Shown here one piece after another: positions 1 to 64,000 of a stretch of DNA of 64,000 nucleotides. This stretch comes from Naumannella cuiyingiana (GTDB lineage: Bacteria; Actinomycetota; Actinomycetes; Propionibacteriales; Propionibacteriaceae). The notes beneath the pieces were generated by a model that saw only the letters and a program-made list of their open reading frames with translations, made no database searches and had not been told where the DNA came from. The position numbers and the translations under genes were made by a program. The stretch lies in contig NZ_JACBZS010000001.1 of assembly GCF_013408305.1 (NCBI RefSeq), forward strand, positions 3,286,001-3,350,000, read 5' to 3'. Each line of letters opens with the position of its first letter. Position 1 is the first letter of the stretch.

Positions 1-242
1 CGGTGCCCGAGGATCCGGCGCTGCGGCCCCGCCCGGGCGACATCGCGCACGCGCGGATCAGCCGTGCTGCGCCCCATCACCTGACCGCCGACGCCGGGAT
101 CAGCGGGCTGCGGCGGACCCGTGGCGGCGACGCCTGGGCCGCCCGCACCGCCGAGCCGACGCGCGCGGTCGGGCTGGGCATGCCGGGGATCGGCCGCCCA
201 GCGCCCGAGCCGGCGTCCGGGCCGGCCTGCGGCGCGCTCTGA
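1..242 (+). CDS. miaB: tRNA-2-methylthio-N6-dimethylallyladenosine synthase MiaB, C-terminal part (5' truncated by window)
   Basis: The frame is open from the window edge and closes at TGA, leaving only the last ~79 residues. They match the C-terminal TRAM (RNA-binding) region of actinobacterial MiaB: '[14 protein letters not shown]', then '[14 protein letters not shown]' and a tail with '[12 protein letters not shown]'. MiaB is the radical-SAM Fe-S enzyme that adds the 2-methylthio group to i6A37 of tRNAs. The radical-SAM core lies upstream of the window, so the call rests on the tail plus context: miaA, which makes the i6A substrate, lies 2.1 kb downstream on the same strand. Confidence 0.72.
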
Positions 243-296
243 CAGCCGCGGGCCGCGGCTGCCCGATCGCCCCCTTGGTCGGTCAGGATGTCGCCC

Positions 297-1868
297 ATGT
301 CCAATGACTGGAACTGGTGGTTCGCGAGCGAATACGGGCGCGACCAGATCTTGCGCGAGGGCCTGGAGAACGCGGCGGTCGAGGCCGCGGCGGCGGAGCG
401 GCGTACCAGCCGGCTGCGCAGCGAGCTGACCGCACTGCAGGGCAGTCTCGAACAACGCATCGCCGCGCTCAGCCGCGCCTTCGACGCCTACGTCGAACTC
501 GGCGATGTGCGCGAACAACTCGCCGCCTTTCCCGACACCTCACGCGCGCGGCTGGATGCGCTGCGCGCGATCGACGCGCTCGGCTCCGGGCGCAGCGCCC
601 CGCCGCTGGCCGTCGGCGACGGCGGCTACTGGCTGGTCCACGGCTGCAATGCGGTGATCGCGCGCTCCGGCGGTACGCCCGATGCCGCCGTCGAGGCGGA
701 GGCCGCGCGGCTCGGCGGCGGCGACTTCGAACTGTTCTGGGTGGCGACCCTCGGCGCGCTCGGCCGCGGCGCCGAGACCGCCGACAGGCTCGGCGCGGTG
801 CTGGCCAGCGACGGCACGCTCAGCCCGCACCAGGCGGCCGTGCTGGACGCTGTCGCCCTCGGCGATTTCGGCCCGCGACCCGACCTGACGGCGCTGCGCG
901 ATGCCGTCGAGGCCGACCCGGCGGAGAACTGGGACGCCTGGCTCGGGGGGTTCGGGCGGACCGACCCCGACCAGATCACGGCGTTGGTCCGCCTGATCGA
1001 TGCCGACACCGCCGCTGCGCCGGACGCGCCGGGCCGTGCCGACCCGTCCCCGGGGCAGGCGGGCTCGGGGCAGGCGGCCTCGGACCCGGACGCCGAACGC
1101 TCCGACGCCGTCCGCGCTCGGCTGCGCGGCGCGGTCGCCGAGATCGTCGGCCGCGGGCACGGTGAGGAGGCGCCGCTGCTGGCGCGGGCCCGTGAGCTGC
1201 GCGGGATCGTGGAGCATCCGGCGGCGCAGGCGATTCCCGAGCCGGAACGGGTGTCGGCGGCCGAGGCCGTCCGCTCGGCGATCGCCGATCCGAACACCGA
1301 TCCGCAGGTACGCCGCGTCCTGGTCGGGGTGGCTGCTCGCCCGCTCGCTGCCTGGCTCGATCGCGCCGGGCCGGCGGATCCGGAGCCGACCGCGGTCGTG
1401 CTGCGCAGCTACGGAACCTCGATCACGATCACCGCCGACAGTGTCGACGAGGAGCAGGTCGCGCAGGCCCGGTCGCGGATGGCGGCCGACGTGGCTCCGG
1501 CGCGGGTCGTCCCGCTCCTCGCCGCAGCCGCGGCGGCGCTGGTGTTCGCGATCGTCTTGTTCGTCCTCCGGCAGCCGTTCGGTGGGGTGCTCGCGGTTCT
1601 CGCGGCGCTCGGGCTGGCGGGCTGGGCCGCGGTGCGCCGGAATCGCCGGCGGATCGCGCTGGACTCGGCGAGCGAGGAACGCCGGCGACTCGATCGTGAG
1701 GTGGACGAGGCGCGGGGGCAGGCGGCCGCCGCCGATCAGGCGGCGCGCCGCCGCGCGGTCGCGACCGCCGCCGCCGCCGGCGAACTGCGATCCCGCCTGA
1801 CGCCGCCCGCGACCGCATCGGCGACCGCCGGATCGGCGGGTGCGTCGGCGTACTGGCCGACCGCCTGA
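297..1868 (+). CDS. Conserved hypothetical membrane-anchored coiled-coil protein
   Basis: 523 residues from ATG 297. I chose this over ATG 288 because CAGGAT (284-289) ends seven bases before ATG 297, the leaderless spacing seen at other genes here. The N-terminus 'MSNDWNWWFASEYGRDQ' is followed by an Ala/Arg/Glu coiled coil (about residues 20-60), a long soluble middle with an Asp/Pro/Gly/Gln-rich linker (about 235-265), two adjacent membrane segments (about 403-425 and 430-447), a basic 'RRNRRR' stop-transfer patch and a second coiled coil to the C-terminus. I recognise no catalytic motif. It sits between miaB and miaA, where actinobacteria often carry lineage-specific proteins. Function unknown. 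Confidence 0.75.
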   Translation: MSNDWNWWFASEYGRDQILREGLENAAVEAAAAERRTSRLRSELTALQGSLEQRIAALSRAFDAYVELGDVREQLAAFPDTSRARLDALRAIDALGSGRSAPPLAVGDGGYWLVHGCNAVIARSGGTPDAAVEAEAARLGGGDFELFWVATLGALGRGAETADRLGAVLASDGTLSPHQAAVLDAVALGDFGPRPDLTALRDAVEADPAENWDAWLGGFGRTDPDQITALVRLIDADTAAAPDAPGRADPSPGQAGSGQAASDPDAERSDAVRARLRGAVAEIVGRGHGEEAPLLARARELRGIVEHPAAQAIPEPERVSAAEAVRSAIADPNTDPQVRRVLVGVAARPLAAWLDRAGPADPEPTAVVLRSYGTSITITADSVDEEQVAQARSRMAADVAPARVVPLLAAAAAALVFAIVLFVLRQPFGGVLAVLAALGLAGWAAVRRNRRRIALDSASEERRRLDREVDEARGQAAAADQAARRRAVATAAAAGELRSRLTPPATASATAGSAGASAYWPTA

Positions 1869-1905
1869 TCGCCGCCCGGGCGCGCACCGGGCCGAGAACG
1901 TGGAA

Positions 1906-1931
1906 GGGGTCCCACCGTTCGGTGGGACCCC
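1906..1931. terminator. Bidirectional hairpin terminator (11-bp perfect stem)
   Basis: GGGGTCCCACC (1906-1916) pairs perfectly with GGTGGGACCCC (1921-1931) around a GTTC loop. It lies between two convergent genes, 38 bases after one stop and 45 before the other. There is no U-tract, as is common in high-GC actinobacteria. Confidence 0.75.
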
Positions 1932-1975
1932 GCGAGCTGTCGCGCCGACGCGTGTCCGAACGCGTCAGGCGGCCG

Positions 1976-2215
1976 TCACTGCTGTGGCGGGTCCGCCGGC
2001 GGCTGGTCGGCCGGCGGCTGGTCGGCCGGCGGCGCGCCCTCGGGCTGCGCCTCGCCACCGAACTGGCCGCGCGCGAACTCCTGGCCCTGGTCGACCTGTC
2101 CGGCGAACTTGCCGCCGGTCTGCTGGTCGACGAAGTCACCGGCCTTGTCGATGCCCTGATTCACGGCGTCGGGGTTCTGCCCGGCGAGATCCTTGGCCTT
2201 GTCGAAGATGCCCAT
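1976..2215 (-). CDS. MT0933/Rv0909-like small antitoxin-family protein
   Basis: 79 residues from ATG, with a good ribosome-binding site (GAGGAAGGA about 6 bases upstream). The pattern 'MGIFDKAKDLAG...GIDKAGDFVDQQTGGKF' is that of the small PF14013-type (MT0933) family annotated as antitoxins. The C-terminal third is a Gln/Pro/Ala tail with three 'PPADQ/P' repeats. No toxin ORF flanks it: the neighbours are the hypothetical membrane protein and miaA. The antitoxin label is inherited from the family name, so a stress or envelope role is equally possible. A paralogue is at 47778-48074. Confidence 0.8.
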   Translation of the reverse strand: MGIFDKAKDLAGQNPDAVNQGIDKAGDFVDQQTGGKFAGQVDQGQEFARGQFGGEAQPEGAPPADQPPADQPPADPPQQ

Positions 2216-2373
2216 CAGATTCCTTCCTCGGTTGGGTACTGACGGCGCGGCCGCGATGACGACCGCACCGCCCATCATGCTGGGGTCGCCGCGTCGCGTA
2301 AAGGACCCCATGGGGTGAACGGCTCGGGAACTTCCGGCGACCCGCGGGAAGCGGCACTGGAATACTTCGAGGC

Positions 2374-3306
2374 GTGTCCACGCCCCCGCTGCTCGTCCTG
2401 AACGGGCCGACCGCCAGCGGTAAGAGCGGCCTGGCGATCGCGCTGGCGGAGCGGTTGTCGGCGGCGGGCCGGCCGGCCGAGATCGTGAATGCCGACTCGA
2501 TGCTCGTCTACCGCGGGATGGACATCGGCACCGCGAAGCCCACCCGCGACGAGCAGGCCCGCGTACCGCATCACCTGATCGACATCCTCGATCCGGACGA
2601 ACCGGCGGCCGTCGCGGACTTCCAGCGCCTGGCGCGCGACCGGATCGGCGCCCTGCGCGATCGTGGGGTGCTGCCGATCCTCGCCGGTGGCTCGGCCCTG
2701 TACGTGCGCGCCATCGTCGACGAGTTCGACTTCCCCGGCACCGATCCCGCCGTGCGGGCCCGCTGGGAGAGCGAGTTGGCGAGGGTCGGCGCACCGGCGT
2801 TGCACCGGGAGCTGGCCCTACGCGCGCCGGGTGCCGCGGCGCGCATCCTGCCGGGCAACGGGCGCCGGATCGTCCGCGCGTTGGAGCTGCACGAGCTCGG
2901 CGCCGCGGTCTCCGGACGGCTCCCGCCGCCGCGCTACGCCCTGCCCGCCGTCGCGCAGTTGGGCCTCGAGATCGACCGCGACGCGCTGGATCGCCGGATC
3001 GCCGATCGCGTCGAGCGGATGTGGGCGGACGGCTTCGTCGAGGAGGTACGCCGACTCGCCGCCGACGGCCTCGCGGACACCCCCACCGCCTCCCGGGCGC
3101 TCGGCTACTCGCAGTTGCTGCGCCACCTCGCCGGCGAGCTGACCGAGGACGAGGCGCGCGGCGCGACGATCGCCGCCACCCGCCGCTTCGCCCGCAAGCA
3201 ACTCGGCTGGTTCCGCCGCGATCCGCGCATCCGCTGGTACCCCGCACTCGATCCCGACCTGGCATCGCGCATCCTCGCCGATGCGCAACACTGGGATCAT
3301 GCGTAG
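2374..3306 (+). CDS. miaA: tRNA dimethylallyltransferase MiaA
   Basis: 310 residues from GTG. MiaA transfers a dimethylallyl group to N6 of A37 in tRNAs reading UNN codons, giving i6A, the substrate of MiaB encoded upstream. The P-loop 'NGPTASGKSGLA' is at residues 9-20, followed by 'NADSMLVYRGMDIGTAKP', the conserved DSxQ/M-hydride region, and the 'ALGYSQLLRHLAGEL' tRNA-binding segment. Length is normal for the family. AATACT (2361-2366) ends seven bases before GTG, suggesting a leaderless transcript. The gene ends eight bases into dapF, so the two are probably co-translated. Confidence 0.95.
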   Translation: MSTPPLLVLNGPTASGKSGLAIALAERLSAAGRPAEIVNADSMLVYRGMDIGTAKPTRDEQARVPHHLIDILDPDEPAAVADFQRLARDRIGALRDRGVLPILAGGSALYVRAIVDEFDFPGTDPAVRARWESELARVGAPALHRELALRAPGAAARILPGNGRRIVRALELHELGAAVSGRLPPPRYALPAVAQLGLEIDRDALDRRIADRVERMWADGFVEEVRRLAADGLADTPTASRALGYSQLLRHLAGELTEDEARGATIAATRRFARKQLGWFRRDPRIRWYPALDPDLASRILADAQHWDHA

Positions 3307-4129
3307 CTGGCCTTTCGCGAAGGGACACGGGACCCACAACGACTTCGTGATCATCAACGACCGGCACCAGATGTATGACCCGACTCCCGACGAGGTCCGA
3401 TTCCTCTGCGACCGGCGAGCCGGGATCGGCGGGGACGGCGTGTTGCGGGTCGTCCGCGCCGGCTATGTCGAGGACTGGGACGGCGATCCGGACGTGTGGT
3501 TCATGGATTACCGCAATGCCGACGGTTCCGTCGCGGAGATGTGCGGCAACGGGGTGCGGGTGTTCGCCCGCTACCTGGTGGAGGAGGGGCTGGCGATGGG
3601 GGAGCGGATCCCGATCGCCACCCGCAACGGTCTGCTGTCGGCCGAGCTGCTGCCGAATCAGTGGGTGCGCGTCGAGATGGGCGCGGTCACGGTCGCCGAG
3701 GACGGCGTACGCGTGGGCGTCGGGGGCCAGGACTGGCCGGCGCTGACGGTGGACGTCGGCAACCCCCACGCCGTCGTCGAGCCGGGCGAGTTGTCCCGCC
3801 TGGATCTGCGCACCGCCCCGGCCTGGCAGCCCGACACCGCCTATCCGCACGGGGTCAACATCGAGTTCGTCTCGCTGGTCGAGCCCGGGCGGATCGCGAT
3901 GCGGGTCTTCGAGCGCGGCGTCGGGGAAACCCGTTCCTGCGGCACCGGAACCGTGGCGGCCGCCGCCGCGACGGCGTACCGCACGGGCGACGAGCGTCCG
4001 CGCTGGCGGGTGGATGTCCCCGGCGGAACCGTCGAGGTCGAACTCGCCGACGGTCGCGCCAGCCTGGCCGGCCCCGCGGAGATCGTCGCCCGCGGGGAGG
4101 TCCAGTTGCCGGATCGCGCGGCCGCCTGA
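3299..4129 (+). CDS. dapF: Diaminopimelate epimerase DapF
   Basis: 276 residues from ATG 3299; an in-frame ATG at 3281 would add six residues. DapF interconverts LL- and meso-diaminopimelate, without PLP, for lysine and peptidoglycan. Both catalytic cysteines are visible: 'AEMCGNGVRVFARYL' and 'TRSCGTGTVAAAAA'. The N-terminal 'FAKGHGTHNDFVII' is diagnostic. It overlaps the 3' end of miaA by eight bases. The ribosome-binding site is weak, consistent with translational coupling. The miaA-dapF-hflX order is conserved in actinobacteria. Confidence 0.95.
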   Translation: MRSWPFAKGHGTHNDFVIINDRHQMYDPTPDEVRFLCDRRAGIGGDGVLRVVRAGYVEDWDGDPDVWFMDYRNADGSVAEMCGNGVRVFARYLVEEGLAMGERIPIATRNGLLSAELLPNQWVRVEMGAVTVAEDGVRVGVGGQDWPALTVDVGNPHAVVEPGELSRLDLRTAPAWQPDTAYPHGVNIEFVSLVEPGRIAMRVFERGVGETRSCGTGTVAAAAATAYRTGDERPRWRVDVPGGTVEVELADGRASLAGPAEIVARGEVQLPDRAAA

Positions 4130-4217
4130 GCGGCGCCGCCGATCCGCGCCCGCGCTCTGGGCGAGGTCGCGCAAATCGTTCGCGGGCCTTGGTGCGGTGT
4201 GCGATTCTTGGTCGAAG

Positions 4218-5708
4218 ATGACGAACGCTGCACACCACCTGCCCGAGGAGTCGGCCGCCGACGAGTTCATCCCCGCCGATCTCGCCGACCCCGACGATCC
4301 GATCGACGACCTCTCGCCCGACGATCCCGAGAACTTCGACGGGGACCAGCTCGATCTGGCCGAGCGCAACTCCTTGCGCCGCGTCGCCGGTCTGTCCACC
4401 GAGCTCGCCGATGTCACCGAGGTCGAGTACCGCCAGCTCCGGCTGGAGCGGGTGGTCCTGGTCAGCGTCTGGACGACCGGATCGCAGGTCGATGCCGACA
4501 ATGCCATGGCCGAGCTGAAGCTGCTCGCGGAGACCGCCGGATCGCAGGTCCTGGAGGGCGTGGTGCAGCGCCGCGGCAAACCCGATCCCGCGACCTACAT
4601 CGGCCGCGGCAAGGTCGCGGAGCTGCGCGAGATCGTGGTCGCCACCGGTGCCGACACCGTGGTCTGCGACGGCGAGCTCGCCCCGGCGCAACTGCGCAAT
4701 CTGGAGGACCGGGTCAAGGTCAAGGTGATCGACCGGACCATGCTGATCCTCGACATCTTCGCCCAGCACGCCAAGTCCGTGGAGGGCAAGACGCAGGTCG
4801 AGCTGGCCCAGCTCAACTACCTCAAGCAGCGGCTGCGCGGCTGGGGCGGAAACCTGTCCCGGCAGGTCGGCGGCCGGGCGTCGGGCGGTGCCGGCATGGG
4901 TGGCCGCGGTCCCGGCGAGACCAAGCTGGAGACCGACCGGCGCCGGATCAACCACCGGATCGCCCAGCTCCGGGTGAAGCTGCGCGAACTGGACGTGACC
5001 CGGCAGACCAAGCGCGCCAACCGCGAGCGCAACAAGGTGCCGTCGGTGGCGATCGTGGGCTACACCAATGCCGGCAAGTCGAGCCTGCTGAACCGGCTGA
5101 CCGGCGCCGGGGTGTTGGTCGAGGATGCGCTGTTCGCCACGCTGGACCCGACCACCCGGCGCTCGGAGGCCCAGGACGGGCGCGAGTTCACGCTGACCGA
5201 CACCGTCGGGTTCGTCCGGCATCTCCCGCACGACCTGGTGGAGGCCTTCGCCTCGACGCTGGAGGAATCCGCCACCGCCGACCTGCTGCTGCACGTCGTG
5301 GACGGGTCCGACCCGGACCCCGCGGGCCAGATCTCGGCTGTGCGCGGTGTGCTCGCCGAGATCGGAGCGGGCCGGCTGCCCGAACTGCTGGTGATCAACA
5401 AGACCGACCGGGCCGACGAGGCGACGCTGACGGCCCTGCGTACCGCCCATCCGGATGCCGTGTTCGTGTCCGCCCGGACCGGCGCGGGGATCGCCGAGCT
5501 GCGCGAGCGGGTCTGGGCGGGGCTGCCCCGGCCGGAGGCGGAGGTGGCCGCCCTGGTGCCCTACGAGCGCGGGGACCTGATCAACAAGATCCATCAGCAC
5601 GGCGAGTTGATCGACGCCGAGCACACGCCGGACGGTACGCGGGTCCGGGCGCGGGTCTATCCCGAGCTGGCCGCCGAGCTGGAGCCCTACCGGTCGGTCG
5701 ACGCCTGA
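4218..5708 (+). CDS. hflX: Ribosome-associated GTPase HflX
   Basis: 496 residues from ATG 4218, the first Met consistent with family length. HflX binds 50S/70S ribosomes and splits stalled or hibernating ribosomes. An acidic N-terminal extension ('DDLSPDDPENFDGDQ') precedes the HflX N-domain with 'ATYIGRGKVAEL' and a Gly-rich linker 'GGRASGGAGMGGRGPGE'. The G domain follows: G1 'GYTNAGKSSLLN' (about residue 279), G3 'DTVGF', G4 'NKTD'. It follows dapF by 88 bases. Confidence 0.95.
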   Translation: MTNAAHHLPEESAADEFIPADLADPDDPIDDLSPDDPENFDGDQLDLAERNSLRRVAGLSTELADVTEVEYRQLRLERVVLVSVWTTGSQVDADNAMAELKLLAETAGSQVLEGVVQRRGKPDPATYIGRGKVAELREIVVATGADTVVCDGELAPAQLRNLEDRVKVKVIDRTMLILDIFAQHAKSVEGKTQVELAQLNYLKQRLRGWGGNLSRQVGGRASGGAGMGGRGPGETKLETDRRRINHRIAQLRVKLRELDVTRQTKRANRERNKVPSVAIVGYTNAGKSSLLNRLTGAGVLVEDALFATLDPTTRRSEAQDGREFTLTDTVGFVRHLPHDLVEAFASTLEESATADLLLHVVDGSDPDPAGQISAVRGVLAEIGAGRLPELLVINKTDRADEATLTALRTAHPDAVFVSARTGAGIAELRERVWAGLPRPEAEVAALVPYERGDLINKIHQHGELIDAEHTPDGTRVRARVYPELAAELEPYRSVDA

Positions 5709-5779
5709 GCGGGTACGCCGTCGCGACACGGCCGCCCGCAACCGCGAGCCGGCCCGTCGCCGCCGCGTAGGGTGGGGCG

Positions 5780-7801
5780 GTGACCGAGGAGCCCGAGCCG
5801 CGCGATCTGCCGCGCGAGATCCTCGAGGCGGCGGTCGAGGGCATCGACGGCGCGGAGCGCCCCGGCCAGCAGGCGATGGCCGGGGCCGTCGCCGAGACGC
5901 TCGAATCCGGTCGGCACCTGCTGGTCCAGGCCGGCACCGGGACGGGCAAGTCGCTCGGCTATCTCGCGCCCGCGCTGGCGTACCTGTCCGAGCATCGCGA
6001 CGCCCGGATCGTGATCGCCACCGCGACCCTGGCGCTGCAGGCGCAGTTGGCGGGATCCGACATCCCCGCGGCGGTGGAGGCCGTGGCCAAGGTGACCGGC
6101 CGGCGACCGAAACACGCGATCCTCAAGGGCCGGTCCAACTATGCGTGTCTGCTCAAGGTCCGCGACGGGGCGGTCGACGACCAGTCGGCCCTGATCTCTG
6201 CTGCCGACCTCACCGCCGGCATCCCACAGAGCCGGCGCACCCCCGAGTCCGAGCTGGGTGGGGAGGTGCTCGCGCTGCGCGAGTGGGCCGAGTCCGAGCT
6301 CGAGGGCGGAGGCGTCGCCGACCGGGATGACGCGCCGAGCCACACGCAGCGGGCCTGGGCCCAGGTCTCGGTGCCGGTCCGCGAATGCCTCGGTGCCCAG
6401 CGCTGCCCCTATGGCGAGGAATGCTTCGTCGAGAAGTCGCGCGAACAGGCCCGTGGCGCCCAGCTCGTGGTCACCAACCACGCGTTGCTCGCGATCAACG
6501 CGATGCACGGCGGCACCGCACTGCCCGAGCATGATCAACTGATCATCGACGAGGCACACGAACTGACCGCCCGGGTGACCGGCGCCGCGTCCGTCGAGCT
6601 TGCCCCGGCCGCCGTGGAGCGGGTCGGCCGGCGCGCCGCCGGCTTCGTCGATGACGATCTTGCCCTGGAGTTCACCGAGACCGCCGACGAGTTGCGGGTC
6701 GCGCTGGACGACGCGACCCCCGGACGGGTGGAGAGCGAGGACGCGGCGGTGGTCGCGGCGGCGCAGCGGGTACGCGATGTGGCCCGGCGGCTGGTCAGCG
6801 CGCTGACCCGGGGTCGCGACCCCGAGCCCGACCGGCGCCAGGCTGCCGCCGCGGTGCAGGAGATCCACGACATCGCCGAACGGGTAGCGGCGCTGGCGGA
6901 GAACGACGTCGTCTGGGTGACCGACTCGGAGCGCTTCGGCCGCGACGTCCGGGTGGCGCCCCTCTCGGTCGCCGGACTGATGCGCTCCCGGGTGCTCGAT
7001 GAGCATCCGACGGTGTTGACCTCGGCGACGCTGAAGCTCGGCGGCGGCTTCGGGCCGATGGCCGGCTCGGTCGGGCTGCGCGCCGACGAGGAAGGCGCCG
7101 AGCTCGACGAGGGGGAGTGGCGCGGCCTCGATGTGGGGTCGCCGTTCGACTACGGCCGCCAGGGCATCCTCTACGTCGCCTCCGGCCTGCCCGCGCCGAC
7201 CCGGGACGGGATTGCCCCGCCGACGTTGACCGAGGTGGCCGAACTGGTCTGGGCCGCCGGCGGGCGTACCCTCGGCCTGTTCGCCTCGCAACGCTCGGCC
7301 GAGGCCGCCGCGGTGCACGTGCGGCGCCAACTGCCGGAGCACACGATCTTGTGCCAGGGGGATGCGCAACTCGGCGAGCTGACCCGGCGCTTCGTCGCCG
7401 AGCCCGAGACCTCGCTGTTCGGCACCCTCTCTTTGTGGCAGGGCATCGACGTCCCCGGCGACACCTGCGAGCTGGTGATCATCGAGAAGCTGCCGTTCCC
7501 GCGACCCGACGACCCGCTGATGCAGGCCCGGCAGCGCGCGGTCGCCGAGGCGGGGGGCAACGGGTTCATGAGCGTGGCCGCCACCCATGCGGCGCTGCTG
7601 ATGGCGCAGGGGGCCGGTCGGCTGATCCGGCGGATCACCGACCGAGGAGTGGTCGCGGTCCTCGATCCGCGCCTGGTCACCGCCCGCTACGGCTCCTATC
7701 TGCGGGCGTCGATGCCGCCGATGTGGACGACGCGCGACCGGGAGGTCGCCGTCGCGGCGCTGCGCCGGCTGCAGCAGGGCAGGTCGGGCGAGCGACCGTA
7801 G
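5780..7801 (+). CDS. ATP-dependent DNA helicase, DinG/XPD-like Fe-S family
   Basis: 673 residues from GTG. TAGGGT (5768-5773) ends six bases before GTG, so the mRNA is probably leaderless. Superfamily 2 motifs are present: Walker A 'QAGTGTGKSLGYLAPAL' near residue 53, DEAH box 'IIDEAHEL', and the C-terminal 'GRLIRR' motif VI. Four cysteines, one in 'YACLLKV' and three in 'RECLGAQRCPYGEECF', lie between motifs I and II where DinG/XPD enzymes bind a 4Fe-4S cluster. The role is probably unwinding of damaged or structured DNA (inference). It converges on lexA with only three bases between stops. I see no SOS box at its own promoter. Confidence 0.9.
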   Translation: MTEEPEPRDLPREILEAAVEGIDGAERPGQQAMAGAVAETLESGRHLLVQAGTGTGKSLGYLAPALAYLSEHRDARIVIATATLALQAQLAGSDIPAAVEAVAKVTGRRPKHAILKGRSNYACLLKVRDGAVDDQSALISAADLTAGIPQSRRTPESELGGEVLALREWAESELEGGGVADRDDAPSHTQRAWAQVSVPVRECLGAQRCPYGEECFVEKSREQARGAQLVVTNHALLAINAMHGGTALPEHDQLIIDEAHELTARVTGAASVELAPAAVERVGRRAAGFVDDDLALEFTETADELRVALDDATPGRVESEDAAVVAAAQRVRDVARRLVSALTRGRDPEPDRRQAAAAVQEIHDIAERVAALAENDVVWVTDSERFGRDVRVAPLSVAGLMRSRVLDEHPTVLTSATLKLGGGFGPMAGSVGLRADEEGAELDEGEWRGLDVGSPFDYGRQGILYVASGLPAPTRDGIAPPTLTEVAELVWAAGGRTLGLFASQRSAEAAAVHVRRQLPEHTILCQGDAQLGELTRRFVAEPETSLFGTLSLWQGIDVPGDTCELVIIEKLPFPRPDDPLMQARQRAVAEAGGNGFMSVAATHAALLMAQGAGRLIRRITDRGVVAVLDPRLVTARYGSYLRASMPPMWTTRDREVAVAALRRLQQGRSGERP

Positions 7802-7804
7802 CGC

Positions 7805-8554
7805 TCAGACCCGGCGGAGCACGGCGACGACCTTGCCCAGGATCGAGGCGTGCGTCCCGTCGATCGGGCGGTAGGCGGGGTTGTGCGGCAACAGCCAGAC
7901 CTGCCCGTCGATCCGCTTGAAGGTCTTCACCGTCGCCTCGTCGTCGAGCAGCGCGGCCACGATGTCCCCGTTGACGGCGTCGGGCTGCTGGCGCACCACC
8001 ACCCAGTCGCCGTCGCAGATCGCCGCATCGACCATCGAGTCGCCGGAGACCTGGAGCAGGAACAGCGTGCCCTCGCCGACCAGTTGCTTGGGCAGCGGGA
8101 ACACATCCTCGATGCGTTCCTCGGCCAGGATCGGACCGCCGGCGGCGATCCGGCCGACGATCGGCACCGAGACGGCGTCCGGCATCGCATCCCCGATGCC
8201 CGTCGGGTCGACCACGGACTCGTCCGCGGCGCCCGGCAACAACACCTCCAGGGCCCGCGGGCGATTCGGGTCGCGGCGCAGGAATCCTTTCGCCTCCAGC
8301 ACCTTGAGCTGGTGGGCGACCGACGACGACGATGCCAGGCCGACAGCCTCGCCCATCTCGCGGATGCTCGGCGGATAGCCGCGCCGCTGCACCGACTCCT
8401 GGATCACCTCGAGCACCCGCCGCTGCCGCGGGGTGAGACCGTCGGCATCGGGCGGGCCGTCGAGATCGGTGCCGAGCTGCGACGCGACCGCGGCGCGCGT
8501 CGGGCGACCCGCACCGCGTTGGGGCGCCGGCCTGGATGGGGTGCTCGCTGCCAT
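7805..8554 (-). CDS. lexA: LexA repressor, SOS response regulator
   Basis: 249 residues from ATG. LexA represses DNA-damage genes until RecA-ssDNA triggers self-cleavage. The N-terminal winged helix ('[13 protein letters not shown]', '[14 protein letters not shown]', '[15 protein letters not shown]') is followed by the S24 peptidase domain. The cleavage site is Ala-Gly in '[14 protein letters not shown]', the catalytic Ser is in '[11 protein letters not shown]' and the Lys in 'ATVKTFKR'. Upstream TAACGT ends seven bases from ATG with a TTGATT -35 at 17-bp spacing, overlapped by an SOS box, so autoregulation is expected. It is divergent from a second SOS-box gene. Confidence 0.97.
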
Positions 8555-8561
8555 GAGGCGA

Positions 8562-8602
8562 ACGTTAGGGCAGCGGGGGAGGTCAATCAAACAACTGTTC
8601 GA
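8562..8602 (-). promoter_or_regulatory. lexA promoter with overlapping SOS box
   Basis: Read on the minus strand: -35 TTGATT (8585-8590), 17-bp spacer, -10 TAACGT (8562-8567), then seven bases to the lexA ATG. TCGAAC-AGTT-GTTTGA (8587-8602) matches the actinobacterial SOS box TCGAAC-N4-GTTCGA with one mismatch and covers the -35. LexA binding would block RNA polymerase. Confidence 0.85.
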
Positions 8603-8727
8603 GCGTGTCGCGCAGCCGGTCGCCGAGTGCCTCGACCCGGAGGGTGTCAGACCCGACTGTTTGGCTGAGGTCATGACCCGATGGAACGGCGCGGTACGCG
8701 ACTGGAACGGCGCGCTGCGCGACACGA

Positions 8728-8743
8728 TCGAACGGATGTGCGA
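8728..8743. promoter_or_regulatory. Possible degenerate SOS box
   Basis: TCGAAC-GGAT-GTGCGA has one mismatch from TCGAAC-N4-GTTCGA. It lies 56 bases upstream of the perfect box and just upstream of the putative -35 of the divergent gene. It could be a second LexA site or chance in GC-rich DNA. Confidence 0.4.
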
Positions 8744-8750
8744 AATGTGC

Positions 8751-8799
8751 TTGCGTTCGGTCGCGGGTCCCACTAGACAAGGATCGAACACACGTTCGA
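8751..8799 (+). promoter_or_regulatory. Promoter and perfect SOS box of the divergent SOS gene
   Basis: -35 TTGCGT (8751-8756), exactly 17 bp, then -10 TAGACA (8774-8779). The perfect palindrome TCGAAC-ACAC-GTTCGA (8784-8799) follows and would cover the expected start site, so LexA should repress this promoter tightly. Confidence 0.85.
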
Positions 8800-8831
8800 C
8801 CCGCCTCGGACCACTTCCCACGGAGGCCACC

Positions 8832-9155
8832 ATGACCACCAGCACCTTCGAGCTCACCCCGCGCCCCTCGCTCACCGAGCGCGCGCTGCGTCCGGCCCGG
8901 ACCCCGGCCCCTGCCCGGCCCCGTCGGCCGCGGCGCGATCGGCGCGGCCCGCAGGCTCATCCCGCGCGTCGGGCCGGATCGGCCGCCGCCAGGGTTCCGG
9001 CCCGGGGCTGTGTCGTGGCGGCGGCTCCGGTTCCCGCCACCTGGCGACTGACCGACCGCGGGCTCGCGGTGCTGCTGGCGGTGGCCGGCGTGCTGGGCGT
9101 CGCTGCGCTGGTCTGCATCGGTGTGACGGTGGCGGGCATCCTCGCCCTGCCGTGA
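8832..9155 (+). CDS. Small SOS-controlled single-pass membrane protein (candidate cell-division inhibitor)
   Basis: 107 residues from ATG, with GGAGG five bases upstream. Residues 1-70 are Pro/Arg/Ala-rich and very basic. '[19 protein letters not shown]' begins one membrane segment (about 70-104) that runs to the C-terminus, leaving almost nothing outside. Position and layout resemble Rv2719c of Mycobacterium and DivS of Corynebacterium, SOS-induced division inhibitors encoded divergently from lexA. The LysM domain of the mycobacterial protein is absent. The promoter carries a perfect SOS box. The division-inhibitor role is inferred from context. There are no useful catalytic residues. Confidence 0.75.
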
Positions 9156-9167
9156 TCCGACACCACG

Positions 9168-9590
9168 TCAGTGCTCGACCGCTCCCCGGCCTTTCTTGAT
9201 CTCGCCGCGCCGCTTCTTGGCCGCCAGCCGGCGCTCGCGTGAGCCGGCGGTCGGCCTCGTCGGCCTGCGGTGTGGCGCCGGTGGGACGATGGCCTCCCGG
9301 AGCAGGTGGGCGAGCCGCTCGCGCGCGGCTCGCCGATTGGCGAGCTGGCCGCGATGCTCGCTTGCCGCGATCGTCAGCTCACCGTCGACCAGCCTCGAGG
9401 CCAGCCGGGCGAGCGCCCGGTCGCGGAGGCCGGCGGGGATCGAGGGCGATCCGGCCACGTCGAATGTCAGCTCCACCCGCGAATCGCTCGTATTGACGCC
9501 CTGACCGCCCGGACCGGAGCTTCGGGAGAATCGCTCGCGCAACTCCGCGGCGGGGATCACCAGCCGGTCGGTCACCACGAGGTCGTCCAC
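9168..9590 (-). CDS. arfB: Peptidyl-tRNA hydrolase ArfB-like ribosome rescue factor
   Basis: About 140 residues from GTG 9590; GTG 9593 directly before it is an alternative. ArfB enters stalled ribosomes lacking a stop codon and hydrolyses peptidyl-tRNA. The release-factor GGQ loop reads 'SRSSGPGGQGVNTSDSRVEL', and the basic C-terminal tail 'SRERRLAAKKRRGEIKKGRG' is what fits the empty mRNA channel in this family. There is no codon-recognition domain, which separates it from RF1/RF2. It converges with the SOS membrane protein gene, 12 bases between stops. Confidence 0.9.
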   Translation of the reverse strand: MDDLVVTDRLVIPAAELRERFSRSSGPGGQGVNTSDSRVELTFDVAGSPSIPAGLRDRALARLASRLVDGELTIAASEHRGQLANRRAARERLAHLLREAIVPPAPHRRPTRPTAGSRERRLAAKKRRGEIKKGRGAVEH

Positions 9591-9707
9591 CACCCCCGCA
9601 GCATGACACGGCCTGTGCCCGCTACGCCTGCGCAATATCGGCGGCGGCCGGAAACGCAGGCGAGGGCGGCATCCCGGCGGACACCACCCTCGTCTGCGGT
9701 TGCGGAA

Positions 9708-11441
9708 TCAGCGCTGGCCCTGCTGGCCCCAGTCGGTCTGGGAGGACTGGCCCTGCTGGCCGCCCTGGTTCCAGTCGGTCTGGGAGGGCTGGGTGCCCTG
9801 GCCCCAGTCACCCTGCGCGGGCAGCGCGGTCTGGTCACGATTGTCCGGACCGGTCTGGGCGCCGCCGGCGTTGTCGACCACCACCGTCTTCATGATCTTG
9901 TCGGCGATGGTCTGTCGCTTCTGGTCCCACAGCGGGAACAGCCAGCCGATGTAGCAGATCAGCGAATCGACAATGTGCGCGATGTCGCGGACGATCGTCA
10001 TCCCGACGCCGATCGGCTGACCGGTCTCGGCGCCGATCAGCTTGGTGCCGGCCACCTGGCGGCCGACCGAGACACCGGTCGAACCGCCCTTGATCCAGCG
10101 GCTGTAGATGGCCCAACCGGCGGCCAGCAGCCACAAGATCAACAGCACGATGCCGGCCGGACCTGCCGACTCGCCCGACATGGCGGCATTGTTGTTGACC
10201 ACATTGAGGATCGTGCCGACCAGCACCAGCGGGAACAGGTCGATGAGCCAGTTGAGCGCACGCTTGCCCCACGGCGCGAAGGCACCGGACGCGGGAGCCG
10301 CCGGGTACGCCGAGTACCCCTGCTGCTGATAGCCCCCCGCCTGCTCGCCGTATCCCGGCTGCCCGTAGCTCGACTGCCCGTAGGCGGACTGGCCGTAGCC
10401 GGACTGGCCGGAATCGGCGGGCTGGCCATAGGCGGACTGGCCGGAGTCGGCGGACTGCCCGTAGCTCGATTGCCCGTAACCGGACTGGCCCGAGTCGGTG
10501 GGCTGGCCGTAGCTGGATTGCCCGTAACCGGACTGGCTCGAGCCGGCGGACTGCCCGTAGCTCGACTGACCGTAGCCGGACTGGCCGGAGTCGGCGGACT
10601 GCCCGTAGCTGGACTGGCCCGAGTCGGTGGGCTGGCCGTAGCCGGACTGGCCATAACCGGACTGGCCGGAGTCGGTGGGCTGGCCGTAGCCCGACTGACC
10701 ATAACCGGACTGGCCGGAGTCGGCGGGCTGCCCGTAGCTCGACTGGCCGTAGCTCGATTGCCCGTAGCCGGACTGGCCGGGCTGTCCGTAGCCAGTCTCG
10801 CCGGGGTCCGACTGGTCGGCGGAGGAGGTTGAGCCTCCCGAAGCGCTCTGCCCGTAGCTGCTCGACCCGGATGAGGATGACCCGGGCTCGGCGTCCTGCC
10901 CGTAGGCGGAGGCGCCATAGCCCTGGTTCCCGGCGCCCTGGTTCCCGTAGCCCTGGTTCCCGGCGCTCTGGTCGCCCGGGCTCTGGCCGTAGGGGTTCTG
11001 GCTGTACGAGTTCTGGCCGTACCCACCCGCGGTCGGCGACTGCTCGCCGGGCTCCTGCCCGTACTGCTGGTTGCCGTACTGCTGGTTGCCGTACTGCTGG
11101 TTCCCGTACTGCTGATTCCCGTACTGGGGCTGGCTGCCGCCACCGGGCTGCTCGCCGTAGGGGGACTGGCCGCCGTACTGCTGGCCGAAACTCCCCGGCG
11201 GCTGGCTCGATCCCTGACCGGCCGGCCCGTAGGGACCCGCGGACGGATTCTGCTCTCCCTGCCCGTAGGACGACGACCCGGGACCATAGGCCGGCGACTG
11301 GCCATAGGTCCCGCTCGACGAGGCGTCGTTGGGTGCATCGGACTCGTTGTCCGGGCTACCACCGTTCCCGGGGCGATAACTGCTGCTGCCGGGCTCATCC
11401 TTGCCGGACTGGTCGCCCCAACCCGGATTCTGGCTCGTCAT
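9708..11441 (-). CDS. RDD family membrane protein with a long Ser/Tyr/Gly/Gln low-complexity N-terminus
   Basis: 577 residues from ATG with GGAGCAAGC before it. About residues 1-385 are almost entirely G, S, Y, Q, N, P and D, built of 'SGYGQ', 'SSYGQ' and 'QYGNQ' units. The RDD domain follows, from about residue 388: '[18 protein letters not shown]', three to four membrane segments, then '[15 protein letters not shown]' and '[13 protein letters not shown]'. A short Gln/Trp/Asp tail ('QTDWGQQGQ') closes it. RDD proteins are poorly understood membrane proteins; some act in ion transport. Short Gln/Pro/Tyr N-termini are common in actinobacterial RDD proteins, but this one is unusually long. A TAGACT hexamer on the minus strand (11471-11476) may be the -10. 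Confidence 0.88.
10360..10800. repeat. Degenerate tandem repeats encoding YGQ-rich units
   Basis: Short in-frame units reading (minus strand) as 'SGYGQ', 'SSYGQ', 'PADSGQ' and 'PTDSGQ' recur about every 15-30 bases with third-position and Ser/Ala/Thr variation. A second array, '[10 protein letters not shown]' (about 11059-11125), is nearly perfect at 15 bases per unit. Slippage or unequal recombination probably changes the length between strains. Confidence 0.85.
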
Positions 11442-11502
11442 GCTTGCTCCTTCGTCGATAGGTCACCCGGAGTCTAGAGCCCGACCGTGCTACCTGTCAG
11501 TG

Positions 11503-11538
11503 ATGACGGGCCCATACCGGATGACGGGCCCATACTGG
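11503..11538 (+). repeat. 18-bp tandem direct repeat at a promoter
   Basis: ATGACGGGCCCATACCGG (11503-11520) is followed directly by the same 18 bases with one change (11521-11538). The CATACT in the second copy ends six bases before GTG 11543 and is the likely -10, so the duplication may have doubled a core promoter element. Confidence 0.75.
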
Positions 11539-11542
11539 GCGG

Positions 11543-12001
11543 GTGGCGCCTCGACATCAGCCGGCCGGGTGGCGGCCCGCGGGCCCCGGCCCCGCTCACC
11601 GCCGGGTCGGCCGCGCCCGGGCGGGTCTGGCCGCGGTGGCCGGGTTCGCCGGCGTGGGGTTGGCGCTCAGCCTTGCATTCGGCGCGACCGGGATCGGCCT
11701 GCCGTGCCCGTTCCTGGCCCTGACCGGGTGGCGCTGCCCGCTGTGCGGCGGCACCCGGATGGGCGCCGCCCTGCTGCGCGGCGATCCGGTCGCCGCCTTC
11801 GCCGCGAATCCCGCTCTGCTGATCGTGCTCGTCCTGGTCGGGCTGCGTACCCTCGGATGGGCAGCCGAGCTGATCCGGGGCCGCGCGTCTGCGCCGTGGC
11901 CGGGGCGCGATGCCCGCGGGTGGTTGGCGCGCCACTGGCTGCCCGTCGGTCTCGCGCTGGCCACCGGGTACGCGGTCGCGCGCAACGTGGTCGGCTTCTG
12001 A
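11543..12001 (+). CDS. DUF2752 family membrane protein
   Basis: 152 residues from GTG. A CATACT hexamer ends six bases upstream, so the transcript is probably leaderless. A Pro/Arg-rich N-terminus precedes a membrane segment ('AVAGFAGVGLALSLAF'), then the family signature 'CPFLALTGWRCPLCGGTRM', 'LLRGDPVAAFAANPALL' and two further membrane segments. The CPLCGGTR cysteine pair near the membrane face could bind metal. Function is unknown; these proteins often neighbour RDD, TM2 or CD225-type small membrane proteins, as here. Confidence 0.85.
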   Translation: MAPRHQPAGWRPAGPGPAHRRVGRARAGLAAVAGFAGVGLALSLAFGATGIGLPCPFLALTGWRCPLCGGTRMGAALLRGDPVAAFAANPALLIVLVLVGLRTLGWAAELIRGRASAPWPGRDARGWLARHWLPVGLALATGYAVARNVVGF

Positions 12002-12052
12002 CCTGATCTAGACTCACCGCGCCAACAGCGACCCGCGGCAAGGAAGGCCCCC

Positions 12053-12505
12053 GTGCACTGTCCCTACTGTCAGCACCCCGATTCGCGGGTGCTGGACTCC
12101 CGCACCGCGGACGACGGCGGCAGCATCCGCCGCCGCCGGCAGTGCCCGAACTGCGAACGCCGGTTCAGCACCGTCGAGCAGATCCAGCTCGGCGTGCGCA
12201 AGCGCTCGGGCGTGGTCGAACCGTTCAACCGGGACAAGGTGATCAGCGGGGTACGCAAGGCCTGCAAGGGCCGGCCCGTCGCCGATGAGGATCTCGCCCG
12301 CCTCGGCGAGCAGGTCGAGGCCGCGCTCCGGGCCTCGGGGCAGGCCGAGATCCCCGCCGACGAGGTCGGCGTGGCGATCCTCGGCCCGCTGCGCGAGCTG
12401 GACCGGGTGGCGTACCTGCGCTTCGCCAGCGTCTATCGGCAGTTCAACTCGGTCGACGACTTCGCCGCCGAGATCGACCGCCTGCGGACGGGCGCCGACG
12501 GCTGA
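12053..12505 (+). CDS. nrdR: Transcriptional repressor NrdR
   Basis: 150 residues from GTG. NrdR represses ribonucleotide reductase operons in response to ATP/dATP. The zinc ribbon has two Cys pairs ('[13 protein letters not shown]' and '[12 protein letters not shown]'), followed by the ATP-cone from '[16 protein letters not shown]' to 'RFASVYRQF'. A TAGACT hexamer (12009-12014) and AAGGAAGG (12040-12047) give it a short leader, unlike many neighbours. No nrd genes are in the window. Proximity to lexA is usual in actinobacteria. Confidence 0.95.
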
Positions 12506-12515
12506 CGATCAGCCG
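12499..12515. terminator. Small hairpin containing both convergent stop codons
   Basis: CGGCTGA (12499-12505) pairs with TCAGCCG (12509-12515) around CGA. The left arm holds the nrdR TGA and the right arm the ferritin stop in reverse. The stem is short, so this is a tentative bidirectional terminator. Confidence 0.4.
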
Positions 12516-13024
12516 GCGGCCTCGGTGGGCGCGGCGGGGCGACGGCCGAGCTCCTCGTCCAGGCGGAGCAGGCCCGCGCCGTCGCCGTCGTTGAGCTCCA
12601 GGCGACCGACGATCTCGCGGATCGTCGCCTCCTCCTCGACCTGTTCGGACAAGAACCAGTCCAACAGCGGCCGCGACTCGAGGTCACCCGCCTCCTCACA
12701 CTTCTTGTACAACTGGCGGATCGACTCCGACACGCGCTCCTCGTGCGCCAACGCGGCCCGGAACACGTCCAGCACCTCCGACACGGCGACCTGTGGGGCG
12801 CCGACCGCGCCGATCTGCGGGTGATTGTCGCGGGCCGCGACATAGTCGATGAACTTGTTGGCATGCATGATCTCCTCGTCGGCCTGGTGCCGCAGCCACA
12901 GCGCCATGCCCGGAAGATCGCGGATCTCCAGCTCGATCGCGAGCTGGCGGTAGGTGATCGAGGCCTCGAACTCCAGGGTGATCTGATCGTTGAAGGCGTC
13001 GGTGAGTTCGGACGAGAGCTTCAT
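12509..13024 (-). CDS. Ferritin (non-haem, BfrB/Ftn type)
   Basis: 171 residues from ATG 13024. TAGCGT ends seven bases upstream of that ATG, which favours it over the ATG 24 bases earlier. Ferritin stores iron as ferrihydrite in a 24-mer. Ferroxidase ligands are visible: the Glu in 'ITLEFEASITYRQ', the Glu-x2-His of 'ADEEIMHANKFIDYV' and the Glu in 'ALAHEERVSESI'. There is no haem-binding Met motif, so it is ferritin rather than bacterioferritin. It is convergent with nrdR, four bases between stops. Confidence 0.92.
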   Translation of the reverse strand: MKLSSELTDAFNDQITLEFEASITYRQLAIELEIRDLPGMALWLRHQADEEIMHANKFIDYVAARDNHPQIGAVGAPQVAVSEVLDVFRAALAHEERVSESIRQLYKKCEEAGDLESRPLLDWFLSEQVEEEATIREIVGRLELNDGDGAGLLRLDEELGRRPAAPTEAAG

Positions 13025-13107
13025 GGCGGGAACGCTACTGGAGCGCATCGGCGTCCTCCAGAGCGCGCAGCCTCACCTACACCCGCGCCGGGCGTAGCAT
13101 CGCCGCC

Positions 13108-14091
13108 ATGGATCCCGCGGCAACGCAACCACCGAGTCGACCCGCAGATCCGGCGTCGCTGCCCGGGCTGGAGGCCGGCACCCGGGTGCGGATCGTCGAG
13201 GTGGGGGCGCGTGACGGCCTGCAGATCGAGCGGGAGATCTTGCCGCCGGCGAGCAAGATCGCCCTGATCCGGGGCCTGGCCGATGCGGGGCTGCGCTGCA
13301 TCGAGGCGACCTCGTTCGTCTCGCCCCGATGGGTCCCGCAGCTCGCCGACGCCGAGGAGGTGCTGCGCGCGGTGGCAGACCTGGGCGAGCGCGGCGTCGA
13401 ACTGCCGGTGCTCGTCCCGAACGAGCGTGGCCTGGAGCGGGCTCTCGCGGCCGGCGCCCGCAGTATCGAGGTCTTCACGTCCGCTACCGAGAGCTTCGCG
13501 ATGCGGAACTGGAACCGTGACCTGGCCGGGGTGCTCGCGATGGCCGCCCCGGTCGCCGCCGCGGCCAGGGCCGACGGGCTGCCCGTGCGCGGGTATCTGT
13601 CGATGTGTTGGGGAGATCCCTGGGAGGGGCCGACCGAGCCGGCACGGGTGGCCGGCATCGCGGCCGAGCTGCTGGCCATGGGCTGCGACTCGGTCAGCCT
13701 GGGCGACACCATCGGCGTCGCGACCGCCGGCGGGGTGCACCGGCTGCTGGGGGCCGTCACCGATGCCGGCATCGGACTCGAGCAGGTGGGCCTGCATTTC
13801 CACGACACCTACGGTCAGGCCGTCTCCAATGTCCAGGCCGGACTGCTCGCCGGCGTCCGGACATTCGACTCCTCGGCGGGCGGCATGGGCGGCTGCCCGT
13901 ACGCCGAATCGGCGACTGGGAACCTCGCGACCGAGGATCTGGTCTGGTTCCTGGAGGGGGTCGGCATCGACACCGGCGTCGATCTCCCGGCGCTGGCCCG
14001 GGTCAGCGCCGAGATGGCCGGTCAGCTCGGCCGGCCGGCGCCGTCGGCGGTCGCGCGTGCGCTCGCGCCGCACGGCTCGACCGTGCGCTAG
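13108..14091 (+). CDS. Hydroxymethylglutaryl-CoA lyase
   Basis: 327 residues from ATG; TAGCAT (13095-13100) ends seven bases upstream. HMG-CoA lyase splits HMG-CoA to acetyl-CoA and acetoacetate in leucine catabolism. The TIM barrel starts with 'VRIVEVGARDGLQIERE' (the catalytic Arg-Asp), continues with 'EATSFVSPRWVPQLADAEE', the metal His pair 'GLHFHDTYGQA' and the signature 'AGGMGGCPYAESATGN' with the active-site Cys. A ~25-residue Pro-rich leader precedes the barrel. Leucine-degradation partners are not adjacent, so the isolated gene may serve a related acyl-CoA. Confidence 0.93.
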   Translation: MDPAATQPPSRPADPASLPGLEAGTRVRIVEVGARDGLQIEREILPPASKIALIRGLADAGLRCIEATSFVSPRWVPQLADAEEVLRAVADLGERGVELPVLVPNERGLERALAAGARSIEVFTSATESFAMRNWNRDLAGVLAMAAPVAAAARADGLPVRGYLSMCWGDPWEGPTEPARVAGIAAELLAMGCDSVSLGDTIGVATAGGVHRLLGAVTDAGIGLEQVGLHFHDTYGQAVSNVQAGLLAGVRTFDSSAGGMGGCPYAESATGNLATEDLVWFLEGVGIDTGVDLPALARVSAEMAGQLGRPAPSAVARALAPHGSTVR

Positions 14092-14094
14092 GTT
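14089..14094 (+). promoter_or_regulatory. -10 hexamer formed by a stop codon (TAGGTT)
   Basis: The TAG stop of the HMG-CoA lyase gene is the first half of TAGGTT, which ends six bases before GTG 14101. It would give a leaderless mRNA for the next gene. Confidence 0.55.
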
Positions 14095-14100
14095 CGGCAC

Positions 14101-15015
14101 GTGGGCGAGTACGAAGACTTCGACCTCGATCGGAGCACGCAACAGTCCTGGGACGCGTTCACCGACCGCCTCGCCGAGGTGATCTCGATGATGGACGACA
14201 CCGCCGATCTGTCGATCAGCAGCGTCGCCGCGGGCAGCGACGAGGTGCCCTTCGTGTCGTTCAGCTCGGTGAACCGCGACGTGCTGCGGGCCGAGGCGGC
14301 GAGCAACGCCCGGCTGGGCGAGAGCTTCCAACTGACTGCCGACGAGTTGGATGCGATGGAGCGTCTCGGCTGGCAGCCGCCCAGCGCCGACGGCGAACGC
14401 CCGACCCCGAACTTCTGGATCGAGCTGCCCCAGGAGGACTCCGTCCGGTTGGCGCAGATCACCGTCGGTGCGCTGCGCGATGTCTACGGGATCATGCATC
14501 CGGTGTTCTTGTCCCCGGACCATCTCGCGGAGATCCTGACCCCGCGCAAGGCCCTGACGGGCGAGACCGAGTTCGATGTCGAGGACGTCAAGGCCGTCGT
14601 GCCGGTGAGCATCGAACACCTCAACGACATGGTGTCGGAGGAGCTGCAGGAGATGTTCGGTCACCCGCCGGTGATCGACTCCGAGGGCGACTTCGCGATC
14701 CGGATCGGGTCCACGATGTTGTTCCTGCGCTCCTCGGCAGACGGCCGCGAGGTCGTCTTGTTCGCGTCGGTGGTGCACGACGTGGAGGGTCGATCGCGCG
14801 CCATGGAGGTCCTCAGCGACCTGAACACGGAGGCGCGTACCGTGAAGTTCCAGTTGGTCCGCGACCGCGTGTTCGCCACGATGTCGGTGATGGCGCATCC
14901 GTTCGTTCCGGCCCACCTGCAGCAGGCCGTCCGGATGCTCGGCGAGGTCGCCGACGGGATCGACAGCGAGTTGGCGACGAAGCTGCGCGGGCGTACCACC
15001 TTCGAAGAGACCTGA
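14101..15015 (+). CDS. YbjN/TY-Chap-like domain protein
   Basis: 304 residues from GTG directly at the predicted transcription start. It has two alpha/beta halves: an N-terminal 'TQQSWDAFTDRLAEVISMM' domain ending in 'GWQPPSADGERPTPNFW', and a C-terminal YbjN/type III chaperone-like domain ('FLRSSADGREVVLFASVVHD', 'ALEVL/AMEVLSDLNTEAR'). Such proteins are widespread in actinobacteria and annotated as T3SS/YbjN-like peptide-binding chaperones although no secretion system is present. There is no signal peptide and no catalytic motif. The molecular role is unknown. Confidence 0.7.
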   Translation: MGEYEDFDLDRSTQQSWDAFTDRLAEVISMMDDTADLSISSVAAGSDEVPFVSFSSVNRDVLRAEAASNARLGESFQLTADELDAMERLGWQPPSADGERPTPNFWIELPQEDSVRLAQITVGALRDVYGIMHPVFLSPDHLAEILTPRKALTGETEFDVEDVKAVVPVSIEHLNDMVSEELQEMFGHPPVIDSEGDFAIRIGSTMLFLRSSADGREVVLFASVVHDVEGRSRAMEVLSDLNTEARTVKFQLVRDRVFATMSVMAHPFVPAHLQQAVRMLGEVADGIDSELATKLRGRTTFEET

Positions 15016-15064
15016 GCCGAAGTGCCCGACGAGCAGGACCCGACGAGCAGGAAGGGAGTCGATC

Positions 15065-15991
15065 ATGAACGCCAAGGATGACGGCCCGGACGGCCGCTAC
15101 CCCGACGATCAGGTGGTCGCCGGCGCGGTGGTGGTCGGCGTCGACGGTTCCGAGGACAGCCTGCGCGCCGTGCGGTACGCCCTGCGCGAGGCCAACAACT
15201 GGGACAAGGACCTGCTGATCGCCCACGCGATCGACGATTCCATCCTCGCCGGTGCCTGGGGAGTCACCTACGACCCCACGATGCTCGCCGATGCCGGAGC
15301 CGAGGTGGCCGACCAGTCCCGCGTCTATGCGATCGAGCAGGGTATCGCCCCCGAACGGGTGCGCTCGGAGGTCTTCTTGGGCAATTCGGCCGCGGTGCTG
15401 TGCCGGTTGAGCGACCACGCGCACACCGTCGTCGTCGGCCGGCGCGCGAAGAGCGGGCTGGAGCGGCTGTTCGTCGGCTCGACCAGCGTCAGCCTGGCCG
15501 GTTCCGGGCAGTGTCCGGTGATCATGGTCTCGGCGGCGACCAATCCGGAACGGACGGGCGGCAAGGGCGTGATCGGGGTCGGCATCGACAACACCGACCG
15601 GTCCAAGGAGGCGCTGCGCTATGCGTTCGTGGAGGCGACCCGCCGCGGGGCGCGGGTGCTGGCGGTGCACGCCTTCGAGGTGAATCGGCCGTTCTTCGCC
15701 GACGATGCCCAGGTCGAGCGGCGCGCCGCCGAACAGTCGGTCGCGGCGGAGGAGGGTACGCGGGCGCTGCTGGCCCCGTTCGAGGCGGAGTTCCCCGGCA
15801 CCGAGACCGAGCTGCGCGTCGTTCGCTCGCACCCGGTCGACGAACTGCTCGCCCGCACCCGCGAGGTGGACCTGCTGGTGCTCGGCGTCCAGGGGCTCGG
15901 CGTACCGGGCGTGTCGCCCGGCGGCACCATCCGGGCGGTGATGGCGCACGCCGAGGCGCCGCTGGCGCTGGTCCGGCACGCGCGCCGCTGA
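15065..15991 (+). CDS. Universal stress protein with two Usp domains
   Basis: 308 residues from ATG with GGAAGGGAG upstream. Domain 1 (about 18-155) has 'VVGVDGSEDSLRAVRYAL' and the ATP loop ending 'GLERLFVGSTSVSLAG' (G-x2-G-x9-G-S/T type). Domain 2 (about 165-308) has 'GVGIDNTDRSKEALRYAF' and a looser loop 'GVPGVSPGGTIRAVMAH'. Tandem Usp proteins in actinobacteria respond to hypoxia and stress; the specific signal is not visible. Domain 1 looks ATP-competent and domain 2 less certain. Confidence 0.92.
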   Translation: MNAKDDGPDGRYPDDQVVAGAVVVGVDGSEDSLRAVRYALREANNWDKDLLIAHAIDDSILAGAWGVTYDPTMLADAGAEVADQSRVYAIEQGIAPERVRSEVFLGNSAAVLCRLSDHAHTVVVGRRAKSGLERLFVGSTSVSLAGSGQCPVIMVSAATNPERTGGKGVIGVGIDNTDRSKEALRYAFVEATRRGARVLAVHAFEVNRPFFADDAQVERRAAEQSVAAEEGTRALLAPFEAEFPGTETELRVVRSHPVDELLARTREVDLLVLGVQGLGVPGVSPGGTIRAVMAHAEAPLALVRHARR

Positions 15992-16018
15992 CCGCCCGGG
16001 GTGATCAGCTCGCGGCGA

Positions 16019-16906
16019 TCAGCTCGGGGCCACGGCGACGAGGATCGCGGTCGAGCCGAGCACGGCGAGCGCGAGACCGACCTCGGCGCCGAGCGTGACG
16101 CCCAGGGTGTGCAGCCGAGTACGCGCGAGGGTGGTGCCGCCCGCACCCAGGTGGCGCAGCCGGAAGACGACTGCTCGGGCATAGCGGCGACCGTGGTTGC
16201 CGAGGAGCAGCATCGCGCCGAAGACCCCCATCTTGATCAACAACACCAGCCCGTACCACGAGGTGAGCAGCTCGACCGGGCCGCCGGCGATCGCCAGCGC
16301 GTGCACCGTGCCGGTGACCGCGAGCGTCGCGATCGCCACGGTCGCCAGCGCCGAGAACCGCGGGATCACCTCGTCGAGGTCGGCGGTCAGGTCGCTCGGA
16401 ATGAGCACCGCGGCGAGCACCACCAAGCCGCCCAGCCACGCCCCGGTGGCCAGCAGGTGGCCGGCGGTGGCGATCACCTTGATCACCATCCACGGCGGCT
16501 GGACCGCGTTGGACTGGGCGACCAGCGAGAGCGCGACCACCCCGACCAGCACAAGGGTGATCACGCGCCGTCGCCCCCGGATCGGCTGCGCGACCAGCTC
16601 GGGACCGTAGAATCCGGCGACGCACAGTGCGGCCAGCCGGACCAGCAGCCACGCCCCCGACCCCGGCGCGACGACCTCGGCGTACGGCCGGCCGGCCAGC
16701 ACCATCTGCACCGCCGGGGAGGCGATGGTGCCGGCGGCGAGGAGCACGATGCCTGCGGCGGCCAGCGCGACCAGGCGGCGCAGTGCCTGGCCGGCGGGCC
16801 AGACCACCGCCCAGAACAGGGCGATCCCGGCGCACAGCACGAACCCGAGATAGATCAACATCCGCACGCACCCGGTGAGGAACAGGATCAGGTCATCGCT
16901 CAGCAT
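16019..16906 (-). CDS. Copper resistance D (CopD) family membrane protein
   Basis: 295 residues, about eight membrane segments. The CopD core is recognisable from 'AVQPPWMVIKVIATAGHLLATGAWLGGL', where the His after 'TAG' and the Trp are conserved, to 'LLIKMGVFGAMLLLGNHGRR'. CopD proteins move copper across the inner membrane, usually with a periplasmic CopC. No CopC or YcnI domain is adjacent. The gene is second in a likely operon, 13 bases after the secreted protein at 16920-17726. Confidence 0.85.
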   Translation of the reverse strand: MLSDDLILFLTGCVRMLIYLGFVLCAGIALFWAVVWPAGQALRRLVALAAAGIVLLAAGTIASPAVQMVLAGRPYAEVVAPGSGAWLLVRLAALCVAGFYGPELVAQPIRGRRRVITLVLVGVVALSLVAQSNAVQPPWMVIKVIATAGHLLATGAWLGGLVVLAAVLIPSDLTADLDEVIPRFSALATVAIATLAVTGTVHALAIAGGPVELLTSWYGLVLLIKMGVFGAMLLLGNHGRRYARAVVFRLRHLGAGGTTLARTRLHTLGVTLGAEVGLALAVLGSTAILVAVAPS

Positions 16907-16919
16907 CGGCGGCCCGACC

Positions 16920-17726
16920 TCATCGCGGCATCGGGGCGTCGTACTGGACCAACACCAGCGCCTGCGGTCGCGGCAGCGCCCGCACGGTCGCCAAGCGGGG
17001 GGCCGATCCGGACTGGCAACTGCGCGCGGGCGGGTCGAGCAGCGGGCAGTTGATCCCGAGCACCGTGGGGCCGGTGACCACGATCATGACCGGGGTGGCC
17101 TCGCCGGCGGCGGCGAGCGGCCCGAGCGCGGCCAGCCAGCGGCCGGCCTTCGACGGCAGGCTCGCCGTGCCCACGCCGGAGATGCGGTACGCCAGTTGCG
17201 CGGTGTCGGCCGGCGCCGGCAGCCCGAGGCTGACGGGCGCGGCCACGCGGCCCTGCGGCACCTCGACCGGCTGATCGGCGGCGGTCACCTGCACCTGTGC
17301 TGCCACCGGCTCGGCGGAGGCGAGGGCACTGCCGGCACCGTCCAGGCGCGGCGGGCGCAACTCAAGGGACGCCGCCGGTCGCGGCAACCGCACGTACTCG
17401 ACCACCCGGAAGCCGCCCTCGCTGTCCGGCGTGGCGATCATGGTCACGCCCACCCGGTCCAGCCCGGGCCCGGTGGTCGCCGCGGGCGGAGCGGGCGCGT
17501 CGGCGGTCGGCTGGGGAGCCGGGGCGGTCGGAGCGGTCGGGTCGGGGGAGTCGATCGGGCCGGGGGAGTCGGTCGGGCCGGGACTCTGCGGGGCGCCGGG
17601 GGCCGGGGGCGGGGCGGCGGTCGGCGATTGGCGTACCTGCACGGCCACCAGCACCGCGGCACCGAGCAGCGCGACGGTCGCGAGCGCGCCCGTCACGCGG
17701 CGCACAAGACCGGTCGGTCGTGCCAC
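16920..17726 (-). CDS. Secreted or membrane-anchored protein with Pro/Thr/Ser linker, function unknown
   Basis: 268 residues from GTG 17726, chosen for the strong GGGGGGAGG seven bases upstream. A signal anchor ('RRVTGALATVALLGAAVLVAV', about 8-30) is followed by a ~60-residue Pro/Ser/Asp/Thr linker and a soluble domain with 'LGINCPLLDPPARSCQSG' (a likely disulphide pair). No family recognised. It leads an operon with CopD, so a copper or envelope function is possible but unsupported by motifs. Confidence 0.7.
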   Translation of the reverse strand: MARPTGLVRRVTGALATVALLGAAVLVAVQVRQSPTAAPPPAPGAPQSPGPTDSPGPIDSPDPTAPTAPAPQPTADAPAPPAATTGPGLDRVGVTMIATPDSEGGFRVVEYVRLPRPAASLELRPPRLDGAGSALASAEPVAAQVQVTAADQPVEVPQGRVAAPVSLGLPAPADTAQLAYRISGVGTASLPSKAGRWLAALGPLAAAGEATPVMIVVTGPTVLGINCPLLDPPARSCQSGSAPRLATVRALPRPQALVLVQYDAPMPR

Positions 17727-17860
17727 TTGCTGCCTCCCCCCGAAGACCGAACCGACGGCCACGCTCCGGCGAGATGTCCGACCGGTCGCGTGAAACGCGC
17801 GTCATTTCGTGATCCGCATCCTATGCTGGCGCCACGACAATCACGCCATTCGGGGGAATC

Positions 17861-18619
17861 GTGAACACATCATCGTGGCGCCGCTTGATCCTGCGCACCT
17901 GCGCGGTCGCGGCCGCCCTGACCATCGCACTCGCCGCGCTCGGCGCGCCGACCCGCAGCTCGGCCGCCAACGAGGCGACTGTCTATCTCGTCCAGGGGCT
18001 GCCGGGTCGCAGCCTCGACGTCAAGCTCGGGGGCAAGGAGGTCGCGAGCGGGGTCGACGGTGCGACCGTGGTCGGCCCGTTCACCGTGGCCGCCGGGCGA
18101 ACGAAGATCGAGCTGGTGGACGACGACAAAGCCGTGGCCACCGCGACCGTCGACCTCGAAGCGGGGAGCAGCTCCGACGCGGTCGTGCACCTGCCCGCGG
18201 CGCCCGACGGCGACCCCGTCGTCACGCTCTACCGCAACAACCTGACTCCCGTGCAGGGCGGCAAGGCGGCCCACGCGGTGGCGCACGTCGCGGCGGTCGG
18301 CCCCGCCGACATCCGGGTGTCGGGCAAGGTCTTGTTCGCCAATGTGGCGAACGGCGAGTTCCTCTACAAGGTGGTGCCGGCCGACACCTATTCGGTCGAC
18401 ATCGTGCCGGCGGGCACCGACGGACCCGCGGTGATCGGGCCGATCGACCTCACGCTCAAGCCGGGGCGACTGACCTGGGCATTCGCCATCGGCGATCCCG
18501 GTCGCGATGAGATGACCGTGGTCACGCACGAGATCGACCTCGGCTCCGGCGGGGGCTCGGACCGGCCGGATGACGTGGACACCGGCGCCGGCGGACGACC
18601 GGCGTGGGATCGCTTCTGA
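17861..18619 (+). CDS. Secreted DUF4397 domain protein
   Basis: 252 residues from GTG with GGGGGA upstream and TATGCT (17822-17827) as a plausible -10. The signal peptide is about residues 1-37, ending 'APTRSSAANEATV'. DUF4397 is a beta-sandwich: 'VYLVQGLPGRSLDVKLGGKE', 'TVAAGRTKIELVDDDKA', then a second repeat from 'PVVTLYRNNLTPVQGGKA'. It has no LPXTG-like sorting signal, so it is a neighbour rather than an evident substrate of the sortase that begins inside its last 16 bases. Confidence 0.85.
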   Translation: MNTSSWRRLILRTCAVAAALTIALAALGAPTRSSAANEATVYLVQGLPGRSLDVKLGGKEVASGVDGATVVGPFTVAAGRTKIELVDDDKAVATATVDLEAGSSSDAVVHLPAAPDGDPVVTLYRNNLTPVQGGKAAHAVAHVAAVGPADIRVSGKVLFANVANGEFLYKVVPADTYSVDIVPAGTDGPAVIGPIDLTLKPGRLTWAFAIGDPGRDEMTVVTHEIDLGSGGGSDRPDDVDTGAGGRPAWDRF

Positions 18620-19185
18620 GCGCACGGGCGGCGCTCGTCGCGCTGCTCGCGGCGGGCCTGCTCGCCGGCTGCTCCGCGGCTCCGCAGGAAGCGGCGCCGG
18701 AGCCACCCGCGGCGCGACCGGGACGCGCGGCCGATGACAGCGCCCGGTGGATCCCGGAGCGGATCGAGCTGCCCGGTCGGGGCGCGGCGCCGATCGCCGT
18801 CGCGAGCACGGTCAACGGCTCACTGGTCGTGCCCGAACGGGTCGGCGAGGTGGGCTGGTGGGACGGCAGCGCGTACGTCGGAGACCCCTACGGCTCGGTC
18901 GTGCTGGCGGGCCACGTCGACTCGATCGCCGGCGCCCCGGGCTACTTCCGTGCGCTGTGGGGCGCGCGCCTCGGCGACCGGATCGAGCTCGGCGCCGGCG
19001 CGCACCGGCAGGGCTACCGGGTCGCCGAGATTCGCAGCGTGCCCCGGGCCGAGCTGGTGGACGACGAGGAGGTGTTCGGCCAGACGGGATCTCCGCGACT
19101 GGTCATGTTGACCTGCATCGGCGAGTACGACGCGGCCGCGGGCGGGTACGCCGAGAACCTGGTCGTGGTGGCTCACCCCGAGTGA
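18604..19185 (+). CDS. Class F-like sortase with lipobox-type N-terminus
   Basis: 193 residues from GTG, overlapping the DUF4397 gene by 16 bases. The catalytic triad is visible: His in 'SVVLAGHVDSIAG', Cys in 'LVMLTCIGEYD', and a C-terminal strand 'GYAENLVVVAHPE' where the Arg is expected but not obvious. The N-terminus 'ALLAAGLLAGCSAAPQEAAP' contains an L-A-G-C lipobox, so the enzyme may be a lipoprotein. DUF4397-sortase pairs are common in actinobacteria. The substrate is unknown. Confidence 0.85.
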   Translation: MGSLLSARAALVALLAAGLLAGCSAAPQEAAPEPPAARPGRAADDSARWIPERIELPGRGAAPIAVASTVNGSLVVPERVGEVGWWDGSAYVGDPYGSVVLAGHVDSIAGAPGYFRALWGARLGDRIELGAGAHRQGYRVAEIRSVPRAELVDDEEVFGQTGSPRLVMLTCIGEYDAAAGGYAENLVVVAHPE

Positions 19186-19535
19186 AACCGCGGCGCCGGC
19201 CACGCCCGGGGTCGGGGCGCCGATCCTCAGTTCCCGCACCCTGGCTGCGATCGGCGCCGGTGCGGCGCGACGGTTCGCCCCGGTGCTGGTACGGGTGTCC
19301 GCGCTCCGGTTCAACCAGGCGTTCGACGAGTACACGTTGTCGGTCATGCTGTACACGTGGACAACACCCCGCTCGGCGTCGCGATCGGTGCCGTCGCGGC
19401 CTCGCTCGATCCGGACAACGCCGGCGTGGCGACGGTATCGGTGGTGTTGAACACCGCGATCTCGCCGTTCGTGATCATGGCCGTCGACCGGGCGGCGCGA
19501 GGCGCGTCGGCGCGCGGGGTCGGAGCGCGGCACTG
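19186..19535. other. 350-bp segment without a convincing gene; possible membrane-protein remnant
   Basis: No frame is open throughout. From GTG 19357 a 59-codon frame reads 'VDNTPLGVAIGAVAASL' then 'GVATVSVVLNTAISPFVIMA' and stops at TGA 19534-19536, sharing one base with the ATG of the next gene. The residues look like the C-terminal membrane helices of a transporter. A different frame upstream reads 'LRFNQAFDEYTLSVMLYTW'. This fits a frameshifted, truncated gene, but I cannot name the family. Confidence 0.35.
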
Positions 19536-20396
19536 ATGCGGGTGGTCACCTGGAACGCGTTGTGGCGCGATCGCGACCGGCGCCTCGATGCGCTGTGCCG
19601 TTGCCTGGCAGCCGTCCGGCCCGATGTGGTGTTGTTGCAGGAGACCTCACCTGACCATGCCGCCGCCGTGGCGCAGCGGCTCGACCTGGCGGCGACCGCC
19701 GTGCCGCCGAGGGACCGGATCAAGCCGATGCCCGGCACCGACACGATCTCGGTGCCGGCCATCCTCGCCCGGCGTCTCGACCGGAAGAAGTCGATCAAGC
19801 TCACCGGGGGTGGACCGGCGTGCTGGCTGATCACCGCCGCCGTGCCCGGGCCGGACGGCGGGGCGGTGCGGATCGGCTCGGTGCATCTCGCCGCGACTTG
19901 CGCGGCCGGCCGGATGACCCTTGACCCGGACTACCTGGCCGCCGCCCGCGGCGAGCTCGGCCACGAGGCGATCCGCGAGCCCGGCCTGCGGGAGTCGGTC
20001 GCCACCCGATTGCAGCAACTCGCGACGGTGCGCGCCGAGTTCACCGAGCAGCAGCCGTGGCTGCTGGCTGGCGACTGCAACTTCGTCCCCGCCGGGATCG
20101 AGCACCGCCACCTGCTGCGCAGCGGCGCCGTCGATGCCTGGGAGGAGGGACCACGCCCCGGCAGCCGCTGCACCATCGTGGCCGCAAACCCGCTGGTGGC
20201 CGAGACCGCGGCCGACTATCCCGACCTCCCGCCGGGATTGCCGATGCTGGACTACACCCTCGACTTTCAGTTCCACTCCGGCCACGGTGCCGCGTTGGCC
20301 GGCTGGACGATTGGCGTACCCGCACCCGGACAGGACTGGCCGAGTGATCATCTTGGGCTGGCGGTGGACTACGCCTGGAGGCCCCGACTGCGGTGA
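19536..20396 (+). CDS. Endonuclease/exonuclease/phosphatase (EEP) family protein
   Basis: 286 residues from ATG 19536. The metal-dependent EEP fold is shown by 'MRVVTWNALWRDRDRRL' (Asn), 'VVLLQETSPDHAAAVA' (catalytic Glu), 'LLAGDCNFVPAG' (Asp/Asn) and the C-terminal 'DWPSDHLGLAVDY' (Asp-His). There is no signal peptide, so it is cytoplasmic. The substrate could be DNA, RNA or a small phosphodiester. The residues fit a real enzyme, and the start is coupled (TGATG) to the remnant frame before it. Confidence 0.85.
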   Translation: MRVVTWNALWRDRDRRLDALCRCLAAVRPDVVLLQETSPDHAAAVAQRLDLAATAVPPRDRIKPMPGTDTISVPAILARRLDRKKSIKLTGGGPACWLITAAVPGPDGGAVRIGSVHLAATCAAGRMTLDPDYLAAARGELGHEAIREPGLRESVATRLQQLATVRAEFTEQQPWLLAGDCNFVPAGIEHRHLLRSGAVDAWEEGPRPGSRCTIVAANPLVAETAADYPDLPPGLPMLDYTLDFQFHSGHGAALAGWTIGVPAPGQDWPSDHLGLAVDYAWRPRLR

Positions 20397-20527
20397 ACTC
20401 ATCGCCGTGGCGCACGTCGCGGGAGCATCGAAGGCAACGGTGAGTCGCCGCCGACCGGCCCACGCTCCGAGTGTAGGAGCGAAATCTCGGCCGGTGAGTC
20501 CGGTCCGGCCGGTAGGCTGGAGCCGTC

Positions 20528-23500
20528 ATGAGCGGATCGGTGCAGGAGCAGGGGCCCGTCCTCGCCCCCGATCCCGAACTACCGGTCAGTGCCCGCGCCG
20601 ACGACATCGCCGCGGCGCTGCGCGAGCATCAGGTCGTCGTCGTGGCCGGCGAGACCGGCTCGGGCAAGACGACCCAGTTGCCGAAGATCTGTCTCGCCGC
20701 CGGCCGCCGCAGCATTGCGCACACCCAGCCGCGGCGGATCGCGGCGCGCACCGTTGCCGAGCGGATCGCCGAGGAGACCCGGACCGAGCTGGGCGACCTG
20801 GTCGGCTACCAGGTGCGGTTCACCCGCCGCGCCGGTCGCGACACCCGGCTCAAGATCATGACCGACGGGGTGCTGCTGGCCGAGATCGGCCGGGACCGCG
20901 ACCTGCGCCGCTACGACACGATCATCATCGACGAGGCCCACGAGCGCAGCCTGAACATCGACTTCCTGCTCGGCTACCTCAAGCAGCTCATCGCGCGGCG
21001 CCCCGAGCTGCGGGTGATCATCACCTCGGCCACGATCGACACGGACCGGTTCAGCCGGCACTTCGACGACGCGCCGGTGATCGAGGTGTCCGGGCGTACC
21101 CATCCGGTCGACATCCGCTACCGACCAGACGACGGTGCCGAGGAGGGGCAGGCCGATCCGATCGGCGCGATCACCGCCGCGGTCGACGAGCTGATCGCCG
21201 AGGGCCCGGGCGACATCTTGATCTTCCTCTCCGGCGAGCGCGAGATCCGCGACACCGCCGACGCGCTGGCCGCTGCGAAGCTGCCGGACACCGAGGTGCT
21301 GCCGCTGTACGCCCGGCTGTCCGCGGCCGAGCAGCACCGCGTCTTCCGCCCGCACCGGGGGCGGCGGATCGTGCTCGCCACCAACGTCGCCGAAACCTCG
21401 CTGACGGTTCCCGGGATCAGGTACGTGATCGACCCCGGCACCGCCCGGATCTCGCGCTACTCGGCCCGGACCAAGGTGCAGCGGCTGCCGATCGAGCCGA
21501 TCTCGCAGGCCTCGGCCAACCAGCGCGCCGGACGCGCCGGCCGGACCAGCCCCGGCATCGCGATCCGGCTCTACGGCGAGGATGACTTCGCGGCTCGCCC
21601 GGAGTTCACCGAGCCCGAGATGCTGCGTACCAACCTCGCCTCGGTGATCTTGCAGATGGCCGCGGCCGGGTTGGGCGAGATCCGCGACTTCCCGTTCGTC
21701 GAGGCGCCCGACGCGGCGGCGATCGGCGACGGGCTCCGGCTGCTGCACGAGCTGGGCGCGCTGCGCGGCAAGCCGGGCAAGGGCCCGGTGCGCCTGTCGC
21801 GGATCGGGCAGCAGTTGGCGCGGATGCCGATCGACCCGCGGCTCGGCCGGATGCTGATCGCCGCGGCCGAGCAGGGCGCGCTGGCCGAGGTGTTGATCAT
21901 CGTCGCCGGCCTGTCCATCCAGGACCCGCGCGAGCGCCCGGCCGAGCATCGCGAGCGGGCCGACGAACTACACCGCCGGTTCTGGGCCCCGGTCGAGCCG
22001 GGTCCCGCGGCCGGCGCGCCGGGCGAGGACGCCGAGCGCAGCGACTTCCTCGCCTGGCTGAACCTGTGGAACTACCTGACCGAACGCCAGCGATCGCTGT
22101 CGGGCAACGCGTTCCGGAGGATGTGTCGCGACGAGTTCCTGCACTTCCTGCGGATCCGGGAGTGGCAGGACCTGCACGGCCAGTTGCGCGGCATCGCCCG
22201 CGACCTCGACCTCGCGACGAATGCCGCGCCCGCCCCGCCGGACCGGGTGCACCTCGCGCTGCTGTCCGGGCTGTTGTCCAATGTCGGGCTGGCCGACCTG
22301 CGCGAGCCCACCCGCCGCTCCGGCGACCGGGGTCGGCGCCGGCCGGGTCCGCGGGAATACCTGGGCACGCGGGGCTCCCGGTTCGCGATCAACCCGGGCT
22401 CGGCCCTGGCCCGGACGCCGCCCGAGCTGGTGATGGCCGCCGAACTGGTCGAGACCGGCCGGCTGTGGGCGCGCACGGTCGCGCCGATCACCGCCGACCA
22501 GGTCGAGGAGGCCGGCGGGCATCTGCTCACCCGCACCTGGTCCGAGCCGCACTTCTCCGCCCGCTCCGGCGCCGTGCTCGCGCGCGAGCGCGTCGCCCTG
22601 CTCGGCGTACCCATCCGCAACGACAAGATGATCAACTACGGCCGGATCGATCCCGCAGCGGCCCGGGAGATCTTCATCCGGTCCGGCCTCGTGGAGGGCG
22701 AGCTGCGTACCCAGCACGGCTTCCTGGCGCACAACCGGGCGATCCGCGAGCAGGCGGAGGAGGTGGGTACGCGGTTGCGCCGGCCCGGGCTGGTCGACGA
22801 CCAGACGCTGTTCGATCTCTACGACGCCCGGCTGGGCCCCGAGATCACCTCCGTCGGGCATCTCGATGCCTGGCTGCGCCGCCAGCCAGCGGCGGTGCTG
22901 GACTTCAGCGTCGACGACCTGATCGGCGACGCCGACCCCGACGCCGGCGCATTTCCGGCGCACTGGCGGATCGCCGACCTCGAGCTGGACGTCCGCTATG
23001 TCTACGAGCCCGGTGCGGGCCACGACGGGGTCCTGGTCGATGTCGATCTTGCTGTCCTGCATCGCCTCTCGCCGGCGCCGTTCTCCTGGCAGGTGCCGGG
23101 CCTGCGCGTCGAGCTGGCGACCGCGACGATCAAGAGCCTGCCGAAGCCGCTGCGGACCAGCTTCGTACCCGCGCCGGAGTACGCCGGCCGGGCGCTCGCC
23201 GAGATCGCCGGGCTCGGGATCGACCCCGAACGCGTCCCGTTCGCCGACGCGCTGGCCCGCGCCCTGACCCGCCTCGCCGCGCCGGTCGAGCCGTCCGACT
23301 TCGACCCGACGAGGTTGCCGACCCATCTGGTACCCACGTTCGTCATCCGCGGCGACGATGGCGCCGAGCTCGACTCCGGCCCCGACCTGGCCGCGCTGCA
23401 GCGCCGGCTCACCGTGGCCGCCGCGGATTCGTTGACCGCGGCCGTCGTCACCGAGCGGCCCCTCGCCAGCGGGCAGACGCAATGGTCCTTCGGTGAGATC

Positions 23501-24316
23501 CCCACCGAGACCGCGACGGGGCCCGCCGTCGGCCATCCCGGTCTGACCGACGAGGGGGCGGCGGTCGGGATGCGGATCTTCCCCGAACGCGGCCCGGCCG
23601 AGGCCAGCCACCGGCGCGGCATCGCCCGGCTGCTCGTCCTGACCACGCCCAATCCGGCGAACTGGGTGATCGGGCGGCTCGGCAATGCCGACAAGCTGGC
23701 GCTGACGGCCGCGCCGTACCCGGGCCTGGCCGACCTGGTCGCCGACGCGCGACTGCGCGCCGTCGCCGATCTTGCCGCGCGGGTCGACGATCCGGCCGCG
23801 ATCCGCGACGAGGCAGCCTTCGCCGCGTTGCGCGAGGCGGTACGCGCCGAGGCCGCCGAGGAGACCCGCCGCGTGGTGGCCATCGCCGCCGAGACCGTCC
23901 GTGCCCACGGTGAGGTGCTTGCCGCGCTCGGCGAGCGGCCCGCGGGGGACGACGCAGCGGAGGACGTGCGGGAGCAGGTCCGCAACCTGATCTTCGACGG
24001 CTTCCTGGCCGCGACCCCGCAACCGTGGCTCGGGCAACTGCCGCGCTATCTACGCGCCGCGGCGCGCCGGCTGGCGGCGCTGCCGGGCTCGGCCGCCCGG
24101 GACGAACGGGCCGCGGCGGAGATCTGGCCGCTGGAGGACGCCTACGCCGAGCTGGTGAACGCACAGCCCGAGGGCCCGCTGTCCGACGAGGTGGCCGAGA
24201 TCGGCTGGCTGTTGGAGGAGTTGCGGGTCAGCCTGTTCGCCCAGAGCCTCGGCACCCGCGTACCCGTGTCCGCGAAGCGAGTACGCTCGGCGATCGCCCG
24301 CGCCGCCCACCGGTAG
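20528..24316 (+). CDS. hrpA: ATP-dependent RNA helicase HrpA
   Basis: 1262 residues, full length for HrpA. DEAH-box SF2 motifs: I 'VVAGETGSGKTTQLPK' (residues ~39-54), II 'IIIDEAHERSLNIDF', III 'ITSATIDTDRFS', V 'LATNVAETSLTVPGI' and VI 'QRAGRAGRTSPG'. They are followed by the HA2/OB-NTPase region and the C-terminal DUF3418 domain with 'FPEHWR'-like segments. HrpA processes mRNA and has been linked to resolving stalled ribosomes. GGAG before ATG gives a ribosome-binding site; TAGGCT (20513-20518) ends nine bases from ATG. The stop codon forms the -10 of the next gene. Confidence 0.95.
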   Translation: MSGSVQEQGPVLAPDPELPVSARADDIAAALREHQVVVVAGETGSGKTTQLPKICLAAGRRSIAHTQPRRIAARTVAERIAEETRTELGDLVGYQVRFTRRAGRDTRLKIMTDGVLLAEIGRDRDLRRYDTIIIDEAHERSLNIDFLLGYLKQLIARRPELRVIITSATIDTDRFSRHFDDAPVIEVSGRTHPVDIRYRPDDGAEEGQADPIGAITAAVDELIAEGPGDILIFLSGEREIRDTADALAAAKLPDTEVLPLYARLSAAEQHRVFRPHRGRRIVLATNVAETSLTVPGIRYVIDPGTARISRYSARTKVQRLPIEPISQASANQRAGRAGRTSPGIAIRLYGEDDFAARPEFTEPEMLRTNLASVILQMAAAGLGEIRDFPFVEAPDAAAIGDGLRLLHELGALRGKPGKGPVRLSRIGQQLARMPIDPRLGRMLIAAAEQGALAEVLIIVAGLSIQDPRERPAEHRERADELHRRFWAPVEPGPAAGAPGEDAERSDFLAWLNLWNYLTERQRSLSGNAFRRMCRDEFLHFLRIREWQDLHGQLRGIARDLDLATNAAPAPPDRVHLALLSGLLSNVGLADLREPTRRSGDRGRRRPGPREYLGTRGSRFAINPGSALARTPPELVMAAELVETGRLWARTVAPITADQVEEAGGHLLTRTWSEPHFSARSGAVLARERVALLGVPIRNDKMINYGRIDPAAAREIFIRSGLVEGELRTQHGFLAHNRAIREQAEEVGTRLRRPGLVDDQTLFDLYDARLGPEITSVGHLDAWLRRQPAAVLDFSVDDLIGDADPDAGAFPAHWRIADLELDVRYVYEPGAGHDGVLVDVDLAVLHRLSPAPFSWQVPGLRVELATATIKSLPKPLRTSFVPAPEYAGRALAEIAGLGIDPERVPFADALARALTRLAAPVEPSDFDPTRLPTHLVPTFVIRGDDGAELDSGPDLAALQRRLTVAAADSLTAAVVTERPLASGQTQWSFGEIPTETATGPAVGHPGLTDEGAAVGMRIFPERGPAEASHRRGIARLLVLTTPNPANWVIGRLGNADKLALTAAPYPGLADLVADARLRAVADLAARVDDPAAIRDEAAFAALREAVRAEAAEETRRVVAIAAETVRAHGEVLAALGERPAGDDAAEDVREQVRNLIFDGFLAATPQPWLGQLPRYLRAAARRLAALPGSAARDERAAAEIWPLEDAYAELVNAQPEGPLSDEVAEIGWLLEELRVSLFAQSLGTRVPVSAKRVRSAIARAAHR

Positions 24317-24319
24317 GGT
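24314..24319 (+). promoter_or_regulatory. -10 hexamer formed by the hrpA stop codon (TAGGGT)
   Basis: The hrpA TAG (24314-24316) is the first half of TAGGGT, which ends seven bases before ATG 24327. Predicted leaderless promoter of the PAC2 gene. Confidence 0.55.
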
Positions 24320-24326
24320 TGCCGAC

Positions 24327-25226
24327 ATGTTGGACCCGCGGCAGCTCTACGACCTCGCAGAACCCGCCTACGCGACATTCATGGAGCGCAATGCCGGCCG
24401 CGAGCTCGTGCTGTTGCACTTTCTCGACGGGTTCGTGGACGCCGGCCAGGTGGGCCACACGCTGGGCCAGCAGGTGCTCGAGCACAGCGAGCACGAACCG
24501 CTGGCGCACTTCGACGTCGACCAGCTCCACGACTATCGCAGCCGGCGGCCCGTGATGACCTTCGACACCGATCACTGGGAGTCGCTGCGCCCGTTCGAGC
24601 TCCGCCTGGACCGGGTCGTCGACCGTGCCGGGACCGAGTTCTTGTTGCTGACCGGGCCCGAGCCCGATGTGCAGTGGGAGCGGGTCAGCGCCGCCGTGAC
24701 CGGGTTGGCGGGCGAGCTGGGGGTGGGGCTGGCCGCGACGGCGTACGGCATCCCGCTCGGCGTACCGCACACCCGCCCGACGACCATCACCGGCCACTCG
24801 ACGCACGGCAACCTGGAACAGGACAATGCCTTGTGGCTCGGCCGGATCGAGGTCCCGGGCAGCCTCGGCGGTGTGCTGGAGATGCGGCTCGGCGAGGCGG
24901 GGGTACGCGCGGTCGGGCTCGCCACCCACATTCCGCACTACCTGGCCGCCGCCCCGTTCGGGCAGGCAGTGCTCGCGGCGCATCGTCGGCTGGTCGACCT
25001 GACCGGCCTCGACCTGCCCGACGACGGCCTCGCGGAGGCCGCCGAGCAGAATCTCGCCGAGATCAACACCGAGATGGCGGCCTCGGCCGAGGTCCAGCAG
25101 GTGGTCGCGGGCCTGGAGGAGCACTACGACAACAGCGGGGTCACCCAGGCCGTGCCGTCGGCCGACGAGATCGGGGCCGAACTGGAGCGCTTCCTCGCCG
25201 ACCGCGACAAGCGCGAGGGTCGCTGA
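24327..25226 (+). CDS. PAC2 (proteasome assembly chaperone-like) family protein
   Basis: 299 residues from ATG. The PAC2 fold shows 'LVLLHFLDGFVDAGQVG', 'DYRSRRPVMTFDTDHWES', 'EFLLLTGPEPDVQWERVS' and 'AYGIPLGVPHTRPTTITGH'. The C-terminal third is an alpha-helical extension with acidic 'SADEIGAELERFLADRDK'. Actinobacteria have proteasomes in some lineages, but PAC2 proteins also occur without them, so a chaperone role is only a family inference. tesB starts directly after its stop codon (TGAATG), so the two are an operon. Confidence 0.88.
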   Translation: MLDPRQLYDLAEPAYATFMERNAGRELVLLHFLDGFVDAGQVGHTLGQQVLEHSEHEPLAHFDVDQLHDYRSRRPVMTFDTDHWESLRPFELRLDRVVDRAGTEFLLLTGPEPDVQWERVSAAVTGLAGELGVGLAATAYGIPLGVPHTRPTTITGHSTHGNLEQDNALWLGRIEVPGSLGGVLEMRLGEAGVRAVGLATHIPHYLAAAPFGQAVLAAHRRLVDLTGLDLPDDGLAEAAEQNLAEINTEMAASAEVQQVVAGLEEHYDNSGVTQAVPSADEIGAELERFLADRDKREGR

Positions 25227-26123
25227 ATGCCGACCAACATGGCCGAGCTCGCCCAACTGCTCGACCTGGAGGAGATCGAGGTCGGGCTGTTCCGCGGCGC
25301 GCAGCCGCGCACCGAGCGGCAGCGGGCGTTCGGCGGGCAGGTGCTCGCGCAGGCGCTGATGGCCGCCTCCCGCACGGTGCCGCAGGAGCGGCTGATGCAT
25401 TCGCTGCACGCCTATTTCCTGCGGCCCGGGCGCACCACGACGCCGATCATCTACGACGTCGAGGCGACCCGCGACGGCGGCTCGTTCAGCTCGCGCCGGG
25501 TGCTCGCGCGACAGAACGGCGCGGTGATCTTCACGATGTCGGGCTCGTTCCACCTGCCCGAGCCGGGGCTGGAGCATGCCGATGTGATGCCCGCCGATGT
25601 CCCCGCGCCGGAGGACTGCCCGCACCTGGCCGAGGTCCAGCAGCGGTTGACCGGCCGGTCGCCGCTGACCTGGCAGTCCGAGTTCGGGGTGCTGGATTTC
25701 CGGCTGGCCGGCTCGACCCAGCCCGGGGGAGGGATCGTCGACCCCGAGCATCCGGCACGGGCACGGGTGTGGATGAAGGTCAACGAGCCGTTGCCGGCGG
25801 CAGCCGCCGGGCGGGAGGCGGTGTGGAACCAGGCGATCCTGGCCTACGCCTCCGACCTGACCCTGCTGGCCGCGGCCCTGGTGCCGCACGGCGCCACCCG
25901 CGAGGGTCTGCAGATGGCATCGCTGGACCACTCCATGTGGTTCCATCGACCGTTCAGCGTCGAGGACTGGTTGCTCTACGACCAGACCTCGCCCTCGGCG
26001 AGCGGTGCCGTCGGCCTGTCCACCGGGCGGATCTTCCAGTCCGGGGCACTCGTCGCCTCGGTCGCCCAGGAGGGGCTGATCCGGCCTAAGAGCCGTGAGG
26101 CCCGCGCGCCCGCGCAGGGCTGA
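25227..26123 (+). CDS. tesB: Acyl-CoA thioesterase II (TesB)
   Basis: 298 residues, double hot-dog. N-terminal half: 'LEEIEVGLFRGAQPRTERQRAFGGQVLAQALMAA' region (quoted motifs: 'FRGAQP', 'RAFGGQVLAQALMAA'), 'LHAYFLRPGRTTTPIIYDV' and 'DGGSFSSRRVLARQ'. C-terminal half: 'ASLDHSMWFHRPFSVEDWLLYD', carrying the catalytic Asp, with Thr/Ser in 'DQTSPSASG' and Gln in 'LVASVAQEGLIR'. It hydrolyses medium to long acyl-CoAs. The ATG abuts the PAC2 stop codon. Confidence 0.94.
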   Translation: MPTNMAELAQLLDLEEIEVGLFRGAQPRTERQRAFGGQVLAQALMAASRTVPQERLMHSLHAYFLRPGRTTTPIIYDVEATRDGGSFSSRRVLARQNGAVIFTMSGSFHLPEPGLEHADVMPADVPAPEDCPHLAEVQQRLTGRSPLTWQSEFGVLDFRLAGSTQPGGGIVDPEHPARARVWMKVNEPLPAAAAGREAVWNQAILAYASDLTLLAAALVPHGATREGLQMASLDHSMWFHRPFSVEDWLLYDQTSPSASGAVGLSTGRIFQSGALVASVAQEGLIRPKSREARAPAQG

Positions 26124-26143
26124 GACCGCCCGCCGCCCGGGGC

Positions 26144-26908
26144 TCAGCGGTCGGCGCGATGCACGGCCAGGTCCTCGCGGCCGGGCGCGAGCTCTGGGCG
26201 CAGCACCCGATCGCCGTCGTAGTCGGCGAGCATCCGCCGATACGGGATCGGGGCCTCGTCGGTCACGCCGGCGAGGCGCTTGCGTACCTTCGCCTCGGCG
26301 TCGTCGGCGCCCGCCCACACCGGCGTGTCCACGCCGAGGACCGTCAGCGGCTCCAGTGGGGCCGTGCCGGTGTAGAAGAAGATGCCGTGGGTGATCGGGA
26401 ACAGCAGCTCGTCGATGCCGCCGTTGACCCCGCGGCGGGCAAAGGATGTCTCGCGGTCGCCGGCCGAGGTGATCACCAGGCCGCGCTTGCCGGCCAGGCC
26501 GCCGTCGCCGTACTTGCGGGTCCGCCCGGCCGCGTCGTCCAGTCCGAACGCGAAGCCCTGGGTGTAGACCCGGTCGACCCAGCCCTTGAGGATCGCGGGC
26601 ATCCCGAACCACCACAGGGGAAACATGAAGACGATCAGCTCCGCGCCTCGCAGCAGTTCTTGGTGCCGGGCGATCGTCGGGTCGAGGGTGCCCGCGGCGA
26701 TGGCCTGCGCGGCGTGGGTGCCCACCGGGCCGGTGATCGCCGACAGCCCGTAGTCGCCGGGTCGGACCACCGGGTCCCAGTCGATCGCGGCCAGGTCGAT
26801 CACGTCGACATCGTGGCCGGTCGAGACGAGCTCGTCCTCGGCGGCCGCGAGCAGCCGGGCGGTCAGCGAGGTGGGCGAGGGCGGCGCGGCGACGATCAGG
26901 GTCTGCAT
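26144..26908 (-). CDS. NAD(P)H-dependent flavin oxidoreductase (quinone reductase-like, flavodoxin fold)
   Basis: 254 residues from ATG; TAGCGT ends seven bases upstream. The flavodoxin-like fold of the NQO/MdaB/KefF family is clear: 'MQTLIVAAPPSPTSLTARLL' (FMN phosphate loop), 'ELIVFMFPLWWFGMPAILKG' (FMN ring contacts), 'DRVYTQGFAFG' and 'GLVITSAGDRE'. Such enzymes reduce quinones by two electrons. It is divergent from an HxlR regulator with an N-terminal Cys, the arrangement used by quinone/diamide-responsive switches. Confidence 0.88.
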   Translation of the reverse strand: MQTLIVAAPPSPTSLTARLLAAAEDELVSTGHDVDVIDLAAIDWDPVVRPGDYGLSAITGPVGTHAAQAIAAGTLDPTIARHQELLRGAELIVFMFPLWWFGMPAILKGWVDRVYTQGFAFGLDDAAGRTRKYGDGGLAGKRGLVITSAGDRETSFARRGVNGGIDELLFPITHGIFFYTGTAPLEPLTVLGVDTPVWAGADDAEAKVRKRLAGVTDEAPIPYRRMLADYDGDRVLRPELAPGREDLAVHRADR

Positions 26909-26935
26909 GTCCTCGACGCTAGCCAGCGCGTATCA

Positions 26936-26946
26936 ACTTCGGAAGT
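26936..26946. promoter_or_regulatory. Candidate HxlR operator palindrome
   Basis: ACTTC-G-GAAGT is a perfect 11-bp palindrome in the AT-richer 90-bp gap between the flavin oxidoreductase and HxlR genes, 15 bp upstream of the oxidoreductase -10. HxlR-type regulators bind palindromes of this kind. Confidence 0.45.
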
Positions 26947-26998
26947 ACGGTCTTTTCTGCCACTATGGTGCGCAATCGAAAGTATTGGACGGTGCGTC

Positions 26999-27337
26999 GT
27001 GCGGGATGCGGTACGCCGGGCGGCCGAGATCTGCCCGATCGAGGTCGGCGTGGCGATCGCCGGCGGCGACTGGAAGCTGACCGCCGTGTCGAAGCTGAGC
27101 GACGGTCCGCTGCGCTTCGGCGAGCTGCAGCGCTCGATCGGCCCCGTGTCGGCGAAGACGCTGACCCGCCAGCTCCGGGCGCTGGAGGCGGACGGCGTGA
27201 TCACCCGGACCGTTCACCCGGAGGTGCCTCCGCGGGTGGAGTACGCCCTGACCGATGCCGGCCGCGACCTGGCCCGGGTGGCCGATGCGGTCGGGGAGTG
27301 GGGTCGGCGCTACCTGGCCGACCCCCGAACGCACTGA
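26999..27337 (+). CDS. HxlR family transcriptional regulator
   Basis: 112 residues from GTG 26999; earlier in-frame codons give no better start. The winged helix is 'GGDWKLTAVSKLSDGPLRF', 'ISAK/VSAKTLTRQLRALEADG' and wing 'PPRVEYALTDAGRDL'. The only Cys lies in 'AAEICPIEVG' (residue ~12), matching the N-terminal redox Cys of YodB/HypR/QorR-type HxlR proteins. It probably represses the divergent oxidoreductase until quinone or disulphide stress oxidises that Cys (inference). Confidence 0.85.
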   Translation: MRDAVRRAAEICPIEVGVAIAGGDWKLTAVSKLSDGPLRFGELQRSIGPVSAKTLTRQLRALEADGVITRTVHPEVPPRVEYALTDAGRDLARVADAVGEWGRRYLADPRTH

Positions 27338-27366
27338 CGCGCCGGTCGGGGACCGGCGCGTCAGTG
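27332..27366. terminator. Strong bidirectional hairpin terminator (16-bp perfect stem)
   Basis: CACTGACGCGCCGGTC (27332-27347) pairs perfectly with GACCGGCGCGTCAGTG (27351-27366) around GGG. It contains the HxlR stop codon and ends 11 bases before the sigma factor stop, separating two convergent genes. Confidence 0.85.
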
Positions 27367-27377
27367 AGTGGGCCTGC

Positions 27378-28340
27378 TCAGGCGGCGAGGTCGCCCTTGC
27401 GGAGCTTGGCGATCGCGTGCCGCTCGATCTGGCGTACCCGCTCGGCGGTGATGCCCCAGATCGCGCCGATGTCGGCGAGCTTGGCCTGCCGGCCGTCCAC
27501 CAGGCCGTAGCGGCGGCGGACCACATCGGCCGAGCGCTCGTCGAGGCTGTCCAACATCGCCTCCAGCCGGGCGGACTCCTCGGCGTTCAGCACCATCTCG
27601 TCCGGGCCCGGCATGGGCTCGCGGGCGATCAGGTCGCCGAGCGCGGTGTCGCCGTCCTCCTCGACGGGGGCGTCGAGCGAGACGTGGTCGCGGCCGTAGC
27701 GGATCAGATCCACCACCCGGCCGGGCTCCACGTCCATCTCCGCGGCGATCTCGTCCAGCTCCGGCTCCCGCCCGAGCTTGCGCTCCAGGTTCCGGCGTAC
27801 CGCGTTCACCTGGTTGACCTGCTCGGCGACGTGCACCGGCAGGCGGACGATCCGGCCCTGCTGGGCGATGCCGCGGCTGATCGACTGCTTGACCCACCAG
27901 GTGGCGTAGGTGGAGAACTTGAAGCCCTTGGCGTAGTCGAACTTCTCCACCGCGCGGATCAGGCCGGTGTTGCCCTCCTGCACCAGGTCGAGCAGCGGCA
28001 TCTGCGAGCGGCCGTACTTGCGGGCCACGGAGACGACGAGCCGCAGGTTCGCGCTGATGAAGCGCTGCTGGGCACGCTCGCCCTCCTCGGCGAGCTGCTC
28101 CAGCTCCTCGCGGCTGACGCGGCGCGCCCGGCCGGCGGCTTCGCGCCGGTCGGCGGGGGTCACGGTGCCGTCCAGCAGCTTCCGTGCGTACAGACCCACC
28201 TCGATCGCCCGGGCCAGCTCGACCTCTTCCGCGGCGGTCAGCAGCGGGGTCTTCGCGATGCCGTCCAGGTAGAGACCGACCGCGTCCTTCCCGTCGATGC
28301 CGTCGTTCGCTCGCTGGCGCGGTGCTGTGGTGATGGCCAT
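27378..28340 (-). CDS. sigB: RNA polymerase sigma factor, SigB-like (group 2 sigma-70)
   Basis: 320 residues from ATG 28340, picked over the ATG 27 bases upstream because AAGGGA sits five bases before it. Regions in order: 1.2 'DAVGLYLDGIAKTPLLTAAEE', 2.1-2.4 'ISANLRLVVSVARKYGR', 'LLDLVQEGNTGLIRAVEKFD', 'GFKFSTYATWWVKQSISRG', region 3, and 4.2 'LADIGAIWGITAERVRQIER'. Full regions 2-4 without the long region 1.1 of the housekeeping factor mark it as a primary-like stress sigma factor. It matches mycobacterial SigB in size and in nearness to lexA. Confidence 0.9.
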   Translation of the reverse strand: MAITTAPRQRANDGIDGKDAVGLYLDGIAKTPLLTAAEEVELARAIEVGLYARKLLDGTVTPADRREAAGRARRVSREELEQLAEEGERAQQRFISANLRLVVSVARKYGRSQMPLLDLVQEGNTGLIRAVEKFDYAKGFKFSTYATWWVKQSISRGIAQQGRIVRLPVHVAEQVNQVNAVRRNLERKLGREPELDEIAAEMDVEPGRVVDLIRYGRDHVSLDAPVEEDGDTALGDLIAREPMPGPDEMVLNAEESARLEAMLDSLDERSADVVRRRYGLVDGRQAKLADIGAIWGITAERVRQIERHAIAKLRKGDLAA

Positions 28341-28477
28341 CGGTTCCCTTTCGTTCGGGTTCACCACTCACAACGCCCGAACGGGGCCGAAGGATTCCCG
28401 AATCTCCCTGACCCGACCCTGAGAGGACCGCGGTGGCACGAGCCACCGCGCCGCCCAGACCGTGGTCCGACGCGCGC

Positions 28478-29275
28478 TCAGGCGCGCAGTGCGCGCAGCG
28501 TCAGGATCTGCTCCGCCCGCCCCCAGGCGCCGCGCTCGTCGAACAGCGTCGTGCTGGTCAGGCCCACCCCGGTCTCGCCCCAGACCACGTCGACGACCAG
28601 GCCGAGCCAGCCGCCGATCGGCTGCCGGTACAGGTGGACGGTGAGATCGGTGTTCGGATAGAGCCACTCCCGCGGGTCGCGCCGCGGCGCGACCCCGTTG
28701 GCGGTGTCGATCAGCCCGGCCAGTCGGGCCAGATCGCTCACCGGGCCGCGGTCGCGCAGCGCCACGTCGGTGCCCAGCCAGACCTCGCCGTGCCCGGGCT
28801 CGGGCGGGCGTACCGGCCGGACCCGGAGGGAGTCGATGTAACCGCCGCCCCAGTCGGTGGCCAGCGGGGTCGACGGCAACAGGTCCGGGGTCGGCGGTGG
28901 CGGCGGCGCACCGCCGGCCACCGCGGAGGTGTCGGAGGCGACCAGGCGCCAACCGGTGGCGCGGAGGAAGGCGCGGCCGCCCGCGCTGGCCTCGGCCTGG
29001 ACGAGTTCGATGGTGCGGCCGGGCCGCAGGGTGCGGACCTCGATCGTGAACTCGGCCAACGGGATCTTGCCCAGGATGTCGAAGGAGACGCGCGCGAGCT
29101 GCAGATCGGTCCGCGGCTCGTGGTCGAGCAGTTCCTGGACCAGCAGGCCGCCGATCGGTGCCATGTGCTGTTCGTCGCGGGCCCACGCGCCCTCGGTGTG
29201 CGCGGTCGGGGCGTACCGCCCGTCGCCGAGACTGCGGAAATACGGGTCTGCGGGAATCGCCGCCGGCTGCTGCAC
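28478..29275 (-). CDS. TesB-like thioesterase family protein
   Basis: 265 residues from GTG 29275; CAGGCT ends six bases upstream, fixing the start. It is a double hot-dog: 'PIGGLLVQELLDHEPR', 'ARVSFDILGKIPLAEFTIEV', 'GRTIELVQAEASAGGRAFL', a Pro-rich linker 'GGAPPPPPTPD', then 'ARLAGLIDTANGVAPR' and 'YPNTDLTVHLYRQPIGGWLG'. This acyl-CoA thioesterase-like group often goes with fatty-acid metabolism. The substrate is unknown. It is divergent from the TauE transporter. Confidence 0.8.
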   Translation of the reverse strand: MQQPAAIPADPYFRSLGDGRYAPTAHTEGAWARDEQHMAPIGGLLVQELLDHEPRTDLQLARVSFDILGKIPLAEFTIEVRTLRPGRTIELVQAEASAGGRAFLRATGWRLVASDTSAVAGGAPPPPPTPDLLPSTPLATDWGGGYIDSLRVRPVRPPEPGHGEVWLGTDVALRDRGPVSDLARLAGLIDTANGVAPRRDPREWLYPNTDLTVHLYRQPIGGWLGLVVDVVWGETGVGLTSTTLFDERGAWGRAEQILTLRALRA

Positions 29276-29366
29276 GGCGCCAGCCTGCCGGATGCGAGCG
29301 CCGGCTGGGCACGGGGGTCGTCCCACGGAGCGGACGCCGTCCACGCCGTGGCCATTGTCTGGTGAG

Positions 29367-29378
29367 CTTGTAGACAAG
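29367..29378. promoter_or_regulatory. Inverted repeat upstream of TauE/SafE gene
   Basis: CTTGT-AG-ACAAG is a perfect palindrome 36 bases before the TauE start. A second pairing, TTGTCT (29355-29360) with AGACAA (29372-29377), overlaps it. It is a candidate site for the Rrf2 regulator encoded just downstream. Confidence 0.4.
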
Positions 29379-29413
29379 ACGGACTTACTTCGGTTTCTCG
29401 GAAGGCCCTGACC

Positions 29414-30307
29414 ATGCGCAATCTGATCGTTCTCGCCGTCGTCGGCTTCATCGCCCAGCTCGTCGACGGCTCGCTGGGCATGGCCTACGGCGTCACGTCC
29501 TCGACCCTGCTGCTCGCGGTCGGCCTCGCCCCGGCCGCGGCGTCCGCGGCCGTGCACTTCTCCGAGATCGGCACCTCGCTGGTCTCGGGCATCTCCCACT
29601 TCAAGCTGGGCAATGTCGACTGGCGGGTCGTCGGCACGATGGCGGTGCCCGGCGGCATCGCGGCCTTCATCGGCGCGACCTTCCTGTCCTCGATCGACGG
29701 CGATGTCGCCAAGCCCTGGGTGGCGGTGCTGCTGCTCGCGCTCGGGGCGTACGTGATCTTCCGGTTCCTGCGCCTCGGCGGTCGGCGGCCGACCTTCCGC
29801 GGGCGCCCCCGCACCGCGCTGCTGGTGCCGCTGGCCGGGGTCGCGGGCCTGCTGGACGCCCTGGGCGGCGGCGGCTGGGGTCCGGTCGGTACGCCCACGC
29901 TGCTGGCCTCGGGGCGGCTGGAGCCGCGCAAGGTGATCGGCTCGATCGACACCTCCGAGTTCGTCGTCGCCGTCGGCGGATCGCTCGGCTTCCTGTTCGC
30001 CCTCGGCAGCCAGGGCATCGACTTCCGGATCGCGCTGGCGCTGCTGGTCGGCGGGGTGCTCGCCGCCCCGGTCGCGGCCTGGCTCGCCAAGCGGCTGCCG
30101 GGTCGGGTGCTGGCCGTCGCCGCCGGTGGCCTGATCATCGTGACGAATACCAACACCCTGCTGGGCGCGTTCGACGTCTCGGGCGCGATCCGGGCGACGG
30201 TGCTGATCGTGCTGGCGGTCGTCTGGGTCAGCCTGATCGTCTGGGCGGTACGCCAGGAGCGGGCCTCCCGGCGTACCGATCCGGACCTGACGGAGGCCGC
30301 CGCCTGA
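29414..30307 (+). CDS. TauE/SafE family sulfite/organosulfonate exporter-like permease
   Basis: 297 residues from ATG, with GGAAGG nine bases upstream. About eight membrane segments in two TauE repeats: 'VGFIAQLVDGSLGMAYGVTS' and 'GVAGLLDALGGGGWGPVGTP', the diagnostic Gly-rich pair. The family exports sulfite, sulfoacetate or related anions. The Rrf2 gene starts 43 bases later on the same strand, suggesting sulfur-linked control. Confidence 0.9.
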   Translation: MRNLIVLAVVGFIAQLVDGSLGMAYGVTSSTLLLAVGLAPAAASAAVHFSEIGTSLVSGISHFKLGNVDWRVVGTMAVPGGIAAFIGATFLSSIDGDVAKPWVAVLLLALGAYVIFRFLRLGGRRPTFRGRPRTALLVPLAGVAGLLDALGGGGWGPVGTPTLLASGRLEPRKVIGSIDTSEFVVAVGGSLGFLFALGSQGIDFRIALALLVGGVLAAPVAAWLAKRLPGRVLAVAAGGLIIVTNTNTLLGAFDVSGAIRATVLIVLAVVWVSLIVWAVRQERASRRTDPDLTEAAA

Positions 30308-30350
30308 GTCGCTGCGCGCCGATCCGCGTCGCGGATGCCAGACTGGCCCC

Positions 30351-30809
30351 GTGCGGATCACAGCGAAATCGGACTACGGCGTCCGGGCGATGATCGAGAT
30401 CGCCCGCCGCGATGCCGACGGTCCGATCAACGCCGAGGAGATCGGCACCGCCCAGGACATCCCGCGCGGGTTCTTGCTGGCGATCCTGGCCGACCTGCGC
30501 CGGGCGGGCGTGCTGCTCTCGCTCCGCGGACCGTCCGGCGGCTGGCGACTGGCCCGTCCCGCCGCCGAGATCAGTGTCGCCGAGGTGATCCGCAGCATCG
30601 ACGGGCCGCTGGTCAGCGTGCACGGGCTGCGGCCGGAGGCCGTCGACTACAACGAGACCGCAACCCCGCTGCAACTCGTCTGGATCGCCGCCCGGTCCAG
30701 CCTGCGCGACGTCTTGGAGAACGTGTCCGTCGGCGACCTGGCCGCCGGGGAGCTTCCCGCGCCGATCGCCGGCCGAACCGTGGACGAGGACGCCTGGCAA
30801 CCGCGCTGA
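30351..30809 (+). CDS. Rrf2 family transcriptional regulator lacking cysteines
   Basis: 152 residues from GTG; CAGACT ends six bases upstream. The Rrf2 winged helix is clear: 'MRITAKSDYGVRAMIEIARR', 'INAEEIGTAQDIPRGFLLAIL' and wing 'LLSLRGPSGGWRLARPAAE'. The three cysteines that bind Fe-S in IscR/NsrR/RirA are absent; there is no Cys at all. It is therefore closer to CymR-type regulators, which sense sulfur status through partner enzymes. The adjacent TauE permease supports a sulfur-related regulon (inference). Confidence 0.88.
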   Translation: MRITAKSDYGVRAMIEIARRDADGPINAEEIGTAQDIPRGFLLAILADLRRAGVLLSLRGPSGGWRLARPAAEISVAEVIRSIDGPLVSVHGLRPEAVDYNETATPLQLVWIAARSSLRDVLENVSVGDLAAGELPAPIAGRTVDEDAWQPR

Positions 30810-30819
30810 GGGCGCCCGA

Positions 30820-32541
30820 TCAGAACTCGAAATCGCTGTCGCGGAACTCGCCCGCGGGGCGGTCCTCGCCGCTCGCCTGAGCGGCCGTGCGCAGCTCGAC
30901 CCGACGGATCTTGCCGCTGATCGTCTTGGGCAGCTCGCCGAACTCCAGCCGGCGGATCCGCTTGTAGGGCGCGAGGTGCTCGCGCGCATAGCCGAGGATG
31001 TCGCGGGCGGTCTCGGCGCTCGGCTCGTGCCCGGCCGCGAGCACCACATGGGCCTTCGGCGCGGCGAGCCGCGTCGGGTCGGGTGCGGGGACGACGGCGG
31101 CCTCGGCGACGGCCGGGTGTTCGATCAGCACCGACTCCAGTTCGAACGGGCTGATCCGGTAGTCACTGGCCTTGAAGACGTCGTCGGCCCGCCCGACATA
31201 GGTCAGATAGCCGTCGGCGTCGATCGAGACCACGTCGCCGGTGTGGTAGACCCCGCCCGCGAAGGCATCGGCGTTCAGCTCGTCGCTGGAGGCGTCGGCG
31301 GTGTCGCGGTAGCCGGTCATCAGCGGCAGCGGTCGCGGGTCCAGGCGCAGACACAGCTCGCCCTCGTCGGTGCGCTCCTGTCCGGTCGCCGGGTCGATCA
31401 GCACCACGTCGAAGCCGGGCAGCGGCCGCCCCATCGAGCCCTCGCGCAATGGCTGACCGGGCGGGTTGGCGACCTGGGCCGTGGTCTCGGTCTGCCCGTA
31501 GCCGTCGCGAATCGTCAGGCCCCACGCCCGGCGGACGTGCTCGATCACCTCGGGGTTCAGCGGCTCGCCGGCGCTGAGCAGTTCGCGAAGCCCGGTGGCG
31601 GTGGGATCGATCCGGCCCAGGTCGGCCTGGACCAGCATCCGCCACACGGTCGGCGGCGCGCAGAAGGTGTTCACGCCGGTGCGGGTGATCACGTCGAGCA
31701 GCTTGCCGGGGTCGAATCGCGCGTAGTCGAAGATCAGCACGGTCGCTCCCGCCAGCCACGGCGCGAAGACATTCGACCAGGCGTGCTTGGCCCAGCCGGG
31801 GGAGGAGATGTTCAGGTGCACATCGCCCGGCTGCAGGCCCAGCCAGTACATGGTGGTCAGGTGGCCGATCGGGTAGGAGGTCGCGGTGTGTTCGACCAGC
31901 TTGGGCCGGGCCGTGGTGCCCGAGGTGAAGTAGAGCAGGAGTTGATCATCGCCGCGACGGGCGGGTGGCTCGGGCGCGGAACCCGGATCGCGGGTGGAGG
32001 ACTCGGCGAGATCGCGCCAGCCCTCGGGCACGCTCTCCCCGTCGGCCGCCACCGCGACCCGCACCGGATCGCCGGGCAGGTCGGCGAACTTCGCCGCGTC
32101 GGAGGCATGCGCGATGATCAGCTTCGCCCGGCCGCGATCGACCCGGTCGGCGAGGTCGGCAGGGGAGAGCTGCGGGGTGGCGGGGATGATCACCGCACCG
32201 AGTCGCATCGCGCCGAGCATCACCTCCCACAGCGGAACCGTGTTGCCGAGCACCAGCAACAGCCGGTCGCCCGCCGCGAGTCCGAGCTCGGCCAGATAGG
32301 CGGCTGCACTCCGGGAGCGCTCGGCCAGTTCGGCGAAGGTCAACCTGTGGTCGCGCTCCCCGTCGGTGATCCACAGCGCCACCTGGTCCGGACGCTCCTC
32401 GGCCAGCCCGTCGAACCAGTCGGTGGCGAAGTTGTAGCGCTCGGGCCGGGGCCATGCGAAGCCCGCGCGGGCGGAGTCGGCATCCTCGCGGTTGGCCAGG
32501 AGGAAGTCGCGGGCGGCGCGGACATCGGGATGCAGGGGCAT
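30820..32541 (-). CDS. AMP-forming acyl-CoA synthetase
   Basis: 573 residues from ATG with AAGGAG upstream. ANL-superfamily motifs: P-loop 'LYFTSGTTARPKLVEHT', 'DGYGQTETT', 'YHTGDVVSIDADGYLTYVGR', hinge 'DDVFKASDYRISP' and the C-terminal catalytic Lys in 'LPKTISGKIRRVEL'. It resembles medium-chain or aromatic acyl-CoA synthetases more than acetyl-CoA synthetase, but the substrate is not fixed. The 'PKTISGKIRR' stretch matches the site that Pat-type acetyltransferases modify; such an enzyme is encoded at 37898. Confidence 0.92.
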   Translation of the reverse strand: MPLHPDVRAARDFLLANREDADSARAGFAWPRPERYNFATDWFDGLAEERPDQVALWITDGERDHRLTFAELAERSRSAAAYLAELGLAAGDRLLLVLGNTVPLWEVMLGAMRLGAVIIPATPQLSPADLADRVDRGRAKLIIAHASDAAKFADLPGDPVRVAVAADGESVPEGWRDLAESSTRDPGSAPEPPARRGDDQLLLYFTSGTTARPKLVEHTATSYPIGHLTTMYWLGLQPGDVHLNISSPGWAKHAWSNVFAPWLAGATVLIFDYARFDPGKLLDVITRTGVNTFCAPPTVWRMLVQADLGRIDPTATGLRELLSAGEPLNPEVIEHVRRAWGLTIRDGYGQTETTAQVANPPGQPLREGSMGRPLPGFDVVLIDPATGQERTDEGELCLRLDPRPLPLMTGYRDTADASSDELNADAFAGGVYHTGDVVSIDADGYLTYVGRADDVFKASDYRISPFELESVLIEHPAVAEAAVVPAPDPTRLAAPKAHVVLAAGHEPSAETARDILGYAREHLAPYKRIRRLEFGELPKTISGKIRRVELRTAAQASGEDRPAGEFRDSDFEF

Positions 32542-32604
32542 CGGTGCTCCTTCGCTCGGGGCGCGGTGCGGTCATCGTAACCGGGCGGGCGAGCCCGAGG
32601 GCGA

Positions 32605-35049
32605 TCAGGAAAGCCGGCCCGGTCCGATCGCGGCCACCGGCTGGGCGGCGGGTACGCCGGAGCCGTCGCGGCGGCCCTCGGCGGCGGGCAGCTCCACGGG
32701 CGAGCCGCCGGAGGTGGTGGCCAGGGCGGGAGCCGGGCCGGCCCAGGCGAGCAACAGCCGGTCCTCCCCGCGCAGGAACCGGTGGCAGCGCACGCCGCCG
32801 GTGGCGCGGCCCTTCCCCGGGTACTCCGCGAACGGTGTGACCTTGACCGTGCCCGCATCGGTTCCCGGCAGCGCGTCGGCCGCGCCGGCGATGCTGACCA
32901 GGACCGCGTCGTCACCGGACACCGCGCCGAACCAGATCGCCCGCGCGCCAGCCCCGAGCTTGATCCCGGCGACCCCGCCGCCAGCCCGACCCTGCGGGCG
33001 GACCAGCGAGGCCGGGTAGTGCAGCAACTGGCCGTCGGAGGAGACGAAGACCAGCTCGGCGTCGGGGTCGGTGACCTGCACCGCACCTACCAGTTCGTCG
33101 CCGTCGGCGAGCCGGATGATCTCCCAGGCGTCCTTGTTCACCGCCTCGGGCAGCACACGCTTGACCACCCCGCCGGCGGTGCCCACGGCCAGCCCGGGGC
33201 CGTCCGGGTCCAGCGTCGTCAGCGCCAGTGCGCGCTCGCCCGCCTCCAGCATGATCAGCTCCGCCAGCGGCGCGCCGCCCTGCAGATTCGGGGCGCCCGC
33301 CACATCGGCCAGGGTGGGCAGGTCGATCGCATTCATCCGCAGCAGCCGGCCGGCGCTGGTGATCACGCCGAGATCCGCACGGGCGGTCGTGGTGATCATG
33401 GAGGTGATCACGTCGTGTGCCGCCCGCGTCTCGGGCTGCCCGAGTGGCTCCGCATTCGTCGTCCGGGCGATCAGTCCGGTTCCCGACAACACCACGTGGC
33501 AGGGGTCGTCGGCAATCTCCAGTGGCGCGGCGGACGCGGTCGGTCGGGCGCCGGAGGAGGCCAGCAGGACGGTACGCCGAGGCGTACCGAATCGCTTGGC
33601 GACCTCGGCGAGTTCGTCGCCGACCACACCACGCAGTCGGTCGTCGTTGTCGATGATCTCGCCCAGCTCGGCGATGGTCGCGCGCAGCTCGTCGCGCTCG
33701 GACTCCAGCTCGATCCGGCTGTACCGGGTCAGTCGACGCAACTGCATGTCGAGGATGTGGTTGGCCTGGGTCTCGGTCAGCTCGAAGACCTCGATCAGTC
33801 GCCCGCGCGCCGCGGCCGCGTCGTCGGCGCCGCGGATGATCGCGATCACGTCGTCGATGTCGAGGATCGCGATCAGCAGGCCCTCGACCAGGTGCAGCCG
33901 GTCCAGCGCCTTGTCCCGGGCGAATCGGGTCCTGCGCAGCACCACGTCGAGGCGGTGGTCCAGGAAGATCTGCAACAGCTCCCGCAGGCTCAGCGTCCGC
34001 GGCTGCCCGTCGACCAGCGCCACGTTGTTGATCGAGAACGAGTCCTCGAGCTTCGTCCGGGCATAGAGCTGATCGAGCAGCGCGTCGGGATTGAAGCCGT
34101 TCTTCACCTCGATCACCAGGCGGGTGGGATTCTCCAGATCTCCGAGGTCCTTCACATCGGCGATGCCCTGCAGCTTCTTCGACTGCACCAGCGCCTTGAT
34201 CTGTTCGATGATCTTCTCCGCGCCCACCCCGTAGGGCAGCTCGTTGATCACGATCCCCTTGCGGCGCGGGGAGGTCTGCTCGATCCGGGCGCTGGCCCGG
34301 ATCCGGAAGCTGCCGCGGCCCGTGGCATAGGCGTCGGCGATCCCGTCCAGCCCGATGATCTTGCCGCCGGACGGCAGATCGGGGCCGGGCACGAACCGCA
34401 TCAGCGTGTCGAGCTGGGCATTCGGGTGCTTCAGCAGGTGCCGCAACGCCTGCACCACCTCGACCAGATTGTGCGGCGGCATGTTGGTCGCCATCCCGAC
34501 GGCGATCCCGGCGGCGCCGTTCACCAGTAGATTCGGGATCGCGGCGGGCAGCACGACCGGCTCGGAGTCCTTGCCGTCGTAGTTCGGCCGGAAGTCGACG
34601 GTGTCCTGATCGAGCTCGGCCGTCATCGCCTGCGCGGAGGTGGCCATCCGGCACTCGGTGTAGCGCATCGCGGCGGGGCCGGCGTCGGGGGAGCCGAAGT
34701 TGCCGTGCGGGTCCACCAGCGGCAGCCGCATCACCCAGGGCTGGGCGATCCGGACCAGCGCGTCATAGATCGCGACATCGCTGTGCGGGTGGAGCTTGCC
34801 CATCACCTCGCCCACGACGCGGGCGCACTTGACGTGCCCGCGGTCCGGGCGCAGGCCCATCTCGTCCATCGAGTACAGGATCCGTCGCTGCACCGGCTTC
34901 AACCCGTCGCGCGCATCCGGCAGGGCCCGCGCATAGATCACCGAGTAGGCGTACTCGAGGAAGCTCGTCTGCATCTCCGAGGAGACGTCGACATCGAGGA
35001 TCCGTTCGGTGAAGTCGTCCTCCACGGTCGGCGTCTTCTTCCGGGCCAT
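32605..35049 (-). CDS. Type IIA DNA topoisomerase subunit A (topoisomerase IV ParC-like)
   Basis: 814 residues from ATG 35049 with AGGAAGGAG upstream. The winged-helix/tower core has '[20 protein letters not shown]', '[11 protein letters not shown]', the quinolone-region '[19 protein letters not shown]' and the active-site Tyr in '[13 protein letters not shown]'. Six C-terminal beta-pinwheel blades follow, without an obvious GyrA box (QRRGGKG), favouring a ParC-like role. No subunit B gene is next to it in the window. In actinobacteria with both enzymes the two subunits are often separated. Confidence 0.88.
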
Positions 35050-35158
35050 CGGCGCGGGTGCTCCTTCCTCAGCTTCGGTACGCCCCGCGGGCGAACCAAG
35101 CGATTCTCTCGCGCGCGGGCGGGCCGACCCCGGACCGTGCCGCGCGTGTCGCGGCCGA

Positions 35159-36190
35159 TCAGGCGTGCTCGGCGACCCGCGCCCCGAGGGCACGGCCGAG
35201 CGCGGCCCCGTCCGGCCCGCGCACCTCCGGCGTGTCACCCGCGACCGGCGGATCCTCCAGGCCGACCGGGGTGCCGTGGGCGAGCACCTGCTCGCCCGGC
35301 GTCAACTGGCGGATCGCGATCGCGCGCACCCGGTCGGGATTGGCCTGGGCGAAGCCGCCGTAGATGCTCGGGTCGTGCTGCCCGTCGTCGCCGACCAGCA
35401 GCCAGGCGACATTGGGGAACTCCTCGGCGAGCCGGGCGAGCATTCGTTCCTTGTGCTCGCGACCGCTGCGGAACCAGCCGGTGTTGGTCGGCCCCCAGTC
35501 GGTGAGCAGCAACGGCCCGAGCGGGAACCGATGGTGCTTGAGGAAACGGACCAGGGTCGGCGCCACATTCCATGCGCCGGTGGACAGATAGAAGATCGGC
35601 GAGCCCGGATGGTCGGCCAGCAGGCGACGGTAGAGCTCGGCCATCCCCGGCACCGACTGCCGGGCGGTCTCGTGCAGCACGAAGGTGTTCCACGCCGCGA
35701 GCAGGGGGCGCGGGAGCGAGGTCGAGATCACCGTGTCGTCGATGTCGCTGACGATCCCGAAGTCGTCGGTCGGGTCGATGATCAACAGCGGGACCTCGAC
35801 CTCGTCGCCGCCGGTCGGGCGGATCATCGCCCGGTGCCAGCCGGGGGTCAGGCCGCGGTGGGCCAGGCGCACGTCGACGAACCCGCCGCGGCCGGAACGC
35901 CCCTGCCAGGTGGTGTCGCCGATGCGTACCTCGATCGGGGCGAACTCGGCCGGGGCGGTGATGAAGTTGCGCCACCCGCGGCGGTTCAGCAGCGCCTCGG
36001 CAAGCTGACCGTGCTTGCGCGGATCGGGGCTGAGCACCACCCGGCACAGGATCCGGACGAAGGCGGGGCTGCCGTAGCTGATGTAGCCGATCACCCGCTC
36101 CCGCCAGCCGAGGTTGCGGACGAGCCGGCCAACCAGGCGCGTCAGAGCGTCCTCGATCCGGGCCGCGAAGAACGGCCTGTTCGTCGACAT
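35159..36190 (-). CDS. App1-like phosphatase (DUF2183, HAD-type)
   Basis: 343 residues from ATG; TAGGGT ends seven bases upstream, so the transcript is probably leaderless. The HAD-like catalytic motif D-x-D-x-T is 'FGIVSDIDDTVISTSLPRPL', with motif II 'IFYLSTGAWNVAPTL', motif III Lys near 'RMLARLAEEFPNVAWLL' and motif IV 'VGDDGQHDPSIYGGFA'. App1 of yeast is a Mg-dependent phosphatidate phosphatase; the bacterial proteins keep the domain but the substrate is not proven. The N-terminal ~120 residues form a separate beta domain. Confidence 0.88.
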   Translation of the reverse strand: MSTNRPFFAARIEDALTRLVGRLVRNLGWRERVIGYISYGSPAFVRILCRVVLSPDPRKHGQLAEALLNRRGWRNFITAPAEFAPIEVRIGDTTWQGRSGRGGFVDVRLAHRGLTPGWHRAMIRPTGGDEVEVPLLIIDPTDDFGIVSDIDDTVISTSLPRPLLAAWNTFVLHETARQSVPGMAELYRRLLADHPGSPIFYLSTGAWNVAPTLVRFLKHHRFPLGPLLLTDWGPTNTGWFRSGREHKERMLARLAEEFPNVAWLLVGDDGQHDPSIYGGFAQANPDRVRAIAIRQLTPGEQVLAHGTPVGLEDPPVAGDTPEVRGPDGAALGRALGARVAEHA

Positions 36191-36275
36191 GGCCCCGACC
36201 CTACTCAATTGCGCCCCGTGCACTTGCCCGGACCCGGAGCCCGACCGGCTCCTGCCGCGGTGATCCCCGCGGTGA

Positions 36276-37790
36276 TCATCGGGCCTCGTCGGCGCGGACC
36301 AGCGCGAAGTGCCCATCGCCGCGGGTGGACTCCGACACGTTCCACACGTCGGGGCCCTTGGCGTGGTCGCTGGCATAGCGCAGCATGAACTCGGTCGGCC
36401 GCGGCTGCTGGTCGAGGTCGAGCCAGCGGTAGTTGAACTCCAGCAGCGCCCGCTCGACCGTGCCGGCGCCCGCCAGCCGCTCGCGGATGGTCTGCGCCGT
36501 GCGGCCGCGGTCGGAGAAGCGGTCATAGATCCGGCACTCGCAGAAGTAGCTGAGGGTGCCGATCTCGCCGGGCCCGCTCACCCCGGCGTCGCCGACCCGC
36601 TCGCCGACGGCGCGGCCGATCCGCGCGTACTCGGCGGCCGATGCCCAGTTGCCGGTGACCCGCGAGGACGGCCACGGTACGCCCGGCCGAACGTCGATCG
36701 CGATGCCCGCCGCGGCGAGCGCCGCGCACGCGCACAGGGCGGCCAGCGGCACCCGGACCGAGAGATCGGCGCTGCCGCGCGCCAGGGCGTACCACCGGCC
36801 GAGCAGCAGCACCGCCGCCATGGTCAGCCCGGTGATCGGCGCGACGTAGTACCACGAGTACGGGCCGACGCCGAGCAGCGAATACGCCACGTAGTAGCCG
36901 ATCGCGCCGCAGCCCAGCGCCGCGAAGGCCGACGGTACGCCGAAGGAGTCCCAGCGTCGGGCGAACCGCACCCCGAACCACGCGAGCGTCAACGTGATGC
37001 CCAGCGCGGCGATCGCCACCGCGACCAGGACCCGCACCGGATCGGAATGGAAGTGGCGGACCAGCCCGGTCGTGAAGGTCCACTCGCCGAACAGCCCGCG
37101 CTGGGCCTGCTTGATCACCAGCGTGTCGGGGATGAACGAACCGAGCGCGACCCAACTGTAGGCAAACCACGGCACGGTGACCGCGACCCCCACCGCCGCC
37201 GAGAGCCACAGCCGGCGCCGGATCGCGCCCGCCGCCACGGCGATCACCAGCACGAAGACGATCAGATCGAGCCGGACCAGCACCGCGAGGCCCGCGACGA
37301 TGCCGTAGAGCACGGGGCGCCGCTCGACCGCCGCGACCACCAGCCAGGCGAGCGCCGTCGGGATCAGCAGCACCTCCAGGCCGAGCGAGGACACCACATA
37401 GGGATTGGTGGCCGCGCCGACCAGGCCGACCGCGCCGACCCAGCCGGGCATCCTCGCCGCGCGCACCAGCCGCGACCAGGCCCAGCCCAGCAGCGCGCCG
37501 GCCAGCACCGACTGGGCGCCCAGCGCCGCGACCGCGTGCGGCGCGCCGCTGAGCAGCGACGCCCGGGTCAGCGCGGCGAGGGTCAACACGTTCAGCGGCG
37601 AGGTGGCCGAGTTGGCCGTGATGCCGGGCACCAGGCCCCACTCGCCGCGCACCGCGAGGTTCCGCGCGTAGGACAGCGTGATGTAGATGTCGTCGCCGAG
37701 GCTGTCGCGGACGAGCCAGAACGCGGCGCCGCCGAGCACCGCGCCGAGCACGGGCAGCCACCAGCGCGACGGGTGGAGCCGGGTGAACAC
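36276..37790 (-). CDS. Polytopic GT-C-type glycosyltransferase-like membrane protein
   Basis: 504 residues from GTG 37790; TAGGCT ends seven bases upstream, which supports this start over a longer frame. About eleven membrane segments. The first extracytoplasmic loop has 'LGDDIYITLSYARNLAVRG' followed by 'NSATSPLNVLTLAALTR', the Asp-Asp and Thr-Ser-Pro pattern of GT-C enzymes such as mycobacterial AftB and related actinobacterial polyprenyl-phosphate-sugar transferases. The C-terminus is a soluble outer domain with 'FCECRIYDRFSDRG'. It is probably an envelope glycan or protein glycosyltransferase; the sugar is unknown. Confidence 0.78.
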   Translation of the reverse strand: MFTRLHPSRWWLPVLGAVLGGAAFWLVRDSLGDDIYITLSYARNLAVRGEWGLVPGITANSATSPLNVLTLAALTRASLLSGAPHAVAALGAQSVLAGALLGWAWSRLVRAARMPGWVGAVGLVGAATNPYVVSSLGLEVLLIPTALAWLVVAAVERRPVLYGIVAGLAVLVRLDLIVFVLVIAVAAGAIRRRLWLSAAVGVAVTVPWFAYSWVALGSFIPDTLVIKQAQRGLFGEWTFTTGLVRHFHSDPVRVLVAVAIAALGITLTLAWFGVRFARRWDSFGVPSAFAALGCGAIGYYVAYSLLGVGPYSWYYVAPITGLTMAAVLLLGRWYALARGSADLSVRVPLAALCACAALAAAGIAIDVRPGVPWPSSRVTGNWASAAEYARIGRAVGERVGDAGVSGPGEIGTLSYFCECRIYDRFSDRGRTAQTIRERLAGAGTVERALLEFNYRWLDLDQQPRPTEFMLRYASDHAKGPDVWNVSESTRGDGHFALVRADEAR

Positions 37791-37797
37791 GGCGGGC

Positions 37798-37891
37798 AGC
37801 CTACGCGGCCGCACTCGGGCGTGCGACAAGGTGAAGTGGCCGGCGACGCCGCGCGGGGATCTGCTGCCCCGGGGTGGCCAGCCCGTACGCT
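37798..37891. promoter_or_regulatory. Back-to-back leaderless promoters
   Basis: Minus-strand TAGGCT (37798-37803) ends seven bases from GTG 37790. Plus-strand TACGCT (37886-37891) ends six bases from GTG 37898. The 107-bp gap therefore holds two divergent promoters without leaders. Confidence 0.55.
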
Positions 37892-37897
37892 TGCGCC

Positions 37898-40594
37898 GTG
37901 ACGACACCACGGCCGGAGCCAGCCGAGGGAGCGTATCCGCGCGAGTGGGAGGCCGATGTCCTGCTGTCGGACGGGGCCGTCGCCCATCTGCGCCCGATCA
38001 CCCCGGCCGATGCCGGGTTGTTGGTGGAGTTCTATGCGCGGGTCTCGCCCGAGTCGAAGTACCTGCGGTTCTTCGCGCCGTATCCGGTGCTGTCGGAATC
38101 AGATGTGCAGCGGTTCACCACGGTCGACCACGTCGATCGCGTCGCGTTGATCATCACGGTGGCGAATCCGGACGGTACGCAGCGGATGCTTGCCGTCGGC
38201 CGGTTCGACCGGATCGGGCCGGACGAGGCCGAGGTGGCCTTTCTGGTCGAGGACTCCCAGCAGGGCCGCGGCATCGGGCAACTGTTGCTGGAACACCTGG
38301 CCGTCGCCGCGCGGCAGCGCGGGATCGGCCGGTTCGTCGCCGAGGTCCTGCCGCAGAACCGGCGGATGGCGCAGGTTTTCGCCGATGCGGGCTATCACGT
38401 GCACAAGGAGTTCGACGACGGCGTGATCATGGTCGAGTTCCCCATCCTCGCCACGGACACCGCGGTCGGGGTGATGGAGCGGCGCGAACACCGGGCTGAG
38501 GCGGCATCGGTACGCCGGTTGGTCAGCCCGGCCCGCCTCGCGCTGGTCGGCGTACCCGACCGGATCGCGCTGCTGGAGCGCCAGCTCGCCGGATCCGGAT
38601 ACACCGGCGAGGTGATCATGGTCGGCTCGGACCTGCCGGCGGCGGGCACGGTCACCCGCGCGGCATCGATGGCCGATATCGAAGGGGAGATCGATCTCGT
38701 CGTGGTCTGTGCGCCCGCGGCGAAGGTCCGGGCGCTGCTGCTCGATGCGGCGTACCACAAGGCCCACGGGGTGGTGGTGCTGACCGGCGGCGATCCCGAC
38801 CCGCGGACCCGGCCGCGCGACTTCGCCGAGGACCTGGTCGGCATGGCCCGCTCCTACGGACTGCGGATGCTCGGTCCGGACGCGCTCGGCCTGATCAACA
38901 CCGACCCCGCCGTCCGGATGAACGCGAGCCCCGCACCCGCCCCGCGGCCCGGCGCCATCGGGCTGCTCACCCAGTCCTCGCCGATCGCGGTCACCCTGCT
39001 CACCGCCGCCCACCGTGACGGCGTCGGCATCTCGACCTTCTTCAGCTCCGGCATCTATGCCGATGTCTCGGTCAACGACGTGATGCAGTACTGGCAGGAC
39101 GACGACGACACGGCGGTCTGCGTGTTGTCGGTGGACCGGATCGGCAACCCGCGCAAGTTCTCCCGGATCGTGCGCCGGCTCGCCCGGCGCAAGCCGGTGG
39201 TGCTGTTCGCGCCGGGACGGTCCCAGCGGGCCAGTCACGAGGGCGCCCGCGGTGGCCTCGCCGCCGCTCCCTCGGAGGCGATCGATGCGCTGTTCCGACA
39301 GTCCGGAGTGATCGTCTCCGAGCGGCGCGACCAGATGCTCGCCGTCGCCCTGATCCTCGCCCGGCAGCCGCTCCCGCGCGGCGAGCGGGTACGCCTGATC
39401 AGCAACTCGCCCTCGCTGCTGCGGCACATGGGACGGTTCGCCGAGCGGTCGGGCCTGATCGCCGACGATCCGGTGCTGGTGCCGCGCGACACCACGCCGC
39501 AGGGTTATGTCGACGCGGCGGAACGGGCGCTGGGCGCCGAGGACAGCGATGCCGTGCTGGTCGCCACGGTCGATCCGTTCGGGGTGCTCGGCGGCGGGGT
39601 GCGAGAGGCCCTGGGCGGCCTGGCCGGGCGGACCGACAAGCCGCTGCTCGGCGTCTTCGTCGACTTCGACGAGAGCGTCCCCGCCGATGACCGGCCGGAC
39701 GGCCGCGGACAACTGCCGGTGTTCAGCAGCTATGTCGACGCGCTCGCCGGGCTCGCGGCGGCCACGGCGTACGCCCGCTGGCGCGACCGCGACGCGGGCG
39801 CGGTGCCGCTGCTCGATCACGACGTGCCCGCCGCTCGCCGGGTCATCTCGGCGGTGCTGCGCGAGGCGCCCGACGGGCGCGAGTGCACCCCGGAGGAGAC
39901 GACCGCGATCCTGCGGGCCTATGGGATCAACCCGGTGCCGAGCTACCCGGTCTCCTCGCTCGCCGACGCCGACGAGCGCGCCCGCGACCTCGGCTGGAGC
40001 GTGGTGTTGAAGGCGTCCTCGCCCGCCGTCCGCGGGCAGCGCGATCTCGCCGCCGTCCATCGCAACATCGATGACCCCGACGAGATGGCCGAGGCCTGGC
40101 GCGACCTGGCGAACGTCACCGCCCAGTTGGTCACCACCGACGCCGCCGAGGGCGCGCCGGACTGGACCGAGATCGCCCGGCCGGTCGTCCAGGCGATGAT
40201 GCCCCCGGGCACCTCGCTGGTGCTGCGGAGCCGCGAGGATCCCTCGTTCGGGCCGATCATCTCGGTCGGCGTTGCGGGCATCGCCGAGGAGCTGCTCGGC
40301 GACACCAGCTATCGCGTACCGCCGCTGACCACCCAGGATGCGCGGGCGATGGTCCGCGACCTGCGGGCGGCGCCGGTGCTGTTCGGCCGGCACGGGGCGG
40401 CCGGCGTCGACGTCGCGGGGGTGGAGGACGTGCTGCACCGGTTGGCCCAGTTGGCCGCGGATCTGCCGCAGGTCGCGCAGTGCACCCTCAGCCCGGTGAT
40501 CGCCTCGACCCACCAGGTCGCCGTCGCCGGCGCGCGGATCACCCTCGCGCCGACGGCCGACGAACGCGACGCCCGGTCCCGGCGCCTCGGCTGA
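37898..40594 (+). CDS. GNAT acetyltransferase fused to NDP-forming acyl-CoA ligase-like protein (Pat type)
   Basis: 898 residues from GTG 37898; TACGCT ends six bases upstream. Order: N-terminal GNAT (about 15-190; acetyl-CoA loop 'DSQQGRGIGQLLLEHL'), CoA-binding Rossmann domain ('RLALVGVPDRIALLERQL'), succinyl-CoA ligase-like domains ('IGLLTQSSPIAVTLL') and ATP-grasp ('GWSVVLKASSPAVRGQRDL', 'QAMMPPGTSLVLRSREDPSFG'). In enterobacterial Pat/YfiQ the GNAT is C-terminal; the reversed order is that of Streptomyces PatA. The usual active-site His of true NDP-forming ligases is not obvious, so protein acetylation is the likely function. Confidence 0.9.
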   Translation: MTTPRPEPAEGAYPREWEADVLLSDGAVAHLRPITPADAGLLVEFYARVSPESKYLRFFAPYPVLSESDVQRFTTVDHVDRVALIITVANPDGTQRMLAVGRFDRIGPDEAEVAFLVEDSQQGRGIGQLLLEHLAVAARQRGIGRFVAEVLPQNRRMAQVFADAGYHVHKEFDDGVIMVEFPILATDTAVGVMERREHRAEAASVRRLVSPARLALVGVPDRIALLERQLAGSGYTGEVIMVGSDLPAAGTVTRAASMADIEGEIDLVVVCAPAAKVRALLLDAAYHKAHGVVVLTGGDPDPRTRPRDFAEDLVGMARSYGLRMLGPDALGLINTDPAVRMNASPAPAPRPGAIGLLTQSSPIAVTLLTAAHRDGVGISTFFSSGIYADVSVNDVMQYWQDDDDTAVCVLSVDRIGNPRKFSRIVRRLARRKPVVLFAPGRSQRASHEGARGGLAAAPSEAIDALFRQSGVIVSERRDQMLAVALILARQPLPRGERVRLISNSPSLLRHMGRFAERSGLIADDPVLVPRDTTPQGYVDAAERALGAEDSDAVLVATVDPFGVLGGGVREALGGLAGRTDKPLLGVFVDFDESVPADDRPDGRGQLPVFSSYVDALAGLAAATAYARWRDRDAGAVPLLDHDVPAARRVISAVLREAPDGRECTPEETTAILRAYGINPVPSYPVSSLADADERARDLGWSVVLKASSPAVRGQRDLAAVHRNIDDPDEMAEAWRDLANVTAQLVTTDAAEGAPDWTEIARPVVQAMMPPGTSLVLRSREDPSFGPIISVGVAGIAEELLGDTSYRVPPLTTQDARAMVRDLRAAPVLFGRHGAAGVDVAGVEDVLHRLAQLAADLPQVAQCTLSPVIASTHQVAVAGARITLAPTADERDARSRRLG

Positions 40595-40649
40595 GGCCCG
40601 GACCGGGGCGCGGCCAGTGACCGGGCGCCGAGCGTGTGAGAATGGATCG

Positions 40650-41294
40650 GTGACTTCGTTGCAACGAGCCGGATCCCGGGCCGCCCTGCGCGCCGAGATC
40701 GACGCCTGCGGGTACTTCCCCGATCTCGTCGAGGACACGGTGCTGCTGGCCCTCGGTGACGAACCGATCGATGCGTTCGTGGTGCACCACGAGCCGACCT
40801 TCAACCGCGACGAGATCCGGCGCCACCTGACCATCCTGGTGCTGACGCCCACGCGGTTGTTGGTGGGTCACACCGACGAGCAGCCCGGTGAGGGCCCGAA
40901 TGCGCAGGCCGCCTCCTCGACGGAGTCGGTGCGGCTGGACCGGATCGGCAGCGTCACCGTGACGCGCGTGGTCACCGCTCCGGAGAGCTATCGTCCCGGC
41001 GCCTCCACGGCCGAGGCCTGGCTGACCGTGGGCTGGGGCGTGATGAACCGGATCGACCTCGAACCGGCCGGCTGCTCGGACCCGAACTGCGAGGCCGACC
41101 ACGGCTACACCGGCACCTCGACGACGGAGGACCTGATGGTGCGGATGAGTGTCGCCGCCGATGGTCAGGGCCCGGTCAACGATCTGATCCACCTGGGCAC
41201 CCTGCTGCAGCAGCGGACCGGGGTCGGCGGCGTGCGCTCCGTCTCCGGCCCGGTCGAACAATCCGGGGGCCTCGGGGGGTCGGCCACCCGGTGA
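40650..41294 (+). CDS. DUF5998 family protein
   Basis: 214 residues from GTG 40650; GAGAAT ends six bases upstream, so I reject the longer start at 40617. Conserved actinobacterial segments: 'RAEIDACGYFPDLVEDTVLLA', 'VVHHEPTFNRDEIRRHLTIL', 'LTPTRLLVGHTDE' and 'CSDPNCEADHGYTG' (a possible metal-binding Cys pair). Function unknown. It overlaps the following phosphodiesterase gene by four bases (GTGA), as in other actinobacteria, so the pair probably works together. Confidence 0.85.
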   Translation: MTSLQRAGSRAALRAEIDACGYFPDLVEDTVLLALGDEPIDAFVVHHEPTFNRDEIRRHLTILVLTPTRLLVGHTDEQPGEGPNAQAASSTESVRLDRIGSVTVTRVVTAPESYRPGASTAEAWLTVGWGVMNRIDLEPAGCSDPNCEADHGYTGTSTTEDLMVRMSVAADGQGPVNDLIHLGTLLQQRTGVGGVRSVSGPVEQSGGLGGSATR

Positions 41295-42445
41295 GCCGCG
41301 ACGAGACAACCTCCGTCCCGACCGAGCTGCCCGTGGTCCCGCACTACGGCACGCGTACCCTCGCGGATCTGCTGCCCAGCATCGCCCACCAACTCGGCCA
41401 CGGCGGCGAGGATCGGGTCGGGATCGGTCCGGGCGAGCGCTTCGTGGTGCTGCTGATCGACGGGCTCGGCACCGAACAGCTCGAACAGGTCGCCTCGCGT
41501 GCACCATTCCTCGCCGGCGCGCTGCGTCGCGGGGGCCAGGTGATCACCGCGGCGGTGCCCAGCACGACGGTGACCAGCCTGACCAGCCTCGGCACGGGCC
41601 TGCCGCCGGGCGAGCACGGCGTTGCCGGATTCACCTTCTGGCTGCCCGAGGAGCGCGAGGTCGTCGCGCCGCTGTTCTGGGAGTCGGCGCTCGGCCCGTT
41701 GGAACTGCAGCCGCGCGAGACGGAGTTGCAGCGCCTCGCGGCCTCCGGGGTTGCCGTCTCCTCGGTGCTGCCGAGCAGGTTCGAGAACAGCGTGCTCACC
41801 GTTGCGGGCCTGCGCGGCGGCGATTTCGTCGGCGTCGCCGAGGACGCGGACTCCGCGCAGCGGATCGAGGCCGTGGCCGCCGCCGCGACCCGGGCCCCGC
41901 AGACCCTGGTCTATGCCTACGAACGCGAGCTCGATCATTGCGGGCATGCCTACGGGTGGCAGTCCGAGGAGTGGCTGGAGTGTCTGATCCGGATCGATCG
42001 CTGGGCCTCGTGGCTGCGGGCCGAGCTTCCCGAGGACGTGCGTCTGATCATCACCGGCGACCACGGGATGGTCGACGTGCCGGCGGAGAACCGGCTGCTG
42101 GTCCAGGATGAGACCGGCCTGCTCGACGGAGTACACCGGCTGGCCGGCGAGGGCCGGTTTCGCCAGATCTATCTCGACCAGGGTGTCTCCGCGGTCGAGG
42201 TGGGGGAGCGCTGGGCCCGCCGATTGGGCGAACGCGCCTGGGTACGCACCCGCGACGAGGCCGTCGAGGACGGCTGGCTGGGCGAGCTCGACCCGCGAGT
42301 GGCGGCGCGATTCGGCGACGTGCTGGTGGCGATGGCGGGCAACTGGGCGGTGATGACCCGCGAGATGCCGGGCGAGTTCGGTCTGGTCGGGATGCACGGC
42401 TCGCTGACCGCGGCCGAGATGCTGGTGCCGCTGCTGCAGCCCTGA
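41291..42445 (+). CDS. Alkaline phosphatase superfamily phosphodiesterase/pyrophosphatase
   Basis: 384 residues from GTG overlapping the DUF5998 stop. Type I phosphodiesterase/nucleotide pyrophosphatase fold: 'FVVLLIDGLGTEQLEQV' (metal Asp), 'AAVPSTTVTSLTSLGTGLPPG' region with the catalytic Thr after 'VPST', 'YERELDHCGHAYG' (Asp-His) and 'LIITGDHGMVDV' (Asp-His). There is no signal peptide, so it is probably cytoplasmic. The substrate may be a nucleotide or phosphodiester; not determinable here. Confidence 0.9.
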   Translation: MSRDETTSVPTELPVVPHYGTRTLADLLPSIAHQLGHGGEDRVGIGPGERFVVLLIDGLGTEQLEQVASRAPFLAGALRRGGQVITAAVPSTTVTSLTSLGTGLPPGEHGVAGFTFWLPEEREVVAPLFWESALGPLELQPRETELQRLAASGVAVSSVLPSRFENSVLTVAGLRGGDFVGVAEDADSAQRIEAVAAAATRAPQTLVYAYERELDHCGHAYGWQSEEWLECLIRIDRWASWLRAELPEDVRLIITGDHGMVDVPAENRLLVQDETGLLDGVHRLAGEGRFRQIYLDQGVSAVEVGERWARRLGERAWVRTRDEAVEDGWLGELDPRVAARFGDVLVAMAGNWAVMTREMPGEFGLVGMHGSLTAAEMLVPLLQP

Positions 42446-42569
42446 CAGCGACCGGCCTGCCCTAGACATCAGATCTTTTTGTGTAAGGATTGGCCCAGCG
42501 GTCAGCGTCGTCCGCCGACGAGTCCGCAGATGGCCCCCAGTCCCCGCATGATCCCCCCGGGAGTGTCTG

Positions 42570-45320
42570 ATGTCTCGTCCCCATGACCCCACCCGCCGTC
42601 GACTGCTACAGGCCGGCGGGGCATTCGTCCTCGTCTCGGCGGCCGCGCCGGCACTGCGCGTCCTACCGGCCCACGCCGCACCCTCGCCCACCGGCCCGCT
42701 GGCCGCGGGCAAGCTACCGGCCGTGCCCGATGGTGCGCTGTGGTACGCGCGGCCGGGGCTCGACTGGCAGTCCGAGGCGCTGCCCATCGGCAATGCGCGA
42801 CTCGGCGCCATGCTGTTCGGTGACCCCGCGAACGAGCGGATGCAGTTCAACGAGCAGAGCCTGTGGGGCGGGCTGAACAATTACGACAATGCGCTCGCCG
42901 GCCAGCCCGACTCCGCCTTCGACCTCAGCGTGCGTGGGTTCGGTTGCTATCGAGACTTCGGCGAGTTCACCGCCCGGTTCGGAGCCGAGTCGGGCGCCGC
43001 GCGGCTGTTCGTGCGCACGCCGGGCGTGGTCAGCTCCGGTCACGCCGACCCGTTGCGCGCCCTGACCGGTGGCACCAAGACGCTGTGGCGCCCGGCCCGG
43101 GCGCCCGAGGTGATCTGGCAGGTCGATCTGCAGGCCACGGCGACAGTGCGCCGCTACTCCCTCACGCCGGGCACGGTGCGCGGTCGCGCCCGGTTCGATC
43201 CGGTCGGCTGGCGTCTGGAGGGCTCGGCCGACGGGTACGCCTGGACGGTGCTCGACGAACGCGCCGGCGCCCTTGCCGGCCGCGGCGAGCCGACCGAGTT
43301 CACCGTCGCGCAGCCGAGGGCGTACCGCAGCTACCGCTTCGTGTTCACCACCGAGCGCCGCAGCCAGCGCCTCGAGCTCGCCGGCATCGGGCTGACCGGT
43401 GACGGGATCGACTCCGCCACGGCGGTGGCCTTCGGCGACTACCGCCGCAGCCTCGACCCGCGGGCCGCCGTACAGACCACGGCGTTCCGGACGTCGAAGG
43501 CAACCGTGATCCGGGAGTGTTTCGCGAGCCGGCCGGCCGATGTCCTGGTACTGCGCTATCGCACCGACACCGCAGGCGCGCTCGACGCCGTGTTCGCGCT
43601 CACCTCCGCCCAGGGCGCCGAGACCGCCGCCGATGCCGACGCCCGCGCGCTCGGCTTCGCGGGGGAGATGGCCAACGAACTGAAGTTCGCCTGCCGGATC
43701 CAGATCACCGACACCGACGGGACTGTGAGCGCCGATCGCGACCGGCTGCGACTGGCCGGCGCAACCACGGTCACGCTGCTGCTGGATGCCCGCACCAACT
43801 ACCGGATGAGCGCGGCCGACGACTGGCGCGGGGAGGACCCGCTCCCACGGATCGACGCCGCGCTCACCGACCTGGCCGACCGCACGTTCGACGAACTGTG
43901 GGCAGAGCACGCCGAGGAGGCGACCGAACGCGCCGAGCGGGTCGCCGTGGACTGGGGCAGCACGGCCGACGAGGTTCTCGCCCAGCCGACCGATGTGCGA
44001 CTCGCTCGCTACGACGACGGTGAGGACGACCCGGCCCTGGAGCAGCAGTTGTTCGGCTACGGCCGTTACCTGCTCGGTTCGAGCTCGCAGCCCGGCGGCC
44101 TGCCCGCCAATCTGCAGGGCCTGTGGAACAACAGCAACGAGCCGCCGTGGGCATCGGACTACCACACCAACATCAATCTGCAGATGAACTACTGGGGCGC
44201 GGAGACCACGGCGCTGGCGGACAGCCACGTCGCGCTTGTCGAGTACATCCGCCAGGTGGCCGTGCCGAGCCGGGTCGCGACCCGCAATGCCTTCGGGGAG
44301 GTTCGCGGCTGGACGGCCCGGACCTCGCAGAGCATCTTCGGCGGCAACTCCTGGGAGTGGAACACCGTGGCCAGCGCCTGGTACGCCCAGCACCTGTGGG
44401 AGCACTATGCCTTCGGCCGCGACGAGGCCTACCTGCGCGACCTGGCGTACCCGCTGCTCAAGGAGGTCTGCGAATTCTGGGAGGACCGCCTGATCACCAA
44501 GGACGACGGTCTGCTGTACGCCCCGGACGGCTGGTCGCCCGAGCACGGCCCGCGCGAGGACGGGGTGATGTATGACCAGCAGATCATCTGGGACCTGTTC
44601 CAGAACTACCGCGAGGCGTCGGAAGTCCTCGGTCTGGATCCCGACTACCGGGCGCGGGTGGCGAAGCTGCAGGAGAAGCTGGCGCCTAACAAGATCGGCC
44701 GTTGGGGACAGTTGCAGGAGTGGCAGACCGACCGCGACGATCCGGCCGACGTGCATCGGCACACCTCGCACCTCTTCGCGGTCTACCCCGGTCGCCAGAT
44801 CACCCCGGACACGACTCCGGAGCTGGCCGCCGCGGCCCTGGTCTCGCTCGATGCGCGCTGTGGCGTACGCGAGGGACAGCCGTTCACCGAGGACTCGGTC
44901 ACCGGAGACAGCCGGCGATCGTGGACCTGGCCATGGCGGGTCGCGCTGTTCGCCCGGCTGCGCCAGGCGGAGAAGGCCCGCACCATGATCCGGGGCCTGT
45001 TGCGGTTCAACACCTTGTCGAATTTCTTCTGCACCCACCCGCCGTTCCAGATCGACGGCAATCTCGGCATCACCGGCGCGATCCCGGAGATGTTGCTGCA
45101 GAGCCACACGGGAGTGATCGAGCTGCTCCCGGCACTGCCGAAGGCCTGGGCCGACGGCTCGTTCCGCGGACTGCGGGCGCGCGGCGGCCATCGCGTGGAC
45201 TGCACGTGGCGAGGCGGTCGGGTGACCGACTTCACGGTGACCGCCGACCGGGCCGCGGACGCCTCGCCGGTCACGGTTCGGGTGAACGGCGCCGAGCGGC
45301 AGGTGACCCCGCGGCGTTGA
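42570..45320 (+). CDS. Tat-exported glycoside hydrolase family 95 (alpha-L-fucosidase-like) with internal discoidin-like domain
   Basis: 916 residues from ATG with GGGAG upstream. Twin-arginine signal 'TRRRLLQAGGAFVLVSA', cleavage near 'PAHAAPSP'. GH95 N-domain: 'WYARPGLDWQSEALPIGNAR'. Residues ~168-278 look like an inserted F5/8-type C (discoidin) domain ('WRLEGSADGYAWTVLDER', 'YRSYRFVFTTERR'). The catalytic (alpha/alpha)6 barrel has 'NNSNEPPWASDYHTNINLQM', 'VHRHTSHLFAVYPG' and 'IDGNLGITGAIPEML'. GH95 enzymes invert alpha-1,2-fucosides or alpha-galactosides. No sugar transporter or regulator is adjacent. Confidence 0.93.
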   Translation: MSRPHDPTRRRLLQAGGAFVLVSAAAPALRVLPAHAAPSPTGPLAAGKLPAVPDGALWYARPGLDWQSEALPIGNARLGAMLFGDPANERMQFNEQSLWGGLNNYDNALAGQPDSAFDLSVRGFGCYRDFGEFTARFGAESGAARLFVRTPGVVSSGHADPLRALTGGTKTLWRPARAPEVIWQVDLQATATVRRYSLTPGTVRGRARFDPVGWRLEGSADGYAWTVLDERAGALAGRGEPTEFTVAQPRAYRSYRFVFTTERRSQRLELAGIGLTGDGIDSATAVAFGDYRRSLDPRAAVQTTAFRTSKATVIRECFASRPADVLVLRYRTDTAGALDAVFALTSAQGAETAADADARALGFAGEMANELKFACRIQITDTDGTVSADRDRLRLAGATTVTLLLDARTNYRMSAADDWRGEDPLPRIDAALTDLADRTFDELWAEHAEEATERAERVAVDWGSTADEVLAQPTDVRLARYDDGEDDPALEQQLFGYGRYLLGSSSQPGGLPANLQGLWNNSNEPPWASDYHTNINLQMNYWGAETTALADSHVALVEYIRQVAVPSRVATRNAFGEVRGWTARTSQSIFGGNSWEWNTVASAWYAQHLWEHYAFGRDEAYLRDLAYPLLKEVCEFWEDRLITKDDGLLYAPDGWSPEHGPREDGVMYDQQIIWDLFQNYREASEVLGLDPDYRARVAKLQEKLAPNKIGRWGQLQEWQTDRDDPADVHRHTSHLFAVYPGRQITPDTTPELAAAALVSLDARCGVREGQPFTEDSVTGDSRRSWTWPWRVALFARLRQAEKARTMIRGLLRFNTLSNFFCTHPPFQIDGNLGITGAIPEMLLQSHTGVIELLPALPKAWADGSFRGLRARGGHRVDCTWRGGRVTDFTVTADRAADASPVTVRVNGAERQVTPRR

Positions 45321-45357
45321 GAGCCCAGCGGTGCGGGAGACGGCAGAATGGGCCCAC

Positions 45358-46017
45358 GTGGCAGAACTCGTCTTCTTCACCGGCCCGATGGACTGCGGCA
45401 AGTCGACCCTGGCGCTGCAGGTACATCACACGCAGCGGGTCGCCGGGCGGGCGGGCGAGCTGTTCACCAGCCACGACCGGGCGGGGGAGTCGCTCGTGTC
45501 GTCGCGTCTCGGGCTGGCCAGCCCGGCCCGCGAGGTCGGCCCGGGGTTCGACTTCTTCCGCCGCGTCGTGTCGGCGCTGACATCCGGTCAGCGCCTGGAC
45601 TTCCTGGTCTGCGACGAGTGCCAGTTCTACTCGGCCGAGCAGATCGACCAACTGGCCCGGGTGGTGGACGATCTGCAGCTCGACGTGTTCGCCTTCGGCA
45701 TCCTGACCGACTTCCAGACCCGGATGTTCCCGGGATCGCGGCGGCTGGTCGAGCTCGCCGACCGGGTGGAGACCCTGCAGGTCCAGCCGTTGTGCTGGTG
45801 CGGGCGCCGCGCCACCCACAACGCGCGGGTGGTCGACGGGCGGATGGTCACCGAGGGCAGTCAGGTGGTGGTCGGCGACACCGAGGAGCCGACCGCGGTC
45901 GGCGATCAGGTGGTTAGTTACGAGGTGCTGTGCCGCCAGCACCATCGGCGCCGGATGACCCGCGCGGTCGCGCAGGCCACGCTGAGCCCCGAACCGCTGC
46001 CGTTCGGCGAGGACTGA
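45358..46017 (+). CDS. tdk: Thymidine kinase (type II)
   Basis: 219 residues from GTG 45358, chosen because 'MAELVFFTGPMDCGKSTLAL' then starts exactly at the family N-terminus; CAGAAT ends eight bases before it. Walker A 'GPMDCGKST', Walker B-like 'LVCDECQFYSAEQ' and the zinc-binding cysteines 'LCWCGRRATHNAR' and 'VLCRQHH' identify the type II (human TK1-like) enzyme for pyrimidine salvage. The usual lasso region is present between them. Confidence 0.95.
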   Translation: MAELVFFTGPMDCGKSTLALQVHHTQRVAGRAGELFTSHDRAGESLVSSRLGLASPAREVGPGFDFFRRVVSALTSGQRLDFLVCDECQFYSAEQIDQLARVVDDLQLDVFAFGILTDFQTRMFPGSRRLVELADRVETLQVQPLCWCGRRATHNARVVDGRMVTEGSQVVVGDTEEPTAVGDQVVSYEVLCRQHHRRRMTRAVAQATLSPEPLPFGED

Positions 46018-46054
46018 GGGTGTCGGGGCGGAGCCGGCATGACAGGGTGTCGCC

Positions 46055-46945
46055 ATGACTGAGTTGGGTACGCCGAAGCGCCTGCGGGTCGGCCTGATCG
46101 GCACCGGGCACTGGGCGCGGGAAACACACGCGGCGGGCCTGGCCGCGGCCCCCGAGGTGGACTTCGCCGGCGTCTGGGGCCGCAACCCGGAACGTGCCAC
46201 GGCGCTGGCGGCGGATCTGGGGGTTCGCAGCTACCCCGACCTGGACGGGTTGCTCGCCGACGTGGACGCGGTGGCCATCGCCGTACCGCCCGACGTCCAG
46301 GCGGGCCTTGCGGTGCGGGCGGCCGAGGCGGGCAGGCATCTGCTGCTCGACAAACCGGTCGCGCTGAGCGCCGCCGACGCCCGCGCGGTGGCCGACGCCG
46401 TCGAGCGATCCGGCGTGCGCGCCCTCGTCTTCTTCACCCGGCTGTTCCTGCCCGAACAGCGGGCCTGGCTCGACGAACTCGCCGCCACCGGTGGCTGGTC
46501 CGGCGGCTGGCTGCGGATGATCTCCGCGATCGATCAGCCGGGGAGCCCGTATGCGGAATCGACCTGGCGCCGCGAGCGTGGCGCCCTGTGGGATCTCGGA
46601 CCGCACGCGCTGTCCACCATGATCACCGTGCTCGGCGATGTCGAGGAGTTGATCATGAATCGCGGCGTCGCCGACGTGGTGAACCTGCTCGCGGTGCATC
46701 GTGGCGGAGCGACCTCGGTTGCCACGCTGTCGCTGTTCTCGCCGCCGGCGGCCGCCGGCAATGCGAACGGCTTCTGGGGTCGCGCCGGCATCGCGGAGAT
46801 GCCGCCGTGGCGTACCGAACCGAGCGAGGCATTCGCACTCGCCGCCCGCGCCCTCGCCACGGGCGAACCGCACCCGGCCGATCTCGTGCTGGGGGTCCGG
46901 ATCACCGAGCTGTTGGAGGAGGCCGAGCGTGCTGATCACCGCTGA
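46055..46945 (+). CDS. Gfo/Idh/MocA family oxidoreductase
   Basis: 296 residues from ATG; CAGGGT (46043-46048) ends six bases upstream. The N-terminal Rossmann domain is 'RVGLIGTGHWARETHAAGLA', 'VWGRNPERATALAADLG' and 'AVAIAVPPDVQ'; the conserved E-K-P appears as 'LLDKPVALSAADAR'. The C-terminal sheet domain includes 'WDLGPHALSTMITVLG', with the His typical of the active site. It probably oxidises a sugar or polyol with NAD(P). The 3' end overlaps the sulfurtransferase gene by 17 bases. Confidence 0.9.
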   Translation: MTELGTPKRLRVGLIGTGHWARETHAAGLAAAPEVDFAGVWGRNPERATALAADLGVRSYPDLDGLLADVDAVAIAVPPDVQAGLAVRAAEAGRHLLLDKPVALSAADARAVADAVERSGVRALVFFTRLFLPEQRAWLDELAATGGWSGGWLRMISAIDQPGSPYAESTWRRERGALWDLGPHALSTMITVLGDVEELIMNRGVADVVNLLAVHRGGATSVATLSLFSPPAAAGNANGFWGRAGIAEMPPWRTEPSEAFALAARALATGEPHPADLVLGVRITELLEEAERADHR

Positions 46946-47753
46946 CGAACTCCGGCGCCGTCTCGGCGGCGCAGCGGCGCCGCAGGTGCTCGATGCGCGC
47001 TGGTCGCTGGCCGGCGGACCCGGTCGCGCCGAGTTCGCGGCCGGCCACCTGCCCGGATCGCGCTACGTCGATCTCGAGACAGAACTGACCGACCATGACC
47101 TCGGGGCCGGGCGCCACCCGCTGCCGCGGATCGCGGACTTCGCGGCGGCGATGCGCGCGCACGGTGTCTCGGCGGACCGTCCGGTCGTGGTGATCGACGG
47201 CGGTGACGGGCTGGCCGCGGCGCGGCTGTGGTGGATGTTGACCGGTGCCGGTCATCTCGACGTCTCACTGCTCGACGGCGGGTACGCCGCCTGGGTCGGG
47301 AGCGGTGGCGAGATCGAGACGGGGGAGACGCCGCCCGTCGAACCGGGCGATTTCACGGCGGCCGGCGACGACTGGCCGGAGGTGGTCGGGGCCGACGACA
47401 TCGCCGGCGTGCTCGCCGCGGGGCACAACGTGTGGGACGTGCGGGCGGCGGAGCGTTACCGCGGCGAGGTCGAGCCGATGGATCCGGTCGCCGGGCACGT
47501 GCCGGGAGCGCGGAATCTGCCCGATGCGGGACTGCATGCGGCGGACGGACGCTTCCTGCCGGAGCCGGCGCTGTCCGAACGGTTGGCGAGGGTGGCACCC
47601 GGGGACGTCGTCTACTGCGGTTCCGGCGTCACTGCGGCCCGCACCCTGGCTGCGCTGCGGCTCGCCGGCATCGCGGGGGTACGCCTCTACGCCGGGTCGT
47701 GGAGCGACTGGATCGCCGATCCCGCCCGTCCGGTGGCCACCGGCGGGGAGTGA
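46929..47753 (+). CDS. Sulfurtransferase (two rhodanese domains)
   Basis: 274 residues from GTG 46929, inside the end of the oxidoreductase gene. First rhodanese domain (about 1-130; 'DARWSLAGGPGRAEFAAGHL', 'VVVIDGGDGLAAARLWWML') has Gly in place of the catalytic Cys, as usual. The second domain ('VWDVRAAERYRGEVEPMDP', 'GHVPGARNLP') carries the active Cys in 'VVYCGSGVTAARTLAAL'. The CGSGVTA loop fits 3-mercaptopyruvate or thiosulfate sulfurtransferase. Confidence 0.92.
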   Translation: MLITADELRRRLGGAAAPQVLDARWSLAGGPGRAEFAAGHLPGSRYVDLETELTDHDLGAGRHPLPRIADFAAAMRAHGVSADRPVVVIDGGDGLAAARLWWMLTGAGHLDVSLLDGGYAAWVGSGGEIETGETPPVEPGDFTAAGDDWPEVVGADDIAGVLAAGHNVWDVRAAERYRGEVEPMDPVAGHVPGARNLPDAGLHAADGRFLPEPALSERLARVAPGDVVYCGSGVTAARTLAALRLAGIAGVRLYAGSWSDWIADPARPVATGGE

Positions 47754-47777
47754 GGCGGCGCCGACGGCTCGTCCGGG

Positions 47778-48074
47778 TCAGCCGGCGGGCGGGGTGTCCC
47801 GCGGCGCGGGGCCGGTGCCGGGTTGCACGGGGTCGGTGGCGATCGGGTCGGTCGCCGCCGGGGTGTCGTCCGTCGACGCCTTGTCCACCAGGTTCGCCGC
47901 GCCGGTCTGCACGTTGTCGACCTGCTCGGAGAACCGGCCACCGGTCTTCTCGTCGACGAAGTCGCCGGCCTTCTCGATGCCGTCCTTGATCTTGTCGGCG
48001 TTCTCGTCGATGAAGCCCTCGGCCTTCTCGCGCAGTTGATCGGCCTTGCCCTTGAGGTTGTCGAACATGCTCAC
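47778..48074 (-). CDS. MT0933/Rv0909-like small antitoxin-family protein, second copy
   Basis: 98 residues from GTG 48074; AGGAG lies six bases upstream of this GTG but 12 upstream of the alternative ATG 48068. 'MFDNLKGKADQLREKAEGFI' is followed by 'GIEKAGDFVDEKTGGRFSEQ', the same core as the protein at 1976-2215, then an Asp/Thr/Pro-rich tail ('DTPAATDPIATDPVQPGTG'). No toxin gene is adjacent; its upstream neighbour is sepH, 53 bases away. Confidence 0.82.
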   Translation of the reverse strand: MSMFDNLKGKADQLREKAEGFIDENADKIKDGIEKAGDFVDEKTGGRFSEQVDNVQTGAANLVDKASTDDTPAATDPIATDPVQPGTGPAPRDTPPAG

Positions 48075-48127
48075 GTCGCGCTCCTGTCGTGTCCCTTGTC
48101 GCGGTCGCCCGATCGGCGACCGCAGGT

Positions 48128-49351
48128 TCATTCTTCGTCGTTGCCCGGGCCGCCGAACATGATCTCGTCCCAGCTCGGCACGGCGGCGCGCTTGCTGCGC
48201 TTCTTGCGGGTACGCGGGACGCGCACGGTCTCCTCGGCCGCCTCGTCGGACGCCTCCGTCGGGGTCTTCTCGGGCGTGGGCTTGCCCGACGTGTCCCGGG
48301 CCGTGTCCGACGGGGCGGCGTCGTCGCCACCGGTCGGGTCGCGGTGCTCGGGTCCGTCCGGTTCCGGCTTGTCCTGAACGGGCTTGTCCTGCACCCGCTT
48401 GTCCTGAACCGGCTCGTCCTGAACCGGCTCATCCTGGGCGGGCTCGTCCTGGGCGGGCTCGTCCTGGGCAGGCTCATCTCGAACCGGCTCGTCCGGCCCG
48501 GCGTCGAAGTCCAGGGACGGCTGCTCGGGTTCCTCGGGCGCCAGCCCGGCATAGTCCTGCCGGTCGCCCGGCCGGTCGAGAAAGTCGTAGAGCAGGTCGA
48601 GGCCGCCGGTGGCCGGCCCGTTGTCGTAATTGGCGAGCTCGGCCTCGATCTCCTGGCCGATGTCCTGGGGCGTCGGCTGGCTGCGCGGGAGCGGCAGGTC
48701 GGGCGGCGCCGGTGGGCCCGCCTCCGGGCCCAACTCGATCCGCCGGGTGGGCTCGTCGGCCTCGTCGCCGGCGGGCGGGTGCAGCAGCCGCACCGGCGGC
48801 GGATCGGCGTCGTCGCCGGGCAGGCGTACCGGATCGTCGGACTCGGGTTCGCGCAGGGCGCGGACGAGGGCCAGCTCGTCGTTCAGGTCGACCGTGGGCT
48901 CGGTCGGATCGTCGGGGGCGCCGGGCAGCGCGGACAGCTCGCCGGTCAGCCAGCGGGCATCGTCGTTGGCCGGGACCGAGAACCGATTCTGCTGATTGAA
49001 GTAGAAGACCGCCTCCCGCGGCGCAGCGCCCAACTCGTAGCGCGCGACCAGCGTCCAGCGGCGGTCCTCGCGCCGCCAGGCGTCCCAGTCGATCTGCTCG
49101 GCCCGCACCCCGCGGCTGCCGAGCTTGTCCGTCACCGCCACGTTCAGGGTGCGGTGGGCCGAGCCTTCGCCGCGCCGCCGGACGGGGGCGGCAAGTGCCA
49201 GCGCGGCGACGTGCTCACGCTCGGCCAGCACCGGAGCGGCGAACCCGCGAATCTTGTCGGAGGGTGCCCCGGCGGCCTCGGCCACTTCCTCGAGGGACGC
49301 ACCCGCGCGGATCCGCGACTGGATCTCGCGGGGGGTAAGTCCGATCTCCAC
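48128..49351 (-). CDS. sepH: SepH-like cell division protein (DUF3071), N-terminally shortened
   Basis: 407 residues from GTG 49351, supported by GGAGGG eight bases upstream. SepH binds FtsZ and stimulates its GTPase in Streptomyces. The helix-turn-helix core is 'VEIGLTPREIQSRIRAGASL' and 'EEVAEAAGAPSDKIRGFAAP', then 'RGVRAEQIDWDAWRREDRRW'. The ~50 residues that normally precede this core ('MPELRVVAV...'-type start) are missing; upstream frame residues are not SepH-like. The C-terminal half is disordered and acidic with 'AQDEP/VQDKP' repeats, ending in a basic patch 'RTRKKRSKRAAVPSWDEIMF'. Confidence 0.85.
   Translation of the reverse strand: MEIGLTPREIQSRIRAGASLEEVAEAAGAPSDKIRGFAAPVLAEREHVAALALAAPVRRRGEGSAHRTLNVAVTDKLGSRGVRAEQIDWDAWRREDRRWTLVARYELGAAPREAVFYFNQQNRFSVPANDDARWLTGELSALPGAPDDPTEPTVDLNDELALVRALREPESDDPVRLPGDDADPPPVRLLHPPAGDEADEPTRRIELGPEAGPPAPPDLPLPRSQPTPQDIGQEIEAELANYDNGPATGGLDLLYDFLDRPGDRQDYAGLAPEEPEQPSLDFDAGPDEPVRDEPAQDEPAQDEPAQDEPVQDEPVQDKRVQDKPVQDKPEPDGPEHRDPTGGDDAAPSDTARDTSGKPTPEKTPTEASDEAAEETVRVPRTRKKRSKRAAVPSWDEIMFGGPGNDEE
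48367..48493. repeat. 18-bp tandem repeats inside sepH
   Basis: Read on the minus strand, units encode 'DEPAQ', 'DEPVQ' and 'DKPVQ' (six residues with the following Q/D), about seven copies with small changes. They lie in the disordered linker, so copy number is probably free to vary. Confidence 0.8.
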
Positions 49352-49506
49352 CCTCGTGTCCCTCCGTGGGTCGTGCGGCCGACGCCTGCGGGCCGGACCG
49401 GGTCTGCGGGGCCGGGCCGGTGAGCCGGACCGGTCAGAGTCCCAACGTACCGGGCTCGGCTGGCTGCGCGGGGGAGGCGGGCGGTGTGCCGTGTCAGGAT
49501 GGCCGG

Positions 49507-50607
49507 GTGTCCGAAGCTTTGTCGCCCGCTCCCGATTCGCCCACCGCCGATCCACTCGCCCCCTACGACGCCGTCGTCCTGGTCTCCTTCGGCGGCCCGG
49601 ACGGTCCCGACGATGTGCTGCCCTTCCTGCGGCGGGTCACGGCCGGCCGCGGGATCCCGGACGAGCGGCTGGCCGAGGTCGGCGAACACTACGCCCTGTT
49701 CGGCGGCCGCAGCCCGATCAATGCCCGCACCGACGAACTGCTGACGGCGCTGCGCAGCGAGCTGGCCGGCCGGGGGAGCGCCCTGCCCGTCGTGCTCGGG
49801 AACCGCAACTGGCATCCGCTGTTGGACGACGTGTTGCCGGCGCTGGCCCGCGACGGGCACCGGCGGGTGTTGGCCGTCACCACCTCGGCGTACCCGTCGT
49901 GGTCGTCGTGCCGGCAGTACCGGGAGAATCTCGCAGCGGCCGCCGGCGACGCGCTGATCGTCGAGCGGGTGCGCAACTATGCGACCCATCCCGGTTTCGT
50001 GGCCGCGAACGTCGCGGCGGTACGCCGGGCGCTGGCGGGCATCGCGACACCGCCCGAGGCGACCCGGCTGCTCTTCGTCACGCACTCCATCCCGGATGCG
50101 ATGGCCCGCGCGGCCGGGCCGCAGCCGCGGCCAGCGGAGGGCGGGTATGTGGCTTGGCACCGCGCGGTGGCCGGAGCCGTCGCCGCCGAAGCGGCGCCCG
50201 GCGTGGGCTGGGACCTCGCGTACTGCTCCCGCTCCGGCCCCCCGCAGCAGCCCTGGCTGGAGCCCGACATCAACGATCAGTTGGCCAAGCTCGCGGCCGA
50301 CGGGGTGCGCGCCGTCGTCGTCGCCCCGATCGGCTTCGTCTCCGACCACATGGAGGTCGTCTACGACCTGGACCACGAGGCGGCGGCCACGGCCGACGAC
50401 CTGGGCCTGGAGTTCGCCCGGGCCGCCACCGCCGGCACCGACCCGGCATTCGTCGCGGCGCTCGCCGACATCGCGCTCGAGCGGGCCGCCCTGGCGCGCG
50501 GCGAGGCCGTCGAACCGGCGGTCATCGAGGGGGCCGAGGCCGGCCGGGTGGTCTGCCCGGAGAGCTGTTGCGTCAACCTGCGGCACCCGGGCACCCCGGC
50601 GATCTGA
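49507..50607 (+). CDS. cpfC: Ferrochelatase (coproporphyrin III type expected)
   Basis: 366 residues from GTG 49507; CAGGAT ends six bases upstream. It inserts Fe2+ into a porphyrin; in actinobacteria this is usually coproporphyrin III. 'APYDAVVLVSFGGPDGPDDV', 'HYALFGGRSPINARTDEL' and 'VLFVTHSIPDAM'-like 'LLFVTHSIPDAMARA' (metal-site His) and the Glu in 'GFVSDHMEVVYDLDHEA' are all present. The C-terminal 'RVVCPESCCVNLRHPG' supplies Cys residues for the [2Fe-2S] cluster seen in actinobacterial enzymes. No other haem genes are adjacent. Confidence 0.94.
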   Translation: MSEALSPAPDSPTADPLAPYDAVVLVSFGGPDGPDDVLPFLRRVTAGRGIPDERLAEVGEHYALFGGRSPINARTDELLTALRSELAGRGSALPVVLGNRNWHPLLDDVLPALARDGHRRVLAVTTSAYPSWSSCRQYRENLAAAAGDALIVERVRNYATHPGFVAANVAAVRRALAGIATPPEATRLLFVTHSIPDAMARAAGPQPRPAEGGYVAWHRAVAGAVAAEAAPGVGWDLAYCSRSGPPQQPWLEPDINDQLAKLAADGVRAVVVAPIGFVSDHMEVVYDLDHEAAATADDLGLEFARAATAGTDPAFVAALADIALERAALARGEAVEPAVIEGAEAGRVVCPESCCVNLRHPGTPAI

Positions 50608-50774
50608 TCGGGCCGCGCAACGCCCGGACCGGCCCGGCTGTCCTGCCGGGTCCGGTTGTGGTACACATGTCCCGCTTTCGGCGGAATAGCCCGCGGGTCC
50701 GGTGCGTTGGGACCATCGCCCGCAGCGGCCGAAGGGGCCACTGTCCGGGACGAGAACTCGCGAGAGGAGAGGTC

Positions 50775-51074
50775 ATGGCGACCGACTACGACGCACCGCG
50801 CAAGAGCGACGAGGAGATGAGCGAGGACTCGATCGAGGAGCTCAAGAACCGCCGCAACGACAAGAACTCCGGCAAGGTCGACGAGGACGAGGTCGAGGCG
50901 GCCGAGTCGTTCGAGCTGCCGGGCGCCGACCTGTCGCACGAGGAGCTGACGGTCCGGGTGCTGCCGCGCCAGTCCGACGAGTTCACCTGTGCGAGCTGCT
51001 TCCTGGTCCGCCACCGCAGCCAGCTCGCCGAGGAGAAGAACGGGATGGCCTACTGCGTCGACTGCGCAGGCTGA
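50775..51074 (+). CDS. DUF4193 family protein with zinc-ribbon-like cysteines
   Basis: 99 residues from ATG with GAGAGGAGAGG upstream, an unusually strong ribosome-binding site for this window. Highly acidic: 'DEEMSEDSIEELKNRRNDKN', then 'VLPRQSDEFTCASCFLVRHR' and 'KNGMAYCVDCAG', giving two CxxC pairs that probably bind zinc. Conserved near dut and ferrochelatase in actinobacteria. Function unknown; the size suggests a transcription or ribosome accessory factor. Confidence 0.9.
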   Translation: MATDYDAPRKSDEEMSEDSIEELKNRRNDKNSGKVDEDEVEAAESFELPGADLSHEELTVRVLPRQSDEFTCASCFLVRHRSQLAEEKNGMAYCVDCAG

Positions 51075-51101
51075 GCACGCGCGGATCTGATCACGCAGGA
51101 G

Positions 51102-51133
51102 GAGCCGGGCACCGCATCGCGGGCGCCCGGCTC
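51102..51133 (+). terminator. Hairpin after the DUF4193 gene
   Basis: GAGCCGGGC (51102-51110) pairs with GCCCGGCTC (51125-51133) over a 14-base loop, starting 27 bases after the stop. A short TTG follows and there is no U-tract. Probable intrinsic-type terminator. Confidence 0.6.
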
Positions 51134-51286
51134 TTGCGTACCCGGCTGGCCGGGGTGGGGCCTGACCCGGCTTCCGGAGTGCTGGTTCCGGATCCGGGGA
51201 CGCTGCGCGGGGCACGCGGAATGCGTTGTGGACAACGGGTTCTCGGTGGTCCGGGATTGTCAGACCCGGTCTCTAGGGTGGGTGTC

Positions 51287-52690
51287 ATGGATCGGGGCAC
51301 AGGCGTGGTGACGGCGGGTGAGTTGCTCGGCGTTGCTGCAGGTCTGCGGCAAGATCAGTTGCGGGCGGAGGCGGAGATCCTGGTCGCGGCGGTGGAGTGG
51401 GCGATCCTGCACCCGGATCTGGATGATCAGCCCGCGACCTTGTGGTCGCGGGGTGAGGACACGCTGATCACGTTGGCCGGAGACGGCGCGCCGGGGGTGG
51501 ATCCGGCCTGCATCGCCGAGTTCGCCGCCGTGCTCGGGATCACGACCGAGGCTGGGCAGCGGCTGATCGGCGACGCCCTGGAGTTGCGGTTCCGGCTGCC
51601 GATGTTGTGGGCGGGCGTGCAGGCGTTGCGGGTGCCGGCGTGGCGGGCCCGGACCGTGGCGGAGGCCACTCGCGGACTCTCGCGCGCGGGCGCGGGGTGT
51701 GTGGACCGGCAGGTCGCCGCCGTCGCCGGACGGATCGGGCCCACCCAGCTCGCCCGGCTGATCGCGACCGCCGTCGCCATCCATGGCGAGCCTTCGGGTG
51801 ACGGTGTCGCTGATCCGGATGACGGCGTCGGGGAGGCGGATCTGTTCGTGCAGGTCGAGTGCGACACCACCAGCGTGGATGGCCGCGCCCACCTGACCGG
51901 CACCCTCGAGCTGCCCGACGGGCTCGCCCTCGAATCCGCCCTCGCCGCCGGCGCGCAGGCGCTGACCGCGTGGGGCTCGGATGCGCCGCTACAGGCCCGC
52001 CGAGCCCGGGCCCTGGGCGACCTGGCCCGCCGACAACCGCCCCTCGACCCCGCACAGCCCGAACCCGCGCCCGACAGCACCAGCCAGAACTCGACCGGCC
52101 CGGATCCGGAAGCTGCGGGCCCGGCACCACGAACCCTCACCATCTACGCCCACCTGACCGCCCACCACGACACCACCGTCGACTGCGACACCGTCGCCCA
52201 CCACGACAGCGCCGGGCCGTTCGGGCCACTCGGGCGGCTCGGCACCACCAACTCCCCGGTCACGGCCGAGCAGGTCCGCCACTGGTGCCGCGCGCCCGGC
52301 ACCCGGGTGATCGTGAAACCCGTGATCGACCTCAACCAGCCCGTCAGCTCCGAGCGCTACCAGGTCCCCGACCGGATCCGCGAACACGTCCTCCTGCGCG
52401 ACCCGACCTGCGTATTCCCGTGGTGTGCCAAGAACAGCCACCGCGCCGACATCGACCACATCACCCCCTGGCCGAACGGCCCCACCCACACCGACAACCT
52501 CGCACCCCTGTGCCGCCGACACCACCGACTGAAAACCCACACCGGCTGGACCTACCATCGCAACCCCGACGGCAGCTACACCTGGACCAGCCCCCACGGC
52601 TGGACCCTCACCCGCGACCCCAGCGGCACCCACCCCGGACAACCACCACAGTCGCGGCCGGACCTGCCACCACCCGGGCCCGACGGCTGA
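51287..52690 (+). CDS. DUF222/13E12-type HNH endonuclease-like protein
   Basis: 467 residues from ATG; TAGGGT (51274-51279) ends seven bases upstream. N-terminal DUF222 region (about 1-250; 'EILVAAVEWAILHPDLDDQ', 'LARLIATAVAIHG') is joined by a Pro/Asp linker to an HNH nuclease domain: 'LLRDPTCVFPWCAKNSHRAD', 'IDHITPWPNG' and 'NLAPLCRRHHRLKTHTGWTY'. The zinc cysteines and catalytic His-Asn-His are intact. This family (REP13E12-like) is present in many copies in actinobacterial genomes, often strain-variable. Role unknown; codon use in the 3' half is markedly C-rich (CACC/ACCC). Confidence 0.9.
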   Translation: MDRGTGVVTAGELLGVAAGLRQDQLRAEAEILVAAVEWAILHPDLDDQPATLWSRGEDTLITLAGDGAPGVDPACIAEFAAVLGITTEAGQRLIGDALELRFRLPMLWAGVQALRVPAWRARTVAEATRGLSRAGAGCVDRQVAAVAGRIGPTQLARLIATAVAIHGEPSGDGVADPDDGVGEADLFVQVECDTTSVDGRAHLTGTLELPDGLALESALAAGAQALTAWGSDAPLQARRARALGDLARRQPPLDPAQPEPAPDSTSQNSTGPDPEAAGPAPRTLTIYAHLTAHHDTTVDCDTVAHHDSAGPFGPLGRLGTTNSPVTAEQVRHWCRAPGTRVIVKPVIDLNQPVSSERYQVPDRIREHVLLRDPTCVFPWCAKNSHRADIDHITPWPNGPTHTDNLAPLCRRHHRLKTHTGWTYHRNPDGSYTWTSPHGWTLTRDPSGTHPGQPPQSRPDLPPPGPDG

Positions 52691-52804
52691 TCGGCAGCAT
52701 CTCGGCGCGTTCTTCAGTGATCAACAACCCCAGCCGCCCCCGCGGCCCGTCGTCGTGCCCGAACACATCTCGGTGGATCGCTGCGCTGGTCGGAGATGTC
52801 GGTC

Positions 52805-53137
52805 GTGTCGCGGGGGGTCCGGTTCAGGCCGTGAGCTTGCTGGCGGCTCGGGCCACGACCTCGCCGACCTTCGACCCGGGGTGCACGGGAATGGTGATGG
52901 CGTCCAGCACGGCACCGTTGACCAGGTGGTGAAGCCACAGCACTTGCTCGCGGCCGCCGGGCAGCCCGCGAGCCCGGTGGAATGCCACATCCGTCGCGAA
53001 GCCTTGATGCAGGACGGGCTCCAGTACCGCTCGAACGTCGTCGGAGCGGGTGGCTTCCAGTCGTAGTTCGATCAGGGCCGCGGCCACGTAGGGGTGCTCG
53101 AGGAGACGCTCGGTGACGTATTCGGCGTACCGGGCTG
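52805..53137. repeat. 333-bp tandem direct duplication, copy 1
   Basis: Begins GTGTCGCGGGGGGTCC and ends at 53137. It matches the next 333 bases with three differences I can see (52914, near 52984 and near 53080 in copy 1), about 99% identity. A GTG is shared at both ends of the unit, fitting microhomology-mediated duplication. The unit is 111 codons. Confidence 0.92.
52824..53137 (-). pseudogene. Duplicated 3' fragment of the TetR gene
   Basis: Same frame and nearly identical residues as the C-terminal ~104 codons of the neighbouring TetR ('LIELRLEATRSDDVRAVLEP', 'GREQVLWLHHLVNGAVLDAI'), including the same stop. It lacks the DNA-binding half. It could be translated from an internal GTG (53087) as an 87-residue ligand/dimer domain, but a promoter is not apparent, so I call it a remnant. 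Confidence 0.85.
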
Positions 53138-53470
53138 GTGTCGCGGGGGGTCCGGTTCAGGCCGTGAGCTTGCTGGCGGCTCGGGCCACGACCTCGCCGA
53201 CCTTCGACCCGGGGTGCACGGGAATGGTGATGGCGTCCAGCACTGCACCGTTGACCAGGTGGTGAAGCCACAGCACTTGCTCGCGGCCGCCGGGCAGCCC
53301 GCGAGCCCGGTGGAACGCCACATCCGTCGCGAAGCCTTGATGCAGGACGGGCTCCAGTACCGCTCGAACGTCGTCGGAGCGGGTGGCTTCCAGTCGTAGT
53401 TCGATCAGGGCCGCCGCCACGTAGGGGTGCTCGAGGAGACGCTCGGTGACGTATTCGGCGTACCGGGCTG
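53138..53470. repeat. 333-bp tandem direct duplication, copy 2
   Basis: Second unit, offset exactly 333 bases from copy 1. It carries the functional 3' end of the TetR gene. Beyond 53474 the sequence continues uniquely into the N-terminal TetR coding region, which shows that this copy is in the ancestral context. Confidence 0.92.
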
Positions 53471-53720
53471 GTGCTTCTGCGGCCGGGAGGTCTGCGAGTT
53501 GATCAAGCCTGTCCGGATCGGGTGCGAGCAACTCGAAGACCCGTTGCGTCATGGCCAGCAGCAACTCGGCCTTGCTGGGGAAGTAGTTTGCGCAGGTGCC
53601 CGGAGGGAGTTCGGCCTTCCTGTCCACGGCACGGTGGGTCAGTGCGCGTGGGCCCTCGCTGCCCAGGATTGCTACCGCGGCCTGGGCAAGCTGCGAGCGT
53701 CGGGCGGGATTGGCGACCAT
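53157..53720 (-). CDS. TetR family transcriptional regulator
   Basis: 187 residues from ATG; TAGGTT ends six bases upstream (leaderless). The helix-turn-helix is 'RRSQLAQAAVAILGSEGPRA', 'LTHRAVDRKAELPPGTCANY' and 'FPSKAELLLAMTQR'. The ligand domain includes 'YAEYVTERLLEHPYVAAALI'. It is divergent from a DHFR-fold reductase with an inverted repeat between, so it probably represses that gene and itself. Its last 111 codons have been duplicated downstream. Confidence 0.92.
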   Translation of the reverse strand: MVANPARRSQLAQAAVAILGSEGPRALTHRAVDRKAELPPGTCANYFPSKAELLLAMTQRVFELLAPDPDRLDQLADLPAAEAPARYAEYVTERLLEHPYVAAALIELRLEATRSDDVRAVLEPVLHQGFATDVAFHRARGLPGGREQVLWLHHLVNGAVLDAITIPVHPGSKVGEVVARAASKLTA

Positions 53721-53748
53721 GGCACAAACCTAGGGCAACCAGTACGGG

Positions 53749-53785
53749 TGTTGTGATTAACTCAACCACAACATCCGTTGTGATT
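53749..53785. promoter_or_regulatory. Candidate TetR operator region
   Basis: TGTTGTG (53749-53755) and CACAACA (53767-53773) form a perfect inverted repeat with an 11-base spacer. TTGTGATT occurs at 53751 and again at 53779. The 73-bp gap is much AT-richer than its surroundings. It lies between the TetR and reductase start codons. Confidence 0.6.
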
Positions 53786-53793
53786 GGAGTCCC

Positions 53794-54363
53794 ATGAGAA
53801 AACTCGTCTACTACATCGCCACCAGCATCGACGGCTACATCGCCGACTCGACCGGGGACACCTCGGCCTTCCCGGTCTGCCAGGAAACCCTGGATGACCT
53901 GTTCTCCCGGTATCCCGAGACATGTCCCCAGCATCTTCGCGGCCCACTGGGGGTGACGGGATCGGCTCGCCGCTTCGACACCGTGATCCTGGGGCGCAGC
54001 ACCCATGAGCCAGCACTGCAGGCCGGGCTCACCAGCGCCTACCCGCACCTGCGTCAGTTGGTGGTGACCCATCACGCCCTCCCCGAGGACCCCACCGTCG
54101 AGGCGCTGTCCGGCGACCTCGGCACCCAGGTTTCCCGGCTCAAGCGCGATGCGGGCGACGACATCTGGCTCTGCGGTGGCAGCGACGTCGCCGGCCAACT
54201 TCTCGACGAGATCGATGAGATTCAGCTCAAGGTCAACCCGATCACCCTGGGCAGCGGCATGCCCCTGTTCCGCTCCACGGTTCGGCGTACCTGGCACGTG
54301 TCCAGCGCCGAACCGCTCGCGGGCGGCATCGTGCTCGTGACATACACCCCGGCGGATCAGTGA
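53794..54363 (+). CDS. Dihydrofolate reductase-fold protein (RibD C-terminal family)
   Basis: 189 residues from ATG with GGAG upstream. 'MRKLVYYIATSIDGYIAD', 'DTVILGRSTHEPAL', 'RQLVVTHHALPED' and 'DIWLCGGSDVAGQLLDEID' are the NADPH-binding and core strands of the RibD_C/DHFR-like family (YyaP/YwjB type). These are NADPH-dependent reductases of unknown substrate, often next to a TetR or MarR regulator, as here. Confidence 0.9.
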   Translation: MRKLVYYIATSIDGYIADSTGDTSAFPVCQETLDDLFSRYPETCPQHLRGPLGVTGSARRFDTVILGRSTHEPALQAGLTSAYPHLRQLVVTHHALPEDPTVEALSGDLGTQVSRLKRDAGDDIWLCGGSDVAGQLLDEIDEIQLKVNPITLGSGMPLFRSTVRRTWHVSSAEPLAGGIVLVTYTPADQ

Positions 54364-54397
54364 GGCCGGTGCCGGTGGCAGGTGAAGGGGCCCGCTG

Positions 54398-54694
54398 TCA
54401 GATGTTCAGCCGGATCCGGCCGACCTGGGGCGGGTTGTCGTCGCCCATCGCGGCGCGCCAGCGCCGGGCCGTGAACCGATTGATCAACAACTGGGTGACA
54501 CCGATGCCGATCGCGCTCGACAGCGCCCAGATGACGGCTTGGCCGAGCGGGGCATCGGGATCGCTGGGCGACGGCGGTTCGTCGCCGGTGACCGCCTTCC
54601 ACGCGCCACTGACCGCCTTCTGCGCCACGAAGGTAGTGGCGGCGCCCAGCAGGCCGGCGTAGATCTTCCACAAGATCGCCTTGGACGGTTCCAT
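54398..54694 (-). CDS. DUF4235 family small membrane protein
   Basis: 98 residues from ATG with AGGAG four bases upstream. 'SKAILWKIYAGLLGAATTFV' and 'AVIWALSSAIGIGVTQLLIN' are two membrane segments separated by the acidic 'TGDEPPSPSDPDAPLG'; a basic 'RFTARRWRAAMG' follows. Typical actinobacterial DUF4235. Function unknown. Confidence 0.9.
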   Translation of the reverse strand: MEPSKAILWKIYAGLLGAATTFVAQKAVSGAWKAVTGDEPPSPSDPDAPLGQAVIWALSSAIGIGVTQLLINRFTARRWRAAMGDDNPPQVGRIRLNI

Positions 54695-54805
54695 GGGTCT
54701 CCTTCGCTCGTGTGCCGGGCGCAATCGCGCATTGGCTGCGGTCGCGCGGACCGGCGTATCGTGTCGCGCAGTTTCATCCTAGGGGTAGCGCCGGAGAGGA
54801 CGAGT

Positions 54806-55333
54806 GTGGAACCCACCGGGCCGTACACCGAGCGTCAGTGGGCGCCCATCTGGTGGTGGCTGGTCGCCGCGGCGCTCTGGGCGACGCTGGTGATCGCGAT
54901 CGGGGCGTACCTGCCCTGGTGGGCCGGCCTTGCCGGCGCCGTGCTCACCGGCGTACCGATCGCCCTCGCTCTCGGCGGCTGGGGTGCGCGCCGGGTGACG
55001 GTCGACGACGCCGGGGTGCGCGCCGGGCGCTCGTTGCTCGAATGGTCCTACGCCGACGAGCCGATCGCGCTCGACCGGGCCGCGGCCCGCGAGCGGCTCG
55101 GGCCCCGGGCGGCCGTGCGGGCCTGGCTGGTGACGCGGCCCTGGCTGCCCGAGGCGGTCGAGCTGCCCGTACGGGACCCCGCCGATCCGCACCCGTACTG
55201 GCTGATCGGCACCCGCGACGCCGGCCGGTTGGCGAGCGCCATCCGCGCCGCCCGGCCCGCAGCCGGTACGCCGCGACCGGCATCCGATCCGGCCCGACCG
55301 GACGGTTCGATCGGTACGCCCGCCAGTGGCTAG
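54806..55333 (+). CDS. DUF3093 family membrane protein
   Basis: 175 residues from GTG 54806. Two membrane segments ('PIWWWLVAAALWATLVIAIG' and 'WAGLAGAVLTGVPIALALGG') precede a PH-like cytoplasmic domain ('[19 protein letters not shown]', 'VRAWLVTRPWLPEAVELPVR', 'PYWLIGTRDAGRLASAI'). DUF3093 next to dut is conserved in actinobacteria (Rv2698 beside dut in M. tuberculosis). Its TAG stop forms the -10 of dut. Confidence 0.9.
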   Translation: MEPTGPYTERQWAPIWWWLVAAALWATLVIAIGAYLPWWAGLAGAVLTGVPIALALGGWGARRVTVDDAGVRAGRSLLEWSYADEPIALDRAAARERLGPRAAVRAWLVTRPWLPEAVELPVRDPADPHPYWLIGTRDAGRLASAIRAARPAAGTPRPASDPARPDGSIGTPASG

Positions 55334-55336
55334 GGT
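55331..55336 (+). promoter_or_regulatory. -10 hexamer of dut formed by a stop codon (TAGGGT)
   Basis: The DUF3093 TAG (55331-55333) begins TAGGGT, which ends six bases before GTG 55343. Predicted leaderless promoter for dut. Confidence 0.55.
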
Positions 55337-55342
55337 GGCCAC

Positions 55343-55831
55343 GTGTCACCCGCGGAGGAAGTCGTCAGGGTCGGGATCCGGCTGCTCGACCCGATCGCCA
55401 TGGTCCCGGACTATGCGCGCCCGCTGGATGCCGGCGCCGATCTCGTCACGGTCGAAGATGTCGAACTGGCGCCGGGGGAGCGTCGGCTGGTGGGCACCGG
55501 GATTGCTCTCGCGATCCCGCCGGGATGGGCCGGGTTCGTCCATCCCCGCTCAGGTCTCGCGGCCCGCCACGGGCTGTCGGTGGTGAACACCCCGGGCACG
55601 ATCGACGCCGGCTACCGGGGCGAGATCAAGGTCTGTCTGCTGAACACCGATCGGACCGAACCGATCACGATTGCCCGCGGGGACCGGATCGCCCAACTGG
55701 TCGTGCAACGGGTCGGCCGGGCGGAGTTCGTGATCACCGAGGAGTTGGCCGACTCCGAGCGCGGGGCCGGCGGCTACGGCTCCACCGGCGGGGTCGCCAC
55801 ATGGGTAGAGAAGAACCGGGAGGGTTCATGA
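55343..55831 (+). CDS. dut: dUTP diphosphatase
   Basis: 162 residues from GTG. Trimeric dUTPase motifs in order: 1 '[16 protein letters not shown]', 2 '[12 protein letters not shown]', 3 '[20 protein letters not shown]', 4 '[14 protein letters not shown]', 5 '[11 protein letters not shown]'. It converts dUTP to dUMP, keeping uracil out of DNA. The ATGA overlap with the DUF3710 gene indicates an operon. Confidence 0.97.
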
Positions 55832-56709
55832 TCTTTGGCCGCAAGAAGCGCAGGGAAGAAGCCGAGGAGGTCGCCGACGACGAGTCGGTGACCACCGAGG
55901 CGGAAGGTGACGACGTCGATCAGCGTGACGACACCGACACCGATACCGATGCGGACACCGAGGCCGACGACACCGATGCCGACGACACCGATGCCGACGA
56001 CACCGAGGCCGACGACACCGAGGCCGACGACACCGAGGCCGACGAGAGCGAGGCCGACCCGGACGAGGAGCCGGTCGACCGCGAGCACGACGAGGACGAG
56101 TGGGCCACGCTGGATCGCGGCGAGTTCCGCGATGAGGGACCCTTCGACATCACCGAGGTCGATCTGGAGGACGACGAGGTCAGCCGGCTCGACCTCGGCT
56201 CCTTGATCATCACCCCGTTCGAAGGCGCCGAACTGCGCCTCAACGTCGTCGAAGGCACCCGGCGCATCGTCTCGGCGATGCTGGTCTCGGGCAATTCCGC
56301 CCTGGACCTGACCGTCTTCGCAGCCCCCCGCAGCGGCGGCCTGTGGGCCGACACCCGCACCCAGTTGATCGCCGAGACGGAGCAGGCCGGCGGTCAGGTG
56401 ACGCTGGTGGAAGGTCCGTTCGGCACCGAGGTACGCCGGCTGATGCCGGCCAAGGGCCCGGACGGTCAGGACGCCGTCCAGCCCACCCGGACCTGGATGG
56501 CACAGGGGCCGCGCTGGGCCCTGCGCGGAGTACTCTATGGAGAAGCCGCGCTCAGCGAAGCGCTCGAGGAGGACCCGGTGCTGCCGTTCTACGACGCCTT
56601 CCGCGATGTCGTGGTCCGCCGCGGCGACGGACCGCAACGCTCCGGTGAGGTCTTGTTGATGACGATCCCGGAAGGGATGGGTCCGCCCGCCGACCAACCC
56701 GCAGGTTGA
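55828..56709 (+). CDS. DUF3710 family protein with acidic repeat
   Basis: 293 residues from ATG overlapping the dut stop by four bases; GGGAGG precedes it. A basic start ('[14 protein letters not shown]') is followed by a ~75-residue Asp/Glu/Thr low-complexity stretch, then the DUF3710 beta domain: '[19 protein letters not shown]', '[17 protein letters not shown]' and '[18 protein letters not shown]'. The family always neighbours dut in actinobacteria; function unknown. The acidic stretch is longer than I would expect for the family. Confidence 0.9.
55927..56057. repeat. 15-bp tandem repeats encoding ADDT(D/E)
   Basis: The unit GCCGACGACACCGAG, with a GAT/GAG variant, occurs about five times in tandem, preceded by shorter Asp-Thr dinucleotide-like repeats. 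It gives an uninterrupted acidic run in the DUF3710 protein. Confidence 0.85.
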
Positions 56710-56740
56710 TCACCACCGTCGGCCCGAGGAGGCCGCTGTC

Positions 56741-57139
56741 ATGAATGCTGAAACCACGTCCAGGCGTCGCTCCGGGAATCCGCTGACCCGGGCGCTGCGC
56801 CGCTTCACATCCTCCAACGACGAGTTGGTCGCCCAGGACCGTCGCGAGGCTGCCGCGCGCGACGGCGCGACGCCGGTCGCCGACTGCACCGACCGTCAGG
56901 AGGTCGTCCTCACCGGGACGGTGTCCTGCCTGACGCTCGCGCCGGCAGGCGGTACGCCACGGCTGGTCGCCGATCTCGACGACGGCTCGGGCCAGGCCCG
57001 ACTGGTCTGGATGGGCCGCCGCGAGATCCGCGGGATCGAGGCCGGCACCGTGCTCCGGGTCACCGGTCGGGTGAGCTGCCAGCAGACCGGCCGGGTGCTG
57101 TACAACCCGAGCTACGAGATCATCAGCACCCCGAACTGA
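56741..57139 (+). CDS. OB-fold nucleic acid-binding domain protein
   Basis: 132 residues from ATG with GAGGAGG upstream, 31 bases after the DUF3710 gene. A basic N-terminus ('TSRRRSGNPLTRALRRFTSS') precedes an OB fold: 'RQEVVLTGTVSCLTLAP', 'PRLVADLDDGSGQARLVWMG' and 'GTVLRVTGRVSCQQTGRVLY'. It resembles RecG-wedge/tRNA-anticodon OB folds. It probably binds nucleic acid; partner unknown. The position after DUF3710 is conserved in actinobacteria. Confidence 0.9.
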   Translation: MNAETTSRRRSGNPLTRALRRFTSSNDELVAQDRREAAARDGATPVADCTDRQEVVLTGTVSCLTLAPAGGTPRLVADLDDGSGQARLVWMGRREIRGIEAGTVLRVTGRVSCQQTGRVLYNPSYEIISTPN

Positions 57140-57163
57140 GCCGGCGTACCGGCCCGGCGCCGT

Positions 57164-57838
57164 TCAGTCGATGTCGCCGAGCTTCGGGGCCAGCATGCGG
57201 GCCAGGGCGCTCTCGTCCTCCTGGGCCGTGACGAACAACAACTCGTCACCGCCCTCGAGCGCACCCTCGCGCTCGGGGGCCATCGCTCGTCCGTCGCGGA
57301 TGACGGCGACGAGGACCGCGTCCGCCGGCCACTCCAGGTCGCCAACCCGTCGCCCGATACAGGGGCTGTCGGCCGGCAGGGTCATCTCGACCAGATCGGT
57401 ATTGGACTGACGGAAGGTCAGCAACCGGACCAGGTCGCCGACCGCCACCGCCTCCTCGACCAGCGCCGACATCAGCCGGGGCGTGGAAACGGCGACGTCC
57501 ACGCCCCACTCGTCGTCGAACATCCACTCGTTGCGGGGATGGTTCACCCGGCCGACCGTCCGCGGCACGCTGAACTCGGTCTTGGCCAGCAGCGCGTGCA
57601 CCAGATTGGCCTTGTCGTCCCCGGTCGCCGCGATGGACACGTCGCAGGACTCCAGCCCGGCCTCCTCCAGCGAGGACAGCTCGCAGGCGTCGGCGAGCAG
57701 CCACTCCGCGCCGGGCACCGAGTCGGTCTTGAAGGCATGCGGATCCTTCTCGATCAGCAACACCTGATGGCCGTTCTCGGTCAGCTCGGTCGCGATCGAA
57801 CGGCCGACATTCCCGGCCCCGGCAATCGTCACGCGCAT
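57164..57838 (-). CDS. TrkA-type RCK potassium regulatory subunit (CeoC-like)
   Basis: 224 residues from ATG 57838 with a GAGGA motif upstream. RCK-N domain: 'MRVTIAGAGNVGRSIATEL' (GxGxxG), 'VLLIEKDPHAFK' and 'VSIAATGDDKANLVHALLA'. RCK-C domain: 'NTDLVEMTLPADSPCIGRRV' and 'DAVLVAVIRDGRAMAP'. It binds NAD(H)/ATP or c-di-AMP and gates K+ uptake. It is second in an operon with the paralogue at 57894-58565, 55 bases downstream of it. Confidence 0.92.
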   Translation of the reverse strand: MRVTIAGAGNVGRSIATELTENGHQVLLIEKDPHAFKTDSVPGAEWLLADACELSSLEEAGLESCDVSIAATGDDKANLVHALLAKTEFSVPRTVGRVNHPRNEWMFDDEWGVDVAVSTPRLMSALVEEAVAVGDLVRLLTFRQSNTDLVEMTLPADSPCIGRRVGDLEWPADAVLVAVIRDGRAMAPEREGALEGGDELLFVTAQEDESALARMLAPKLGDID

Positions 57839-57893
57839 CGGCTCGTCCTCGTCTCGAATGGGCTGATCATCTGCATCTGTGGGTACGCCGGCC

Positions 57894-58565
57894 TCAGTCG
57901 CGCGGCGGCTCGGCCTCGAGGACGGACTCGACCTCCGCGACCCGGTCCCGGGTGAGGGCCGCATAGACGAGATCGCCGTCCTGGAAGTGGGTCGACCGTT
58001 CCGGAACCAGCGCGCTGCCCATCCGCTGCAGGAACGGCAGTTGGCATCGCGCCGCGTCGGCCATCTGGCCGACCGTGTGGCCGACCCAGGCGGGATTCGC
58101 GTGCACCTGGATCAGCCGGACCGCGCCGGTGGGGTCGCGCCAGACCGGCTCGGACCCCTCGGGCAGCAGCCGGCGCAGAACCTGGTCGGTCGTCCACTTC
58201 ACGGTGGCCACCGTCGGGATGCCGAGCCGTTCGTAGACGGCGGCGCGCCCGGGGTCATAGATCCGGGCGACGACATTGTCGACGCCGTAGATCTCGCGTA
58301 CCACGCGGGCGGACAGGATGTTGGAATTGTCTCCGCTGGACACCGCCGCGAACGCGTCCGCCTGCTCGATCCCGGCCTGGGTGAGCACGGCCCGGTCGAA
58401 TCCGACGCCCTTCACCGTCCGGCCGCCGAACTCGGGGCCGAGCCGGCGGAAGGCGTCGACGTTCTGATCGATCACCGCGACCGAGTGGCCGCGCTTCTCC
58501 AGCGCGAGCGCGAGTCCGGATCCCACCCGGCCGCAGCCCATGATGACGATGTGCACGATGTTCAT
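57894..58565 (-). CDS. TrkA-type RCK potassium regulatory subunit (CeoB-like)
   Basis: 223 residues from ATG 58565; an in-frame GTG at 58556 is an alternative. 'HIVIMGCGRVGSGLALALEK' is the nucleotide-binding loop, 'VAVIDQNVDAFRRLG' the second strand, 'NSNILSARVVREIYGVDNVV' the interface, and the C-terminal RCK-C has 'WVGHTVGQMADAARCQLPFL'. It is paired with the CeoC-like gene and is divergent from a KimA-like K+ permease, the same arrangement as ceoBC and the APC permease in mycobacteria. Confidence 0.92.
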   Translation of the reverse strand: MNIVHIVIMGCGRVGSGLALALEKRGHSVAVIDQNVDAFRRLGPEFGGRTVKGVGFDRAVLTQAGIEQADAFAAVSSGDNSNILSARVVREIYGVDNVVARIYDPGRAAVYERLGIPTVATVKWTTDQVLRRLLPEGSEPVWRDPTGAVRLIQVHANPAWVGHTVGQMADAARCQLPFLQRMGSALVPERSTHFQDGDLVYAALTRDRVAEVESVLEAEPPRD

Positions 58566-58640
58566 CGTGGGCGAGGACGGTGTCTCGTGTCCACCGCGGC
58601 GAATCGGAGATGTTGGCGCGCGGGTCTAGGGTGACCACCC

Positions 58641-60662
58641 GTGAACCTGTCCGATGTCGGCAAGCGGGTCCTGGTCGGCCGCAAGCTGCCGAGCGACCAG
58701 TTGCACCAGACGCTGCTTCCGAAGCGGGTCGCGCTGCCGGTGTTCGCCTCCGACGCCCTGAGCTCGGTGGCCTACGCCCCGGACGAGATCCTGCTCACCC
58801 TCTCGCTCGCCGGCCTGGCGGGCTTCGCCTTCTCCTGGCCGGTCGCCATCGTGGTCGCGGCGGTGATGCTGATCGTGATCACGTCTTACCGACAGAACGT
58901 CCGCGCCTATCCCTCCGGCGGCGGGGACTACGAGGTGGCCACCGAGAATCTCGGCGCGAATGCCGGCCTCGGCGTGGCCTCGGCGCTGCTCGTCGACTAT
59001 GTGCTGACCGTCGCGGTGTCGGTTTCTTCCGGCGTCCAGAACGCTCGGGCGATCTTTCCGTGGATCGCCGGCCACGAGGGGATTCTGGCCGCGGTGCTGA
59101 TCGGCGTGCTGGCCGCGATCAACCTGCGCGGGGTACGCGAATCCGGCACCTTGTTCGCGATCCCGACCTATGCCTTCATGGTGGCGGTGTTGGGCATGGT
59201 CGGCATCGGCCTGTTCCGGATCCTGGCGCTCGGCCACGACATCTCGGTGGAGACGACCGATCTGCAGGTGATCGGCGAGCCCGACTACGTCCCGTTCGCC
59301 GGCATCGCGATGGCGGTGCTGTTGATGCGGGCGTTCTCCTCGGGTTGTGCCGCGCTGACCGGTGTCGAGGCGATCTCCAACGGGGTGCCCGCATTCCGGA
59401 AGCCGAAGAGCCGCAATGCCGCCACCACGCTCGGGCTGCTGGGGCTGGTCGCGGTGTCGATGATGCTCGGTGTGATCACGCTGGCCAATCTGACGGGGCT
59501 GAAGCTGATCGAGGACGGCAACTCGACCTTCGCGCGCGACGGCGTACCGATCGACTTCGAGGCCCACACCGCGATCGCCCAACTCGCCGATGCGATCTTC
59601 GCCGACTTCCGGCCGGCCTTCTACTTCGTCATCGCCGCGACCATGGTGATCTTGTTCCTGGCCGCCAACACCGCGTTCAACGGATTCCCCGTGCTCGGCT
59701 CGATCCTGGCCCGCGACGGGTTCCTGCCCCGACAGTTGCACACCCGCGGCGACCGGCTGGCCTACAGCAACGGGATCGTCGCGTTGGCGGTGCTGGCCAT
59801 CGTCTTGGTACTCGTCTTCAATGCCAGCGTCACCGCGCTGATCCAGCTCTACGTGGTCGGGGTGTTCGTGTCGTTCACGCTCAGCCAGTTCGGGATGGTG
59901 CGGCACTGGAACAGGCAACTGCGGGGTGACCTCGGCCCGGGCGAGCGACGCACCGTGATGCGTTCGAGGGTGATCAGCCTGGTCGGCTGTGTGTGCACCG
60001 GCACCGTGCTCGTCGTGGTGCTGATCTCGAAGTTCACCCACGGCGCCTACATCGCCATCATCGCCATGTTGGTGATCTTCGCGATGATGAAGGGGATCAA
60101 CCGCCACTACGCGGCCACCGCCCGCGAGCTGGCGATCACCAGCGACGACGAGCGGCTGCTGCCGAGCCGGGTGCACGCCGTGGTGCTGGTCTCCAAGGTG
60201 CACAAGCCGACCATGCGCGCGCTGGCCTTCGCCAAGGCGTCTCGGCCCAGCACGCTGGAGGCGATCACCGTCGCGATCGACCCGGACGAGACCGAGGCGC
60301 TGGTGCGGGAGTGGGAGGCCACCGGGGTGGGGATGCCGCTGAAGGTGGTCGCCTCGCCCTTCCGCGAGATGGTCAATCCGGTGCTGAACTTCGTCAACGG
60401 CATCCGGACCGAGAGCCCTCGTGACGTCGTGAACGTCTACATCCCCGAGTACGTGGTCGGGCGCTGGTGGGAGCGGGTGCTGCACAACCAGACCGCCTTC
60501 TTCCTGCGCGCGCGGCTGCTCTTCACCCCGGGCGTGATGATCACCTCCGTGCCCTACCAGTTGGAGTCCTCCAGCGGCCGCCGCGATCGGCTCGCCCGGG
60601 AGGACCCGATGGCGTTCCGGCTCACCGGGACCGTCGGAAACGACGATCCCAGCCAGAAATGA
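58641..60662 (+). CDS. KimA-like APC-superfamily potassium transporter
   Basis: 673 residues from GTG; TAGGGT ends eight bases upstream. Twelve membrane segments and a cytoplasmic C-terminal Usp-like domain ('VVLVSKVHKPTMRALAFAKA'). The N-terminus 'VLVGRKLPSDQLHQTLLPKR' and 'VFASDALSSVAYAPDEILLT', and 'SYRQNVRAYPSGGGDYEVA' closely follow the KimA (YdaO) pattern. KimA of Bacillus subtilis is a high-affinity K+/H+ symporter inhibited by c-di-AMP. The divergent TrkA pair supports a K+ role over amino-acid transport. It overlaps the methyltransferase gene by four bases. Confidence 0.85.
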   Translation: MNLSDVGKRVLVGRKLPSDQLHQTLLPKRVALPVFASDALSSVAYAPDEILLTLSLAGLAGFAFSWPVAIVVAAVMLIVITSYRQNVRAYPSGGGDYEVATENLGANAGLGVASALLVDYVLTVAVSVSSGVQNARAIFPWIAGHEGILAAVLIGVLAAINLRGVRESGTLFAIPTYAFMVAVLGMVGIGLFRILALGHDISVETTDLQVIGEPDYVPFAGIAMAVLLMRAFSSGCAALTGVEAISNGVPAFRKPKSRNAATTLGLLGLVAVSMMLGVITLANLTGLKLIEDGNSTFARDGVPIDFEAHTAIAQLADAIFADFRPAFYFVIAATMVILFLAANTAFNGFPVLGSILARDGFLPRQLHTRGDRLAYSNGIVALAVLAIVLVLVFNASVTALIQLYVVGVFVSFTLSQFGMVRHWNRQLRGDLGPGERRTVMRSRVISLVGCVCTGTVLVVVLISKFTHGAYIAIIAMLVIFAMMKGINRHYAATARELAITSDDERLLPSRVHAVVLVSKVHKPTMRALAFAKASRPSTLEAITVAIDPDETEALVREWEATGVGMPLKVVASPFREMVNPVLNFVNGIRTESPRDVVNVYIPEYVVGRWWERVLHNQTAFFLRARLLFTPGVMITSVPYQLESSSGRRDRLAREDPMAFRLTGTVGNDDPSQK

Positions 60663-61756
60663 CGGCCGCGCCGGGAGAGATCGTCGGCCCGGTCCGGGTG
60701 GGCCCGGTCGCCCACGGGGGGCACTGTGTCGCCCGGGTGGATGGCCGGGTGATCTTCGTCCGGCACGCGCTGCCGGGCGAGCTGGTCCGGGTCGCGATCA
60801 CCGACGATTCCCACGACCGGTTCTGGCGCGCGGATGCGGTGGAGGTGCTCGAGGCGGATCCCGAACGTGTTTCGCCGGCCTGTCCGGTGGCCGGGCCGGG
60901 CGGCTGCGGCGGTTGCGATCTGCAGCATGTCTCGGCCGCCGGCCAGGTGGCCTGGAAGACCGCGGTGGTACGCGAGCAGTTGCAGCGCCTCGGCGGGTAC
61001 GCCTGGCCCGGCGAGGTCGAGGCGGTCGAGCCGCGCTGGGGGTGGCGTACCCGGCTGGGGCTGGTGACCGACGATGACGGCCGGACCGGGATGCGGCGAC
61101 ACCGTTCGCACGACGTGGTGCCATTGCCCGAGGGCGGCTGCCGGATCGCCGCGCCCGACCCGGTGCTGATGGTCGACGGCGTACCGACCGGGCCCGCCGA
61201 GGTCGTGGAGCGCGCCGCGGGGCGCGACTGGCGGGTCGCCGCCGACGGTTTCTGGCAGGTGCACCCGGCCGCGGCTGACACGCTGGTGTCCGCCGTGCTG
61301 GAAGGACTGGAACCCCGCGCGGGGGAGCGGGCGTTCGACCTGTACTGCGGGGTGGGCCTGTTCGCGGGCGCCCTGGCGGCGCGCGGCGTCCGGGTGTGGG
61401 GCGTGGAGTACGCACGCGACGCCGTCGAGGCGGCGCGGCGCAACCTCGCCGATCTGGAGGGTGTCCGGTTCAGCGCCGGGCCGGTGGAACGGGTCCTCGA
61501 CCGGCTGCCCGCGCGCACCGACCTGGTCGTGCTCGACCCGCCACGCAAGGGTGCCGGCCGGCGCGTGCTGGAGCGGGCGGTGGCCCGCCGGCCGCGCGCG
61601 ATCGCCTATGTGGCCTGCGATCCCGCCGCGCTGGGGCGCGACCTGGGCTACCTGCTCGGCGGCGGCTGGCGGGTGCGCAGCCTGCGCGCGTTCGACCTGT
61701 TCCCGCAGACCCAGCACATCGAGGCCGTCGCCATCCTCGAACCCGGCCCGGCCTGA
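60659..61756 (+). CDS. TRAM-domain class I SAM-dependent RNA methyltransferase (TrmA/RlmCD-like)
   Basis: 365 residues from ATG overlapping the KimA-like stop (ATGA). TRAM domain (about 8-60; 'VGPVAHGGHCVARVDGRVIF'), Cys cluster region 'CPVAGPGGCGGCDLQHVS' for a 4Fe-4S site, SAM loop 'FDLYCGVGLFAGALA', 'DLVVLDPPRKGAGRRVLE' and the nucleophilic Cys 'IAYVACDPAALGRDLGYL'. It makes 5-methyluridine in tRNA or rRNA. Orthologues lie beside the K+ genes in mycobacteria (Rv2689c). Confidence 0.92.
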   Translation: MTAAPGEIVGPVRVGPVAHGGHCVARVDGRVIFVRHALPGELVRVAITDDSHDRFWRADAVEVLEADPERVSPACPVAGPGGCGGCDLQHVSAAGQVAWKTAVVREQLQRLGGYAWPGEVEAVEPRWGWRTRLGLVTDDDGRTGMRRHRSHDVVPLPEGGCRIAAPDPVLMVDGVPTGPAEVVERAAGRDWRVAADGFWQVHPAAADTLVSAVLEGLEPRAGERAFDLYCGVGLFAGALAARGVRVWGVEYARDAVEAARRNLADLEGVRFSAGPVERVLDRLPARTDLVVLDPPRKGAGRRVLERAVARRPRAIAYVACDPAALGRDLGYLLGGGWRVRSLRAFDLFPQTQHIEAVAILEPGPA

Positions 61757-61770
61757 TCGGTCTCAGGCCG
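61749..61770. terminator. Hairpin containing both convergent stop codons
   Basis: CGGCCTGA (61749-61756) pairs with TCAGGCCG (61763-61770) around TCGGTC. The left arm ends in the methyltransferase TGA; the right arm begins with the MFS gene stop in reverse. Probable bidirectional terminator. Confidence 0.55.
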
Positions 61771-62950
61771 CCCGGCCGCTGGCCGCCGGCGCGGTTGCTC
61801 CGCGCGGCGCCTCGTCGCGCCACGGCCGGTCGGCGATGATCAGCAGCAGACCGGCCGCCGCGCTGAGTGCCGCGGCGCCGAGCACCGCGGGCGGCGACCA
61901 GGTCAAGGCGAGGCCCCCGAGCGCGCCGCCGGCGGCCGCGCCGACGTAGATCGCGGTGGAGTTGAGCGCGAGCAGGGCCGGCGCCGCGGTCGGGTCGATG
62001 CGGAGCAGCCGGAGCTGCTGGGGGACCGTGATCGCACCACCGAACAGGGCCAGCGCGACGATCCAGACGGTTGAGCCGATCCCGGAGCCGAGGGTGAACG
62101 TGCCCAGCGCGTCCACGGCGATCAAACCGATCGCGACCGCCCCGATCACCAGCCAGGCGGGACGGCGGTCCACGAGCCGGCCGGCGATGGCATTGCCGAT
62201 CACCGAGGCGATCCCGAAGCCGGTCAGCGCGGCGATGATCATCCACGGCTCGGGATGGGTCGGCGCGAGCAGGACGGCCGCATAGGTGTGGACGGCGTAC
62301 ATGGCGCAGAGCAGCGGCGACGTGGCGCCCGCGACGCGGAGAACCGCCGGGCGGCCGAGCGGGGCCAGCCGACTGGCGAGCGAGGTTGACGGGAGGCGGA
62401 CCGGCGGGAGCCGGCGAGCGATGGCGATGGCGACCCCGAACGCCAACACGCCGATGGCGACCAGCGTCGCCCGCCAGCCGGCCAGGCCGATCAGCAGGCC
62501 GAGCGGTACGCCGATCGCCGATGCCGAGATCAGCCCACCCATCACCACGGAGAGCGCCCGGCCCCGGCGCTCGGGCGCGACCAGGGCAGCGGTCGTGCTG
62601 GCCGCCGCGGAGGTGAGCACGGAGGCCCCCAGCGCGGCGACGATGCGGCCGAGCAGTGCGAGCGGGAAGTTCGGCGCGAGCGCGGTTCCCACGCTGGCGG
62701 CCGCCAGCACGCAGAGCCCGATGATCATCACCCGCCCGCGGTCCCAGGCGCCGGTGACCGCGCTCAGCACCACCGCCGCGACGGCGAAGGTGAGCGCGAA
62801 TGCGGTGACCAGCTGCCCGGCCAGCGCCGGCGTGACGTGCAGGTCGGCGGCGATCTGGGGCAGCAGCCCGGCGATCACGAAGCCGTCGGTGCCGACGACG
62901 AACGTGACGAGCGCGAGCAGCAGCAGCGGTGGGCGGGGCTGATCCGACAT
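61763..62950 (-). CDS. MFS transporter (drug efflux, DHA1-like)
   Basis: 395 residues from ATG with GGAGAAG upstream. Twelve membrane segments. 'LVTFVVGTDGFVIAGLLPQI' is typical of AraJ/Bcr-type DHA1 carriers, with motif A-like 'GAWDRGRVMIIGLCVLA' and motif C-like 'GRALSVVMGGLISASAIGVP' for antiport. Divergent from the ArsR-GNAT regulator, which probably controls it. Substrate unknown. Confidence 0.9.
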   Translation of the reverse strand: MSDQPRPPLLLLALVTFVVGTDGFVIAGLLPQIAADLHVTPALAGQLVTAFALTFAVAAVVLSAVTGAWDRGRVMIIGLCVLAAASVGTALAPNFPLALLGRIVAALGASVLTSAAASTTAALVAPERRGRALSVVMGGLISASAIGVPLGLLIGLAGWRATLVAIGVLAFGVAIAIARRLPPVRLPSTSLASRLAPLGRPAVLRVAGATSPLLCAMYAVHTYAAVLLAPTHPEPWMIIAALTGFGIASVIGNAIAGRLVDRRPAWLVIGAVAIGLIAVDALGTFTLGSGIGSTVWIVALALFGGAITVPQQLRLLRIDPTAAPALLALNSTAIYVGAAAGGALGGLALTWSPPAVLGAAALSAAAGLLLIIADRPWRDEAPRGATAPAASGRAA

Positions 62951-62988
62951 GGCTTCTCCGAACAGTTGGATGAGCGTCAAACTAGCGA

Positions 62989-63004
62989 ATGATTGGAAGA
63001 TCAT
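62989..63004. promoter_or_regulatory. Candidate ArsR operator
   Basis: ATGAT-N6-ATCAT is an imperfect palindrome between the MFS and ArsR-GNAT start codons, 39 bases upstream of the MFS ATG and 16 upstream of the ArsR-GNAT -10 (TAGGCT, 63020-63025). The gap is AT-richer than its flanks. Confidence 0.4.
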
Positions 63005-63031
63005 GCAACAAACGTCGGGTAGGCTCGGGGC

Positions 63032-63781
63032 GTGGTCCCCGAAGAGCTCTTCCACCCCGACGCGGGCGATGTCGAGTTGCCCGAGCTGCTCGCCGCCGTC
63101 GCCGACCCCGTGCGGCTGTCGATCGTCGAGCGGCTGAGCCGGGTCGGCGTGGAGTCCTGCGGGGCGATCAATGCCGACCTCGCCGTGCACAAGTCGACGC
63201 TGTCGCACCACTACCGGGTGCTGCGCGAGGCGGGGATCACGCGTACCTCGCTGCGCGGCCGGCAGCGCTTCGTGCAGTTGCGCGCCCCCGAGCTCGCCGA
63301 GCGATTCCCCGGCGTGCTGGACTCGATCATCGCCTCGGCCGCCCGCCCCGACGGCGACGGCATCCGGCTCCGGCTCGCCAGCGCGCACGACCTCGAGCTC
63401 ATCGCCGACCTGGTCTCCGCCGGGTCGCGACGGACGCGCCCGCGCGCGGCGGCCGAGTTCGCACCGCTGCTCGCCGAGCGGGAGTGCTGGCTCGCCGAAC
63501 GCGAGGGTCGGGCGGTGGGCGTCGTGGTCGTCTCCGGCGGCGAGCACGAACTGCTCCTCGACCGGCTGGTGCTGGGCGAGGGCGGGTTCGGCGAGCGCGC
63601 GGGCGAGGTGTTGTTGCGGGCCGTCGCCGAGCGGGCCCGGATCGACGGCTACGCCGAGGTCCGGATCCGCATGGACGGGTCGGCGGCGCGCCCGGGTTGG
63701 TGGCGCGAGCAGGGATACATCGCGCATGAGATCGACGGCGAGACCTGGCTGGTCCGTCGCGTCGATGAGCGCGCCGCATGA
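63032..63781 (+). CDS. ArsR-type helix-turn-helix fused to a GNAT acetyltransferase
   Basis: 249 residues from GTG; TAGGCT ends six bases upstream. Residues ~15-100 are an ArsR winged helix ('ELLAAVADPVRLSIVERLSR', 'AINADLAVHKSTLSHHYRVL', 'GITRTSLRGRQRFVQL'), without the ArsR metal cysteine motif. Residues ~110-245 are a GNAT fold ('LRLASAHDLELIADLVSAG', 'EHELLLDRLVLGEGGFGERA', 'ARPGWWREQGYIAHEIDG'). Both parts are in one frame. It overlaps the sulfatase by four bases (ATGA). Confidence 0.88.
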   Translation: MVPEELFHPDAGDVELPELLAAVADPVRLSIVERLSRVGVESCGAINADLAVHKSTLSHHYRVLREAGITRTSLRGRQRFVQLRAPELAERFPGVLDSIIASAARPDGDGIRLRLASAHDLELIADLVSAGSRRTRPRAAAEFAPLLAERECWLAEREGRAVGVVVVSGGEHELLLDRLVLGEGGFGERAGEVLLRAVAERARIDGYAEVRIRMDGSAARPGWWREQGYIAHEIDGETWLVRRVDERAA

Positions 63782-64000
63782 GTGCCGTGGCGCCGAACAT
63801 CGTCCTGATCCTCTCCGACGATCACGGGTACGCCGACCGCAGCACCCTCGGCCTGCGCGACGACATCGCCACTCCGCACCTGGATCGCCTGGCGGCGGAC
63901 GGCACGACCTGTACCCAGGGTTATGTGACCGCACCGATCTGCAGCCCGTCGCGGGCGGGGCTGATGGCAGGCGTCCACCAGCAACGATGGGGTGCGTACT
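63778..64000 (+). CDS. Sulfatase (formylglycine-dependent), 3' truncated by window
   Basis: First ~74 residues from ATG 63778, overlapping the upstream stop (ATGA). 'APNIVLILSDDHGYADRSTL' supplies the metal Asp pair, and 'VTAPICSPSRAGLMAGVH' contains the C-x-P-S-R formylglycine motif of type I sulfatases. There is no signal peptide, so it may act in the cytoplasm. The maturase and substrate are not visible. Its operon position behind an ArsR-GNAT regulator is unusual for a sulfatase. Confidence 0.85.
   Translation, partial: MSAVAPNIVLILSDDHGYADRSTLGLRDDIATPHLDRLAADGTTCTQGYVTAPICSPSRAGLMAGVHQQRWGAY

Follow-up and report, generated by a model that had tools for sequence, protein, structure and literature searches.

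The window, a 64,000-nucleotide stretch of DNA, encodes an actinobacterial Pra-type RDD protein whose long, aromatic low-complexity N-terminal tail belongs to a known protein kind, of which it is an extreme form. The original prediction had read the tail as a FUS-like SYGQ domain on a bacterial RDD membrane protein, and much of that description holds. It did not foresee, however, that Pra-type RDD proteins have such tails as a family, so that this one is no oddity, or that the membrane domain can be exchanged: at the same position in the sister species, a comparable tail precedes an unrelated domain, DUF805. Thus, the tail looks like the retained part of the protein and the membrane domain like an exchangeable tether, a reading that draws additionally on a tailed DUF805 gene at this place in a second genus (G025). 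The exchange of an anchor at a fixed locus appears to be new; searches of the open-licence PMC literature, in which papers naming DUF805 alone may rank low, returned no paper that treats the tails of either RDD or DUF805 proteins, or an exchange of anchors. Overall, the earlier reading is partly supported.

Tail, RDD domain and predicted side of the membrane

The open reading frame is complete and starts with ATG, and its coordinates and strand are exact (Table 1). Residues 1-388 consist almost entirely of G, S, Q, Y, P, A, D, N, E and T (24.2% G, 20.1% S, 16.8% Q, 10.8% Y, 7.7% P and 3.6% N). The expected domain of about 385 residues built from SYGQ and QYGNQ units is indeed present: [GS]Y[GS]Q occurs 21 times, whereas 2000 shuffles of these residues gave 1.4 on average and never more than 7, and the repetition is also visible in the DNA as tandem arrays. 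Tyrosines had been described as regularly spaced and charged residues as few, and both descriptions are accurate. The 45 tail aromatics (2 Phe and 1 Trp besides the tyrosines) follow one another at a mean gap of 8.6 residues, more evenly than in any of 1000 shuffles, and 25 D/E against 2 K/R leave the tail 7% charged, with a net charge of about -23. Classical Q/N-rich prion domains are recognized by a threshold of 30 Q+N per 80 residues. Since the tail peaks at 29, just below this value, a yeast-type Q/N-rich prion was excluded and the tail is of the FUS type rather than the yeast-prion type. Using phmmer, whose composition correction may hide such tails, we found no PDB chain similar to the tail at E<=1, and the 577-residue protein has no Pfam domain besides RDD. 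Long open reading frames overlap the tail in other frames on both strands, at 9270-10832 (+), 10139-11398 (-) and 10829-11461 (+), and are read as products of the GC-rich in-frame repeats. The genome (3.5 Mb, two contigs) has three RDD genes, and only this one bears such a tail. When the tail was used as a protein query against its own genome, the only further match at E<=0.001 lay in a DUF805 protein, encoded at 2.24 Mb, so that the composition does not appear to be a genome-wide habit.

Table 1. Coordinates of the features within the window
Feature	Position	Strand	Basis or remark
CDS, N-terminal aromatic low-complexity tail + RDD membrane domain + Trp/Gln C-tail, 577 aa	9708..11441	-	ORF, Pfam
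Low-complexity tail, residues 1-388, G/S/Q/Y, 42 Tyr, 2 K/R	10278..11441	-	Composition count
Tandem array of a 16-letter protein unit, periods 33/48/81/96/129/177 nt	10343..10780	-	DNA-level repeats
QYGNQ tandem array, period 15 nt, 4.6 copies	11058..11126	-	DNA-level repeats
RDD domain (PF06271), residues 389-518	9888..10277	-	Pfam, E 3.2e-16
Long helix, predicted TM1, residues 391-422	10176..10271	-	AlphaFold2 domain model
Long helix, predicted TM2, residues 429-455	10077..10157	-	AlphaFold2 domain model
C-terminal tail, GDWGQ / QTDW repeats, Trp/Gln low complexity, 53 aa	9711..9869	-	Sequence, tandem repeats
Promoter-like CTGACA-N18-TAGACT	11471..11500	-	Same hexamers and spacing upstream of the G001 DUF805 gene
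DUF2752 small membrane protein, divergent neighbour, often beside tailed gene	11543..12001	+	
NrdR, marker for the same locus in other genomes	12053..12505	+	

The presence of an RDD membrane domain, as proposed, is secure, with a match of 60.3 bits against a curated cut-off of 24.1. Among 13 sequences, the window's included, R6 and D126 are invariant and D13 is conserved in at least 90%. A weak phmmer match of the domain to Rv1282c (E 0.0048) was taken as chance. In the domain as modelled by AlphaFold2 (mean pLDDT 83), two long helices are followed by short ones, and two short strands span domain residues 78-82 and 131-135. The strands presumably pair, which would bring the C-end to the side where the second helix ends. 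In the same 13 sequences, K+R per 100 residues amount to 20 ahead of TM1, 2 in the loop that joins it to TM2, 17 behind TM2 and 26 close to the C-end. Under the positive-inside rule, the N-tail and the C-tail are both predicted to be cytoplasmic. These counts and the fold model back the cytoplasmic, membrane-tethered placement suggested in the original prediction. Pra itself, the 36-kDa proline-rich antigen of mycobacteria, is assigned two TM helices in one report (PMC2874799) and, with UniProt cited, three TM segments in another (PMC9821473). Three segments would put the C-tail outside, which counts against the cytoplasmic reading of that tail.

A tail on the other face of the membrane would be a wall-spanning brush or an adhesin, as might be supposed from the description of mycobacterial Pra as an antigen (PMC9821473) and from the 23 O-glycosylation sites tabulated for Rv1078 in a glycoprotein study (PMC10719292). 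Yet the positive-inside signal in the 13 sequences is strong, the N-tail is of low complexity from its very start and has no hydrophobic signal segment, and Pra is called an inner-membrane protein in the same source that calls it an antigen (PMC9821473). An extracytoplasmic tail is thus very improbable.

Aromatic tails among RDD relatives

Within the family, RDD-domain matches were found in 29 of 57 genomes, and the scores mark about 16 of these as clear orthologues. When named genomes were scanned with the single RDD sequence, no relative was retrieved; the same kind of scan with an alignment did retrieve relatives, and the best 80 of 553 confirmed stretches include Propionibacteriaceae, Mycobacterium, Frankia, Actinoplanes, Amycolatopsis, Nocardioides and Streptosporangiaceae. 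N-tails were read in 96 RDD rows derived from tblastn matches at E<=1e-12, L001 being excluded as a duplicate of L004. The rows include near-identical species (L005/L035, L008/L051 and L102/L108). Starts were chosen by a simple ribosome-site rule, which cut the tails of L009 and L071 and extended those of L048, L050, L091 and L113. An N-tail of at least 40 residues is present in 77 of 95 rows (L092 was left out of the length count), and the 18 rows without one result partly from wrong starts. An isolated one-strain oddity is therefore excluded by the 77 tails. By the fixed rule, lengths in the 95 rows, our own included, range from 0 to 382 residues in the window's protein, with 378 in the next (L006). 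The array had been called unusual for its length, and it is the longest of the set, but only as the end of a range.

Nearly all long N-tails have one aromatic per about nine residues amid small or polar residues. The repeated units differ: PPPPGGY in mycobacteria, QYPQPG in Frankia and YGQQPP in Actinoplanes. Tyr itself is replaced at a similar spacing of 10-13 residues by Trp in L012 (GWDQQGQ) and L019 (DPWGSQ) and by Phe in L059 (SPFGQQ, the tail of Amycolatopsis decaplanina). In 66 tails of at least 60 residues and at least six aromatics, the mean aromatic gaps have a median of 8.8 residues, and 50 of the 66 are more evenly spaced than their shuffles (p<=0.05); spacer composition over the same tails varies widely (Pro 8-54%, Gln 0-33%, Ser 0-20%). 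Shorter tails, L092 (open frame) and L083, L090 and L093 (few aromatics) were left out of this count. The spacing is suggestive of conservation, with the qualification that the rows are related and that tandem repeats duplicate their own spacing.

An explanation that dispenses with selection on the tail regards it as a tolerated slippage product of GC-rich in-frame repeats, with the RDD domain doing the work. This agrees with the tandem arrays of many periods, every detected offset of which is a multiple of 3, with tail lengths between 0 and 382 residues and with repeat units that vary by species. It sits less well with an aromatic gap that stays at about nine residues while the spacers drift, with the Trp and Phe that stand in for Tyr in L012, L019 and L059, and with the sister species (G001), where the tail stayed and the membrane domain changed. 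Moreover, mismatch rates between the in-frame repeats are 0.25, 0.21 and 0.35 at codon positions 1, 2 and 3, a third-position excess that also argues against slippage, although the effect is modest and the offsets overlap. This count, for which the repeats were chosen by nucleotide identity, is a fairer measure than the non-synonymous/synonymous ratio of the repeat units (0.24-0.69), which is biased because its windows were chosen by amino-acid identity. Taken together, unselected slippage appears unlikely, and we infer that the tail is probably the selected part of the protein.

Tails also share a feature at their beginning. Trp occurs within the first 20 residues of 18 of 31 long tails, where its density is 2.9% compared with 0.075% in the remainder. 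Tails below 100 residues, the Trp-based L012 and L019, and L018, L048, L066, L091 and L113, whose start or domain edge was judged wrong, were left out of this count. The N-terminal Trp is seen in the window (11382-11441) and its relatives, and in DUF805 tails as well (MSNQQWGP). It is possibly a shared docking motif.

A further type of tailed membrane protein was met in an 8-kb stretch upstream of NrdR in G031 (L191:2718-4061, minus strand): a zinc-ribbon protein in which an aromatic low-complexity linker is followed by a single hydrophobic segment.

Probable exchange of the membrane domain at the LexA-NrdR locus

We took the NrdR locus from all 57 family genomes, our own from the window. A tailed RDD gene lies there in 12 genomes (7 genera) and a tailed DUF805 gene in two (G001 and G025); one genome (G045, a genus-mate of G025) has a tail whose anchor is lost at a contig end, three loci are truncated, and in the other 39 of the 57 genomes no tailed RDD or DUF805 gene was found at the locus. 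The tailed gene is thus not essential to the lineage. At least three of the 39 (G017, G039 and G049) have a tailed RDD gene elsewhere in the genome. Given that RDD occupies the locus in seven genera, the direction of change would be RDD first.

Of the 15 loci that contain a tailed gene, 13 have DUF2752 beside it, compared with 11 of the 39 that contain none (Fisher p 1.5e-4, uncorrected for kinship), and DUF2752 lies within the fetched stretch in 20 of the best 80 named RDD loci, including those of Propionibacteriaceae, Actinoplanes and Kribbella. It was not detected at the G025 and G045 loci. These associations make DUF2752 a candidate partner of the tailed protein. Two Cys motifs, LPCPFL and RCPLCGGTRMG, are present in the DUF2752 protein of the window. 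ArfB was detected beside the gene in the window alone among the 57 NrdR loci.

For the genus of the window's genome (G000), one other genome, G001, was available for comparison. The two are sisters (100/94) in a LexA+NrdR tree of 48 of the 57 genomes, the backbone of which is unresolved. G001 contains no match to the window's RDD domain at E<=0.001; by this missing match, its two RDD genes are taken as other paralogues. At the NrdR-DUF2752 site it has instead a 487-residue reading frame (L119:5807-7270), in which a YGQ/YGSPSYGQ tail of about 345 residues precedes DUF805 (E 3e-19). This tail also scores above the cut-off for the Pfam 'Mucin-like' entry PF16058 (E 1.2e-14), probably through composition only.

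Several observations suggest that the two genes have the same start. They share position and orientation beside DUF2752, within the gene order LexA-x-DUF2752-NrdR. Upstream of each is CTGACA-N18-TAGACT, which begins 59 nt (G000) or 57 nt (G001) before the start, with the second hexamer at -35 or -33; it occurs twice in the 848,006 nt of the 57 loci, counted on both strands, once per species, and is the sole promoter-like match found in the window, against 0.1 expected. Furthermore, the N-terminal 80-90 residues of the two proteins align, with a stretch of 11 letters included in the alignment, at a score of 111, which none of 2000 composition shuffles equalled (mean 65, sd 9). Other tail windows scored 74-96 in one direction; in the opposite direction they scored 86-94, and there the overlapping window 41-130 reached 121. 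Homology of the 5' parts is thus strong for promoter and site and moderate in the tail. Alternatively, the G001 gene could be an independent tailed DUF805 gene that landed there after loss of RDD, its tail being alike by convergence. In the LexA+NrdR tree, the nearest two genomes (G002 and G009) lack a tailed gene at the site, repetitive tails converge easily and tailed DUF805 genes are common in the family, which would suit such an origin. Promoter hexamers of identical sequence and spacing, confined to these two species, the stretch aligned near the N-terminus and the unchanged place and orientation beside DUF2752 nevertheless speak against it, and we regard convergence as improbable.

RDD and DUF805 show no detectable profile homology (hhalign probability 2.2, E 0.021 over 29 columns), so that, at least by comparison of profiles, they are not a single fold bearing two names. 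The DUF805 tree places the domain at the G001 locus as sister to G001's own hem-locus DUF805 (96/94) and apart from those of G025 and G045. Holding them together in a single clade is disfavoured (AU p 0.028), a weak result, since the group was named after the tree had been seen. The likely donor in G001, the first gene of the hem locus, is tail-less today. In the same locus (L206), the second gene of the DUF805 pair bears an N-terminal tail. The N-terminal Trp of the G025 protein is uninformative on an RDD origin of its start, as DUF805 genes at other loci also begin with MSNxxW.

Tails are frequent on DUF805 beyond this locus. The 42 domains surveyed in the family, from 30 of the loci behind the 54 places listed plus L119 and L120, comprise 25 with an N-tail, 4 with a C-tail, 1 with both and 12 with none, so that 30 of 42 are tailed; duplicate loci (L132, L206 and L187) and one domain below 90 residues were left out of both the count and the tree. 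The occurrence of tails at either end fits a DUF805 with both ends on one side of the membrane. The DUF805 protein at 2.24 Mb in the window's own genome has a 63-residue N-tail and a 107-residue C-tail of the SGYGQ kind. Its model (mean pLDDT 57.5, nine sequences) falls below a pLDDT of 50 in residues 1-47 and 190-293, as expected of disordered tails. Its gene lies between hemB and hemL as the first of a DUF805 pair (L120:1660-2541 and the next gene), and its SGYGQ tail is mainly C-terminal.

The exchange also bears on the possibility that the protein is a cation/H+ antiporter or another transporter by virtue of RDD, with the tail tuning activity or clustering. An RDD protein of Halobacillus has been reported as a Na+(Li+,K+)/H+ antiporter (PMC5996927), and the conserved R and D residues are present here. 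By contrast, DUF805 takes the place of RDD at the G001 locus and forms the membrane part of the tailed protein at the G025 locus, and the RDD model has just two long helices and no PDB fold match at E<=0.001. We consider a transporter quite unlikely. The DUF805 model likewise gave no PDB fold match at this threshold.

Proposed function and comparison with known systems

We propose that the protein is a membrane-tethered disordered polymer on the cytoplasmic face. Its evenly spaced aromatics, Tyr here and Trp or Phe in some relatives, would act as weak stickers and G, S, Q, N, P and T as spacers, whereas RDD would serve mainly as a two-helix tether, exchangeable for the unrelated DUF805. At a high copy number such as that reported for mycobacterial Pra, tails could meet in the membrane plane. 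Clusters, a condensate in two dimensions or a densely packed adhesive layer could result, and any of these might organise other factors or recruit them; the DUF2752 neighbour and the N-terminal Trp motif are candidate partners. The chances seem evenly balanced for the core of this proposal, a sticker-spacer polymer dense on the inner face, held by an exchangeable anchor, whose aromatics join tails or bind clients. That the tail actually condenses falls somewhat short of an even chance. A Tyr-rich tail alone is a weaker condenser in FUS than Tyr combined with Arg, and the near absence of Arg here therefore counts against condensation, as does the finding of no self-association data for any Pra-type RDD member in the open-licence PMC literature. 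More tentatively still, the aromatic sticker-spacer tail may be, across Actinobacteria, a portable working module of small membrane proteins that forms a condensate or an adhesive layer at the inner face of the cytoplasmic membrane, its anchor (RDD, DUF805) exchanged at a fixed locus. It would then be a prokaryotic equivalent of the FUS tail, reached by convergence and tethered to a membrane. Should the tail do the work and RDD be the tether, the question shifts from what RDD transports to what the tail gathers; the sister species would provide a natural anchor-swap experiment, and the aromatic-sticker rule drawn from human proteins would gain a bacterial, membrane-bound case.

The closest known system is Pra (Rv1078, MAP_1025), which likewise has an N-tail of low charge with evenly spaced aromatics before RDD. 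The RDD domains are 40-46% identical in loci from Mycobacterium, Mycolicibacterium and Mycolicibacter. Unlike the 388-residue SYGQ-type tail described here, mycobacterial tails are short (about 27-93 residues when complete) and mostly of the PPPPGGY type. Gene order differs as well: a single mycobacterial locus was examined (L087, from Mycobacterium paraense), and its RDD gene is flanked by genes for a cystathionine-synthase-like protein and a Cys/Met-metabolism enzyme, as in Rv1077-Rv1079, whereas here the neighbours are ArfB and DUF2752, between LexA and NrdR. The mycobacterial order is not known to define the Pra-type RDD family. MAP_1025 carries the name 'Pra; RDD family protein' (PMC6313528). 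In M. tuberculosis, where it represents this protein kind, Pra has the top emPAI share (5.66 mol%) among the membrane proteins tabulated for a Triton X-114 extract and is given there without an annotated function (PMC2874799), and its mRNA ranked 16 in one analysis (PMC2246267).

Within the window's own genome, the DUF805 proteins between hemB and hemL carry the same kind of tail on a small membrane domain, although the domains are unrelated. Rv1747, a mycobacterial ABC transporter, offers a precedent: its disordered cytoplasmic module undergoes phase separation, and membrane nanoclusters of the protein have been reported (PMC9312465). It differs in having FHA domains and a saturation concentration lowered by phosphorylation (PMC9312465), whereas our protein has no such Pfam domain. 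Finally, the FUS-like composition originally proposed agrees with the description of the FUS prion-like domain as QGSY-rich and free of Arg and Lys, its 24 Tyr lying in [S/G]Y[S/G] motifs that have Gln or Pro as the next residue (PMC11346406). Both have [S/G]Y[S/G]Q repeats, richness in Q, G, S and Y, scarce K/R and regular Tyr. They differ in Tyr content, which is 10.8% of 388 residues here against 24 Tyr in residues 1-165 of FUS (PMC11346406). In FUS, replacement of all Tyr almost abolished phase separation, and the number of Tyr outweighed their position (PMC11346406). Unlike FUS, the present protein has no RNA-binding or RGG domain and is tethered to the membrane, and its tail matched no PDB chain at E<=1 by phmmer.
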